Positions 1 through 64,000 of a DNA stretch of 64,000 nucleotides are shown here, one piece after another (the first letter of the stretch is position 1; every line of letters begins with the position of its first letter). Source of the stretch: Ceratotherium simum simum (Eukaryota; Chordata; Mammalia; Perissodactyla; Rhinocerotidae); the NCBI RefSeq assembly GCF_000283155.1, contig NW_004454166.1, forward strand, positions 10,592,731 through 10,656,730, written 5' to 3'. The position numbers and the translations under genes were made by a program. The notes below the pieces were generated by a model. That model made no database searches and had not been told where the DNA came from. It was given only the letters and a program-made list of their open reading frames with translations.

Positions 1-1182
1 ATTCTTTCAATTCTGCTATCTGATTGAAAATGTTTATAATACATGTTGTGGGGTGGGAAAAAAATGGATGAGGTAGTAATCAGAAATTTTCTAGGGTTTG
101 GTTATTTAGCTGTAGTTTCAGAAACATAAGAGTTTTATTTATTTATTTTGAAATATGGTACTTGCTACCATATTTCTCTATCAATAATCATTCTATGATG
201 AAAAGAATAAGGAATCCAGAAGTGTTTTCAGATATTCCTGAAGAATCGGCTTCTGCTTGGACAAAAGAATTGCTCAAGTCTGACTTTGAGAACCAAATGT
301 TTCTTTCAGCATGGAAGTAGATTAGGTTAACTTCTTTTCTCAAAACCCCAGGGCTCGAAGCAGGTGGAGTGTGACTCTCAGTCTGAAACCGAGAAGTGAC
401 TTTTTTATTCACCAGCCGTATCTGGAGGAATTAGTCACTTGACTGACAGAGCCCTTAATGACCTGGTGCTCTACGTAGCATAATGGGACTGCAGGTGTCT
501 TTCAAAAGATGTTTCAGATAGGACAGTGAGCGCCCTTCCTTGGTAAATCATACTTAGCCATACACAATTAAGATCTTTGTTTGGCCTGGGGAGTGGGTTT
601 AAAAATCTACCATCTCCGCTTGGACTTACAACTGTCTCAGACAGTTCTATTTTTCCTTTTGATGATAGACACATTTTTACTCGCTCTCCACTTAAAAATC
701 TTTCTTTTACCTGAAATAAGGTAATAGTTCTATATTTCAAGAATTTCACTTTTTTCTAACAGACAAAACTCGTTTTCTGGCTTCTGTCCTTTTGATTCTC
801 AAATCAGGGGATGGTGTCTCACAAGACCTGGAATTGGCTTGGAGAGGCTATGATCTTCTGGAAGTAGTGGTGATTGGCTAGGAGGGATCTGAATTGAGCT
901 CCTCTCTCTGTAGAATATGAACAGAGTCACATGGTGGACAGGAACTAATAAAAGAACATTGATGGGCAGAGGTGAGTAGACTGTACTGATGTTAATAATT
1001 CTCAACCCTTACTTGGGAAGGAACATTGAGAAAAGGTTGAAATGGATACTATCACTCCTAGAAAGAGGGTAATTTCCTTCTCCATATATAGTACCTTCTC
1101 TTCTTTCTCTCTTCTTCCCCCTTCTTGTCCTTCCCTTTCTCCTATTCTTGTTGTGCCAATAAACTGTAGGATATAAATTGCT
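1..1182. other. AT-rich DNA, no gene recognised
   Basis: Short open frames only, without domains or codon bias I can recognise. A short ATTT-rich run lies near 135-150 and a C/T-rich tract at 1080-1145. I see no exon, SINE head or LTR end. Confidence 0.5.
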
Positions 1183-1247
1183 ATATATAATATATACTAT
1201 TATATATATATAATTCCATATTATATATATTATATCTTTTTGTAGTA
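1183..1247. repeat. (TA)n-rich imperfect microsatellite
   Basis: Alternating T and A with interruptions over about 65 bases. It is partly self-complementary and likely to be length-polymorphic. Confidence 0.75.
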
Positions 1248-1811
1248 GGCAGATGTAATCTTGCTGAACTCAAATAATGACTCATGAACATAGGTGGTTG
1301 GAGCCATCGCTATGAACACTGCTTGGGTACAGAATTAAAGACGAATGTTGCAGAAAGATGAATGAAAGTCTTCACCCAGGAGGCAATATAATTATGGACA
1401 AACTCTTCTTTTTTAAAAATTTTATTGGCTTATTTGTTTAGATCCCATCTTCTTCCAAAAAATAATTTGTTGTACCTTAAAATATAATATACATGGACCA
1501 TAATATTGTCAAAATAGGAATAAATAAAAATTATATAGAGGGAAGTAAAAATATGTATACAAATACTAGTAAAATATATTCATTATAATGTAACATTACA
1601 GTTAATTGAGCATTTATTATGAGTTAAAGCAAAAAATCAAATAAAGTCACAATGAGTCATTTACTCTTTTTCAACAGGATAAAGGAAGCACAGAATTTCT
1701 TTAGTAAGGAAAACCTTTGCCTGTGCGAAATTTTTAAAGAAATTTAATATGCTCATACTATGCAGGAATATTTATGGAGCTCTTTAGTTTAAAAAGCTCT
1801 CTCAGTTTTTT
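1248..1811. other. AT-rich DNA, nothing recognised
   Basis: No coding frame, SINE or LTR signature is visible. Composition is very AT-rich, especially 1480-1640. Confidence 0.4.
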
Positions 1812-1970
1812 TTTCTTTGATACTCACAAGCCTTAAGTATTTTTGTCTCATTTTACAGAAGAATAGATTGAAACTCAGAGAAATATGGTTTTGTGATTAG
1901 TCAATTATGGAGCAGGAGTTCCAGCCTGAGTCTTTTAACTCTAAATCTTGTGCTCTTTCCATGTCACCAC
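1812..1970 (-). repeat. MIR SINE fragment, antisense
   Basis: The order of motifs is that of the MIR core read backwards: a 'cattttacagaagaatagattgaaactcagag' type block (positions 1849-1882), then a block in the position of the box B region, and a closing 'cttgtgctctttcc'. It is diverged and has no clear ends. Confidence 0.45.
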
Positions 1971-2272
1971 ATCGGGGACATTGGCCACAATAATGGATGC
2001 CATTTTCAACAGTACATTTATTGAAGATGCAGGAATGGAGATACAATATGACCATTTGTTTGTATTGACCCTTGGTTAAAATCTGAGGGCACAGAGATTA
2101 AAGCAAAACTCATTGAGTGACTTGCTGTTTGGGATAATTATTGAAGTCTAGGTATTTTGTTTTCCAATAATTTAAATTTATGTGAGTTTAAGACTGTGGA
2201 ATATCTGAAAGAATTGAGGCAAAATGTGCTCCTTAGACTAACAATCTCATTATTATTTTCTTGATTGGAAAT

Positions 2273-2634
2273 TGTATCAGTCAGGGTCCTGGCAGGAAAC
2301 AGACGGCATCACTCAAACTAGGTAATTGAAGTGAGTTTAATAAAGGGACTATTTACAAAGGAGTGGGTAGAATTTAGGGAAATCAATAAGAGACAGTGCA
2401 GGACTTCCAGAGAGGAACTGATCAAAGAGTAGCACCCATGTAGGAAGGGTGCTAGAGGAATAAATTCCTTGATAAACTCTCAGATCTCCTGCAGCGGCTC
2501 CCTTTGACCAAACTCAACAGAAAGGTCGAGGACATGGGAGCCCTTTGATCCATTCCACATAGGTTAGTGTCCCAGGGCAAAAAGAAGGCTAGAGAAGGGT
2601 GGGGGGGGCGAATCTGGAGGGGCACACCAGCACA
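2273..2634 (+). repeat. LTR-like interspersed repeat, family not named
   Basis: It opens with TGTATCAGTCAGGGTCCTGG, contains GAGTTTAATAAAGGGACTAT, and closes with a GGAGGGGCACACCAGCACA-like end, so it starts TG and ends CA like a retroviral LTR. I recognise the pattern as a common placental medium-reiterated repeat but cannot place the family. The short frames at 2452-2712 (minus) and 2599-2856 (plus) fall in it and are not genes. Confidence 0.45.
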
Positions 2635-2795
2635 AAAATGGATGGAAATTGGTACAGGAATGAGTTCTCTGGAAGAAGCAAACAGAACAGAAATTTGGTA
2701 AATGCTGATCAAAGGAAGACCTATCTACTCAGCTACAGCTGGGATAGTTATAGTATAGAAGCAATTAAAGAAAGGGAAAATGCAACCAAACTTTT

Positions 2796-3005
2796 CTTGA
2801 ACACCAGTATGTTCCAGGTACTGTGTAGGTTACTTTCCATACATCAGCTCATTTAGTTCTTGCAATAACAACATTGGATATTATCATCACCATTACATAA
2901 GAGGGAAATTAAGGCTTAGAGAGGCTAAGGACTTTATCCCACAAAACAACAAGTGAACAGGAAATCTGAGATTGGAATCTAGGATTCTCTAACATCAAAG
3001 CCTGG
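2796..3005 (-). repeat. MIR SINE, antisense
   Basis: It contains the antisense MIR order: 'ccaggtactgtgtaggt', 'tcatttagttcttgcaataac', 'ttaaggcttagagaggctaa', then a right arm where the tRNA-like box B would be. Ancient and diverged. Confidence 0.6.
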
Positions 3006-3266
3006 ACTTTTTTCACTTTTGCAGTTTTCCTGCCCACTGCGTTTATGTCACCAGAAGGAAGCCATAACACATCTGCATGGAAGTAGAACCTTCGTGTTTC
3101 TGAAGAAGCAGCTTTGGCTACTTAGATATACAAACCAGTGTTACATCAAGACCAGAAGTTACCACTCAAGAGAATATGGCAGAGGGTACTCAAAATTTGG
3201 GCACTTCAGAGATAATATCTAGTCATATGCCTGTCCCATAATGATAACTGCCCATACATTTACTGA

Positions 3267-3319
3267 ATATTTAATTCAGTATGTACATAAATATACGTAA
3301 TTCATACTGAATTAAATAT
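3267..3319. repeat. 17-bp perfect inverted repeat (hairpin)
   Basis: Bases 3267-3283 (ATATTTAATTCAGTATG) are the exact reverse complement of 3303-3319, with a 19-base loop. It may be a leftover of a small palindromic transposon or an AT-rich cruciform. No terminator function is implied in this genome. Confidence 0.7.
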
Positions 3320-3870
3320 ACGTACTGAGTATTTAAAATATAGACTCTTCACTTTCTATGGATTAGATCAATTCATCCTCATATCAATCACACAAAAGTG
3401 AAAGTGAAGCATAGAAAGAGAGTGATCAAGATAAAAGGGGTCAGGACAGAAGCTAGATTTCACTCAATAAGCCTGTTTCCATAATTATAAAGCTAAATAA
3501 AATAAAAAATTCCCCAAAAACAGAATCAAAAAAATTTTTAAAACTTACTTGATATTAATTTGTTGGCATAACACCATAGAAACATTTTCAAGTGATTTAA
3601 AGCAAATTAATTTGTGTGTACCTCCCTAGTGGGATGTGCTCTAAGGACAAAAAAAAAAAATCCATGAGAAGAAAATCTGAAACTGTTTGGTGCCATAATA
3701 TTGCTTTTGTTATTCTGAAACTATGATGCATATAATGTACTATATATGTATAGTTAATATGATATACTATAATAAAGCAATATCACTTTAACATAATTCT
3801 TGTCATTAGGACCTAAGGGTTTTAGTATAGGAGGAAAAGAGACATAAGTATAAACTCAAAATATTTAAAT
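3320..3870. other. AT-rich DNA, possible MIR remnant, no gene
   Basis: A weak antisense MIR-like stretch may span about 3340-3480. The rest is AT-rich with an A-tract at 3649-3660. No coding potential is visible. Confidence 0.35.
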
Positions 3871-3888
3871 AAAATCTCTGTAATTTTT

Positions 3889-4150
3889 TTTTTTTTTTTT
3901 TTGCTGAGGTAGATTCACCCTGAGCTAACATCTGTTGACAATCTTCCACTTTTTTTTCTTTTCTTTTTTTTCTTGAGGAAGATCAGCCCTGAGCTAACAT
4001 CTGTGCCAATCTTCCTCTATTTTGTATGTGGGTTGCCACCACTGCATGGCTGATGAGTAGTGTAGGTCCGAGCCTGGGATCCAAACTCTCGAACCCGGGC
4101 TGCTGAAGCGGAACACACCGAACTTAACCACTAGGCCATGGGCCTGGCCC
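3889..4150 (-). mobile_element. ERE-family tRNA-derived SINE, antisense
   Basis: Read on the minus strand it begins with a GGCCAGGCCCATGGCCTAGTGG type head ending near 4150. It continues through a tRNA-like box B region (GGTTCGAGAGTTTGGATCCC-like, near 4075-4100) and the ERE tail at 3960-4010 (antisense of GTTAGCTCAGGGCTGATC). A second partial tail copy lies at 3903-3945, separated by a T-rich stretch. Flanks 3871-3888 and 4151-4168 resemble each other (AAAATCTCTGTAATTTTT against AAACCTCTCTAATTTTT), a decayed target-site duplication. ERE SINEs are typical of horses and relatives. Confidence 0.85.
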
Positions 4151-4168
4151 CAAACCTCTCTAATTTTT

Positions 4169-4839
4169 AGTTGGAACTGGAAATATCAGTATGTATTTAT
4201 GACATACAGCATTGTACACTGAGAAGACTCAGAAATAATAATAAATCCAGGATCAAGAAGCACCATCAACATCCAAATTATGTTCTCTGAATATTTTTTC
4301 CTACTAGAGAAGGCAGGGCTGCTTGTAGAAAGGGCTGATTCCAGGTGTATGACAGGAAAGGTACAAGATTAGCTTGAAACACCTCATCATATATAAGAAA
4401 GTTAGGAAGCTGTGAGAAACACCTTGGGCCACGGCAAAAGGACTCAGGAGCCAATGTGAAGACAGTCGCACTGGACTAAGATGAGGCAGTTTGAGCATCT
4501 CTAGGAATAATAAATTTATAGATTAAAACACATAAAAAGTGTAAAAAAACAATGATACCATGATGAAGTCTAAAAAGGAAAAAGAAGTCATTGGCAACCT
4601 TTGAAATATGCTAAAGAACCAATTCTCATTTTTCTGAAAACTGGTAAATAGAGAAAGAATCAAGTATTCTACCTACTTTTCCTATACAACCAAATATAAC
4701 CCAATATCCTTAGGTTTATTTTTATGAAAGTATCCCAGCTAACAAATGAAGGAAGAATGAATTGGAAGATCACCATTTTTCAAACCTCCAATAAAACAGT
4801 GGATCTAGGAAATGATAATCAGTGTCTAATAATACTACA
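4169..4839. other. unassigned DNA, possibly upstream part of an old L1
   Basis: No host exon seen. The stretch from about 4540 leads directly into an L1 3' untranslated region and may be its weakly preserved upstream part. Confidence 0.35.
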
Positions 4840-5560
4840 AAGAGAGAGAAAAGCCGACACTACACACCTTCTGCAGAGTTATAAAATACATTCTATGAAG
4901 TATTTTTTGCCAAAACATCAACCTCAGTCAGATCGAGCTTCTGGATATAACTATTAATTTTTGGGAAATACAGTGGTAGAGGGACATGTTAAATATGACC
5001 ATAGAGTTGGCAATCACAAAACCCAGAGTGTGGGAAATTCTACAAAACATCACTAATGACTTGATTTCTTCAACAAATAAATTGTAAGGAAAACAAAAGG
5101 GAGAGGAGAAGCTACCATGTAAAAAAGACCTAAGAAACCCATAAAAAGGCAACGTGTGGAAAGTGGATCTTGATTCAGAGAAACAAACCATAAAAACAAA
5201 TATGTGAGATAATCAGGAATATTTGACACTCACTGGATTTTTGATATTAAGGAATTAATTCAAATATTTATGTAGATTAATGGTATTGTTGTGTTCTTTA
5301 AGAGAATCCTTATTTTTAGGGCTACTTACTGAACTGAAGAAATAATATGATGTCTGGGATTTCGTTCAAAATAATATACGTCTTGGGGGTTGGAATTATG
5401 TGGAAGGGTTGATAGAACAAGATTGATTGAATTGATATTTGTTGAAGATGGGAAATGGGTGTGTGTGGGCTCATTACATTTCTCTTACAAATATATTCAA
5501 ACTATTATACAATGAGGTTTTAAAAATGTTTTTCAATAGATGGGATTACTAAATTCTACA
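4840..5560 (+). repeat. Old L1 (L1ME/L1MC type) 3' untranslated region
   Basis: The succession of short motifs matches the 3' end of ancient mammalian L1s: a 'gtgggaaattctacaaaacatcac' type block (positions 5029-5052), then 'gattaatggtattgttgtg', then 'aagagaatccttatttttagg', ending in a 'ttacaaatatattcaaac' region. Order and spacing are right although identity is low. No open reading frame is preserved. Confidence 0.6.
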
Positions 5561-6635
5561 TAGAGATGGTTCAGAGATCTATATAATTTAAGAGCATCAT
5601 CTTAAATTGAAAACAAGTAGCTCATCAAGTCATCAATTTAAAACTATACTTCCACAATTACTTTTACATGTAATGGGTATGAATCTTGGTCTATGAACTC
5701 CAGTGTGTAAGAGAAAGAACTTTTTCAAAAATTTTCTGCAACCCTATTTAGATTCTATTTAAAGATCCAAAGAGTGGAAATGTGTGGAAATTTAATTTCA
5801 GTCAGTTGAGGATCTCACCCCCTGCTTTTCCCTGGGGTGCATCCAAGTTCAGGAGAGTTACCATATTGTTATGGTCGGGGATCAGGGGCATCTGGTCCTC
5901 AGTGTCATCTGTCCATGCTGACATCTGTTGAAACAACACTCACGCCATCTGATCATCCATGCAGATCACCAGGAGACAACCCTTTTTCCAATCCTCAAGA
6001 ATCCTTCAGGTCTGGCTTTTTCCAGTTGATAATTTGGTCTTCCTCTTGGGTCCAAAGACATCATTCGGTCTACACCAGGCTGTGGTGTAGAGAATTTTCG
6101 TGAGGCTCTCCCAGCCCTGTCTGCCTGGATACACAGCACAGCCGCTCCTTCTTTGGGGTCTTGACCCTCCCAGGGACTCTACCCTGAGAGGAAGCACAAG
6201 TCTCCTCTGCTCTTGCATTCCACAAACACTTCTGGGGCTCATCTCATTCCTTCCACCACCAGCCCTCAGCCCCATCCAGGGTCAGTGAAGTCAGGGGGCA
6301 GGATGTTTTCCAGGCCACTGCTAATGTCGACTACACTACCTTTCCCTTCATTCTCTCCTCCTTCCCACCTCAAGAATACCATTCTAGTCTTGGAAGGAGG
6401 AAGCCTTTTTTTCATGTTTTCATGTTTTTTACTCCTCTCTGAGTCATGTCTATTTCCTTGAGAGCTAGGCATTTGAAATTCAAAGACCAAGAAGAAACTC
6501 TTGCTTTATTTCCTTTCTGAAACAACCCTTTCTCAATGAGAATGAATGTACTATCTAAGTGGAGTCTAGGCAAAAGGAAGGAAGGAAGGGATAATAATAG
6601 TAAAATATTTTTGAAAATAACAACAACAACAACAA
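5561..6635. other. unique DNA with overlapping short frames, no gene supported
   Basis: Several 60-90 codon frames overlap on both strands at 5837-6490, where base composition is less AT-rich. None shows a domain, and overlapping frames on both strands point to chance. A GGAA/GAAG run occurs at 6573-6590 and (CAA)n at 6620-6635. Confidence 0.45.
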
Positions 6636-6639
6636 ACAC

Positions 6640-6865
6640 TAAGTGGCATGCACTATTCTAAGTGCTCTACATATATTAACTCATCTAATCTTCATAACAA
6701 CCCTCTGAAGTAATTACTATTATCTCCATATTATGGATCATGAAACTGAGGCACAGAGAGGTTAAATTACATGTCCAAGATTGCACAGCTAGTCAGTGCT
6801 AACACTAGAATTCCAATCCAGCAGTCTGGCTCTAGATCTGTGCTCTTTAAACCATTAAGAAAGGT
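6640..6865 (-). repeat. MIR SINE, antisense, well preserved
   Basis: Shows nearly the whole MIR in reverse: 'actattctaagtgctctaca', 'taactcatctaatcttcata', 'gaaactgaggcacagagagg', 'cagctagtcagtgctaacac', and the promoter-box region to 'tgctctttaaaccatta'. One of the clearest MIRs of the window. Confidence 0.85.
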
Positions 6866-7019
6866 GTGCTGGAAAAAAGACCAAATGCATTTGAAAGTCC
6901 TAGTTGAGGTCTTTTTTGCATGTATATTCCATTTGTTTTAATCATAGGAAGTATAAAACCAGCTGCCTCGTTTTACTTTTCTTTTCTTCATCTGCATACC
7001 GGGTAGATAATGTGGAGGA

Positions 7020-7235
7020 AGAAAGAAACTTAACACTTACTGAAGTCTCACAGATACATCTTACTATTGCACGGGATTTATATTATTAAATTTCCATTTT
7101 ATTTCAGATGAAGACACTAACCTTTAGTTAACTAATGTTCTGATGGACCCACAGTGAGGAAATGGGAGAACTGGGATGCAAACCCTAGGTCATCTGATTG
7201 ACCAAGGTCATGCTTATTCCCGGACCACACAAGGG
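7020..7235 (-). repeat. MIR SINE, antisense, diverged
   Basis: It has the same antisense order as the copy at 6640 but heavily diverged: 'acttactgaagtctcacaga', 'tttcagatgaagacacta', 'gaggaaatgggagaactggg', 'tcatgcttattcccggacca'. Confidence 0.5.
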
Positions 7236-8780
7236 AGCTTATCTGTGTTTTGACCTGAAATTGAAGGTGGGCAGTTGCCAGGCCCGTGTGAACATCTGAC
7301 CCTGCCAGGGGAGAGGAGATTCAGGCCTTAGGCCTGTCAAGCAGTTACCTTTCACCAGCTGTGACTCTGCTTGCCTTTACGCAGCATTAATGAAAAGGCT
7401 AGAAGAGGAACAGATGGAACACACTCGAACCTTCCAATCAGGGTTCTTCGATCCCCTTTGGCTCCTCTCAGCGCTGTGCATCATCTGCATTAAAAAGCCC
7501 AGTGGATCTTTTTCAGTGGCTTCCCGTCAGCCCACATAATGTCCTTTCTGACACTCCTCTGGGAGAGTCCCTTGTCGTGCAATATCAGACTGAGGAGGGT
7601 GCAGGTAATTAGAACTTAAATTGTCAACTCAGTCTCCCAAGTCAGTCACACAGAAAATGCACGGGCTTGACATATGATGCACAGTGCTGTTTTATGGAAA
7701 TAAATGATCTAAACTGCTTATTTTTTGGTAAAAAGTTGATAGCATATTTCATATATCCCAATCACTCATTTTGGTGGCAGCAGAGGCAATAACATTGATT
7801 AAGATGAATTCTTCGGAGCCGATGTCAGTTAACTGAACTTTGGTTGCTCGTGAAGTACCATTCACTTAACTTTTCCCTTTTTTTCTCTTCCTGTCACCCA
7901 CCATCAGAGATGATACATTCAATTTAAAAAGCCCTTTGTAGATATAAATGTATTCAGAAATAAAGATGTTCAAGTATATAAGCGCAGTGGTCTCTGGGAG
8001 TAAGAAATTGCTCCTGAGAGACGACTGTATGTTGCAGACTTGTTACAGGAATCCTAAATGCACAGAAAACACACACACCCAGACACACACACCTCAACTG
8101 AGGTTAAATTGTTCTCCTCCCCTTCTTGTCATAATAACTTCACATAATGATAGTGCTGTCATTATAAATATTTGGAGGCTTCTGCATCTCGATAATTGAT
8201 GGATTCTGAAGGTTGGAGAACTTGGAGAATAACTTAAATCAGGATGAGCATCGTGTTTAAAGTGTTTCCTTGGATTTTCAGAATGAAAACCAGAACCATC
8301 CTCTATTTCTTAAGAAATGGTTAGGAAGCGTGAGAGAGGCAAATACACCCAGCCCTCTGTTATTTCTTAGGTCTTCCTGAGGTAAATTGAAAACGCTACC
8401 TCCGCTCTGTGAATGTGCCACCCTCCACATGCTTGGCCCGGATGCCATACACCTGCTCAGCGTCAGCCGGAACCCACCGGAGCATATGGCAGCTCACATA
8501 TTGCCTCGTCCCGGGATGGATAGGGAATGCTGGTCACCTGGGCTCTGTTTTCAAGTGGTGTGACAGCAGCTGTGGGAAGCCCAGAGAATGACAGGCTCTC
8601 GCTGCTCTCCTTACTAGTGGGAAAGAAGAGCGAGGGGAACAGAAGGGAGATGTTTTCATATACCCAGCAGCTATGACTTGACTCTTCAGTAAAAGAACAC
8701 ACTGCTTGCTGGCTTTCCAGCAAGCACCTGTGAGCAGGTGCAATGGAAGGGAAACCCTGATTTTTTTAATTTAAAATTGC
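7236..8780. other. single-copy DNA, possible conserved noncoding sequence
   Basis: No repeat signature is evident. Segments 7260-7560 and 8400-8620 have balanced base composition and retain several CpGs, unlike the surrounding AT-rich DNA, and carry E-box-like CAGCTG near 7360. The short frames here (8409-8591 plus; 8463-8743 minus) show no domain. A short (CA)n lies at 8070-8095. Confidence 0.35.
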
Positions 8781-8788
8781 CAGTCCAT

Positions 8789-9288
8789 TGTAGTAGGCGG
8801 AATTATGGCCCCTAAAGATATCCGTCTTCAAATCCCCTGAACCTGTGACCATGTTACCTAACATGGTGAAGGAGAATTAGGTAGCAGATGGACTTCAGGT
8901 TGCTAAGCACCTGACTTTGAAATAGGGAGATTATCCTGGATAACCTGGGTAGCCCGGTGTAATCACAAGGGTCCTTAAATGGGGAAAAGGAGGCAGAGGT
9001 CAGAGTGATGCTCTGTGAGGAGTTGACCTGCAGTTGCTGGCTTTGAAGATGGAGGAAAAGGGCCACAAGCCAAGGAGTGTGGGCGGTCTCTAGAAGCTGG
9101 AAAGGGCAGGAAATGAATTCTCCCCTAGAATGTCTAGAAAGGAACACAGCTCTACTGACACCTTGATTTTAGCCCAGTGAGACCCATTTTGGATTTCCGA
9201 ACTATAGAAACTAACATAGTGAATGTATCTTGTTTTGAGCCCCGAAGTTTGTGGTAATTTGTCACAGCAGCAGTAAGAAACTGACCCA
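8789..9288 (+). mobile_element. MLT1-type MaLR solo LTR
   Basis: The element follows the MLT1 LTR from end to end. The start resembles 'TGTAGTAGGCGGAATTATGG' and is followed by 'gatatccgtcttcaaatccc', 'gggtccttaaatggg', 'ggcagaggtcagagtgatg', 'gccacaagccaaggagtg', 'tgacaccttgattttagccc', and the closing 'agtttgtggtaatttgtcac'. The short minus-strand frames across it are chance. No internal retroviral sequence adjoins it, so it is a solo LTR. Confidence 0.85.
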
Positions 9289-9302
9289 TGGAGTGATGTT
9301 TT

Positions 9303-9482
9303 GAGCTGGGGTTCTCCACTTTGGAATACATTAGAATCATCTGGGGAGCTTTTAAAAGTCCTCATGCTGGGGCCGCGCCCCAGACCAATCGTGTCAGAAT
9401 CTCTGGGACTGGGACCCAGGAATCAGTTACGTAAACTCCCAGGTGATTCCAATGTGCAAGCAACGTTGAGAAGCATTGCTTT
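9303..9482 (+). mobile_element. MER20 DNA transposon (hAT, nonautonomous)
   Basis: The centre 'ttagaatcatctggggagct' and 'cagaatctctgggactggga' are diagnostic of MER20, and the two halves are partly complementary as expected for its terminal inverted repeats ('gggttctccac' left, 'gttgagaagcattg' right). It is noncoding. Confidence 0.85.
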
Positions 9483-10005
9483 GTTGGATAGAAACCCACC
9501 AGTGTCTGGAGTCAACAGAGCTTGGTTCAAACCCCATTTCTATCCTTTCAAGATTGAGCTCAGACAATTTATTTCACCTACATACTAAACTCACATGTAC
9601 ACATATATATTTGTATCTATAAAATATAAACGTATATGTGTGTATTTGTATACACACAAATAACCCTTGTGTAAAATGGAAAATTATTTGTAAGTGAAAT
9701 TTTACACGTAAAGAGTTTAGCACATAGTAAATGCATGTAATGAAAGTTATTTTGGTATAAGTACTTGAGAGCTACTGAAGAAACTTTAGAAACCCCTCTC
9801 TGGTAACATCAAAAATGTGTTTATTTTCCTATTTTATGTTTTTCTGGGCCTATGAGTCTCAAAGTATGTTCTAATGTGGGAGCCATCCTTAAATTTATCT
9901 GAGATCACTGATATCTTGTAAAAAGCAAGATTATTTTACAAAAGTTTTTTTTTTTTTTTTAATGTTAATACACTTAACTGCTTATTTGAGGTTTGTCTTC
10001 ACTTC
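9483..10005. other. AT-rich DNA, no gene; possible MIR remnant at start
   Basis: About 9495-9590 resembles a decayed sense MIR ('ggagtcaacagagcttggttc'). It is followed by AT-rich sequence with a TA/TG-rich patch at 9600-9655 and a T-tract at 9945-9960. Confidence 0.35.
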
Positions 10006-10009
10006 TCCT

Positions 10010-10190
10010 TCAGCGTTCAGGCTCAGACTATAGGCTGTGACCTCAGGCAATTCCCTTAACCTTGCCTTTAGCCTCTGTTTCCCTGTCAGTGAATAGGGAC
10101 TACAATGCTCCTCTTTCCCGTACTTGTGGGGATTAGAGAGAGCAAGCATAAAGGATCTAGCACAATACCTGGCCTGCAATCATGACTTAA
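10010..10190 (+). repeat. MIR SINE
   Basis: The sense MIR order is visible: 'ctgtgacctcaggcaattcc', 'cctctgtttccctgtcagtg', 'ggggattagagagag', 'ctagcacaatacctggcc'. Confidence 0.65.
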
Positions 10191-10744
10191 ACGAAATTTT
10201 TATAGTACTATGGATCAAGTCCAAATCCAATGAATGGAATGGAAGAATAAAGTGGAAATTCAGTGGTTGTGAGAATACAAGAGAGTGAGTGGCTAGGCAC
10301 AGAATCAGTGAAGAGATTCAGGGCTTTGGCTGGAAAGATGTCCATTGTTTTACAGATGCCCAGCAGGTGTGGCGGAGTTGGGCACAGCTGTGTGCAGGAG
10401 CGCTGCCCTGCTCAACACCAGATGCTGAGCCAAGCCTCTGGAGATGTAGAGACACGGGAATCCTGGTCGGCTTCACGGGCATTTAAAAGTGCAACAGGCC
10501 AGCCTGTGCCCAAATAATGCACAGTTTTCAGTTACCCTTCCCAGCTCCGTTGTTGATCCCTTGGGGGCAGGGGCTGTGGCTCATGGTTCTCTGTCATCTA
10601 ATTCCCCAGCTCAGTTCTGGGCAAACGGCAAACACACAACAAAACCTTGCTGTTTCATTAGCCCATAAGAGTCACATAAAAAAGATTAAGAGAAATGTAA
10701 CACATTCTGTCCTCCTATCAATTTCAATACGTGGAAAGTAGCAT
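10191..10744. other. unique DNA, no gene supported
   Basis: Overlapping 65-85 codon frames at 10263-10741 have no recognisable domain. No repeat signature seen. Confidence 0.4.
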
Positions 10745-10965
10745 GGTTCTTGAAACCAGGCGCTGAGCTGGAGCTGGGGCCAGAGAACTAGTGCATGGGT
10801 GAGCTCAGGCTCACAGTTTGATCTTGGCTAAGTCACTGACCTTTCTTAGCGTCACCTCATCTGTTTAATGGTGATCGGGTGAGCAGTATCCTCAGTGCCC
10901 ATCTCACAGGATTAGTGCCCCAATCAAGCGTGATGAGTGTGAAGGTTTTCCACAAGTTTAAAATA
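10745..10965 (+). repeat. MIR SINE
   Basis: Sense MIR with 'tcttggctaagtcactgacc', 'tcacctcatctgtttaatgg', 'tcacaggattagtgcccca' and 'gatgagtgtgaaggttttcc'. Confidence 0.65.
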
Positions 10966-11149
10966 AAACAATAATTTGGGGTACAAAGGAGATAAAGCTC
11001 ACATCTGGTTGGGGAGTTAGGAGAAAACTTTTTGAAGAAGCTATCCAAGGGTGGTAGCTAAAGAAATTTTCTTTTTTAAGTTGTTCAGGATTCAGACTCT
11101 CTTGTTTTCCAGATGCAACTGGTAGAGATGTGTTAATGGTGAAGATAGA

Positions 11150-11360
11150 TTGGTTGGGACAGGCACTGTGAAGTCACACACGCCTGGGCTCAAATCCCAG
11201 TGCATTCTCATTCGCTCCCTGGGTGTGGAACCTCAGCCAAGACACAACTTCTCTGACCCTTAGTATCTTTTTCTACAAATAGCAGTGATGATCTTCACAT
11301 GGCAGGGCTGACTTAACAAACTTTCACTGGGTGCCACTAACAGTGCCTGCAACATGGTAT
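11150..11360 (+). repeat. MIR SINE
   Basis: Sense MIR including the tRNA-like box B stretch 'gggctcaaatcccagtgc', then 'ggaacctcagccaagacaca', 'ctttttctacaaatagcagt' and 'gccactaacagtgcctgc'. Confidence 0.7.
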
Positions 11361-11454
11361 GTGAAAAACCCGGTGTCCCTCCCTGTTTCCTGAGGCTCTC
11401 TCAAGAAGCCCGATTGTCTACAGAACACATTATGGTTGGAAGCCCTCTCCTGCT

Positions 11455-11621
11455 AAAAGGCAATAATTATTTATTTTAGTAATAATTTTTCAAGACTTAT
11501 TTATAATTCATATAATTTATACGTGTACTATATTATCTATGTATATATGTGAATATTATATATAGAGAGAGACATTCTTATAGTAAAAAATTAAAACAAT
11601 GTCAATAAAGCAAAAGCCCTA
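11455..11621. other. AT-rich low-complexity DNA
   Basis: A stretch of TTATTTA-like and TATATA runs with no other feature. It ends at the target duplication of the next ERE. Confidence 0.5.
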
Positions 11622-11630
11622 TTAATCCCC

Positions 11631-11831
11631 CATCTTTTGGGTTTTTTTGGTAAAGAAGATTGGCCCTGAGCTAACGTCTGTGCCCATCTTCCTCTATTTT
11701 GTATGTGGGATGACACCACAGCACGGCTTGATGAGTGGTGCGTATGTCCATGCCTGGGATTTGAACCTGTGAACCCCAGGCTGCTGAAGCAGAGAGCACG
11801 AACTTAACCACTATGCTACTGAGCTAGCCCC
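11631..11831 (-). mobile_element. ERE-family SINE, antisense
   Basis: Minus-strand ERE: the head lies at the right ('ggctagctcagtagcatagt' in reverse sense), the box B-like part near 11760-11785, and the tail 'gattggccctgagctaacg' at the left. TTAATCCCC occurs at 11622-11630 and again at 11832-11840, giving a target-site duplication of at least 9 bp. Only about 40 bp separate it from the next ERE, which points the other way. Confidence 0.9.
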
Positions 11832-11880
11832 TTAATCCCCTTTTTAGAGGTAGGTTTTCTTTTTAAAAAATCAGTTTCCA

Positions 11881-12171
11881 GACCGGCCCCGTGGCTTAGT
11901 GGTTAACTGCGTGCGCTCTGCTACTGGCAGCCCCGAGTTCAGATCCCGGGCGCGCACCGACGCACCACTTCTCCGGCCATGCTGAGGCCGTGTCCCACAT
12001 ACAGCAACTAGAAGGATGTGCAACTATGACATACAACTTACCTACTGGGGCTTTGGGGGAAAAAAAGGAGGAGGATTGGCAATAGATGTTAGCTCAGAGC
12101 CAGTCTTCCTCAGCAAAAAGAGGAGGATTAGCATGGATGTTAGCTCAGGGCTGACCTTCCTCACAAAAAAA
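11881..12171 (+). mobile_element. ERE-family SINE
   Basis: The head is ACCGGCCCCGTGGCTTAGTGG, followed by a box B-like GAGTTCAGATCCCGGGCGCG stretch, a middle segment with 'ctactggggctttggggg', two tail units with 'gatgttagctcag', and an A-tail. A 16-bp target-site duplication (AAAAAATCAGTTTYCA, one mismatch) flanks it at 11865-11880 and 12172-12187. The 111-codon frame starting at 12016 runs through the tail and is not a gene. Confidence 0.93.
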
Positions 12172-12187
12172 AAAAAATCAGTTTTCA

Positions 12188-12449
12188 TCAGAGAAACACA
12201 AAGCCAAACTATTGTCCTATCTGACGTCAAGGATCAGACACCTGGAATTCGTTCCCTTGAGATACAGTTAAATATAACACCATCCTTAGGAGGCTCTAGA
12301 GAAATGCACTTAGCAGTGCTAGTGATGTATGGGTTGGTGATCTCTTCCTGAGTTCTGACTGGGGCCAGAGCAGCTGTCTCCACCCATTCCTAAAATGCCC
12401 TCTTTACTCACTCTGCTCTTTACCCTTGCCAGGAACACACCACAGTGTT
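12188..12449. other. unique DNA, nothing recognised
   Basis: No repeat end, exon or RNA gene seen. Confidence 0.4.
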
Positions 12450-12680
12450 GTGGGGTATAGGAAAGAACATGGGACCGGGAATCAAAAGATGGCAATGCTC
12501 AAAGTCTAGTGCTTCCTGCTACTAGCGAGTAGCACAAAGCAGGTTATGAAACTCTGCTTCTCAATTTCCTCATCTGTGAAATGAGATTGGTATTAGTTAT
12601 AATTATGTCACAGGATTGCTATGAACATTGAATGACATCATGCTGTAAAATCTTGAAGTATTTCTAAAATACAAGACATT
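12450..12680 (+). repeat. MIR SINE
   Basis: Sense MIR: 'tatgaaactctgcttctcaa', 'tttcctcatctgtgaaatga', 'gtcacaggattgctatgaac'. The 5' part is weak. Confidence 0.6.
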
Positions 12681-12864
12681 ATTATGACATACACATAATA
12701 AAGAATGGAAGAGAGTTTAGAAGATACAAGAATGGAAAGTAATAGATCTAATTGCTTATTGCTCTCTTCTAACAATGGTCCTAATTTCATAAAATCCCAT
12801 AGGTTTCATCCTTTGCTGTAGTACAACATCTACTCACACTGCAGTGTATGGCTCTGAATGGTTT

Positions 12865-13000
12865 GTGATGAAGGCCTTTCATTCAACAAATATTTATCAA
12901 GCATCTACTAAGTGCCAGCCCTGATCACACCAGGGAACAAATCAGACAAAGAGATCTGCCCTCATGGTGCCTACATGACTTTAGGAAATCCTAGGGATGG
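12865..13000 (-). repeat. L2 LINE fragment, antisense
   Basis: 'cattcaacaaatatttatca' followed by 'catctactaagtgccagccc' and 'ctgccctcatggtgcctaca' is the reverse of the common L2 segment ending in AACAAATATTTATTGAGC. Confidence 0.5.
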
Positions 13001-14370
13001 TGACCCAAGAGAGTTCTCTGACACACAGCTGCCAGAGTGAGGTCCCAGGGTCTTGTTTCCTCATCTTCCACCCAATATAATCCTGGGGCCCAGATCTCTC
13101 AAAAATCCACTACTTGGCTTTAATCCAGGGACAGGCATTTGGAATTTTAAGCCAGACCAGTGTTTGGTGCTCAGAAGTTGGACAGGAACCATGTGCTGAG
13201 TGCCAGCAATGTTGTTTGAGAACTAGAATCTGGGTTTAATTTCCACTGTCTGTCAGAGCGAAGCTTTGATCAGACCCTGCATTTTTTCACTTCTCCTAAG
13301 TGACTAGAGGCTACTACTGGCCCATTACCACTGCCTCTGTGTGAGCTCCGGGTTGGCCATCATATCAGAGATTTATTTACACCAATTCCCCTGAGTTACC
13401 CTGTCCATGGCTTCTCTCTCTCCCCTCCAGTCATGGTACAATTAGTGCTAGGGGCTCAACACGGGAGTGAGTGAGTGTGCGTCCAGGAAGGTAAGGGATG
13501 GGAAATGGGGAGGGGGACCCACACGTATTGCAGAAGGAAGTACAGCATGAGTAAGTGACTGCAGCTGGCTCTTAATGGCTTTTCTTTTCTGCCGTCATTT
13601 TCCTTTAAACCCAAAAGAAACTCTTTGTAATACGTGTTAAAATTATGGTTCAGATTTCTGATGATCAAGTTACATAGATTAAAGTAATGGATACCAGACT
13701 CCTCATCAATTCAGGTATAAATATGGATGAAATGAATGTACATTATCCACTGTTATAAATCTGTGTGCTCAAGGAAAAACATAAATCTCCCAAACTTTTC
13801 CTACCTCAGAGTATGAAGGGTTTTTTTTTTTTAGTGTTTTGGATGAAATTATGATTTGGAGTAATTTGCTGGTTTTGCAGAAACCTCTGGCTTTCTTTTT
13901 TTTTACAAGAAAGGGTAGAGTATATTATTTATAATGGCGAGTCATTAAAATGCTCCAGGAAGTCATCACTGCAGAGGGGATTGGAGAGGGAAGGGGTTAT
14001 ACGGCATTCCAGATGTGCATGTGTGGAGAAGGCCATGCATTTGGAGAAATTTATAGCACCTGGCTCCATTGTAAAGGGTTCTTGGCCCGGGGGCGTTTCT
14101 GTTCTCTTCCCCTCCTCTCGGCTCTATCAGCACTGTGCATGCGGGGGCTCAAAGGCGTCAGTGCGTGATGGACACATGGCCACAGGATGTTGTGGTCTGG
14201 AAGAGAAGACTGGGTTCTCACCCCTGCTAAGCCACAGGGGTGATGAAAGTGTCCGAGCTCCTTGCAGCCTGGGGCCCTCACATTAGCAAGAAGAAGCCTC
14301 ACGGTGAAAGGGAAGGAACAGAGCCGAACACTCGGCAGAAACGCATACCCCAGCGTGCTGCTCAATAGCT
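13001..14370. other. unique DNA, no gene supported
   Basis: The frames at 13950-14374 on both strands overlap each other and contain no domain. The segment 14080-14340 is relatively GC-rich with several CpGs. A T-tract lies at 13820-13832. Confidence 0.4.
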
Positions 14371-14374
14371 GCAC

Positions 14375-14510
14375 ATTCGGTCACCTTATTTTCCCTCTTT
14401 GAGTTTCACAATCTGTAAAATGAAGGTAATCATACACATTCCATAAGGTTGGTGTGAGGACGAAGTGAGATTATGAGTGTGAAGGCATCTAGTGCAATTT
14501 CTTTCTCTTC
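14375..14510 (+). repeat. MIR SINE fragment
   Basis: 'ttcggtcaccttattttccc', 'cacaatctgtaaaatgaagg', 'ataaggttggtgtgaggac' and 'tgaaggcatctagtgcaatt' give the 3' half of a sense MIR. Confidence 0.65.
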
Positions 14511-15735
14511 CCGCTGAAACTCCCAACTTGTAGGGCTAATAGACTCATGGCCACCATTGTCCCAAATGGAATTGCATCATGGACTCGCAGCCGTTCTCCA
14601 GCTCCCTAGCTGAGGCCACCATGGGACCCACAAGGAGCTTCGGTTGTTTCTAACATCCTGAGTAGTAAAGGAAGAACTTAACAAGGCGGCCTAGGCTCTT
14701 TCTATGGTAGTGCTCCGCTCCCTCCCTTGCAGCATCCGAATTAGCAAACAACCGCTTTGTCCTCACGCCAGCCAACAAAAAGGAAAAGTGGGAAAAGCAG
14801 GGCTTTAAGGACCAACCTGGAAATGACTTACATCACTTTCCTTCACAGTCCACTGATCAGAACTTAGTTTGTATGGCCCTACCTAATCGTGAAGGGGGCT
14901 GGGAAAAGTAGTCTTTAGCTGGAGTGTCCATGGACCTAGCTAAATTCCCTTACCATGGAGGAAAGGGAGATGGATATTAGGGAATAATTAGCAGTCTCTT
15001 CCAGAGGTGGGTCTCAGGGAGTTGTGCCAGAAACTCAAGAAGCACCTTATGCTTGAAGAGAGAGTTTTGGGTTCCATAGGAGTGAAGAAAGGAAGGTTGT
15101 TATCCTATGGATTGTGAAATGAGTTTATGTCTGATAATCAGATTAATTTACATGTAGCTATGTGGCTCACTTTGTTAATGTGAAAATTTCAGAGGCCACG
15201 GTATCTAGGCTGTCCCATTATGGGTCAAGTAGAGTTTACTTTCCTCTGCAGCCACAGTCAGTCATCCTATGCTTACCCAATGCCCAATGCCTACCCAATG
15301 CTTTTTACTTTTGTCCTCATGGTTCATATCCCATAGCAGTGCAATTCCTATGGCCTGCCTCCTAGCTATTCATTCAATTGTTGAATGAATGAATGAGTGA
15401 ATAGTGAGTGTGTTAGAGAGTATGAGAGTGAAGTAAAGGTCAAGTAGGGACTGGGCAACAGGAGGGCAGTGATGTAGTGGGCACTTTCATAAACAAACCC
15501 AAATCATCTCCATTCTCCTGAGCCACCACCTCCCTTACTCTTACGAGATATCCTTGCTTCTCACTTACACAAAGAAAAGAAAAAGCAAAAATTCCCCAGT
15601 GCCTACACTGGCCCAGCAAACTTACCAACCTGCATGTCCATCCTTTCTTATTTCCCTCCTGTTAACATTGAGTAAAGTGTTCTACCAGGACCTACGATTC
15701 TTCCCTTCTGTTCCTCAGGGTCTTGTTCCAGCATT
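14511..15735. other. unique DNA, no gene supported
   Basis: Short frames only. A GAATGAAT-type run occurs at 15382-15402. No LTR or SINE ends recognised. Confidence 0.4.
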
Positions 15736-15739
15736 ATGC

Positions 15740-16200
15740 CCTTTCTCATGCATCTCACATTCTTCCTCTCTTCTGGCTCCTTCAGACTTTAAATAGGTTC
15801 AAATTTCTGCCATCCTTAAAAAAATAAATATTCACTCAAGCTCTAGCTACAATTGTATGTTTTTCCTCCCCTTCAGGGCCAAACTTCTTAAAGGAGTTGG
15901 CTGAATGCACTGTTCCTCCTTCTGCACCTCCCACTCCGTTTCCATCCACCCCACGGATGTTCTGCTTCCATCCCTTCCACCACCCTGACGCTGCTGGGCA
16001 AGGTCACCGACGATCTCCCTGGGCAACTGCCAAGGGCATCTTGCAGTTCTTATCTCACTTGGCCTCTCAAAAGTATTTGACCCTGTTCATCACTCCCTTT
16101 CTGAGAAGCTTCTTCCTGTGGCTTCTGTAATGGACAGAAGCCTCTAACCATCTCAATGGACATCTCCATTTAGATATTCTGAAGGCACCTAGAACACTTC
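15740..16200 (+). repeat. L2 LINE fragment, reverse transcriptase part
   Basis: Bases 15990-16110 retain the L2 pattern 'ggcaaggtcaccgacgatct', 'ttatctcacttggcctctca', 'tatttgaccctgttcatcac', which corresponds to the degraded L2 peptide pattern LDLSAAFDTVDH. Frameshifts and substitutions rule out coding. Confidence 0.6.
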
Positions 16201-17260
16201 CAAATTAGATTCAGGCTTTCCCACTTGTGCCTTTCTTTCATCTGTTTGTGAAGTGAAGGTAATAATTCAGGATTATAGTGGAGTCAGACGGATTGATACA
16301 TAAGTGTGTGATATGTATACCGTGAAGAGCTATACGCAGGTAAGGGATGACAATAACTTTATATCAACCAACAAGGCTTTATGGAGTACCTCCAGTGTTT
16401 CCAGCTGGTTCTAGATGTTCTGGTAATTACAGAATAGAACAAACCATGGCTTCTGTCCTGAAGACTTGACAGATAGATTGGAAAATGGGGAAAGTGAAAT
16501 AATGAAGCACTAAACCGTGATTTAGGCAACAGAACTTGCAAGAATGGAAAGGCCAGTGGCATCACCAGTGGAGTTCTAGAGGAGGCCTCAATTTCCTTCC
16601 AGCTCCACTCATCTTCTTAAAGATACTACCCTGCCCAGGAGATACCCCTAGTTGTCACATGACCTCTCACCTGCAGTCCCAGTCATTTGGACTTGTTCTG
16701 AATCTATCTGACTGATTCTCTCAGCTCTCTGACCTGAATCGAGCAGACTAGAATGTCTCTCCCAGGGACAGTGCTGAGAAGTGGTGATGCAGAGATGACA
16801 CCAGATTTAATGCTATGGAGACATGTAAATAAGGGTTATGGGTACCAAAACTCAAAAATCTGGCAGTGAAAGCCTGTCCGCTGAAGGGAGAATGGAGCAG
16901 ATAAGCAGGGAGAAGTGGACGTGACAGACCACATAATCCCAGGGTGAGCAATGAAGAGTAGAAGCTGTAAGGCAGCTTTCCAGTTCTCTTGAGACCTGGC
17001 TGGGTTTCCTGCAATCATGTTAACTTGTAACTCTAAGTCCTGTGCTCATTTTAGTATCACATGGCACCATATCACATTTATGCTTGTTTTTAAAATTATA
17101 TGAAGATCTTTCAATATTATACTCCTTAGTCATTTACTGGTAAATTTAAATTGCAATTTGATTCAAGTTGACCAGAATATATGGGGATTTAATGTTTTTC
17201 TACCTCTTGTTTCTAATGGAAATTATTTCCGTTCATGTATCCATTGCACATTAATTACTT
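16201..17260. other. unique DNA with a possible antisense L2 scrap
   Basis: About 16340-16480 weakly resembles antisense L2 ('cttctgtcctgaagacttga'). The minus-strand frames at 16748-17018 carry no domain. Confidence 0.35.
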
Positions 17261-17264
17261 TAAT

Positions 17265-17450
17265 AATAGTAACAGTACTAGCGTCTTGCTTTTATAGTGG
17301 TTTACTGTTTACAAAGAGATTTCACATACATTATCTCATCTGAGCTTCGCAATAACTATGTGGCTCAAAGAGAGTAAGTGAACATGTAAGGTTATACAGC
17401 AGGATTGGTACATAAATTGAGGTCTCCTGACTCAATTCAGTTCCAAGCGG
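17265..17450 (-). repeat. MIR SINE, antisense
   Basis: 'acatacattatctcatctga', 'cttcgcaataactatgtgg' and the following 'acagcaggattggtacata' match the reverse MIR core order. Confidence 0.55.
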
Positions 17451-19580
17451 ATTAAAAGTATAAAAGTTCAATCAGTGCATTCTCCAACCCAGGCCTGAGA
17501 TAGATATGTGTGCAAATACCTACCTGCTGGAACATTGCAAAGACTCTTAAGTCATTCTTGTTTGCCTTTTATATTCAAATTCCCAAAGTTTCAACAGAGG
17601 AGAAAGCCCAAATTCAACTCAGTTCACCAATATTTTCTGATTTCTTATTGTGCGCTAGCTCTGAGCAAGGCCCTGATTTTTTGCGAACAGACTTGCTGAG
17701 TCTGAAACATCTGTATGAGAGCAGGTAGACAATCAGGCCTGACCTGTTAAACATCAAGTGTAGCTTTCAAGAGTTATTCTTTATGGTGGTAGAGGTCATG
17801 TTAACCAGGGACAGTAGTCAACTGTCTTGTGGAAACTTCTCGTCTATTCAGCCCTGACATCTGGCTCCCAGTTCACCTGATGTAGAGGACGCCAAGAGCA
17901 AAGCAGCATGGTAGCTCAAGGCTTCTGCTAGTGAGAGCAAGAGCTTTCACATCACCTCATCAAACTTGCAGATCTGCTGGATCATTCCTGGGACAGCTAT
18001 CCTCTCTCTCATCTATTTGGAGAGGAGGAGGAAATTCAGTTTGGTCACCTTTTCCAAAAGATGGGCTGAGGGGATGCTCCCAAATATTTCCCAGTCTCAA
18101 GAGAGCAGAGAACATCCTGGAGGGAAGAACAGGTGATCTCTGTGCAGCAGACTCTGAGGACAGGCTTGGGCTAATAGGATGACTGCCAGCCTGCCCCCTT
18201 CTCCAAGAGCTCTGCCTCTCACAGCAGGTCCCGCCTGCAGTCTTGCAAATGCAGAGACTGAAGACCGGTTACATCAGAGAAAAGGGGTGCAGTGTGGTGG
18301 TTAGACTGGAAGGCGAGCCCAAGGAACAAGAGGACACTGAACTACCAATCGTACCCCCACCAGCACTTCCCCCTTCCTCCAAATTTCCTAAGATACAAAG
18401 GGAAACATTTAGAAACCAAGTCCCTGATTAAAGAAGCACGAAACGGGGCCACCAAAATTTAGGTTTTGATCCAATTCCCTGACAGATCATTGGGCACCTT
18501 TTCAAGAAATAAGTTGGTCTTGGGTGCAATAGCTGAGACCCCTTGATTTCTACGAAATGGAAAGAGAAACTACCAGGCATAGAAGCACCCTTCAAGGCTT
18601 CTGTGAGAATCACAGAGCAGACCCCGAGAGCCTGGATGGGCCCCACCTGTGGGTCTGTCTCCTCTCAGGAGGAGCTCCAAGCCTCCTTTTCCTGGGCTTT
18701 CCAGCCGAGGCTGAGCTGCTCTGAAATACCTGCTTATGTCAGTCCTGTGGCTTGAAAGGAGAAGGACCTTGGGGTGGTGCTACATTTTTAGTTAGAGCAA
18801 AGGTCAGTCTCATCCAGTGAGTGCCTCGAATCCTATCTCTTTCTGAGTCAAGCTTCTTGGGAGGTGGCATACACAGCTTCATGCTATGCGTAATCCCAAG
18901 TGGGCTATAATCTGATTTAATTGGCTCTTAGAGGCCCCTTCCTTCCTACCTGGTAGTCCAAAATACCGACAGCACCTCCTCAACCCAAAGGAATCAGGAG
19001 CCCATGACCCCTCCATTAGTAGGAGCTATTAGACATCAGGGGACCTGCCACCGCCCTGAGGAGGGCAGGGTGAAAGGGAGTGTGCGCCCAATCCCAGGAA
19101 GGACACTAAGATCATAGAAAGAGGCAAGTGCGAGCCATCCTCCGAGAGACGCTGGATGGATGTGGGTAAGTTCAATTGGCCAAGGCCTGCATCTCAAGGA
19201 AGAGAGAATAAATCTTCCAAAGGACCTCTCAGTTTGCCCCATTTTTTACCAAAAAAAGAGGTAACCTTGAAAATCCATCTTTCATCCAGTGTTATCCAAG
19301 ATGAATCCCATTTACCTCTATGGCTTCCTCTGCTGTTTCTAAGATGCATTAACTCCACTATCATTTAATGAATTTGTGGAATATGCACGTCTCTAGGCTA
19401 CACTCTGGAAAGGCAGGGTGAACAAGACTCAGTTTGATATTGCAGTTAGCCTGGTAGTCGGGGGTGTGGGAAGGCATTCTCTGGGGGCCAGTGCTACACG
19501 GGAGTACTGGAGAAGGTGACAGCCAAGGACAATGGTTTAGGGGAGAAATGTTATTTAGATCATTAGGGGAATTAGTAACT
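17451..19580. other. unique DNA, no gene supported
   Basis: Frames of 60-83 codons at 17508-17728, 17931-18182, 18243-18431 and 18428-18755 have no recognisable domain, and neighbouring frames overlap on opposite strands. Base composition is less AT-rich at 17800-19100, and some of this could be conserved noncoding DNA or untranslated exon, which sequence reading alone cannot settle. Confidence 0.35.
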
Positions 19581-19584
19581 GACT

Positions 19585-19810
19585 TTTATATAGTCTGTTT
19601 GAGTGCCAGGCACTGTTCTAAGCACCTAACATGTACTAACTCATTTAATTCTCGCAGTAACGCCATGAAACGTATAATTATTATCCTCACTATATAGCTA
19701 AAGAGACCAAGGCTCAGAGATGTTATGTAGTTTGCCCAAGGCCACGAGAGCAGCATGCCTCAGATTCTCACTCAGACAGGCTGGCTTTGCAGACCATGCT
19801 CTTAGCCCGC
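19585..19810 (-). repeat. MIR SINE, antisense, well preserved
   Basis: 'gtgccaggcactgttctaag', 'tactaactcatttaattctc', 'gaccaaggctcagagatgtt', 'tttgcccaaggccacgagag' and 'agaccatgctcttagcc' cover nearly the full MIR in reverse. Confidence 0.85.
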
Positions 19811-20270
19811 ACCCTCCCTGGCCTACTACAGTGACAAAAATCGCAGACAGTTGGAGGCAGAAAGTGAGGTAGGAAGCAGAGAATGAACAATGAGGTATGA
19901 AAGGGAGGGCGGAGACTTTTTATAGCACACTGAGTCCTTATTTCTCAAACTGGGGTGCAGATACTGCCAGGGGTATATGGTGAAAGGTCAGGGCACATGA
20001 TAAGCCACCAACCACCATTTTGGAAGCGTCAGTTTACCAAAAAAAGTCTTAAGTTTGTACTCCAAAATTATTTTGATGACACACCGCACAAAAGCAACAA
20101 CAAGCAACTATTTAATCCTACAAATTATATTTTATTAGATGTTTATTACACAGGGTTTACAAAACAAAATATGCTTGATTCTATTTCCTACCAGTGAATT
20201 CCCTAATAATGCAAAAGTGTAGAAAATTCTTATATGTATGAGATTTGGGGCTTATTATTTTTATTTGTTT
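19811..20270. other. unique DNA, nothing recognised
   Basis: No repeat end or exon recognised. It becomes AT-rich toward the ERE insertion site. Confidence 0.4.
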
Positions 20271-20288
20271 TAAAGTATAATGATCTTG

Positions 20289-20545
20289 GGGCCTGCCCAG
20301 TGGCATAGCGCAGTTAAGCGCACGCGCTCCACTTCGGCGGCCTAGGGTTCGCAGATTCGGATCCCGGGCATGCACCAACGCACCGCTTGTCAAGCCACGC
20401 TGTGGTGGCATCCCATATAAAGTAGAGGAAGATGGGCACGGATGTTGGCCCAGGACCAATCTTCCTCAGCAAAAAGAGGAGGATTGGCATCGGATATTAG
20501 CTCAGGGTTGATCTTCCTCAAAAAAATAAAAAAATTTAAAAAAAA
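20289..20545 (+). mobile_element. ERE-family SINE with 18-bp target duplication
   Basis: The head GGGCCTGCCCAGTGGCATAG is followed by a box B-like GGTTCGCAGATTCGGATCCC, the 'catcccatataaagtagagg' centre, two tail units and an A-rich end. TAAAGTATANTGATCTTG occurs at 20271-20288 and 20546-20563 with one mismatch, marking the insertion exactly. The 92-codon minus frame across it is SINE-derived. Confidence 0.95.
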
Positions 20546-20639
20546 TAAAGTATATTGATCTTGAATTTGAGACTATTCATCAGTGGTTAAAAATAGGAAG
20601 TTTTAGCCCAGAAAAAAACCACACATATACGGACAGCTA

Positions 20640-21713
20640 ATTTTCGACAAAGGTGCTAAGAACATACAATGGAGAAAGGAAAGTCTCTTCAATAAATGGT
20701 GTTAGGAAAACTGGACAGCCACATGCAAAAGAATGAAAGTGGACCATCTGCTATCGCCATTCACAAAAATTAACTCAAAATGACCTGAAGGTGAGACCTG
20801 AAACAATAAAACTCATAGAAGAAAATATAGGCAACACACTATTTGACATTGGTCATAAAGGAATCTTTTCTGATGACATGCCTACCCAGACTAGGGAAAC
20901 TAAAGAAAAAATAAACAAGTGGGACTTTATCAGGTTAAAGAGCTTCTATAAGACAAACGAAACCAGAATCAAGATGAACAGACAACCCACCAGCTGGGAG
21001 AGAATATTTGTGAAACATACATCTGACAAGGGATTGATCTCCATAATATATAAAGAACTCACACAACTGAAAACAAAAAAACAAACAACCCGATCAAAAA
21101 ATGGGCAGAGGAAATGAACAGACACTTTTCCAAAGAAGATATACAGATGGCCAATAGGCACATGAAAGGATGTTCAACATCACTAATCATCAGGGAAATG
21201 CAAATCAAAACAACACTAAGATACCACCTCAGACCTGTTAGAATGGCTATAATCACCAAGACAAAAAACAAGTGTTGGAGAGGATATGGAGAAACAGGAA
21301 CCCTCATACACAGCTGGTGGGAATGCAAACTGGTGCAGCCTCTATGGAAAACGGTATGGAGATTCCTCAAAGACTTAAAAATAGAGATGCCCTATGACCC
21401 AGCCATCCCATTACTGGGAATCTATCCAATGAATCTGAAATCAACAATCCAAAGAGGCTTATGCACCCCTATGTTCATTGCAGCATTATTCACCATAGCC
21501 AAGAAGTGGAAGCAACCTAAGTGTCCCTCGACTGATGATTGGATTAAGAAAATGTGGTATATATATACAATGGAATACTACTCAGCCATAAAAAAAGACA
21601 AAATCGTCCCATTTGCAACAACATGCATGGGCCTGGAGCATATTATGTTAAGTGAAATAAGCCAGAAAGAGAAAGACAAACACTGTATGATCTCACTCAT
21701 ATGTGGAATATAA
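20640..21713 (+). pseudogene. L1 ORF2 C-terminal part, frameshifted
   Basis: L1 ORF2 encodes the endonuclease/reverse transcriptase that moves L1 RNA into new sites; this is its last third, lacking the endonuclease and reverse transcriptase domains. Two long frames follow each other: 20791-21117 (about 108 codons, with NKWDFIRLKSFY) and 21114-21713 (about 199 codons, with [34 protein letters not shown] and YYSAIKKD). They join through a frameshift in the A-rich stretch near 21070-21090; the downstream frame actually begins upstream of its first ATG with NPIKKWAEE. The copy cannot be functional because it lacks the N-terminal two thirds. It is the longest open frame of the window and easily mistaken for a gene. 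Confidence 0.9.
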
Positions 21714-21907
21714 ACCAACACATGGACAGAGAAAACTGGACTGTGGTTACCAGGGGCAGTGAGGGTGGGGGGTGGGCACAAGGGGTGAAGGGAGTCATAT
21801 ATATGGTGATGGAGAAACAAAAATGCACAACCCAAAATTTCACAATGTTAAAAACCATTAAAACATCAATAAAAAAAATAATAATAATAATAAAAGAAAA
21901 GAAAAAA

Positions 21908-22117
21908 GACCACATTGGGATTAGACACTGGAAGTCATGAATTCACTATAAAGAGATAGAATGTATTTTTAAGACATTGGGGACCATTGATGGATTGTGT
22001 TCAATACTATCAAGCACTATTTCAGAAATAATAGTCTAAGATAAACTGAAAGGGAATGATACAAGATATAAAGAAAAGAAAGTCTCATCAGAGAAAACAA
22101 TAAATACAAGTTGAATG
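21908..22117 (+). other. candidate L1-transduced flanking sequence
   Basis: This 210-bp segment lies between the first A-rich L1 tail and a second poly(A) that abuts the right target-site duplication. It contains no L1 sequence I recognise and ends with AATAAA 13 bases before the A-run, the spacing expected for a cleavage and polyadenylation site. If so, its sequence derives from downstream of the source L1 elsewhere in the genome. Confidence 0.65.
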
Positions 22118-22140
22118 AAAAAAAATAGGAAGTTCTAAGC

Positions 22141-22953
22141 ATTCACTTGAAAGTGGTAAAACTGTACAAAATGAGCAAAAGCTAGGCATAACCTGAAAAA
22201 TGCTGACCAACAAAAAAAGCTATGGACACGGCTCACTATATACTTCACAGGGGGAAAATGGTAGCATTAACCAACTGCAATTAGTAAACAAATAATTTAT
22301 TTCAGAAGCTCGCTTTAAAACTCTGTGATTAAATCCTTCTAAAAATATGCAGTACCTTGTTGTTGTGTAATCTTTTGCTTCTAAGGGCTTAAACTTTGGT
22401 GTCTCTTGTGTAAGAAGACTTTGAACCATAAATGCATAAATACATAGTTTGGGCATTAAATTTTTTTACTCCTGCAGATTCTGTAGGACAATTATCTAAA
22501 CTTTTTGAACCCCCAAGCACAATTTAGATAGGACCAATATGATGAAAAATATCAAGCAAACAAAGTATGCTTAACACTTCTTTCAAATTCAATATCAAAA
22601 ATCATCTTGGAAGGTGAAATGTGAGTAATGGGCAATAAAAAGATACGGCCAAATCTAGTCAAGATCAAAAGGAGGCAGCCATGCTGAAAAAGGGTGCCAT
22701 TATTTAATGATACCATCACAGGCAGCTTTTTAAGGTGCACAGAAATATATTCTTGAACAACTGGTTGAAGAACTGAAGTTAATTAGGTTCTTTAATGTCA
22801 CACTATATAAATGGTGGCACTGATGTCAGTTTTGTGGTCATTTTATTTGTCTTTCCTATACTATTTTTAGATTGCACGTATTTGGATTAAAATGTTTATT
22901 TGTAAAGTAGTGACATAATATAAACATTTTCAAAATGATATATAAATTTAAAA
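22141..22953. other. AT-rich DNA, nothing recognised
   Basis: Frames at 22220-22456 and 22552-22740 on the minus strand carry no domain. No repeat ends identified. Confidence 0.4.
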
Positions 22954-22967
22954 ATAAGCTTGTATAG

Positions 22968-23202
22968 GGGTGGCATAGTGGTTAAGTTTGCTTGCTCTGC
23001 TCTGGCGGCCAGAGGTTTGAAGGTTCGGATCCTGGGTGTGAGCCTATGCACTGCTTATCAAGCTATGCTGTGTCGGCGTCCCATATAAAGTAGACGAAGA
23101 TGGGCACAGATGTTAGCCCAGGGACAGTCTTCCTCAGCAAAAAGAGGAGGATTGGCAACGGATGTTAGCTCAGGGCTAATCTTCCTCACACACACACGAA
23201 AC
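22968..23202 (+). mobile_element. ERE-family SINE, 5'-shortened head
   Basis: It starts at 'gggtggcatagtggttaag', lacking the usual GGCCGGCCC start, then has the box B-like GAAGGTTCGGATCCTGGG, 'gtcccatataaagtagacga', two tail units and (CA)n. ATAAGCTTGTATAG at 22954-22967 and 23203-23216 is a perfect 14-bp target-site duplication, so the short head was present at insertion. Confidence 0.93.
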
Positions 23203-23216
23203 ATAAGCTTGTATAG

Positions 23217-24108
23217 TGTAAAATGATTTACACATGCATAATATACACATATGGTGGTGTGCTCAGATGTGAAGACTGCTCATATCAAGACCAGCATGCA
23301 CCTCTGGATATGGTAGTCACCTTTGTATTATTCTCTGAGAATGCATTACCTCCAAAAATACATCTCTTGAATTTCTCAGTATGTTCAATAAGGAAGAAAA
23401 TAAATCTTATTTAATAAATAACTGGTGCGAACATTCATTTTTTTAAGATAAAGCTGAAATGAAATGAGATGTGGCTTTGAAAACTGCCTCTACTCTGCAC
23501 AATGTATATTTGTTTAACCAGAGAAATAATTGAGTCATGATTTTCTAATGAATGGCTAAACAGCTCGTTTTGTCACAGAAGGGGGAGAAACATAACAAAG
23601 AGTGGAAACCCAGACAGAGTGAAGGATTTCGTTGTTCTCCTCAATAGTTAAAAAGTGGTCCACAAATTTTGGTTCTCTGGAGGTATTTCAAACATTCTAT
23701 AAACAAATGAAAGATAAAATTGAATATTTTGTTGTAACAACGTTATGTTTGGCAACTGAATGACGAGGATTAATCATGGATTTCTGTTTTTGAGACCCTT
23801 AGTCCATTTACCTGTCATGAAAGTTACAGCAGTAAAGAGAAAATGAAGAACACTATCAGTCATGTTTCTCTAGAGTGACCTTATACTTTATCATCCAAAG
23901 CGGAAATGAAAGTGGGTGCTGTTAACTGAGAAGAAAGTTGGCCCTATTTATTAATATGCCAGCACAATATTATAAACCATGCCTGTTAAAGTACTCCAAT
24001 AAGTGCTATCACTGTATATTTTGCCCTATATCCCCAGACACTCCCCCACCCCCCAAAAAAAATGGAAAGGAAATGCAAAAGAAAATATAATGCAGTGCTA
24101 TTTCCCTG
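23217..24108. other. AT-rich DNA, no gene recognised
   Basis: A 63-codon frame at 23223-23414 has no domain. An A-run lies at 24054-24061. Nothing else recognised. Confidence 0.4.
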
Positions 24109-24574
24109 TGTGATGGCTAATTTTATGAGTCAACTTGACTGGGACATGGGATGCCCAGATATTTGGCTAAACAGTATTTATGGGATATTTGTGAGGGTAT
24201 TTCTAGATGAGATTAGCATTTGAGTCCATAGACCGAGTAAAGCAAAGTGCCCTCCCCAACGTGGGCGGACCTCGTCCAAGTCATGGAAAATCTGAACAGA
24301 GCAAAAGGGTGGAGGAAGAAAGAATTGGCTCTCTACCTGACTGTTCAAACTGGGACATTGGTCTTCTTCTGCACTTAGACTGGGAAATACACCTTCAACT
24401 GCCCTGGTTCTCAGGCCTTCAGGCTTGGATTGGAACTACACCGCTGACTTTCCTGGGCCTCTGGCTTGCAGATGGTAGATTGTGGGACTTAGCCTCCTTG
24501 ATTGCATTAGCCAATTCCTGATAATAAATCTCTCTCTCTGTATAAGTTCTATTTCTCTGGGGAATCTTAATATA
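24109..24574 (+). mobile_element. ERVL/MaLR-class solo LTR, copy 1 of a related pair
   Basis: The start is TGTGATGGCTAATTTTATGA; inside are 'gtcaacttgactgggacatg', 'gatgagattagcatttgagt', 'gggacttagcctccttgatt', a polyadenylation signal in 'gataataaatctctctctc', and a decayed end. Possible 5-bp duplication CCCTG (24104-24108) / CCCTA (24575-24579). The whole element parallels the one at 27505-28037. The 104-codon frame starting at 24207 lies inside and is chance. Confidence 0.7.
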
Positions 24575-24579
24575 CCCTA

Positions 24580-25299
24580 AAACAGTGAAAAAGATTACAA
24601 GAGGCCCACTGACAATGAGTACAACTGATGCTACAAAAGACTTGAGGTTGATATGAGCCCCTTCCATCCCTTCTATCTCTAATCCCATACCACATAGCTG
24701 TATTTACCAGCTTCTATCTTTGAGTATTCCTCTGAAAGTGTTTGAAAAGAATGCTGTAGGGAAATGGGAATCACTGAAGGAGTGTAGACCAGAAAGAGGC
24801 CTCACAAGATTTGATTCTAGACGGGCCACTCACTCTTGCTACAGAGAAGTTGATGGAGAGAGGGGAGTAAAAATTGAGACATGGATTCAACTGATGTAGT
24901 CAGTTGTCCAGGTAAGAAATAATGAAAACCAGACTCTGACTGTGAAAAAGCTTTACCACTTCAGGTCATAAGTGGCTTTGGTCAACCGTGGAGACTCTTT
25001 GTAACCTGTCTATATAACTTGACGTCTAAACTACTCGTAATCAATTGACTCAGTGTTTCAAGGCTCCAGTTTCAAATTTCTATTTGAGGGGAACTGGAAT
25101 GGCAAAGAATTCCCACTCTATTCAGCTGAGGCCGGAAGACGGGTTCACCAGATACAAACATGGCAACCTAGGCCCATTTCCAGGTAATCAGCTATTCAGA
25201 AAATGGAAAATGTAGCATGTTTTCTTTAATAAACATCTGCTTATGAAACAGGAATTGGGTTATAAGCGTGATAGAGGAGGAAGAAAAAGGTGAAATAGA
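24580..25299. other. unique DNA, nothing recognised
   Basis: No exon or repeat signature seen. Confidence 0.4.
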
Positions 25300-25495
25300 A
25301 GGAAATTAACATTTGTTAAAAGGTGGCAATGTGGTAATCACTGTACAAGGCGCTCCCACATCTGCTGCTTGTGATATTCCCCCTGAGGTAGGAACAGCTC
25401 TTCCTGCTTTATAGATGGAGTGAGTTAAATTTCCCGTGGGCACATGGCTGTTAACATAGGGTTCAGGATTCCAAACAAATACATCTGCTTCCAAA
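25300..25495 (-). repeat. MIR SINE, antisense, diverged
   Basis: 'gtggtaatcactgtacaagg', 'ttgtgatattccccctgagg', 'tgctttatagatggagtg' and 'cacatggctgttaacatagg' follow the reverse MIR order. Confidence 0.55.
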
Positions 25496-25719
25496 AGACA
25501 TGTTTGTCCTTGCCTCTGCATGACGCTGTCTGACCTGGCACGCAGGGATGACTGGCCTTTGAGACTACTCTTCTTGGCAAGAAAGCCCCCAATATAGTCT
25601 CTAACTAGTCTCTTTCTGGAACAAGTAGGTCTTCCTCAAGTTCTTATCATGATTAAATTTTATCCCCAAAGGCCCAAAATTAGGTCACTTATAACTGTGA
25701 GTTCCACTTCCACTTCACC

Positions 25720-26120
25720 TATTTAATTAACAGACTTTATTCCAGTGCCTTCCATGTGCCAAGCTTAGGCCCTGCTACAGGATATATAAAGGCTGACCCT
25801 GCCCTCAAGGAGCTCTCAGCATAGACGAGATGGGACATGGGTATAAACAATCATAATGTAAGGCAAACATAGATGAGTGTCATACTAAAGATACATTTGG
25901 AGTGATAAGAAAATTTTAGAAGAGGTCATCCCAATAAAACTTCATAGATGAGAAGAGATTTGTGCTGGGCTGGAAGGATACACTGAAGTTAAATGTGTGG
26001 CTTTAGTATAAGGTGTCTCAGATGGGAGAAAAGTATAAACAGAGACCCAGAGGCTGGTAATTAGGAGCACAGACAGGGAACAGCAAGAAGCAGTGTAGTG
26101 ATGATGAAGCCTGTGCAAAG
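25720..26120 (-). repeat. L2 LINE fragment, antisense
   Basis: It starts with 'gccttccatgtgccaagctt' and 'gccctcaaggagctctcagc' and continues with 'cagagacccagaggctggta' and 'gcacagacagggaacagcaa', the order of antisense L2. Noncoding. Confidence 0.6.
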
Positions 26121-26779
26121 GCAGGGAGGTGCTGGATGTTTCCCCCCATTGTGACACTGACATTTGAGAGTTTGATTGGGTTCCTGGCTATTCTCAGGAG
26201 CAGCTGTGGCAATCTTCGAGGCTGGGACAAGGCCGAGTACTTCTACCTTTGTGCAGTCTTTTTCCTTTTGATGAGTCCCTGGACGTATGAAATCCACCTC
26301 CTCTCCTGATACTGTTATCAAACCTCATACTTGCATTCAAAACGGGGTCAAAAAAGAAGAGAAGAAAAGGGCAATTGATTTGTGTGTTTCCATCATTTCC
26401 TTGGGAATGCGCTGAGCTTTTACTCTGGGGTGACTGCGAAAGGGACCCTGCCTGTGATTAGATCTATCAGGCAGTGGCTGTGTTACATTAGGTACCTGGG
26501 GAAATAAAACCACGGGCAATTGCCAATGTCTGCGTGCCCAGAGCTGTCTGCGTGCAGTACAATAATGGTCTAGTCTGTGTGCATGTGGACAGGAACTGGC
26601 TAGGACTTGGTAGGGGGATTCTAGATTTGCATCAGGGTTGGACAGCTGATCTCTAAGGCCCTCAGTCAAATCTCAGATTATATGACTCTAAATGTGGACA
26701 GATGCACACAATGAAACGGTGCCTAAGGGTATGTAGAATTGACAGGTAGGTCCCCATTTTTCCTCTCGTCTTGACTATT
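26121..26779. other. unique DNA, no gene supported
   Basis: The minus frames at 26061-26321 and 26337-26669 (110 codons) have no recognisable domain or initiation context. No repeat identified. Confidence 0.35.
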
Positions 26780-27420
26780 TCCATTCCAAATACCATGCAG
26801 CTAACAGAGTGGCATTTCTAAAACATAAATCTGACCACATCACTCTCACTTTCTTGCTTAAAAACCTTCAATGTCTCCCAGTTATCTAGAGGATAAAGCC
26901 CGAGCCACCCAAGACTTGCCGTGACCTGGCTTCAGCTGACTCCTCCGTCTTCAGCCCTCATCACTCCCCACTCTACCCTTTATGATCCAGCAGCAATGGA
27001 TTGTCTGTAGTTCCTGCACACATCTTCCTGCTCATGTTGTTTCCCTCTACCCTGCCCCCTTCTCTCTCTTTCTCTCTCTTTCTCTGTCTCTCATCCCCCC
27101 ACCACCACACACACACACTGATCTAGAATGTCCTTCTCAATCTTCCTTCCCAATTAACATTTCCTTTTTTTTTTTGTTAAGACTCAGCTCAGTTCTTATT
27201 TCCTTCAGAAATCCTCCCTGATTGCACTAGTCTCAGATTTGTGCCCATACTTCTGTCTCATCCTTAAAATATTGAATTCTAAACTACCTACTTAAATAAT
27301 TCCTTCTCTAAACTGTAAACTCTTCAGGGTCAGGTACTAGATTCTATGTATCTTCAAACCTCTCATGCCCAGCATGATGTCTGGCACAGTGCTGTGTGCA
27401 GTGACTGTTAATGGCGTAAA
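26780..27420 (+). repeat. L2 LINE 3' end
   Basis: Sense L2: 'aaaccttcaatgtctcccag', 'gacttgccgtgacctggctt', 'catcactccccactctaccc', 'gtccttctcaatcttccttc', 'aaatcctccctgattgcact', 'aaactcttcagggtcaggta' and 'tgatgtctggcacagtgctg'. A (TC)n/(CA)n patch at 27060-27118 interrupts it. Confidence 0.75.
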
Positions 27421-27504
27421 TATTGGGTGAAAGGGATGGATGGATAGTAGATGGAAATGTATCTAAAAAGAACGTAAATTCCAGGATTCTATTTCCAAGG
27501 TTGG

Positions 27505-28037
27505 TGTGATGGTTAATTTCATGTGTCATTTTGACTGGGCCAGGGGATGTCCTGATAGCTGGTTAAACATTATTTCTGAGTGTGTCTGTGATGGTGTTTC
27601 TGGAAGAGCTTAGCATTTGAATTGGTGGCCTGAGTAAGACAGATGGCCCTCTCCGATGTAGGTGGGCATCATCCAATCCATTGAGGGACTGAGTAGAACA
27701 AATACGTGGAGGAAGGTTGAATTCTCTCTCTGCTTGACTGCTTGAGCTGAGTCAAAGATCTTCTCTTGCCTTCAGGGCTCCTGCTTCTCAGACCATCAGA
27801 CTCAGACTGGAATCTACACCATTGGCTCTCCAGCTCTCGCGCTTTTGAATGACACCACCAGCTTTCCTGGATCTCCAGCTCGTAGATTCCTGGATCTCCA
27901 GCTCTCGTAGATGGCAGATTATTAGATTCTCTGCCTCCATAATCATGAGGAGCCAATACCTTATAATAAATCTAGTATAAATAAATAGGATATATATCCT
28001 ATTTGTTCTGTTTCTCTGGACAACCCTGACTAATACA
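27505..28037 (+). mobile_element. ERVL/MaLR-class solo LTR, copy 2 of a related pair
   Basis: It runs from TGTGATGGTTAATTTCATGT through 'gttaaacattatttctgagt', 'gggcatcatccaatccattg' and 'gcagattattagattctctg' to TGTTCTGTTTCTCTGGACAA and ends CTGACTAATACA. It has a possible 5-bp duplication GTTGG (27500-27504) / CTTGG (28038-28042). A 23/25-bp internal tandem duplication lies at 27865-27912, and 27983-28004 is a perfect 22-bp palindrome around the polyadenylation region. The minus frames here are chance. Confidence 0.75.
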
Positions 28038-28049
28038 CTTGGCAAGCTG

Positions 28050-28150
28050 TTATTTTCTTTCACTTTACAGAAGGAGCAACTGTGACCCAGAAAGGCAAAT
28101 GTCACACAGCTAACACTAACCTTTGAAACTGCAATCAGAGTTCCTTATTC
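28050..28150 (-). repeat. MIR SINE fragment, antisense
   Basis: 'ctttacagaaggagcaactg' followed by 'ccagaaaggcaaatgtcaca' resembles the MIR core in reverse; short and diverged. Confidence 0.45.
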
Positions 28151-28505
28151 CTAACATAGTGTTCATTCATCTGTCTTTTGGCACCTCTCAGCGACTAAGT
28201 CCCTATTGCTTCTTGAATCCTAAATTGCTTAGACTTAGATTTCTACAGCTCAAAGGAACCTAAAAGAAGATCCATCCTACCTCATCCTCTTATTTTTTCT
28301 GTTTAGCAGATAATTAAGAGCTAGAAGTGGTCAAGTGACTTGACGCCTCATTCATCTTTCAAAATCTCGCTCAGTCATAACCACTATTGTCATCATGAGT
28401 AAATGTAGAATTACAACAGTGATCGATGCCACAGAGAGGTAGGTGGTACAACAAGAGCCTATGATATAATAAAGAAAACTAACCAAATCAGCAGTCTGAT
28501 GATTA
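28151..28505. other. unique DNA, nothing recognised
   Basis: No feature recognised. Confidence 0.4.
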
Positions 28506-28509
28506 GCTA

Positions 28510-29770
28510 ATTAGTCATTAAGTAAATATTCACTGACTGAATTCTATGTGTCAGAGACTCTCCTAAGTGCTGAGTGCATAACAGTAAGTAAACAGTCTAC
28601 GTCCCTGCTGCGTGGAGCTTACATTTTAGTGGGATGGAAGAGACAATAAATACACAAGGAAATAGTTACTATCTTGGAAAGTGATATAATAGAGATTAAC
28701 AGGCAAAGAGAAGAGAGTAGTCCAAGAAGTAGAAAACACGTAGACAAAATCCCTGAGGAGCGCAAGGTCACAGAATGTTTGAGGACCTGAAAGATTTCTG
28801 TGACTGGAACGTGAAGATAGGAGCGTGTCATGAAAAGAGACCAGAGCTGGTTAGTCATGTCTCAGATTATGCTAGGCCTTGAAGGTCATGTTGAATTTGG
28901 ATTAGATCCTCAGTGCAAGATAAATCATTGCTGAGTTTTAAATAGGAAGTGGCCTGATTAGAGGGGGCCGTGTGTGTGTGTTTTAAATATCTCTTCACTG
29001 TGTAGAAAATTATTGGGAAGAGAACAGTAGTAACACTGGAGAGATAATGTTAGGAAGATATCCCAGTAGTTCAAGTAAAAGATAATGATGGTCCAGACTA
29101 GAGTGAGTCAAGGAGAAATGAAGAGAGGCAGAAAAACGTTTTAGAGTTGTTGGAGGAGAAGGAGATGTCAGAGTTTACACCTAAGTTTCTGTCTTGAGGA
29201 AATGGGTAGATGGTTATGCCATTTAATGAGAGTGATAACACCAGAAGAAGAACACATTTAGGATAGGAAGAATCAGGAGTCCAAGAATTAAGTTTTGGAT
29301 ATGTCATTGTTGAGATGCTTGTGAGGCATCAGAATGGAAGTATTAGGTAGTTAATTGGGTTATATGAATCTGTAGTTCACAAGAGATTGGGGCTGGAAAT
29401 TTAAGTCTAGGAATCTTGAAATATACAGAGAATATATGAAACCATGGAAGTGGATGAGCTTACCTGGGGAAAGATAGGGTGAGATGAGAAGAGACTCAAA
29501 GAACCCCAAAATGAAGAGGCCTCAGCAAAGGAGACTGAGAGCAGAAGCAAAGGAGTAAAAGAGAAGATTGTGATGTCACTGAGGCTAAGGAAAGGGAAAG
29601 TTTCAAGAAGAGAGGAGTGTTTAATGCTGCTGAGATTTCAAATAAGGTGCTGGTTGAAGATTGTCCATTGGATTTGAAACAAGGTGGGTATTGATCACCT
29701 TATCAAAGGCAATTCTAAGGGTGCAAGGCTGATAGAATGGGTTGAGGGGTGGGTGGAAGGTGACTATGTC
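28510..29770 (-). repeat. L2 LINE, long antisense fragment
   Basis: Read on the minus strand this is about 1.25 kb of L2. Landmarks in the plus orientation are 'gtggagcttacattttagtg', 'taggccttgaaggtcatgtt', 'gatgtcagagtttacaccta', 'aattaagttttggatatgtc', 'gcaaaggagactgagagcag', 'taatgctgctgagatttcaa' and 'gaagattgtccattggattt'. The last two reflect the antisense of the L2 reverse transcriptase peptide pattern. Stops throughout. It is the longest single L2 piece of the window. Confidence 0.8.
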
Positions 29771-30540
29771 CAGATACCACGGGTTGTAATTTTTTTGAGG
29801 AGTTGGCTGTGAAAAAAAATATATCACAAATGTGCTTAAATGATGAATTTTGTTTTTTTTATTCAATATCTATCCATGTTACTGGGCTGTGAACTTCTTA
29901 AGATCAGGCAATACGTCTTTTTTGTTTATTCTGTATATTCAATACTTAACACATTTCTCAGTTCATAGTAAAGTTTAGTAATATTCAGTAAGTAAATGAA
30001 TAACAATGAGTAAATAAGGCTTTAGAGAATATCTTGGACAACTATTTTCAGGAAAATGATAACATTGCATTTAGAATATATTCATGACATTGGAAGTTAA
30101 TTTGTTGAAACAGACTATATTGTCGTGCTCTGTCACTGTCAAGGAGAGACTTTGGACTGAAAAAACCATAGTCTCTACCCTGCCATTTTTTTGGAAAACA
30201 ATTCCTCTGTGACTGTTGTTTCCTTGAACCTTGCCCCTTTTCTTTGTCTTTAATGCTGTTGCCTTAATTCCAGTCCTTATTATTCCTTATCTGTTCTAAC
30301 GCAATTTTTAAGTGCTCTAGGCACTGCAATCCCTTTGCTCCTATCTGTAAATCAAAATCAAAATAACACCAAACTGTAAAACCCAAAGCTTATGCATACG
30401 CTCATATTAAAAGAACTTTTCCCTATATTTTACTGCTTACAAAATTCTGGATAAATCACGCAGCTGACATAGGCTCATTCATACTTACCTTATTGGCACC
30501 TTAAGCGTGAGCTTAATCCACCTACTAAGAAATTCGTTAT
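29771..30540. other. AT-rich DNA, nothing recognised
   Basis: Part of 29880-29970 ('ctgtgaacttcttaagatca') resembles an L2 3' end in the sense orientation. The rest is unassigned. Confidence 0.35.
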
Positions 30541-30544
30541 TCCT

Positions 30545-31350
30545 CCAGGCTTGACTCTCCCCAGTTCACCTTCTTCCAGAGTGATCTCAAACACAGATGC
30601 AATCTTTTCACATGAAATCCTTCACTGGTTCCCCGTGACCTATAGGACAAGGTTCATTCTCCTAGCCTGGCTTATAAGATTTTGTTTTTTTTGACTCCTG
30701 GAGACTCCTTTGTCTCATCCATTGCCGCAGTATACACATGCTCCAGCCATTCTAGACTGTTTGTAGTCCTCTAAACACTCCTTAGGATCTCACAGATTCA
30801 TTCATTTGCAGTGCCCCATCTTTTTTCCCTGGAATATCCCAATCCAACTTCACCTATCTAGTTCTTCCATCTCTCCAGGCTCAGCTAAAAATCACCTGCT
30901 TTTCTAAGCCTTCACAAGGTCTTGATTAGGTGTCCCCACTGTGTCATCACAGCACATTCTGGTTTTGCCTAATCTACCCACTGTGTTGAAACTGACTCAT
31001 CTCTTTCCCACATGACTCCTCCTAATAACGACAGCCAACCTCTATTGACCCTTGAATGAGTTCTATGTGGGTCATCTCACGTAATTCTCACAAGAAACCC
31101 TATGAAGTAGGTACTATTAATATTGTTTTTCACATATGACAAAATGAAAACCTAGTGACTTGTCTAACATCTCACAAATATCAAAAGATAAAGCAGGATT
31201 TAGAACCAAACGATATGAAGCTGGAATACTTAGTCTTAACTACTACATTAGACTGTGAGTTTCTTGAGGGCAAGGAGTGAACCTCATTCATATATATGTT
31301 CCCAGATCTTTATACTAGATTTGGAACAATGAGAAGTGGGTAAATGTTGG
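30545..31350 (+). repeat. L2 LINE 3' end, split by a MIR
   Basis: Sense L2 with 'tccttcactggttccccgtg', 'cacatgctccagccattcta', 'tccctggaatatcccaatcc' and 'ctccaggctcagctaaaaat'. It stops near 31010 and resumes at about 31256 with 'gtgagtttcttgagggcaag'. The gap is filled by an antisense MIR. Confidence 0.75.
31035..31255 (-). repeat. MIR SINE, antisense, inside L2
   Basis: 'ctcacgtaattctcacaaga', 'ctatgaagtaggtactatta' and the following core match antisense MIR. L2 sequence on both sides shows the MIR landed in an existing L2. Confidence 0.65.
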
Positions 31351-31449
31351 TTGTATAAATAGAATAGATGAATATCTTTACTTTGTTATGATTTATTTCT
31401 CTTATCTCCTAGACTTTGTTTGGAAAATTAGATTACGTGCATTTTCATT

Positions 31450-31685
31450 TTTTCTATAATGTTCTTTTTTTTTTTTTAATTTTTTGTTTATTGCAGTAAC
31501 ATTTGTTTATAACATTGTAAAAATTTCAGGTGTACATCATTGTACTTCTATTTCTGCATAGATTACATCATGTTCACCACCAAAATACTAATTACAACCC
31601 ATCACCACACACATGTACCGAATTATCCCTTTCACCCTCCTCCCTCCCCCCTTCCCCTCTGGTAACCACCAATCCAATCTCAATA
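31450..31685 (-). repeat. L1 3' end, antisense
   Basis: It starts with a T-tract (31468-31479), the reverse of a poly(A) tail, then 'gtttattgcagtaacatttg', 'gtgtacatcattgtacttct', 'catgttcaccaccaaaatac' and 'ggtaaccaccaatccaatct', the reverse of an L1 3' untranslated region. Confidence 0.75.
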
Positions 31686-32929
31686 ATGTTCTAATGAGAG
31701 AGTTCAAAATAGAAAGGAGTCTAGCATAAATCAGAAGGGTGGAAGCATTGGAAGGATTTCCACGTGGATGAGAAATTAGATTTGTTTGGTCTCATGTCAG
31801 GAGCTTGAACTAGGGCCAAGGGAAGAAAGCACCAGGGAAATAGTCCTTAGTCACTGGCAATGAAAACAGTTTAACTTCCAGAGCTGTGTAAAGATGAAAT
31901 GGGCTGCCCTATAAGGTGATGTGGTCCCCGTTCCTGGGAGTGTGCAAGCAGAGGCTGAAGGACCACTTGGTGAGATGTCACAGACGAATTTCCATGATCT
32001 AAATGAGGCATTTTATTGTATGACCTTGAAGCTCTTTTCCATCCAGAAATCCTATGAGTCTATGAAATAGAAATGGGAGGGGGAGAGGAAAAGAACTAAA
32101 ATCTGAACAGATGAGAAGATACATTTTAATTTTCCTGTTGGTATAACTGAAAGTCTAAATTTATGGCAGAGCAATGTTTTTTGGGATTTATCTACCAAAT
32201 CCAAGAGAACAGGCAGATGGAAATAAGCTAATGGAAAGAACTTACTACGAAGACTTTTCTCTCCAAGGTATCAATTTTGCCATGGTCCTATTCCACACTT
32301 GAGCCTCCTTATTTCCACCACCTATCTTGGATATGATTTTTCTGTGAGTGATAGGCTTCCGTAAAATGTGAACACAGAGAATTAGAAATGGGCATCCCTT
32401 CCAATGGGCCTCTTTGAGGGTAGAAGAGACAAGCAGAGGGAAACTGCTCCAGCAGAGGAGAGATGGAAGAAAGGAAGGTGAATCTCACACTGGCTGGTAG
32501 GGCAGAACTTTGTGAATAAATTCTCCACTTCTGTGAAGGTAACAGAATTAAGGATGATGGTTCTAACCTCAGAGGCAGATGTTAGCACCTCCACCTACTT
32601 CTAGGGTCTCAAGTTTTCCAGGCTTGTGAGAGAAAAAGAAAAGAAGAAGGAGAGACCCAAGAGTGGAGACAGCATCTAGCGGGGCCACAGCAGTCTTGGC
32701 TTGTGGGAGATGCTAAGCCTCGAAGTGGGGACTAAGGCTGTGGCTATGGGAAGGGAAGACAGCATAAGAGGATGCTGAAGTACCCAACAGCAGTGCCCAG
32801 GCCTCAGCATAGAAGGGTGAGTCTGGCATAAATGCAATCATCTAGGCTGAGTTGTGGAGGTTTAGTTCTAATACCAGAGAGCAGAGGGGGTTAGGGAATG
32901 GAAGCTGACATTCTAGTAACTACTGGTGT
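31686..32929. other. unique DNA, no gene supported
   Basis: A 70-codon minus frame at 32382-32594 has no domain. Nothing else recognised. Confidence 0.4.
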
Positions 32930-33130
32930 GGCTGGGCCAAGAAAGTCCTCTTTGTTCCTATCTCCTTCCTGGAACTCTAACTTATTAGCAACCATCCCTT
33001 TAGGTTTTACTTAAGCAACTTGAAAATCCTATCTTGTTTACATTTATTTCCTCTGAGTGAAGCATAGTGTCTGGGACACCATACACTAAAAAATGTTCCT
33101 TAAATGACTCAATGAATGAATAAATGAATG
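32930..33130 (+). repeat. L2 LINE 3' end with GAATAAAT repeat tail
   Basis: It ends with 'gcatagtgtctgggacacca' and 'actcaatgaatgaataaatg', the usual L2 3' terminus with its short repeated tail at 33107-33131. Confidence 0.55.
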
Positions 33131-33384
33131 AAGAGTAATCACTAATTTTGTATGAGGGGCTATATCAGACACTGGATAGAGTAGGAGATGGACTCTACAC
33201 ATGAGGAAGACAGCATCCGTGTTCCTAAAAAGACTTATGCCAAGTGGGGAAGCTGGATGTACATAAGGTTAATACAATGGAATAAATGTTGATGAACGAG
33301 GAGGAAGTGCTGAATTTAGAGTGAGTCTAGAAGTTTCTTGCCTCAAATTCCATATGAATACATTGGTATTTTGATACCTGAGGA

Positions 33385-34330
33385 TCTTTTCTCTTCTTTT
33401 TCTTTTTTTTAATTGTCCTGATTGTTGATGTAATAGATCAGCATTTTGAATAATTTAGAAAATGTTAAGAGGCAGGACAAATAGAAGTCATAAGCTCATC
33501 ACTCAGCAGCAACCTATTATTACTATTTTGGCATATTGCTTCCCAGACTTTTTCTCTGCATTTTTTTCTTCATAACTGAGATCATATTGCACCTAGAATG
33601 TTATGTTATTCTTTTCCTTCCCCCATTTACCATGTCATTAAAATATTCTTTCTAAGCATGATGTATGACTTTACTGTAGTCTATTGTATGTTTGTACCTC
33701 AATTCATTTACTAATTCTCTTTCTGTTGGACACCTGAGTTCTTCAAATTTTTTAATATTGTAAAAATCAGACTAGATTCCTAGAAAAGTAATTCCCAGTC
33801 AAAGGGCAGAAATTATTTTTGTAGTTCTTGATGAACCTTTCCAGACTGCCCTTGTCTTAGTCCATTTGGACTGCTATAACAAATTACCATACACTGGGTG
33901 GCTTATAAACAACAGAAATTTATTTCTCACAGTTCTGGAGGCTGGGAAGTCCAAGATAAAGGCACTGGCAAATTCGGTGTCTGGTGAGGCCCTGCTTCTG
34001 GGCTCATAGATGACTGTCTTTCCTCACATGGCAGAAAGGGGTGAGGGAACTCTTTGGAGCCTCTTTTATAAGGGCACTAATGCCATTCATGAGGACTCTA
34101 CCTTCATGACCTAATCATCTCCAAATACCATCACACTGGGGATTAAGTTTCAACATACGAATCTGGAGGGCACACAAACATTCAGTCCATAGCAGCCCTC
34201 GATTGAACCAACCTATACTCTCAGTGGTTCTTTGTAAATGCCTGTCTTACCACATGTAGGGGCATTTAAGACTTCTGTCTTGGCACTGGGCTGATGTCAG
34301 AGAGTCTTTCCCATTTCTCTGGCCAGGAGA
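33385..34330 (-). repeat. Ancient L1-type LINE fragment, antisense, split by an LTR
   Basis: Bases 33385-33852 ('ttaccatgtcattaaaatat', 'gtacctcaattcatttacta', 'gacacctgagttcttcaaat', 'gtcaaagggcagaaattatt') and 34200-34330 are two halves of one old LINE, continuous in sense across the 33853-34194 LTR. Family not certain. Confidence 0.5.
33853..34194 (-). mobile_element. MLT1A-type MaLR solo LTR, antisense
   Basis: Read on the minus strand it runs TGCTATGGACTGAATGTTTG to GTCCAAATGGACTAAGACA, including 'gcctccagaactgtgagaaa', an AATAAA signal, and 'ataagccacccagtgtatgg'. GCCCT flanks it on both sides (33848-33852 and 34195-34199), the 5-bp duplication expected for this class. Complete and flanked by LINE halves. 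Confidence 0.92.
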
Positions 34331-34379
34331 GTAAACAGCTATATTTAAATTTATAGCATACCACTTTCTCAAATTACCA

Positions 34380-34800
34380 GAACATTAATATAATGATTAA
34401 CTGGCACTGGCAAGGATTGAGATAGTGACTCTCATATTGTTGATGGTAAGATCAAATTATGTAACACTTTCAAAAAGGTAATTTGTGAATACTGTTTAAC
34501 AAACATCAATGGCCACGTAATTTTGCATCTGAAAATGCTTCCCAAGGAACCAATCCAAAGAAAAAATAGCTATTTTCATAAAGGGGATTAAATGCAAAAA
34601 ATGTTAAGCCTCTTGCAAATACTTGATTTTATAGAGGAATGTTTAAGTAAATTATGGCATATCTTCTCAATGAACTTGTGATGCATGCATTTTAAAATAT
34701 CTTGAAATCTTTGTGGAAATATAAGAAAACAATAAAATTTTATCTAAATTTAATTATAATTTTATGAATATGATGCCAATATATGAGCAGGATGGAAAGG
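34380..34800 (+). repeat. Decayed L1-like LINE fragment
   Basis: 'accaatccaaagaaaaaata', 'taaattatggcatatcttct' and 'gatgcatgcattttaaaata' follow the order of the 3' part of ancient L1 elements. Diverged; ends uncertain. Confidence 0.45.
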
Positions 34801-34889
34801 GTCAAAAATAGAAAAGTTGCCTTTGTTGATGAGCATAGAGGTAAACACTGCATTTATAATATAATTTTTCTTTTTTTTAATTGCAGGTA

Positions 34890-35145
34890 ACATTTATTGA
34901 ACACTTACCATATTTCAGATATTATCTCTGCCATATACAAAACACATGTACTATTTAGAATATTTCTCATGACATCCCTATTATGTTGTTATTATCTCTG
35001 TATCTATTTAAAAGAGGATGGAATTGGGGCTCAGAAAGGCAAAGTAACTTGTCTAATGTCATCTAGCTGGTAAGAGACAAAACATATACTCAAATTCAAT
35101 CCTTTCTAAGGTAAGTGCCAGAGCTCTGAGCCACCACACTAGGTT
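34890..35145 (-). repeat. MIR SINE, antisense
   Basis: 'aacacttaccatatttcaga', 'attggggctcagaaaggcaa', 'ctagctggtaagagacaaaa' and 'ccagagctctgagccaccac' give a near-complete reverse MIR. Confidence 0.75.
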
Positions 35146-35163
35146 GTTTAAATTCCTTTTTTT

Positions 35164-35272
35164 TAAAGCTGATAATTATTATTATTGTAGTAAGAACATT
35201 TAACATGAGATCTACCCCCTTAGCAAACCTTAAATGTACAATACAGTGTTGTTAATGGAATTTTTTCTTAAG
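35164..35272 (-). repeat. Short L1 3' scrap, antisense
   Basis: 'agtaagaacatttaacatga' followed by 'gatctacccccttagcaaac' matches the reverse of an L1 3' end, like the longer copy at 60975. Confidence 0.5.
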
Positions 35273-36760
35273 TTTGTTTACCTTGATTTATTCCCTCTTT
35301 ATTTTTCAGCTCTATAAGGCAGCTATTTCCCTTTTCATTCCAAAGCAAAATGGTGTATAAATGGCTGCCTAATTAAAAGGCCTCTAGTAGATGTTTTCAG
35401 GGTGAGATCAAGGTCACAAGTAATATGAGATCTTTACATATGACCTCAACCTGGGAGAGCCAAGGAAATCATACAGCAGCTTGTTTTTCAAGTTTCAGCA
35501 AAAAACCCACCACTCTAGTCCGTTGAAGGAAGATTCCTACAGGCCTGGAGGAACTTCACAAAGATTGGAAAGAATGTATTTGGCAGGAGAGTCCTTGGCC
35601 TGAGTAGCTGATTTTTAGGGAGAGGGAAGGAAATCCCAGATAAAACTGCAAAAGCAGATGTCACAGAGGACAATAGGTCCGAGAAAAAGAAGCAACACGT
35701 TGTGAAGTATCACAGGAACTCTCAGATAAAAATATATTCAGAAATAGGTCTTATAGCCACCTTGTGTACATGCCAACACATTCAGGACAAAGATCAGTCA
35801 AGAGAAGGAAGAAAGCACAAAATTGTCAAATAAAATTTCAGAGGTATCAGTGCAACTTGACAGAGTGCGGATCAAGGATGAAAAAGGACAATTAATAGTT
35901 GGAATGTTTAAAAGAAATGGAAATATAGAAAAAAATAGAAGAGGAAGTGAAGTAGCAGAGTGTATCTGGAGACTATTGAGTAGTGAGGTCATTTAGAACC
36001 TGAAGTGGGATGAAATACAACAGAAAAGGAGAGCTGAATTAACCTGATATTGCCATAGAACTATAGCACCAACCACCCAGTGAGAGGGAGGAAATTGATG
36101 ACACTCTCCTGCAAAAGGTACAAAGCTGGCCCAGCATTTGGGAGCTTAGGGAACTCCAACGTTTCTCAGATCTTCTGAGAATCTCCGTTTAAACAAAGCA
36201 GAGCATTATACTTAGCTCTAACTTTTTTTGACATCACCTCTCAAAAGGTCAAGGGAGTAACAAAGAAAATAACACGAGACTCAATTGAGAGCAACAAGGG
36301 AAACGTTAATAACAAAATGGATTTGATAAAGAATTGGGAAAAGTGACTGTTCAGGGACACTAGATATAGTCATGTCCCCTAGGCTTGAAAATGGCTTCTT
36401 GAAAAAGTTAAAAAAGTACAACTTGTCATCTGAGAAATGGAAGAGTCGAAAATGAAATTAAGTCCTATTGATTAAAATGGAAACTGGCTACAAGTCTTGT
36501 CCCAGCCTATCCCAAATTTCTATTAAAATCCCCATGAAAATACAGTAGATAAAAACTCACAACAAACAAAACAAAAATGGCAAGGAAATATGTTTATATA
36601 ATCTGGTAGAAATTTCACTTGTGCAACAGCTTTTGGATCTGGATTAGAAGAGGAAAAATGGTGGGCTGCCCATAAGTGACCTCACAGAAAGGCAGAACAA
36701 AGGTAAGAAGACACATTGCGTCTATTGCACAGCTGCCTCCTGGCCCAGAGATGTGGAGAT
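35273..36760. other. AT-rich DNA, no gene recognised
   Basis: Nothing recognised apart from short frames. I could not assign this stretch to any repeat. Confidence 0.4.
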
Positions 36761-36764
36761 CATG

Positions 36765-36985
36765 TAGAGGTTAAAAGCTTGTACTCAGGGACAAATAGAT
36801 ATGACATTGAACCCCATGCTATCAATTTATTATTTGGTCAAGTCATTAACTTTCCTAAGCCTTGTTTTCCTCATCTACAAAATGGGGTTCATATAGACCT
36901 TTCCTTAAGGATCAGCCATGAAGATTAAATTAGAAGAGCAATTCATGCAAAGTATTAAGCACAGTGCCTAAAACATAGTAAATTA
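36765..36985 (+). repeat. MIR SINE
   Basis: 'tttggtcaagtcattaactt', 'ttcctcatctacaaaatggg', 'caaagtattaagcacagtgc' and 'ctaaaacatagtaaattatt' give a sense MIR. Confidence 0.75.
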
Positions 36986-37289
36986 TTATTATTTTTGCTT
37001 TATCCTTTTGGAAGCTTGATCTCCCAGAGAACAGGAAGTTTCCCAAGGTAGTGAAAAGGAAGTAGAAGGAGGAAGGGCAATCACACATAATATCCTAGGA
37101 TATGGGTTCTCCTCCAACATTGTAGAGAGAGGAGGAAAGAGGAAAAGCAGGGCTTCCGGAGTGGTGCAGCATTTGCAGAGAACCACTGGGCAGAATAGGA
37201 AAAGAACTCCTCTCAGTAGATCTGCACCAGATAAAAATGCTGCACAGAGGGAATTGAGCTGGGTTTGACGCTTATCAGCCTAATCAAGA
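36986..37289. other. unique DNA, nothing recognised
   Basis: No feature seen. Confidence 0.4.
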
Positions 37290-37472
37290 GTTGTCAGATA
37301 AAACATAGGGAGCCAAATTAAATTTGAATATTAGATGATTTTTAAATTATTTTATCAAAGTATTACCCACACAATATTTGGGACATATTGATAGTAAAAT
37401 AATTCATTGTTTATCTAAAAATTCAAATTTAACCAAGCATCCTGTATTTTTATTTGCTATATCTAGCAACCC
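37290..37472. mobile_element. Palindromic MITE (MER53-like)
   Basis: The left end GTTGTCAGATAAAACATAGG and the right end (TGTATTTTTATTTGCTATAT then CTAGCAAC) are imperfect reverse complements, and the arms stay complementary toward the centre ('aaattaaatttgaatattag' against 'aaaaattcaaatttaacc'). It is a noncoding DNA transposon; the family name is from memory. Confidence 0.7.
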
Positions 37473-38132
37473 CAATTTTTCCTCTGGCTGTAGTTGCTAG
37501 GAGAAAGTTTGGCCTGCAAAGAAATGGAGAGTGCATGGAGCAACAGGAAATGCTCACACCCTGACACTTGGTAAATGCTGATTGAGTCTGGATCTCTCCT
37601 CCTCTTAGAATGAACTAATAGAAAACACAACAACAGCAATAGTAGAGGGCCTATCAAGAATTTACCAGAAGGCAAGAAAGTAATTCTAAAGATTCATGCA
37701 ATACAACTTTGAAAATCTTAACTACGGAAACTGTATAGTATCCCTAAGAAACCTTGTATTCTGGGAGAGGAATAGAAAATTTTAAAGCAGAGAAGTTTAC
37801 AAATAAAGTTAGTAAAATGAGATGCAACAGATAATCTTAGTAGAAATGGTAGTCAAAGCAGAATTCCAAAGAAAGTGAAATGTGAAGAACAAAATTTAAG
37901 CAGTCAGTTTTGGAGGCAGTAAGGGGCAGAACTGATGCTGCAGTAAAGCAAATCATGATGTGGGATTGAGACTGGAGAAGCATCTCCATCCTCAGGAAAA
38001 GAGCAAGGAGGTAAAATTAGGAAAAGAAAAAGATAGGTATGCGACACAGAATAGAGATCATATCTCAAGCTAGACGAAATCAGAACAATTACAGTACAAG
38101 CAAAAGCAAACAGTCAATTAAAGAAAACGTTC
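37473..38132. other. A-rich unique DNA, nothing recognised
   Basis: No gene or clear repeat seen. Confidence 0.35.
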
Positions 38133-39479
38133 TCAACTCTAGACCAAGATGGTGACACAGGAGGCTCCTGAATTTCCCTCCTCCCATGGATGAACCAAAT
38201 ATACAACTACACATGGAGCAGTTCCCTCTGAGAGAAATCCAGAAACTAGATGAATGACTCCTCCACATCAGGGGACTGAGAAAACACCCTAATCAAACTA
38301 GGTAGGAAAAGCTGAGACACATTCTCCCCATAAACTCCACTCCTTGCAGCAGTGCCATACAGTTGGGAGGGAACCCTCAATGCCCAGCTTCTCCCTGAGG
38401 AGTGAAGGGCTTGAACCACACATTTAGTGCCCCAACTTTTAAGGCCACACATGAGGAAGAGGCCCCCAAATCAACTAGTTCTGAAATCCAACGGGGCTTG
38501 CATGCCTGAGTCCCACAGGACTATAGCAAACAAAGAATCAGTTGTTAATGGGCAGACAAGCACTCGCTGAAGCTATCCCCCCAGAGCTCATCGCAGTGGT
38601 AGCAGGTAAAATCACCTGTCTCCCAATCTTTCCCTGGAAGGGGTTTGATTGCATACTTCACAAGCTGCTTCCTGAGGGTCTGGCTTCTAAATAGCCTGCA
38701 GCTAGGTGCTGACTATGATCCTGCGTGGAGCCCAAAAAGCCAGTGGGCACTTTCCCTGCCTTCTCCCTCTGGCTTATTCCAACAATAAAACCAAGTTACC
38801 AGTTTCCCCTTGAAAGAAGCTGTCCACACATCTAGCGCCCCAAATTTTATGGCTGCCACCCAAGGGACAGGCCCCCAAATCACCTACCTCTGATAGCCAA
38901 TAAGTCTTGCATTCAGGAATCCCACAAGTCTATAACACACAAGAAGCAGTTTTTAAACAGGTGCAGGCCCCACACCCATGGGTATACATACAGGCTCAGC
39001 ACAGAGGGAGCAAGCCAAATCGCCTATCTCCCAGTTTCCTCCTGAAAGACATTTGACTACATACTTTCCTAGCTGCTACCTGAGGGTCTGTCTTCTAATA
39101 ATCCTAAAACTAGATGCTGGCTGCAATCCTCCCACCTGGGTCACTGATGGGTCTTGACATACCCTTAACTATTGGAAGCCACTAAGAACAAAGACAGCAA
39201 CTTAGACAATCACAAAGGTTTGAGAGATGATCAGGAACTTTGTCCAGGCTGATTAACAAAGTTAAGTTCCTGCACGAGACCAGTCTACCAAGACTGGAAG
39301 AGATGGCCATTTTATCTAATGCACAGAAACCAACACAGAGAGTCCAGGAAAATGAGGAACCTCTAAAAGAAGAACAAAATAAATCTCCAGAAACTGATCT
39401 TAATAAAATGGAAATAAGTGATGGTATGAGACTAGATATCAATTACAAGAGGAAACTGGAAAATTCACAAATATATCAA

Positions 39480-42366
39480 GACTAAACAACATGCTCCTGT
39501 GCAACCAATAAGTAAAAGAAGAAATCAAAAGAAAAATAAAAAAATATCTTGAGACAAATAAACATAGAAATACAACATACCAAAACTTATGGGATGCAGC
39601 AAAAGCAGTTCTAAGAGGAAAGTTTATAGCAATAAATGCCTACGTTTAAAAAAAGAAAGATGTAAAGTAAACGACCTAACTTTACACCTCAAAGACCTAG
39701 AAAAAAAGAACAAGCTAAGCCAAAAGTTAGTAGAAGGAAGGAAAAAACAAAGATCAGAGTGGAAATAAAAGAAATAGAGACTAGAAAGACAACACATACA
39801 CATAAGATCAATGAAACTAAGAACTAGTTTTCTGAAAGATAAAATTGACAAACTTTTAGCTAGACCAACTAAAAAAAAAGAGAGAAGACTCAAATAAATA
39901 TAATCAAAAATGAAAGCAGAGGCTTTACAACTGAAAACAGAAATACTAAGTATTATAAGAAACTACTATGAACAATTATATGCCAACAAATTGAATAACC
40001 TAAAAGAAATGGATACATTTCTAGAAACATACAATCTACCAAGACTGAATCATGAAGAAATAGAAAATCTGAACAGACCAATTACTAGTTAGGAGATGGA
40101 ATCAGTAATCAAAAATCTCTCCACAAAGAAAAGTCCAGGACCAGATGGCTTCACTGGTGAATTCTACTGAACATTTAAAGAAGAATTAATACCAATCCTT
40201 CTCAAACTCTTCCAAAAAATAGAAGAGGAAGAAAACTCCCAAAGTTATTTTATGAGGCCAGAATTACTCTGATACCAAAGCCAGACAAGGATGCTACAAG
40301 TAGAGATAATTATATGCTATTATCTCTAATGAACATAGATGCAAATTTCCTCAACAAAATACTAGCAAACTATTCAACAGTACATTAAAAGAATCATATA
40401 TCATGATCAAGTGGGATTTATTCCTAGCATGCAAGGATGGTTCAATATATTCAAATCAATAACTGTGAAACACCATGTTAACAAAATGATGGATAAAAGC
40501 CATATTATCATCCCAATAGATGTAGAAAAAGCATTTGACAAAATTCAACATCCTTCATGATAAAAACTCTCAACAAATTAGGTATACATGGAATGTCCCT
40601 CAAGATAATAAATGCCACAGCTCACTGCACACTCAATGTTGAAAGATTGAAAGCTTTTCCTCTAAGATCATGAACAAGACAATAATGTCCATTCTACCAC
40701 TTTTATTCCACATACTATGAGAAGTCCTAGCCAGAACAATTAGGCAAGAAAAAGAAATGAGAGGCATACAAATTGAAAGGGAAGAAGTAAAATTGTCTCT
40801 GTTTGCAGTTGACATGATATTATATATATGTTGAAAACCCTAAAGACTCCACAAAAAAAAACTGTTAGAATTAATAAACAAATTCAGTGAAGTTGCAGGA
40901 CATAAAATCAACATACAAAAATCAGTTGCGTTTCTATACACTAACAGCGAACTATCAGAAAGACAAATTAAGAAAACAATCTCATTTAAAATTGCATAAA
41001 AAAGAGTACAATACTTAGGAATAAATTTAGCCAAAGTTGTGAAACATCAATACACTAAAAACTATAAAACAGCGATGACAGAAACTGAGGAAGGCACAAA
41101 TAAATAGAAATATATTCCATGGTCATGGATTAGAAGAATTAATATTGCTAAAATGTCCCTATTACCCCAAGCAATCTACAGATTCAATACAATCCTTATT
41201 AAAATTCCAATGGCATTTTTCACAGAAATAGAAAAAAAAAATCCTAAAACTTATTGGAACAACAAAAGATCCCGAACAGCCAAAGTAATCTTTAGAAAGA
41301 AGAGCTAAGCTGGAAGCATCACACTTCCTGATTTCAAATTATATAACAAAACTATAGGAATCAAAACAATATGTTGTTAGCATAAAAACAGACACATACA
41401 TCAATGGAACAGAATAGAGACCCTAGAAAGTAACCTACGCATATATAGTCAATTAATTTATGACAAAGCAGCCAAGAATATACAATGCGGAAAGGACAGT
41501 CTCTTCAAAAAATGGTGTTGGGAAAACTGGATATTCACATGCAAGATAATGAAACTGGACCCCATATCTTACACTATACACAAAAATCAACTCAAAATGG
41601 ATTACACTTCAACATAGGACCTGAAACTATACAACTCCTAGAAAAAAACAAATGGTAAAAACTCCTTGACATTGGTCTTGGCAATGATTTTGCAGATTTG
41701 ACAACAAAAAGCAACAAAAGTAAAAATAAACAAGTGGAACTACATCAAGCTCTGCATACAAAGAAAACCATCAAAAAAATGAAAACACAGTCTATGGAAT
41801 GGGAGAAAATATTTATAGGCCACATATCTGATAAAGGGTTAATACCCAAAATATAAAAGAAACTGAACTAACTCAATAGCAAAAACCAAATAACTCAACT
41901 AAAAAATAGACAAAGGACCTGAATAGATATATTTTCCAAACAAGACATAAAAATGGCCACCGGGTACATGATAAGGTGCTCAACATCACTAATCATCAGG
42001 GAAATGCAAATCAAAACCAAAATGAGATATCACCTCATGTCTGTTAGGATGGCTACTATCAAAAAGACAAGAAATAACAAATGTTGGTGAAGATGTGAAG
42101 AAAAGGGAACTTTTGTGCACCGTTGATGGGAATGTAAACTGGTACAGCCACTATGGAAAACGGCATGGAGGTTCCTCAAAAAAATTAAAAAGAGAACTAC
42201 CATATGATCCAGCTATTCCATTTCTGGGTATATAGCCAAAGGAAATGAATGCATTACTTCAAAGAAATACCTGAACTCCCACATTCATTGCAGCAATATT
42301 CACAGTAGCCAACATAAGAAAACAACCTAAGTGTCTGTCATCTAATGAATGGATAAAGAAAATGTG

Positions 42367-42409
<43 letters not shown>

Positions 42410-42550
42410 ATGGAATATTATTTAGCATTTAAAAAAAGAAAATCCTGCCATTTGTGACAACATTGATGAACCTGGAGGGCATTATGCTAAGTGAAATAAG
42501 CCAGACAGAACAAGGTAAATACTGCATGGTATCACTTATATGTGGAATTA
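39480..42550 (+). pseudogene. L1 ORF2 reverse transcriptase remnant, dead
   Basis: ORF2 supplies reverse transcriptase for L1 retrotransposition. Peptide pieces readable in shifting frames include KSPGPDGF near 40130 (reverse transcriptase entry motif, with stops soon after), a [15 protein letters not shown] segment near 40520, and the catalytic box near 40799-40819. The box reads LFAVDMI where active L1s have FADDMI, so the first catalytic aspartate is replaced by valine, and a stop follows within about seven codons. The C-terminal part (41430-42550) is recognisable by its similarity to the younger L1 at 20606, but broken. Confidence 0.8.
42369..42402. repeat. (TA)n microsatellite inside L1
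   Basis: About 16 uninterrupted TA units lie between 'gatgtg' and 'cacacaatgg'; self-complementary and probably variable in length between individuals. Confidence 0.9.
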
Positions 42551-43025
42551 AAAAAAAGTCAAATTCTTAGAAACAGAGAGTAGAATGGTGGCTGCCAGGG
42601 ACTGGGGGGTGGGGCAAATAAGGAAAGGTACGTAACAGGGTACAAACATTCAGTTATGAGATGAATAAGGCCTGAGGATCTAATGTAAAACATCGTGACT
42701 ATAGTTGATAATACTATATTATATAGTTGAAATTTGCTAAGAGAGTAGAACTTAAATGTTCTAACCAAAAAAAAAAAAAAAGGAAAATATGTGAGGTGAT
42801 GGCTGTGTTAATTAACTTGATGGTGGGAATCCTTTAGCAATATATACATATATTAAGTTGTCACATTGTACACTTTAAATATATTACAATTTTATTTGTA
42901 ATTATTTAAATATATTACAATTATAAATGAATAAAGCTTAAAAAAAAAAAAACCCTAATACACAGGCACATATTAGACATCAATAATGACAGGGAAAAAA
43001 ATTCTCACCTGTGCTGGAATATAGA

Positions 43026-43528
43026 CAGTCCCTGACTTAACGATAATTCAACTTACGATTTTTCAACTTTACAATGGTGTGAAAGTGATACACATTCAGT
43101 AGAAACCGTACTTCAAATTTTGCATTTTGATCTTTTCCTGGGCTAGTGATATGCAGTGGGATCCTCTCTCGTGATGCTGGGCAGTGGCAGTGAGCCACAG
43201 CTCCCAGTCCGCCACACGATCACTAGCGTAAGCAACCCATATACTGACAACCCTTCTGTACCCAGACAACTGTTCTGCTTTTCACTTTCAGTACGGTATT
43301 CAATAAATTACATGAGATAGTCACAATTTATTATAAGATAGGCTTTGTGTTAGATGATTTTGCCCAAGTGTAGGGTAATGTAAGTGTTCTGAGCATGTTT
43401 AAGGTAGGCTGGGCTAAGCTATGATGTTCGGTAGGTTAGGTGTATTAAATGCATTTTCAACTTACAATATTTTCAACTTACAATGGGTTTATCGAGACCT
43501 AACCCCATCAAGTGTCAAGAAAGATCTG
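43026..43528 (+). mobile_element. Nonautonomous DNA transposon, TA-flanked
   Basis: The left end CAGTCCCTGACTTAACGATA and the right end resemble each other in reverse, and inner CAACTTACGATTTTTCAACT / TTTTCAACTTACAATGGGTT blocks repeat. Sequence between (such as 'agtagaaaccgtacttcaaa' and 'gtaggttaggtgtattaaat') is noncoding. TA follows the right end, as for mariner/Tigger-type elements. Specific family not assigned. Confidence 0.7.
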
Positions 43529-43884
43529 TACTGGAAATTTAAAATGTTTAATATATTACATGTTTATATATTATCTAATTTAATTCTCATTTACTTCTCA
43601 CAGATACCTTGTGAATTTATATAACCATGTTAAGCTAAACCTTTGGTATTATTAATTATGGCAGCAGAATTAGTAAAATATTTATATTTTACTAATTATA
43701 ATAATATATATATTATTATACTTTTCAGCTTAGCAATTTAAAATACCTAATAAAAAGTCAATAGACTTCTAAAAAATAATAAGAAAGAAACTATCTGAAG
43801 CTAGAACAATGGAGAGAGAAATAACATAGTGGCCTACAAGACATTTGCAGGACACTCAGGATGGCCTAAATGTCCTTCTAGATA
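43529..43884. other. AT-rich DNA, nothing recognised
   Basis: It contains an AT palindrome-like patch at 43675-43720. No gene. Confidence 0.45.
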
Positions 43885-44190
43885 CTTAACCTGTATTAAC
43901 TTATTTTTTTACTTGAAACAACAAAAATTTATTGTCTCACAGTTATGGAGGCTAGAAGTTCAAAATCAAGGTGCCAGTAGGGCCATGCTCTCTCTGAAGT
44001 TTCCAGGGGAGCATCTTTCCTTGCTTCCTCCTAGCTTCTGGTGGTTGCTAGCAATCCTTGGTGTTCCCGGCTTGTGAATGCGTCACTCCAGTCTCTGCCT
44101 CTGTCTTCACATGGCCTTCTCCCCTGTCTGCCTGTGTGTCTGAGCCTCTTCTGCTCTTCTTATAGAGACACCATATTGGACTTAGGCGCC
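43885..44190 (-). repeat. MLT1-type LTR fragment, antisense
   Basis: 'aacaaaaatttattgtctca', 'cagttatggaggctagaagt', 'tcaaggtgccagtagggcca' and 'tcttcttatagagacaccat' are the reverse of an MLT1 LTR 3' half. Truncated before the LTR start. Confidence 0.7.
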
Positions 44191-44375
44191 AATTTACCCT
44201 CACAACTACCCCACGTGGTAGGCACTATGTTAGCCCCGTTTTACAAATGAGGAAACCAAAAGAGAGAAGTTCTTAATCTTGGGCTTTCTTTTTAAAATTT
44301 TGTTCAAGGTCATAGGCCTAGTAAAGGACAAAGCTAGGACTTGAACCCAGCCAGCCTGGCTCTACAGTGAATGCT
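44191..44375 (-). repeat. MIR SINE, antisense
   Basis: 'gtggtaggcactatgttagc', 'tttacaaatgaggaaaccaa', 'ggacaaagctaggacttgaa' and 'cagcctggctctacagtgaa' match reverse MIR. Confidence 0.7.
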
Positions 44376-45239
44376 CTTCAATTCCAAAGTTACATGGTAT
44401 CTAGAAAAATCACCCCTCAAAATTTGCATATGCAAATTTTCAGACTTCCCCTGATTACATAAGGACATCAGTGTAAAGGCAGCCACACCCAAAAAATTTC
44501 CTGGAAATATTTGAATAGACAAATGTTTGAATAGACAAAAAACAATTTTACAAGCATTTAAGCTGAAAACAGAAGAAAAGAAGTTACAGAGGAACAATGA
44601 TCAGGCTAACCTGAGACTTCTCATCTATAAAGCTAAATGCCAAAAGACAGCGAAATAATCTTACAGAGCTTTGAGGAAAGCTGATTATGGGCCAGGTTAT
44701 TGCTCATATGTGAAGTCAACAGCACTAAGACACTTCATGACAGGAGCAGGTCCAGAAAATATGCCACCACACACCCTTCTTGAAAGAATTACTTGCAGAC
44801 ACATACCTATTCTAGTGACCAGAAGATTAATCAAAGTTAAAAGCTTGAGTATGGGGAATTTGTGGCAAAAGGGGGCTAATGATGAGTAGAAAAGCAGGTA
44901 AACAGAGTCATGGAATCTAATCCAAAATTATTGTTGAAAATATTGTTTCAAAACTAAATGCAAATGTCAATTAACATTCTTGACATGGAAGATATATGAT
45001 ACACAAAAGAATAATTTCATAAACACAGTCTGGTGTACCAAATCCAAAATTATATTTTAAGACTGAGAAGTGTTAAGTGGGAAGAAAACTCTCGCTTGAT
45101 TCCTCATCTAAACTGCTTGGTTGTGGAGGAATCAGAATGTCTAGTTTCATTTCTAACTGTGAGATTTAAAGAGACAGGAGTTGACCGATGCTGATCAAAC
45201 TCCTATAAACCTCGTCTCACACCAAGATCTCGCTGGCTC
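44376..45239. other. unassigned DNA, no gene supported
   Basis: The 72-87 codon frames here have no domain. Nothing recognised. Confidence 0.4.
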
Positions 45240-45630
45240 TCTAGGCTCCAGCACAGCATATTTTTTAAAAAATGTTGCAGTTGGTTTGTTTTTAGGATTC
45301 TCAAAGGCTTCCTTGGCCATGGTCCTTTTCATCTGCTATTTCCTCTGGATGGAATGCTTCCACCTTGGTCATCACCCTCCTTTTAATGTGTTAACTCCTA
45401 CTTCTTCATGTTTCAGGTCATATTTAATTTCTTGAAGAATTTTCCAAGACCTTCCTGACTAAGTCAACTCTCTTTGTCATATGCATTCATAGCACTGCAT
45501 TCCTTTCTTTTGGAGGATTTATCAGTGTATAATCATGATTTATAATGCAATTATAAGCAACTATTAATTAGTGCAATTATTTTATTTATGTCTATTTCCC
45601 CCACTAATCTGCTAGCTCACCCAAAAATTA
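45240..45630 (+). repeat. L2 LINE 3' part, broken by the MULE
   Basis: Sense L2: 'ctctggatggaatgcttcca', 'ccaagaccttcctgactaag', 'atagcactgcattcctttct', 'tatgtctatttcccccacta'. It stops abruptly at 45630, exactly where the MULE begins, before the last ~100 bp of the usual L2 3' end. No clear continuation was found right of the MULE. Confidence 0.65.
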
Positions 45631-45633
45631 GGG

Positions 45634-45720
45634 GGCATTTGGTCCTGTCCAAAATGTCCATGGAGACATTTGGTCCCTACCAAATGGTCCTTGATATTTG
45701 GTCCTGCAAAAACATCCACG
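45634..45720 (-). repeat. MULE left terminal inverted repeat
   Basis: About one and a half units of the subterminal repeat in inverse orientation: unit one 45634-45669, then 'ttggtccctaccaaatggtc', 'cttgatatttggtcctgc' and a third start at about 45708. On the reverse strand it reads as the right-end units do (CCAAATATCAAGGACC). Confidence 0.85.
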
Positions 45721-45899
45721 TGTAGAAAACGTCTCTGGGTTCAAATAGCCCATAACGTTTATTTACACTTTGGTTTACGGGATTAATTCATAAAAAATAC
45801 TATCATTTTATTGGCCCAATGATTGTGTTATGGCTGTATGGCCAATAATAACCCTTCGTGACTCCATAGCCTAGCTGGTAATGGCACATGGGGTTAGGT

Positions 45900-46500
45900 A
45901 GATGGGCGGCGGTTGGAAATCTTGCAAAAGAGCAGTATTTATATTAACTATGCTTACCAAGGAAAAGTCCTACAGTTAGAGAAATGCACAGAGGATGACA
46001 TGTTGAGGATGGGATCTCCAATGCATGGGGCAATTGGTTGGATGTGACTGGGTCGTTCAATAAGGGCGGAGTTTGGAAGGAGGAGCTTGGTCAAGCCACA
46101 ATGGAAAAGGGGCTGCGAATGTGTTGACATAAACGCTTTACAAAGATTCTCTCTTATTGGGGAGGAGTGAGAACGGATGTGGCTCACCTACCACATAGTT
46201 GTCGGGTGTAATAGCCACCATGAGGGGAATACCGGGCATAGTTAACCCCATAAAACTATCCCATCGCCCAGGGTCAAAAGGCAATGTTTCCCTTGAATCA
46301 ATGTCCTGTAGAGGTACAATCGCGGTAGACCGCGAGAAGTGTCTGCCGCAATTTGGAGAGGTTTTAGTGGGTGTGGCTCCCGCACTTACTGCTCATTGGA
46401 GTGGGCCACCATGCCTTTCGCTGGTGCTGATCCACCCTGCCCAACCGGGTGTTAAATCCATGAGACATTAGTAAGGTTTCACCTAACAGTAAACCAGCGA
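45900..46500 (+). promoter_or_regulatory. CpG-rich leader of the MULE, possible promoter
   Basis: CpG dinucleotides are much denser here than in any neighbouring sequence: I count about a dozen in 46180-46500 (for example around ATCGCGGTAGACCGCGAG at 46319-46336). It lies directly upstream of the transposase frame. No TATA box or initiator is obvious. The promoter role is inferred from position and CpG density only. The 90-codon frame 46199-46471 has no recognised domain and is probably chance. Confidence 0.45.
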
Positions 46501-46576
46501 CCATTGGTCAGACGGCTGCACAAGAAAAAAAAACCTTTTTCTGTTGCTTGGCTTATGTGAAAATTTACAGCGAAAT

Positions 46577-46917
46577 ATGGCAGAAATAGTACACTCAAAA
46601 AAGGAAACGTCAATCCTATTTTATAATGGTTTTTGTTACCATTTCCATTTCTTTAATGGAGATAGGAGTAAAAGGTATTGGCGCTGTGAAGAGAAGAGAA
46701 TCTGCAATGCCCAATGTACAACTAGTCAGGATTTGGATGACATTATAGTCGTTCAAGATGGGACAGGAAAACATCAGCACAGCGTTGGTGTTGAAGGGGA
46801 GGTAAGGAAAACCGTGAGTGTGTTAAATGACACTCAGAAGAAGAACCAAATACAGCACCGTCACAGATACTTCCAAGAACTCTCCATGGTATTCATGATG
46901 AAGAGGTCCTGTTAATG
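46577..46917 (+). pseudogene. MULE transposase, N-terminal FLYWCH zinc-finger part
   Basis: FLYWCH fingers bind DNA and, in animal MULEs, precede the transposase core, where they probably recognise the transposon ends. The frame is open from a TTG at 46544, but the first ATG at 46577 has A at -3 and G at +4 and begins MAEIVHSKKETS, so I take that start. Counting from 46544, residues 25-80 carry the finger: aromatic LFYNGFCYHFHFF, then YWRC (Cys48), RIC and QC (Cys54, Cys58), and KHQH (His77, His79). The frame ends at a stop near 46912. The codons from about 46870 are already shifted, since the neighbouring frame there reads LHGIHDEEVLLMLPK and leads straight into the next part. No close similarity to host FLYWCH1 is claimed; that gene has several fingers and no transposase. 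Confidence 0.85.
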
Positions 46918-47256
46918 CTACCAAAAAGAAACTCATTAAAGAGGCAAATAAGTAGAATTCGAAACAGACATCAACCTCCAAACCCAACTTCGTTGCATGG
47001 AATTGAAATTTCAGAGGAGGATAAAGTGACCAGAGATAGAAAACCATTTCTTATTCATGATTCTGGTGCTCAAGATGACAAAAGAATTCTTATTTGCACA
47101 ACTTACGACAATATTCGATATTTAAGTGCTGATACATTATTCAGTGATGGCACTTTCAAGATGACACCAACATGGTATACTCAGTTATTTACTGTGCACA
47201 GTGTAGTATTGAGTTATGCTATGTCATTGATTTATGTATTAACAAAGATAAGGTGA
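46870..47256 (+). pseudogene. MULE transposase core, first half (DGTFK)
   Basis: It continues the FLYWCH part after a frameshift. The readable frame runs from before 46915 (ATG in frame, but probably internal) to a stop at 47254. It holds the linker RQISRIRNRHQPPNPTS, then KPFLIHDSG, RILICTTYDNIRYL and LFSDGTFKMTPTWYTQLFTV. The Asp of SDGTFK (codon at 47145-47147) is the first catalytic acid of the RNase H-like MULE core, followed by the usual P-x-W/F-x-QLFT-H pattern. The stop at 47254 follows a second frameshift near 47245: the next frame reads DKVRRHLQIYNMRKYL, as expected for the segment after YVLT. Confidence 0.88.
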
Positions 47257-47960
47257 GACGACACTTACAGATATATAATATGAGAAAGTATTTGCATTTG
47301 CACAGGAAAGAAATCTAGACATTAACCCCGCATTGTGCATGATGGATTTCAAGACTGCCAATATGAATGTGATTAAACTACTCCTACCAAATGCACAAGT
47401 AAAAGGATGCTTGTTTCACTTGTCACCATCACTGTGCTGAAAAAGATCTTCTTTGGGTCTAACACAAAAATATATGACAACGGAAGGTAATACCCATAAG
47501 TGTGCATCCATGTTGTTTGGACTTCTATTTAGTGCCTTTGGAAGATGTAATTGAAACTTTTGAGTAGAGAATGCAGAGAATGCAGAAGAAAATTTAGATG
47601 ACCTAATGGGTTATATTGAAAGAGTGTATGTCTGTGGAAGGCATGGCAGAGGCAGAAGACCAGCTCCAAGATTTCCACTAGAAACTTGGAACGGTAATAC
47701 ATCAGTACTGAATGACGATCACGGGACAAACAACACAGTGGGAGACTGGCGTAGCAAATTTCAAAAGCTGATGGTAGTGCATCATCCTGTAATTTGGAGA
47801 TTATTGAAGTGTTAAAAGACCAATAGCAAGGCAATAAACCAGGTTCTTGGTGGTCACGCTCAAATAAGGCCACCAACTTCATGACGATACCAACATAATC
47901 AAATTCGTATAACAGAAATTAACAGGTGTCATGAATATAAAGCCAACAATCAGGTCGATA
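47257..47960 (+). pseudogene. MULE transposase core, second half and C-terminus, broken
   Basis: Several short frames together follow the MULE order. Around 47321-47430: ALCMMDFKTANMNVIKLL, with the second catalytic Asp candidate at 47344-47346, then VKGCLFHL, the Cys and His of the typical C-x(n)-H pair. Around 47447-47560: GLTQKYMTTEG and, in another frame, LVPLEDVIETFE. From 47570 to 47815 one frame gives GYIERVYVCGRHGRGRRPAP, FPLETWNG, then GTNNTVGDW (TNN at 47726-47734) and VVHHPVIWRLL. At least three frameshifts and several stops lie between. The third catalytic acid cannot be assigned with confidence. The combination of GRR.P.FP.E.WN and TNN..W is characteristic of animal MULE transposases. 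Confidence 0.85.
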
Positions 47961-48136
47961 GATACTCGAGAGCAATTTTCATCAAATTAAGAGTGACTCA
48001 GCCGGACTCCATGATGAAGAAGAACAAGAATAAATGTGAAATACAAAATTCATCATGAATTACAATAAAAATAATATAAATAAAATTTTAGCCAAGTTAA
48101 AAGTTATATGTTTTATTTAATAAATCATGGACAAAA

Positions 48137-48450
48137 ATGTCTCCATGGATGTTTTGGACAGAACCAAATATCAAAGACCTTTAGCATGGACCAAATGTCT
48201 CCATGGATGTTTTGGACAGAACTAAATATCAAAGACCTATTAGTATGGACCAAATATCTCGATGGACATTTTAGACAGGACCAAATTTTAAGGAGTTTTT
48301 TCTTGGATGTTTTGGATAGGACCAAATATCAAGGACCTTTTGGCGTGAACCAAATGTCTCCATGGATGTTTTGGACAGGACCAAATATCAAGGACCTTTT
48401 GGCATGGACCAAATGTCTCCATGGATAGTCTGGACAGGATTAAATGTCCT
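48137..48450 (+). repeat. MULE subterminal tandem repeats and right inverted end
   Basis: About six copies of a 58-59 bp unit, starting at 48137, 48195, 48254, about 48300 (copy 3 has lost ~13 bp), 48354 and 48413. Each has ATGTCTCCATGGATGTTTTG, then GGACAGGACCAAATATCAAG and GACCTTTTGGCATGGACC. The last copy is shortened and forms the element end. Arrays of transposase-binding repeats near the ends are common in MULEs; binding here is inferred. The frames at 48108-48428 arise from the repeat. Confidence 0.92.
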
Positions 48451-48946
48451 ACAAGGAACAGAAAATATAAAACAAATAAACACAATCCAAACAATAGAAG
48501 ACATAAATCAAACCTCAAAGAAGCATGAAAAGCAGAAAGCACAAATGCAGATGGTTGAAGAACGAGCATATGTTTCAGTCATGACATTCTACATACATAG
48601 GTTAAGCTGCCTCATTTAAAGTTGAAGACTCTTAAAGTAAACCTACGTGTTGAACCTACAACATTGAACAATATGCTGCTGCATTCAAGGAACTGCTTAA
48701 CATGTATGAAATAAGAATAAAATAATTGGATGGTGAAGATATAGCAAAAAAATGTAGAGAAAACAAAAGCAGAACCAGTGATAATTTCAGACCATACAGA
48801 ATTAAGTTTTTGTAGAGAATCTTGTGTAAGAAAGAAGATAAATGAACAAAGTGATTATTTTAGGATACTTTAACCCATCTCTCTAAGTCGTAGGTCTATC
48901 ACAGAAGAAAAAAAGATAGTGATAATTTAAATAACGTAAGTATTAA
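48451..48946. other. A-rich DNA right of the MULE, unassigned
   Basis: No L2 continuation and no other repeat recognised. Coding potential not evident. Confidence 0.4.
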
Positions 48947-48957
48947 GATTAATTATA

Positions 48958-49221
48958 GAGCCAGCCCAGGTGGTCTAGTGGTTAAAGTTTGGCGCTCTCC
49001 ACTTCAGCGGCCCAGGTTTGCTTCCTGGTAGTGGAACCACACCACCCATCTGTCAGTTGCCATGCTGTGGCGGTGGCTCACATAAAACTAGAATGACATA
49101 TGGCTAGAATATATAGCCATGTACTGGGGCTTTGGTGAGGAAAAAAAACAAAAAGAGGAAGATTGGTAGCTGATGTTAGCTCAGGGCGAATCATTCCCTG
49201 CAAAAAAAATTTTAAAAAAAC
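48958..49221 (+). mobile_element. ERE-family SINE with tRNA-Glu-like head
   Basis: The head GCCCAGGTGGTCTAGTGGTT and TTGGCGCTCTCCACTTCAGC resemble tRNA-Glu, whereas the tail (GATGTTAGCTCAGGGC and 'aaaaagaggaagattgg') is the ERE tail. The box B-like part is decayed. GATTAATTATA at 48947-48957 recurs with one change at 49222-49232, a target duplication. Confidence 0.88.
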
Positions 49222-49232
49222 GATTAATTCTA

Positions 49233-49479
49233 TATATGTACATATATATGGTTAGTTAAACACTTCATAAATACATCAAAGGTGTGCCTACCAGGAAAAA
49301 ATACACTTGCTTTGAAAATACACTTGCCTAATGGAGCCATTAGAAAATATGATTATTAACTAAGCTATAAACACATGCATAAAAATGAATATTCCAATAG
49401 CCAGATATGGCAGAGGCCACAATTTCTGTCAATAATGCCAAATAACTAGAAATGTTTTTACAAGTATGAATTTTAAATA
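49233..49479. other. AT-rich DNA, nothing recognised
   Basis: No feature recognised. Confidence 0.4.
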
Positions 49480-50170
49480 TTCCTGAAGATCAAAAATTTA
49501 AGTAACATTGCTCTAAATTACTATTAGGACAAAGATAAATTTGACAAACTATAAATATAAACTATTTTAAAAGTGTTTAAAATGAGAACATCTGAACAAA
49601 AAGCTTAAGAAGTGCAACCAAAGCCGTTCTCAAAAAGAATGTAAGTACATTTTTATAAATATGTAAGAATTAAAGAATTGAACAATACAAAGGAGAATTG
49701 AAGGAAATAAATAATAATAAAAGAAGAAAACATTGATTTTATAAAGTATTTTAAATGATATATAAATCAAAGCCCTATTTTTTTGGAAAAACATTAAAAT
49801 GAAGAAGTCTTTGAGAAATCTAACCAGTGATAGAGAAAAACTAAATAATTAATATTATAAATAATAAAAGTCCTATAAAAATCCCCATGGTCAAGATTTT
49901 GGTTTAAAAAAAGAATACATGAATACATTCTACTCTAATAGTAATTAGAAAAATAATAATTTGAGATCGTCAGTGAAATGGAAGAATTTGGGGGGAAATA
50001 CCAAACTGATTAAAGAAGAAAAAATGTGAATTAAGCAATAACCATGGTAGAGATTGAAAATTTTACTAAAGAACAAAATTGCCTCCTCAAATAAAAGAAG
50101 TTTGATAAATTCTCTGATTCTTTCAAAAATGATCATTCTCATTTGGTGTAAATTATTCTACAACAAAGAA
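49480..50170 (+). repeat. Strongly decayed L1 ORF2 remnant
   Basis: It can be followed by position against L1 ORF2: 'gtgcaaccaaagccgttctc', 'cagtgatagagaaaaactaa', then 'tctctgattctttcaaaaat'. Identity is low and no frame is kept. It could alternatively be a HAL1 element. Confidence 0.45.
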
Positions 50171-50454
50171 TAAATTTGAGGATAATTTTCCTTCTCCAAG
50201 TAGGGTTGGTTTAAATTTTGGAATACTCAGTAATAGAACAGCTAACTTAAGAGTTGACTCTTTTACATATAAAAGTGAGGTGAACAAAACCTGAATCCCA
50301 ATCCATCCTCCCCTTAGGAGTCATAAACCAGGGTGGACATTAGCAATGAATGTAATGAGAATAAAGAGAAGAGCAGAGGAGCAAGAAGTGGAGAGGGCAT
50401 CGTTCTTTATGTTCTTCTAGGAGAACATGGGAAGCTGGACATAGAAAGAAAAGA
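50171..50454. other. unassigned DNA
   Basis: Nothing recognised. Confidence 0.4.
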
Positions 50455-50690
50455 GAACATTTCAGTGTCTACTCTGTAACAGGAATCAAGCCACAAGATT
50501 TATACAGATTGTCATTAAAGTCTTCCAAAACCACCATGAAGTAGACCTTTCATCTCCATTTTGGCAGACAAGAAATTAGACTCAGAGACTATGTAACTTG
50601 CTCAAAGATCACAAAGGTAGCAGATAGTGGTCCTGATTTTTGAAGACAGGCCTGCCTATCCCCAAACTTTTTTCAAAATGTCACCAAAGC
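50455..50690 (-). repeat. MIR SINE, antisense
   Basis: 'aaaccaccatgaagtagacc', 'catttttggc'-like core, 'gactcagagactatgtaact', 'caaaggtagcagatagtggt' and 'ggcctgcctatccccaaact' follow reverse MIR. Confidence 0.65.
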
Positions 50691-51224
50691 ATGTAAGTTG
50701 GACCAAGGATAGGTTGAGAAGAGAAACTAGTGTTTCTGCACTAGTGAGGGGAAAAACAAAATGACATCTCTGGAGAGGCATATTCATGGGAACATCATTC
50801 ATCACATGTGGGTATCTTTTGAAGTTTCATGCTCTCTCTTTCAAGACTAAGTCTGCTTCCTGTTAAGGCTGTCAAGTTGTTTTGTTTAAATAGTTAATGC
50901 CTAGTGCCCAACTGTATCCCTGTGATAGCACTAAGTCAGTGCTAGTAAGGGAAGATAAAGGTTTAAATTCCGGGTGTCTGTTAAAGCTGTGCAAGGCCTA
51001 CTTTCTCCAAGTCCCTGTGCTACGAACCAATCCCCATAGTGCATTTTCTGAGTCTCCAGATAACAAAGCTTTCTAGTGGTACCCACACTTGAGGAAGCTA
51101 ACAATTCTATATTCTAAGCCCCTTACTCCAGACTTTGCAGGAAAGGATTATAGCAGCCTCCAGGACTCATCCACGATGTTGGGTAGTATGGCTAGAGAAA
51201 TGCCAGGCCATTATACAAACTACA
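50691..51224. other. unassigned DNA
   Basis: Nothing recognised; no gene. Confidence 0.4.
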
Positions 51225-51350
51225 TAGTTCTAAGTATTATAGCTAGGATTTGTTGAATGTGTTCAATGATTTAAAATTGTACTAAAGCACCTCATGTTCT
51301 TTATCCCACTGAATCCTCATAGTGACCCTATGCGATAGGTATGTTAGTCA
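51225..51350 (-). repeat. MIR SINE fragment, antisense
   Basis: 'aaagcacctcatgttcttta', 'tgaatcctcatagtgaccct' and 'atgcgataggtatgttagtc' match part of reverse MIR. Confidence 0.55.
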
Positions 51351-51364
51351 TTAAGACTATTCAT

Positions 51365-51725
51365 AAATAATCCAGTTCTTTCCTTCCAGGCATGTGGTAG
51401 GATTGCCCTTCCTTACCCTCTTTGAAGTTTAGGCTCAGCCTTATGGCTTTTCTGCCAGTATAATGTGAGAGGAATTGACAAATGTCACTTTTGGGTAGAA
51501 GCTTTATGAGATAAACTACATCCTTTTTTCTGTCTCATCAATTAGGGTAACATATGTCAAGATGGGACCTCCATCAGACTGGATCCACAAGTGACTATGA
51601 TGATTAGGGCTCCCATGCTGACTTCCAGTGACCATGAAGTGAGGGCAAAAATTAAACTTTTGTTGTTTAAAACCTGTGGCAAGTTGTTCTAAAGATGGCG
51701 ACACCAACGTATTCCATTTCACATG
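51365..51725 (+). repeat. Ancient MaLR/ERVL-type LTR, first of two in tandem
   Basis: 'gccagtataatgtgagagga', 'tgggtagaagctttatgaga', 'cagactggatccacaagtga' and 'attaaacttttgttgtttaa' follow an old mammalian LTR, the last being its polyadenylation region. Ends are decayed. Confidence 0.55.
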
Positions 51726-51729
51726 CTCT

Positions 51730-52210
51730 TCTTATGTTGTGACACTGATACTCTTCCATTGAGAGGTGGGGTCTATGTTCCCCTTGAACCTAGGTCAGCC
51801 TGTGACCATGGCAGAAGTGACACTATATGACTTCTAAGTCATAAATTGCCATACAGCTTTTACAGCTTTTGTCTGTTCCTCTTAAGATATTTGCCCATAG
51901 AATCCAGGCTCCATGCTGTGAGGGAAGCAGGCAGACACATGGAAAGGCCACACGTAGCTGTTCCAGCCACATTCCCAGCCGAGGTCCCAACCAACAGCCA
52001 GCATGAACCAGTGGACACATGGATTCATGAGCCTTCATACCATCCGGTCCTCAGTCTTTCAAGCACCCCAGCTAAAGCTGATTGGAGCAGAGATAAGTTG
52101 TCCCCACCAAGCTCTGCCCAAAGTACAGATTTGTGAGATAAATAAATATAGTTGTTTTAAGCCACTAACTTTTGAGATGGTTCACCACAAAGCAATAGAT
52201 AACTGGAACA
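51730..52210 (+). repeat. Ancient MaLR/ERVL-type LTR, second of two in tandem
   Basis: 'gtgacactgatactcttcca', 'ccatgctgtgagggaagcag', 'acatggaaaggccacacgta', 'gattggagcagagataagtt', AATAAATA at 52140, 'gttgttttaagccactaact' and the end 'caatagataactggaaca'. The frames at 51846-52136 and 52003-52332 run through it and are chance. Confidence 0.65.
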
Positions 52211-52279
52211 ATGCCACTGAAATTTTGGAGTTGTTACTGCAGCGTCAGTTATACATCCTGATGGATGCAGTGAAAGTCT

Positions 52280-52420
52280 TATCGTTTCCCCCATTTTGCA
52301 AGAGGGGAAACAAGTGCAGTGAGGTAAAATAACTGGTTCAAAGCACACAACCAAGGACAAATTGGCAGCATAGAAGACAGAGGAAAGGGAAGTAACACTG
52401 ACACTTATCATGTGGACAAA
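52280..52420 (-). repeat. MIR SINE fragment, antisense
   Basis: 'cccattttgcaagaggggaa' and 'aggtaaaataactggttcaa' are MIR core in reverse; truncated. Confidence 0.5.
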
Positions 52421-52446
52421 CTGCACTGTACTCTTTTTTAAATATG

Positions 52447-52850
52447 TTGTTTTTAGTGCTGTTGAGTGGATTCTGACCCCTAGTGATGCTGTGGACAGCA
52501 GAGTGGCACCTGCCTGGTCTTTTTGAGCCATCCTCTCACCTGCCAGCGCTGTATCAGACAAGGCTCCGCTCTATTCATAGGATTTTCATGGCCGATTTTT
52601 TGTGAAAGTAGGTGGCCAGATTCTTCTTGCTAGTCTGTCTTAGTCTGGAAGCTCCACTGAAACCTGTCCACCATGGGTGACCCTGCTGGTATTTGAAATC
52701 CCAGTGGCATAGCTTTCAGCATCACAGCAGCACACAGCCACCACAGCACGACAACCGACAGATGGGTGAAGTGATTCCCTGACCGGAAGATGAACTTTGG
52801 CTGTGGCCGTGAGAGTGCCGAATCTTAACCACTAGACCACTAGTGCTGCC
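52447..52850 (-). mobile_element. tRNA-Glu-derived SINE (~400 bp), antisense
   Basis: Read on the minus strand the first ~70 bases (52850 down to about 52780) resemble tRNA-Glu: CTAGTGGTCTAGTGGTTAAG, then CGGCACTCTCACGGCC. The body contains 'accatgggtgaccctgctgg', 'agctttcagcatcacagcag' and, at the far end, 'ttgagtggattctgacccct' (plus-strand readings). TACTCTTTT(TT)AAATA flanks it at 52429-52446 and 52851-52865. It differs in body from the ERE copies. It is possibly one of the other named ERE families; not assigned. The 134-codon minus frame at 52157-52561 crosses its end and is chance. Confidence 0.85.
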
Positions 52851-52865
52851 TACTCTTTTAAATAG

Positions 52866-53389
52866 TATCACATTAATTCTCAAAACAAACAAATAAACAA
52901 CTGTGAGGAGCGAGTGGCATTTCTCTCCATGTTACAGCTCCTTGAGGATTGAGACCTTATTTTTTCATACTTTCCTTTTTATCTCCAGGATTAAGACAAT
53001 TTTTTAATGCACTCAATCCTCAATTAATGTTTGATGGATTAAATTAAGTTGAGCTGAGTGGATTGAAGGTCAAGAGGTGCTTGGAGGAAGCCCAGGGTTG
53101 CACAGCTGCGGAGCAGTCCATCTCATAGTTAAACCCAGATATGACTCACTCCAAAGTCTGTGCCTTTTTTTGTATTCACTGTGGGGTAGTGAGGGGACAG
53201 ACATTTTCTCCTGTGAATGTTGGTAAGGTCCTAGCAGTGCCCTGTGGGTGAGAATGACCCTTTTAGAAGTCAGGGCAGCGTGGACAATGACCCTTAGGTA
53301 GGAGCAGCAGAGATCTGGATACTTCTGATTAGCTCTAGTTTCTTGACAGAGCCCTGGTTCAATATCCAGCCTATCTCAACAGGGTAGAC
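52866..53389. other. unique DNA with a MIR scrap
   Basis: About 53080-53180 resembles antisense MIR ('gttgcacagctgcggagcag'). Nothing else recognised. Confidence 0.4.
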
Positions 53390-53510
53390 TTTGAGGAATA
53401 AAGCTCCATTTCACTAAGACCGTATTTTCAAATAAGGTCACATTCACGGGTTCCGGGGTATAGGACTTCAACATATATTTTTGAGGAAGACAATTCAATC
53501 CATAACACTG
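53390..53510 (-). repeat. MLT1-type LTR 5' end, antisense
   Basis: 'accgtattttcaaataaggt', 'cacattcacgggttccgggg', 'cttcaacatatatttttgag' and 'gacaattcaatccataaca' are the reverse of the first ~120 bp of an MLT1 LTR. Confidence 0.75.
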
Positions 53511-53570
53511 ATTATGTGGCATAATTACTGACCATTTGGATATCCTTTTCTGTGGGATTCCAAACATCGA

Positions 53571-56340
53571 GTCACTTTAAAAATTTCATTGTCCCTCTTT
53601 TTCTTATTGATTTGTGGGATTACTTTATATTTCTGGATATGAATCCATTGCTTATCATGAAATTGTCTTGAATTTTATCAAATGCCTTTTCTGAATCTCT
53701 TGAGTTGATCCATTTTCCTTTATTTATGTGTCTAAGGTGATGAATTACTCTGATTTTTTAATGTTAAACCAATCTTGAATTCCTAACATGAACTCAATTT
53801 GGTTGTGATGTATTATTTTTTTCATATAGCACTGAATTTGATTTGAAAATATTTTAGTTAAGATTTTTATAATTATGCTTATGAGAGAAATTGACCAGTA
53901 GTTTTATTTTATTGTAATGTCCTTGTCAGGTTTTCAATTCAAGAATATACTGACTTAATAAAACAAGTTTTTCTTTTTCTGTTCTCTGGAAGATTTTATA
54001 ATTTCATGTTATTTTTTCCTTAATAGATTAGAAAAATTCACGTGGAAAGCCATGTGGGCCTAGAGTTGTTTCCTTGTCTGTGTTTCTATATTTTGTCTAT
54101 TAGTTACAAAAAATGTGCTAGTTATCACTTTATATCTTCTGACCTTATGTTATTAGATGCATATAAATTTAGGGTCATTATATTTTTCCTTTCAATCACA
54201 ATCTTTTTTTTTTTTAGTGGAATATCCCACTTTATCTCTAGTAATACTTCTTGCTTTCTAAATTAGTTTATTTACTATTAGTATAGGTATATTAACTTTG
54301 TGTCTTAATATTTAAGGCTTGTCTCATAATCTGTATATAGTGGATTTTATTTTCTCTAGTCAGTGTGACAAACTTAGGTTTTTAATTGTAATATTTAGTA
54401 TATTTAGCAACTGATATATTTGTTTAAATATACTATCTTCTATTTGTGCCTTTTAGTTTGTATTCCTTTATGTTCTCTGGTACTAATTATTTAAAAATTA
54501 TTGTATTTCCCTTCTATTTGCATATATATGCTCTCTTTTACTAATTTTTACTGGTTATCCTGCAGATTTCAATGTGCATCACTGACTTATTAATGTCTCC
54601 TTTACATTGAACTTTTATCACCTCCTCACCAATGCAAAGATTGTACAAAACTTTAACTCCGTTTATCTGCTTTCAATCCTTGGTCTATTGGCATATATAT
54701 TACTCATATTTCTTTTCATTTTTTCTGAATTACCTGCCTCCATCTGGAATAACATTTCTTCTACCTGAGGAACTCTCTTTAGTATTTCTTTTACTACAGT
54801 TTGGCTGGTGAGGAAGTCTTATAATATTTTTTTGGCTGAAAATATCCTTATTTCACCTTAATTTCTGAGAGATATTTTTATTGGACATAGGATTTTAGGT
54901 TGGTAATTATTATCTTTCAGTCCATTAAAGATTTTGTTCCATTTCCTTCTGCCTGCTAGCATCTCTACTGAAAAGTCTGCTGTAAGTCTCATTGTTGCTC
55001 CTTTGAAACTAATGTGCACCGTCCCCCCAATCTCCCCACCATGAAATTGCTGTTCATTTTCTATTTGTGTTTTATTTCCAGCAGTTTTTCTATGATGTAT
55101 TAGGTATATTTTCTTTGTGTTTATCATGCTTCAAGTTCATTGAGCTTGTGAATCTGTGAATTGCTATCATTTATCAGGTTTGGAAAATTCTCAACTAGTA
55201 TCTCTTCAAATATTACTTTTGCTCATTTTCTCTTTTCTCTCCTTTTGGGCCTACACTTGCATGCATATTAAATCTTTTCAGCATATTCCATGTATCTCTT
55301 ATGCTATTCCCGTATTTTCTGTTTATCTGTCTGTGCTTCAATCTATATATTTGTGTATGTTGTGCTTCAAGCTATATATTTGTGTATGTTGTGCTTCAAT
55401 CTGTATATTTTGTACTGACCTATGCACAGGTTTAGTAATCTTTCTTTTGCAGTCTCTTGTTTTCTGTTAAAACCATCTTATTTTATTTTCAGTCTTTAAA
55501 TTTTCATTTGATTATCTTTGTAAATTCCAGTCTTTTACTAGAATTCTCCACCTTTTGATCTATTTTTTAAAGCATGGTAAGCATACTTGTTGTAAAGTTC
55601 ATGGTTGATAACTCCAGTAGCTAGATTACCTGTAGATTTCTTACTATTGCCTATTCTTTCTTTGGGTCATTTGGTCCTGTTTCCTGGTACACCTCGAAAT
55701 TTTGGATTGAATATCGGACATTTTGTTTGAAATATTGTGGAGACATTGGATGATTTTATTTTCCTTCAGAAATAATCTTTCTTCTTTGACCATTGTCAGA
55801 TTACTCTGTCCAATCAGAGAATAAGATGATATGAGGCTGTGGATGGTCTACCAGGACCCCTTCTCCTTGAAGGTAATTTTTATTATACCAACTCCATGAG
55901 ACTAATGAAATCTCTGCTCAGCTTTCTAGCTCCTTAGAAGTTTAGAAGTGTAAACTTGTATACACTATCTTGGCATTGGCAAATAGAAAGAAATTATTTT
56001 CAGAATGTTGGGTTCAGTTTTCTCTTTCCATTGGAATCTTCTCCTGTAAACTGCTGGCTGTGCTGTGAGGCTTAAATTTCAGTTTTGTTTCTTCAGCCCA
56101 TTAATACTGCCATAATATTTACTCTTCCAATTTCTTTGTTTAATGCTATGTCATCATTGCAAATTGGCAAATGGTCCAAGGGGGAAAAGTAGTGACAAAT
56201 GTACATACAGTTTACCTCAGTTCTTTTCCTTTCTCTCTGCGATCTTGGTCTCTCAAGTCCTGGATGCTTTGGTCTGTCTACTTCAAATAGCTGTTTTTAT
56301 AGGTGTTTGTTAGGGAAGGGTTAGTCTGCTACAAGCTACT
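53571..56340 (-). mobile_element. Old L1 (L1M type), antisense block
   Basis: On the minus strand this is L1. ORF2-derived sequence lies at 53580-54050 ('atcaaatgccttttctgaat' and 'gccatgtgggcctagagttg', the antisense of the KSPGPDG region, are landmarks). It is followed leftward in L1 coordinates by upstream parts at 54150-56330 ('ctctttatctctagtaata'-like, 'gtttggctggtgaggaagtc', 'gttccatttccttctgcctg', 'cattgagcttgtgaatctgt', 'ggattgaatatcggacattt'). No frame is intact. A 29-bp tandem repeat has arisen within it at 55332-55411. Confidence 0.75.
55332..55411. repeat. 29-bp tandem repeat, about 2.8 copies
   Basis: Units TGTGCTTCAATCTATATATT plus TGTGTATGT start at 55332, 55361 and 55390; copy two differs by one base. 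It is a local duplication inside the antisense L1. Confidence 0.9.
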
Positions 56341-56660
56341 CCTTCACAGCCAGAAGTACAAGTCTTGCATTTAATTTTATATCATACACTTCCCACCAAA
56401 TGATATATTGGGAACATTTTTTTATGTTATTGAAAAAATTTAAAAACGTAACCTTCAGGGGCTACGTAATATGCCATTGTAATAAACGTATCATAGTTGA
56501 CTATACCAATTCCCTGATATTGAGAGCCTTTAGGCTATGTCCAATTTTTTCACTATTTCAGGTTATTACAGGGAGACTTTTGATATGTTTCCCTAGATAT
56601 GTTGTTTATGTTGTCTGTGTAAAGATTGCTTCTGGCATATGATATAACACAGGTATACAT
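56341..56660 (-). repeat. Ancient LINE fragment, antisense
   Basis: 'catttttttatgttattgaa', 'gtaatatgccattgtaataa', 'gcctttaggctatgtccaat' and 'ccctagatatg' repeat the pattern of the old LINE at 33385-34330. Confidence 0.5.
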
Positions 56661-56789
56661 GAGCAACTCCTACAAATTGTGTGCTAAGCAAATAAATGGG
56701 AAGGTTAGGTGAGTTAAGCAAATTCTATATGATTCTATTTGAAAGGTTAATCTGTTATTCAGAAGAAATTAGTGAATTCACTATAGGTG

Positions 56790-56995
56790 AAACAGTTGTG
56801 GGTTTAAATCTGAGTTTTATCACTTCACTAGCTGAATGACCCTGGGCAAACTACTTAGCCTTGCTGAGTCTGTTGCCTCACTTCTTGAAGACAGATAACA
56901 ATATCCACCTAACAGAATTGTTATAAATTTGAAAAGAAATAATTATCTGTTTATGTGTTTATATACACTAGAAGGTGCCCAAGAACAAGACTCAG
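56790..56995 (+). repeat. MIR SINE
   Basis: 'gtgggtttaaatctgagttt', 'gaccctgggcaaactactta' and 'aacagaattgttataaattt' give a sense MIR including the promoter-box region. Confidence 0.75.
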
Positions 56996-56999
56996 ACTT

Positions 57000-57595
57000 T
57001 CATTTATTCACTCATTCAAAAAATATTTATTGAGTGTTTATGGCACGAGGCATTAGGGTTACAGCTGTGGACAAGTCAAATAAATTCATGCTCATGAAGT
57101 TTACATTATAGAGGGTTTGAGGCAGACAATAAACAAATAAATAAATAATGTAACTTTACTTAGCTAGTGCTGTGATGAAAAGTAAAGAAGGATAAAACCT
57201 AGGCAGTGATTGTGGTGATGCTGCTAAATTGAAAGGGTTGTAGGAAAATTCTCTCTGAGGAGATAACTTTGAGCTGAGATGTATGAAATGAGAAAGCAAG
57301 CCATGTGGAAATGTGGGGAAGAGATTTCCAGATAGAGGGAAGAGTAAATGCAAATATATGGAGTAAAGAAGCTCAATGGGTTCATGAAGCAGGTCACTAT
57401 GATGGGAAGGGAATGAATGAGAATACCAGGAATGAGGGCAAAGGGGTAGGCAGGGGCCAATTCAGGTAGGGCCATATTGGCCATGATTGATTGGAAACCA
57501 TTAGTTGATCAGTAGAGACATATGATTGTATTTTTTTTCATTCAAACATTCACTTTGGCTGCTGTATGGCGGATAGTCCAGAGGGACCAGTGTGG
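57000..57595 (-). repeat. L2 LINE fragment, antisense
   Basis: 'attcaaaaaatatttattga', 'tcatgctcatgaagtttaca', 'gacaataaacaaataaataa', 'gatttccagatagagggaag' and 'ttcactttggctgctgtatg' follow antisense L2. The minus frames at 57156-57484 are chance. Confidence 0.75.
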
Positions 57596-58899
57596 AAATG
57601 GGGATTATTACCATCTTCTTTATCTTAGTCTCCTATACCTAACACGCTGTCTGGTGCATAATTGTGAACAATTAATTGTGCTTGTTATATTTTCTTTTTA
57701 AAAAAGGAGGATTTGGGCTATGGAATGTACAACAGTCTCAAAATGTCTGCTTTTGTATTATGAGTTCACTGATGAGTAGAGCATAAAGCAGAGAAAGTCA
57801 AACTACTTTTACAGTTAGCTGAGGCTCACACAACAGCATTTTGAGCTCACAGGTAGTCAGAGAAGTGTCAGGATTTTCAAATGACTTTGAAAATGAACAT
57901 CAATCTATAACCATCTATTATGGCCTTAAAATTGACTGCCTGGTGAGCCAACTGCAATACACAGCAACAGCTTCTTCATTCTTGTGTCAAAGCAGGAAGA
58001 CTAGAGTTGGTAGTAAAACCATGATCCGGATTTCTCACTGGGAAGAAATATTAGAACACTTTTTGTTTTTTCAAACTCTTATGATATTTTTAAAAGTACT
58101 TTTTGTAAACTAAAACAAGGAAGCTTTTTCTTTTAAATCTGGAAAACATGGGAGATATCAAACTTGAGAGTCTCCTTTAAGTCACACCATGTCTGGGACA
58201 CTAAATATTGAATACGTTTGATTTCCAGAGGCATCAAGTTGGATACCACATGTGGCTGCTCTTAAGTGGCCTCTGTAAAACTTCAGAGGGTTGAGAAAAG
58301 GGAATTCACGTGTTTGGAGGAATAAATCATCTATACTCAGAGGTACTAGAAATAACGCTCCTAATAGACTTGATAACTCTCATAAGTGGAATGGTTTCTG
58401 GCTTCGCTAGTATCTCTCACAGCATTATTCAGTGCATAACAAATATTGGCTGAATAAAATCCTGATCTGGTAATAGAGCAGAAAGGCACTAGGATCTCCA
58501 GAATGTTTATCTATTTGTTCACAAAAAATATTGTCAAACAATTTCAATATATTAGACACTGTGTAAGAGAGTAGGAATATAAACATGAGAACAATTAATC
58601 CAGTGGGAAAATCAGCCATTTAAATAAATAATTGTAAAAACAATGGGATAGGTGCTGGAATGAAAGATTCCATTATGATGGAGAGAGTGGTGGTACAATT
58701 AAATGGAAGTTATGGAATTGGCCTTGGGTATTTGTCAAGATGGGTGGGCAGTACTGAGCACCTACAGAAAAGGTAGTTACCCTTGTTATGTATCTTATTC
58801 TAACCCCTCTGAGTTGACCTGGGGCCACAGACTCTGCTCCTACCTTCCCATCCTTCCTTACCCACTTGCTAGTTATTCTCACACATATATTCTTCAAGA
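57596..58899. other. unassigned DNA, no gene supported
   Basis: A 90-codon frame at 57841-58113 and a pair of overlapping frames at 58673-58936 have no domain. About 58430-58620 may be a decayed L2 piece. Nothing else seen. Confidence 0.35.
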
Positions 58900-59340
58900 T
58901 AAACTTTTGAACGATTTCATCAAGTTCCAAAAGTAAATTCCATTGTAATTTTGATTGACATTTTCTTAGTCTTATGCACTAATTTGAAAGACTTTATATT
59001 CTTAAAATACTTGGCTTTCTCACAGAGGAATACAACCTGCCTTCCCATTTATTCAAATCTTAATTTGTATTTCTCAGTATAGTGTTATAGGTTTTCCTTA
59101 TTTTTATCTTAAACATTTCCCATTCAGATTATTCTTTTTTTTTTTTTTTTTTGGCTTATGATGAATTGAGTACTTTTTGTATTTATATTTCTAATTGATA
59201 CTTTTTGGTATATAGGGAAGCTATTGCATTTTAAAAATCTATCGTATATTCAGCATCTTTGTTAAACTTTCTAATGGATCTTAATTTTTTTTTCAGTTAA
59301 TGCTCAGATTGTATCAGAAATAAATAATAATTTTCTCCCT
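58900..59340 (-). repeat. Decayed L1 ORF2, antisense
   Basis: 'tccattgtaattttgattga', 'ttcccatttattcaaatctt', 'tcagtatagtgttataggtt' and the final 'cttgttaaa'-like region match the antisense of L1 ORF2 in order. A T-tract interrupts at 59137-59152. Confidence 0.55.
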
Positions 59341-59759
59341 CATTGTTCTGTTTCATGTGGGATTTCATCACCTGGAATTTCCGGAATATATCTTGTCCAA
59401 GGAGGAGCTGATTTTTGCCTTGGTGTTCCTTAGAGCTGGCCTGAGAGCTGCCTCAGCCCCTTTTGTTTTCTGCTATTGGCTTGGACCTGCCTTATTGCTG
59501 TTTCTCCATTGAGGATGACTGGACCACCAGCCATGAAAGGTCTAGTGTATGCTGAGACAATGGCAGCCACCCCGACCTGCAAGTTCTAGTCAAGTGCTCT
59601 TCCCTCTACTCCATTTCTCCTGAACTTCTAGATTCAAAAAATATTTACTTAGCCCCCATACTGAAATGAGCTCCATTCTAAGGCTTTAGAGATGTTGGAT
59701 CCTGCCTTGAAGATACTAACAGCTAAAGACAGCCAATGATATTTCTCCTGTGAGCTTTA
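59341..59759. other. unassigned DNA
   Basis: No exon or repeat recognised, though 59630-59720 may be antisense L2. Confidence 0.35.
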
Positions 59760-60780
59760 TACAGCATGTCCATCCAACCACCTGATTAACATCTTCTCTC
59801 AGATTTCTCACAGAAGTATCAAACTTAACATGCCTAAAACAGATAACTTGACTCTACTATCAAACCCACCACCTATCTTAACCAATGCCACCAACTTTCA
59901 CTATGCTGCTCAAGCAAGAAACCTGGAAATTGTTCTTGATCCCTGCATTCCCTCCCCAACCTCTCACTCTTATCCCATCCATCTGCAAGTACTGTTGGGT
60001 TTCCATGCTTTTAAAATCTGTTTAGGGGGCCGGCCCCATGGCGTAGTGGTTAAGTGCGCGTGCTCTGCTGCTGACGGCCAGGTTTGGATCCCGCGCATGC
60101 ATCCGCACACCGCTTGTGAGGCCATGCTGTGGCGGCATCCCATATAAAGTGGAGGAAGATGGGCACGGATGTTAGCCCAGTGCCAGTCTTCCTGCAGCAA
60201 AAAGAGGAGGATTGGCATGGATGTTAGTTCAGGGCTGATCTTCCTCGCGCACGCACACACATACACTAAATAAATAAATAAATAAATATTTAAAAATAAA
60301 ATCTGTTTACCTCTCTTTATCTGTGTGGTTACCACATTAGTTCATGCCACCGTCATCTCTTGCTTGTGTTACTCTCACAGCCTCCTAACCGGATTCTTCC
60401 CTTCCATGCCTGCCCAGCATGAGTCCATCATCCAGAAACAGCTAAAGGAATTTTCTTCAAACTTATTCATCATTCCACTGCTCTAAATACTTACAGACCA
60501 TGGTAATTTCACTAGAATAAAATATAAACTCTTTACCATGGTCTCCAGGATCTTCTGTGGCCTTGCCCTTGCTTCCCTCTCTAACCACATCTCACATCGC
60601 TTTTTCCTCTCCACTGTTTACACTCCAACTACACCAGCCTCTCCTCAGGTCTCCCAACAGGACTTTACAGATACTATTCCACCTGCTGGGATTGTTTATT
60701 TCCCTCCTTGGCACATGGCTAATTGCTTCTCGTCCCTTATATCCACGGTCTCCAAATGTGTTTGATTCTCTGTACTGGGA
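59760..60780 (+). repeat. L2 LINE fragment, split by an ERE
   Basis: 'caagaaacctggaaattgtt', 'cactcttatcccatccatct' left of the ERE and 'tctcacagcctcctaaccgg', 'aactctttaccatggtctcc' and 'gggattgtttatttccctcc' right of it are one sense L2. Frames at 60538-60811 are L2-derived and non-functional. Confidence 0.7.
60025..60296 (+). mobile_element. ERE-family SINE, well preserved, inside L2
   Basis: Intact head GGGGGCCGGCCCCATGGCGT, box B-like CAGGTTTGGATCCCGCGC, 'atcccatataaagtggagga', two tail units, then CA-rich and (TAAA)n ends. The 13-bp duplication TAAAATCTGTTTA lies at 60012-60024 and 60297-60309. High CpG retention suggests this is among the younger ERE copies here. The 121-codon minus frame at 59970-60335 is the SINE read backwards. 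Confidence 0.95.
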
Positions 60781-60974
60781 GAAAAACATTGAACCTAAAC
60801 TCCCAATATAGGCATATTTATTTACTTATAAATTATATACAAGTACTACTTTGCTAATACATTATGTACATTATGAATATATGCAAACATACATCTGTAA
60901 GGGAAATATTGAAGATGAAATAATATTTTAAGTATATAATCATGCCACTTTATTAATAGTGCATTTTTTTCTTT

Positions 60975-61305
60975 TTTCCCCCATAGCATTATTGAGATAT
61001 AATTGACATATAACGTTATGTGAGTTTAAGGTATACAATGTGTTGATTTGATACATTTATATATTGCAAAATGGTTACCACCATAGCATTAGCTAACACC
61101 TCCATCCCATCACATAACTACCATTTCTTTTTTATGGTGAGAACATTTACTCTCTTAACAACATTCAAGTATATAATACGGTATTATTAGCTATAATCAC
61201 CATGCTGTACAATCAATCCCCAGAACTTATTAATCTTATAACTAGAAGTTTATACACTTTGACTAATATCTCCCCATTTCCCCCACCTCCCAACCCCTGA
61301 ATAGT
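60975..61305 (-). repeat. L1 3' end, antisense
   Basis: 'cattattgagatataattga', 'gtttaaggtatacaatgtgt', 'aaatggttaccaccatagca', 'cataactaccatttcttttt', 'accatgctgtacaatcaatc' and 'ccacctcccaacccctga' are the reverse of a placental L1 3' untranslated region. Confidence 0.8.
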
Positions 61306-61904
61306 GCATTTTTAATGATAGTTGATATAAATCCATATTTCAAGTCATCTTAATAATTTCAGTTTGGGAGAGCATTTTTGTTATATCTGTTTTTCATTAT
61401 GATTATATTTAACCCCATAATGAAGCAAACCAAGATTCTACACAAGGAATAGACGTATCAGTTGCTGTTTTCTTAATGTTGCTTGCATTTACCTTATTAA
61501 TATTATTTTCTGTCCATGGTGTTTTTGGAGGAAGCTTCTAAAGCCACTTGTAATTTTGTCAATGTTCGTTTATTTAAAACCAGGTAATATAATCTGGAAA
61601 TCCACTTAACCAGGCACTCGTGAACTGTAATAAATTACTATCCATGGGGAAGGAAAGAATGAGTGAGGTGCCACTGTCTGCCCCTCGACATTGTGGAATT
61701 CCATCTTCCCTCTCAAGAGGTTCAACCTACTGTGTGTGACATGCGGTCATCTGGTGAATGGACAGAGAGAGAGGGATCATCAGTAGATATGAATAGAATA
61801 CAACTTCTTATTTTTAGATTTTAAAAATATCAATAGAGGTTAATCGTTTTCCTATACCTCAGTAGATCTCAGGCACAACATTTTGGCTGTGGGTCCCCAC
61901 TCTG
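61306..61904. other. unassigned DNA
   Basis: Nothing recognised. No coding frame. Confidence 0.4.
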
Positions 61905-62225
61905 GAGACCACTACTTTATTTATCAGCTTAACCATCACTTCCTCTAAATGCCTTCCATGACCACCTACCTAAAGCAGGTCCCGTCACCCCTGCCCCATA
62001 TGCTTCCTATGTAATTGCTATGATATTTATACATATATTTTTGTATAAATATTGTATATATAGCCAGAATTATTTACACATTTGCAATTATTTATTAACA
62101 TGTTAACTCGGTTTTTATTTGCAGCCTCCACAAAGACAGAAACCATTGTCCATCTTTTTTCAACATTTATCTCCAGCCATCAATACAGTTCTGGGCTCTA
62201 TAAACATGTATTAAAGTTCAGCAAT
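61905..62225 (+). repeat. L2 LINE 3' end
   Basis: 'aaatgccttccatgaccacc', then 'gcctccacaaagacagaaac' and 'catcaatacagttctgggct' are sense L2 3' motifs with an AT-rich insertion between. Confidence 0.5.
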
Positions 62226-62694
62226 TCTCAACTGCAATTTGATGATACATTGATGTGATGTGAATAATTGTATGGTGAATGGCAAATCACTTGTTATTAA
62301 TAAAATTTAAATGAATGTCAGTTGTATATGGCTTTTAGTTTAAATTAAGAGGAACCAAATGTATCCCTATAATAACATATCCATATTACATTGGGTTGCA
62401 TTCGTTTATAATTTTTAAACATGGAGGAAAATAGGTTGGAATTTCACCTGGTGCCAGGACAACTGTGCATAATACAGCTTATTTTATGCATATCCCATCT
62501 CATCCTTACTCATCGTTGTGAACTTCATCTTTCCTGCACATCACAGGACACTGCAGGTTAAGAGCTGGTGACCGACGAGGGGAGAAACATATGAAGATGT
62601 ACAACATGGTGCATGATCTGATACAGGAATGGACCAAGTGCTATGGAAAAGACAGAGTGTGCCCTGATTGCTATTTGGGTCAATAAATCTCAGT
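62226..62694. other. unassigned DNA
   Basis: Nothing recognised. Confidence 0.4.
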
Positions 62695-62900
62695 AGAGGA
62701 AAACGCTTTGGAAACAGACCTTAATTCCAGTCCTGCCTCTACAATTTACTAGTGGTATAACTATGCACACAGCTTTTACACTAGGAACCTCAGTTCCCTC
62801 ATCTCTAAAAATGACAATAATACCTCAAGCTCTCCTGATCTCAGAGGATTGTTGTGAGAATTAAATGAGGCAGTCAGTAAAAAAGGTTTTGGTTAGTAGC
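62695..62900 (+). repeat. MIR SINE
   Basis: 'ttccagtcctgcctctacaa', 'cagttccctcatctctaaaa', 'tcagaggattgttgtgagaa' and 'ttaaatgaggcagtcag' give a sense MIR. Confidence 0.75.
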
Positions 62901-62969
62901 CTTAAAACACTAAATGAACATTTTGATCAAAACCATTCTCTTCTCAGTTGTTCCACCGAACTAAACTCA

Positions 62970-63340
62970 GTTCAATTTAATAAATGTTTCATGAGCACTT
63001 ATTGTGTTTCAGACAATATGCAAAGAACCTGGGATACAGTCTGGCTATAGACCCTCCCCTCAGGCTCCTCACCATCCGGGGGAGAGACGGACACATGCAC
63101 AGGTAAATACACAGAATGTGGTTCACGTAATAACAGACCTAAATTCTCGTAGTCCAGAAGAGCACAGCAACGGGACTGGTGAACTCTGTTGGGTTCGGGG
63201 AGGATATTGTTTGTGAGAGAATCAAGCCTCAAGGACAGCTCGTAGGGGACAAAATCTGAGCAGCGTTCAAGAATAGGAGAGGGCCTTCCAGGCAGAAGAA
63301 ATAGTATGTATGAGACCATAGAGCCCCGGTAGTCTTGGAC
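62970..63340 (-). repeat. Decayed L2 LINE, antisense
   Basis: 'aatgtttcatgagcacttat', 'agagggccttccaggcagaa' and 'atagtatgtatgagaccata' match antisense L2 landmarks. The 189-codon minus frame covering 62999-63568 spans this and unrelated sequence; it is probably chance. Confidence 0.5.
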
Positions 63341-63356
63341 CAGCATTTTCTCTCTC

Positions 63357-63374
63357 CCTGTGTGTGTGTGTGTG
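63357..63374. repeat. (TG)n microsatellite
   Basis: About eight TG units, followed by a second short TG patch at 63379-63386. Confidence 0.85.
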
Positions 63375-63539
63375 TCCCTGTGTATGTTGACAGGAGAATT
63401 GTGGAGAAGGTGGCAGGAGACCCTAAGAAGTTCTCTATGGTTCCAGAATAAAATACAGGCAAGAGAGGCAGTAGATGGGGTGAATGGGGTAGGGGAAGTT
63501 CGGCTGAGAAAAATGTTACTAGTTCCTACATAATCAGTA

Positions 63540-63705
63540 TTTACTCTGTAACAGGCTTTTCCACACATTCTCTCACAAAATATGGTCCCTTTTATTATTA
63601 AATCTGTTTTACAGCTGAGGAAACAGGTTGAGAGAGGTTAAGTGACTAGCCCAAGAATGCATCACTACTAAATTGAGGAGCCTGGATTCACACCTGGCTC
63701 TGGGA
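63540..63705 (-). repeat. MIR SINE, antisense
   Basis: 'gtaacaggcttttccacaca', 'tttacagctgaggaaacagg', 'gagaggttaagtgactagcc' and 'ggattcacacctggctctgg' give reverse MIR. Confidence 0.8.
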
Positions 63706-64000
63706 TTGCAGAGCCCAGATGCTGATTCTCCAGAGAGGACTGGGTTAAACTAGGGCCCTGCTCTGGCATGTGGTGAAAGTCATGTGACCCCCAGATAATT
63801 GTAAACAAAGCAGCAGAGTTCATTTTCACCTCCGCCATGCCAACTTCCGGAAGTGTTTTTCTACCTTGATCCCTGATCACGGGCCTCTTAACCCTGCATT
63901 ACAAGGTCGCGTTTCTTTGTGCTCTTCCAAGTGGAGCTGGAGCCCTTCAGCCAAAAAGGAGACGCCAGGTTTCTTTCCTGCAACAACAAGCCCCTGAGCC
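63706..64000. other. unique DNA at window end
   Basis: Moderately GC-rich, with no feature recognised. It could belong to a gene beyond the window, but nothing here shows that. Confidence 0.35.

Follow-up and report, generated by a model that had tools for sequence, protein, structure and literature searches.

Positions 45626..48456 (2831 bp, + strand) of the window, the 64,000-nucleotide stretch of the rhinoceros genome analysed here, hold a dead Mutator-like transposon (MULE) whose ends were set by comparison with its other copies. Taken as a whole, our account is that of a cut-and-paste MULE which formerly encoded a transposase of its own, multiplied in one burst, is whipworm-like and was acquired horizontally, and we give it a probability of about 0.8. 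The first-pass annotation had recognised a fossil autonomous-type MULE at this locus; the domains, catalytic motifs and ends described below, together with target duplications at the family level, agree with that reading.

Ends and transposase gene of the element

As a test of its reading, that annotation had proposed a search for dispersed copies sharing these ends, and such copies were found in the genome. Both ends are present in 36 of the 39 copies compared, and the comparison moved the extent outward to 45626-48456 by adding eight conserved bases per end: across copies, GATTAGCA at one end and CCTTGCAG at the other, with GACATTTGGTCC next to each. These outermost 8 bp are unlike between the left and right ends, yet conserved among copies. 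The left end (45626..45706, + strand) consists of an 8-bp terminal motif, AATTAGGG here and GATTAGCA in other copies, and an inverted-repeat arm that contains three units of the GACATTTGGTCC type. The right end (48126..48456, no strand assigned) comprises a tandem array, then an arm and the terminal CTACAAGG. The inverted arms (45633-45706 and 48376-48449) are 74 nt long and 88% complementary, and the subterminal array has a period of ~59 (48126-48286 and 48304-48439) with units as in the left end; both features had been named in the first-pass annotation.

An internal stretch before the gene (45707..46576, + strand) is alignable in other copies, and its pieces 45898-46047 and 46199-46471 gave no Pfam match. 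The broken transposase gene follows at 46577..48058 (+ strand), with its frame pieces on that strand in the order previously claimed; its read-through of ~486 residues contains four frameshifts and four stops relative to protein P0001 of the whipworm Trichuris suis. Both domains expected from the first reading, FLYWCH and MULE, were detected by the profile searches. Among seven frame pieces scanned with Pfam, residues 33-96 of the piece at 46493-46915 match the FLYWCH zinc finger, the presumed DNA-binding domain (46589..46780, + strand; PF04500, 6.6e-11). The MULE model (PF10551) matches the piece at 47279-47440 at 4.6e-5 and 24.2 bits, under the curated cut-off of 27.6, and has no match in the remaining pieces. 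On the read-through the MULE match reaches 31.2 bits (3.1e-7), over the cut-off, and the FLYWCH match (3.3e-10) is likewise over its own.

The four motifs named beforehand were all found at 47140-47749 on the + strand. FSDGTFK (47140..47160) and, between two of the named motifs, MMDFKTANMN (47339..47368) mark the regions of the putative first and second catalytic Asp, and RFPLETWN (47669..47692), preceded by GRGRRPAP, contains the presumed catalytic Glu. These D, D and E positions are present and aligned with relatives, and their catalytic role is suggested by analogy with the triad described for Muta1 in the available part of its report (PMC5225508). KGCLFHL (47402..47422), a conserved C..H motif, lies close to where the MULE match ends on its C-terminal side, and TNNTVGDW (47726..47749) is of the conserved TNN.VEGWH type. 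The transposase was assigned to the RNase-H-like fold related to IS256/Mutator transposases; its Foldseek TM-scores against ISCth4 are low (0.32/0.40), a point against this account.

Copies, target sites and decay

Searching the 2.451-Gb assembly (339 contigs) with the whole element returned at least 223 matching pieces, the element among them, from the scoring of 40 out of 320 candidates. A whipworm relative as query gave 98 matches, 83 out of 136 candidates being scored, and revealed coding remains in at least 25 places beyond the window, which are the 25 long copies (loci L009-L033) referred to below. Across the genome, PF10551 gave eight matches over the cut-off, all inside copies of this family (20 of 20 candidates scored).

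Target sites were compared in a set of 39 sequences, made up of 25 long loci, 13 short ones and the copy in the window, from which three were dropped as an end was missing. The 8-bp flanking duplications of the 36 others have a mean identity of 0.653, compared with 0.275 in permuted pairs, and at least 6 of 8 bases match in 18 copies, compared with 0.4% of permuted pairs. The remaining 18, including the window copy, match at 5 of 8 or fewer; the window copy's own duplication is eroded to 5/8, and scanning that copy without the copy-defined ends revealed no convincing target duplication. At the family level, the element has decayed target duplications of 8 bp, within the 8-11 bp expected of MULEs. 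Short array-only loci retain both ends in 12 of 13 fetched cases, with lengths of 218-475 bp. A 355-bp short derivative used as query gave 364 candidates, and all 40 of those scored, itself included, matched. Such array-only derivatives were presumably mobilised in trans.

Divergence was compared among the window copy and 24 of the 25 long copies, L029 being excluded for a large insertion. Pairwise K2P over the 300 pairs averages 0.198 (range 0.154-0.280), and the copies radiate as a star in which deep subgroups are absent. In a frame-aware alignment, every one of these 25 rows carries at least one stop or frameshift, and codon positions 1, 2 and 3 differ about equally (0.182, 0.154 and 0.168; 21 of the 25 rows). 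The star radiation and the equal divergence of codon positions indicate a single burst followed by neutral decay of ~10% per copy. The mammalian average rate is 2.2e-9 substitutions per site per year, at which this decay would take ~45 million years; an assumed slower rate of 1.5e-9 would give ~66 million years. With rates that are general background or assumed, the burst may be placed roughly 45-66 million years ago.

These observations are consistent with a mechanism in which the FLYWCH finger would bind the repeated end units, while the RNase-H-like D-D-E domain would excise the element and insert it at 8-bp staggered sites. A single burst, which would have carried numerous array-only derivatives in trans, was followed by the death and neutral decay of the copies. 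The lineage concerned is whipworm-like and would have entered the mammal, most likely, by horizontal transfer.

Eight of the 25 fetched long copies contain a match to a SINE located in the window at 48958-49210 (the shortest match being 42 bases), and these eight copies predate the last activity of that SINE since the match lies within them. The SINE is of tRNA type, which we take to be the ERE of perissodactyls; eight more partial matches to it occur within the window. The nearest relative of the window copy is L013 (G000:C11:10510589-10513841), on the same contig ~125 kb away, with a K2P of 0.173 and tree support of 87/79, as a local hop would give. Elsewhere in the window, long frames at 20737-21713 are presumably, from their look, a LINE-1 ORF2 remnant.

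A second MULE-like family was reached through weak matches of the whipworm query at 16 loci (L047-L062; for example L050:1217-2042). Its elements are ~0.85 kb long with different ends and contain pieces 24-46% identical to P0001; because they escaped the Pfam MULE model in the genome scan, their assignment as MULEs rests on these P0001-like pieces. One such element used as query gave 807 candidates, and each of the 40 that were scored, the query among them, was a match. Mean K2P among 11 copies is 0.229, and a full-length parent is absent among the loci met.

Whipworm relatives and the origin of the family

In the protein database, the only strong relatives of the read-through are four T. suis proteins (P0001-P0004); the best match has 54% identity over 97% at E 1.5e-166, and the following match reaches only 2.8e-13. 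These proteins share the FLYWCH (P0001) and MULE domains and are collinear with the element over 97% of the read-through, and the raw 54% identity of P0001 rises to ~69% when the majority state of the copies is used. They differ from the mammalian copies compared, all of which are broken, in being predicted as open frames; in P0001 the presumed Glu is replaced by Gln, P0003 shows DDTFK, and P0002 is a fusion with other sequence. This comparison was made at the protein level. A profile search gave 34 matches, adding T. trichiura, thrips, whitefly, rotifer, comb jelly and nameless proteins, and a third search, started from mammal copies, gave 68, of which the seven with a species name are all from T. 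suis. "Closest relatives" here means closest among species-named proteins of a database that covers eukaryotes and animals patchily, in which a closer one is possibly unsampled.

The majority state of 21 copies has an identity of 0.687 to P0001 and 0.664 to P0003. Two further whipworm proteins, P0006 and P0008, stand at 0.522 and 0.469, and the whitefly and thrips proteins at 0.438 and 0.411. When 22 copies were re-aligned on the non-whipworm guide P0007, identity was 0.689 to P0001 and 0.475 to P0007; because this alignment gives the same result, the whipworm likeness is not a guide artefact. In all three trees the copies and whipworm proteins form one clade (100/100, 100/100 and 100/99), which in two of them includes database fragments without a species name, two such fragments in the first tree. 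The branch below it measures 0.36 and 0.37, and 0.26 once P0036, a protein without species name, is added. On whether the copies fall inside whipworm diversity, tree support is 68/25 and the AU p values are 0.354 and 0.487, and the order among the copies, P0001-P0004 and P0006/P0008 stays a trichotomy. P0006 of T. suis and P0008 of T. trichiura are FLYWCH-MULE proteins in which inspection by eye shows GCLFS in place of GCLFH and a changed TNN motif; occurring in two whipworm species, they are perhaps a domesticated transposase.

The path from the root of the copies to P0001, summed from the tree, is ~0.40 changes per site, and that between P0006 and P0008 is 0.44, a weak yardstick as both may evolve fast. 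The mammalian element is about as close to P0001 as P0006 is to P0008, so horizontal transfer is indicated, and the first-pass suggestion of possible horizontal acquisition gains support from the tree and from whipworm proteins being the closest named relatives. Transfer of a whipworm-type MULE, with donor and direction left unassigned, is the likely explanation, subject to database coverage; the classic mark of such an event would be a patchy occurrence among mammals.

Two alternatives deny that the sequence is a mobile element of this genome, and we regard both as negligible. FLYWCH genes occur in mammals, and the FLYWCH1 structure appears among the structural matches, as a domesticated host gene with its processed pseudogenes would predict; this was rejected, however, on the conserved terminal repeats, the target duplications of the copies and the lack of an intact frame in all 25, and the genome's eight PF10551 matches moreover all fall in copies of this family. 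Parasite DNA contaminating the assembly would have a precedent in a shrew assembly, according to the available part of PMC6542046, but this reading was likewise rejected: the copies are spread over many large contigs (3.8 to 66 Mb), all 25 compared are broken, and SINE matches lie inside eight of the 25 long ones.

The other alternatives accept the element and differ on its route. Vertical inheritance of an ordinary MULE from early animals, with loss in most vertebrates and whipworm likeness as a chance survival, would fit the thin sampling of eukaryotes and the occurrence of MULEs in several animal groups (PMC6446971, in the part available). We judge it improbable given the gap between the majority-state identity to T. 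suis P0001 and that to the two named insects, the single star of copies lacking an older subfamily, and a root-to-P0001 path no longer than the P0006-P0008 path, the weak yardstick noted above. A more serious contender, although still well short of even odds, is that whipworm and mammal were each supplied with the element by some third organism or agent that is unsampled, be it an insect, a virus or a different parasite. The trichotomy of the copies and two whipworm lineages fits this, and the close named relatives are sampled from whipworms only, with many matches lacking a species name. The case against it is indirect: at least two diverged whipworm lineages (P0001-P0004 and P0006/P0008) suggest long residence there, and no relative of the transposase was found in a scan of viral contigs.

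Under the preferred reading, a horizontal transfer of a whipworm-type MULE, the number of entries can also be considered. Fifty-six database fragments without a species name (P0022, P0024 and most of P0039-P0094) belong to the element's family. Where stretches were selected for their likeness, fragments and copies agree in the majority residue at 266 of 276 columns; when each fragment is matched to the 25 compared copies, its top-scoring match never exceeds 82%. The fragments are more decayed, with an identity to the majority state of 0.738 in filtered stretches, compared with 0.821 for the copies, and have the look of separate insertions carried by other hosts. Tentatively, and at somewhat less than even odds, a whipworm MULE may have passed from a gut nematode into early perissodactyl-like mammals during the Paleogene, with independent entries into several mammal lineages as a further possibility. 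The identity ceiling of 82%, despite the shared majority residues, favours several invasions; however, a host split soon after the burst would give the same picture, and some sequence collections may leave out genomes near the host's.

Relation to known Mutator-like elements

A Phantom MULE of the horse was reportedly described by Marquez and Pritham in 2010. In the available part of a 2019 review of MULEs (PMC6446971), an earlier horse MULE, reported with a FLYWCH alignment only, is doubted, a MULE transposase is said not to have been found in the horse sequence or in nine Repbase vertebrate entries, and the question is raised whether vertebrates truly lack MULEs. Phantom elements, including the horse report, are like ours in being animal MULEs with FLYWCH (PMC6446971, same part). 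In contrast to the horse report, MULE transposase, ends, target duplications and copies are all present here; the horse family may be the same one or another. Phantom is group 20 of that review, whose table lists None, FLYWCH or SWIM for it, and the FLYWCH match found here (PF04500) fits; our trees were built with named insects and nameless relatives in place of labelled Phantom references.

As far as the available text of its report goes (PMC5225508), Muta1 of Aedes aegypti has a FLYWCH domain and D-D-E triad in 504 residues, subterminal tandem repeats, target duplications of 8 or 9 bp and >300 nonautonomous derivatives, and the rhinoceros element shares each of these kinds of feature. Muta1 is, however, an active element whose ends measure 145 bp and whose repeats measure 12 bp, whereas the rhinoceros element has an array of ~59 bp and unequal ends, and its compared copies are dead. 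A decay of ~10% per copy speaks against partnership with Ricksha, provided that Ricksha is as old as we have assumed. Ricksha of placental mammals is nonautonomous and presumably older. The available part of PMC6446971 names it as one of the MuDR entries that Repbase has for mammals. RTE1_Sar and AviRTE, described in the accessible part of PMC6542046 as common to parasitic nematodes and vertebrates, are retrotransposons, in contrast to the present DNA transposon of the Mutator superfamily; for retrotransposons, movement between nematodes and vertebrates is already known from that source. Among the matches listed in a search of CC-licensed literature (titles and abstract openings), none concerned a MULE common to whipworms and mammals. 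As far as checked, this is a new MULE family of an already known kind.

For one mammal, the family answers the question posed in the available part of PMC6446971, with a near-complete, broken transposase, ends, target duplications and copies. Because of its affinity with whipworms, and since genome records exist for both sides, the passage of a DNA transposon between host and parasite can be tested directly. If a whipworm MULE did enter early perissodactyl-like mammals, a Mutator DNA transposon would have crossed between parasite and host, and this would be proof of MULE activity in mammalian germ lines.
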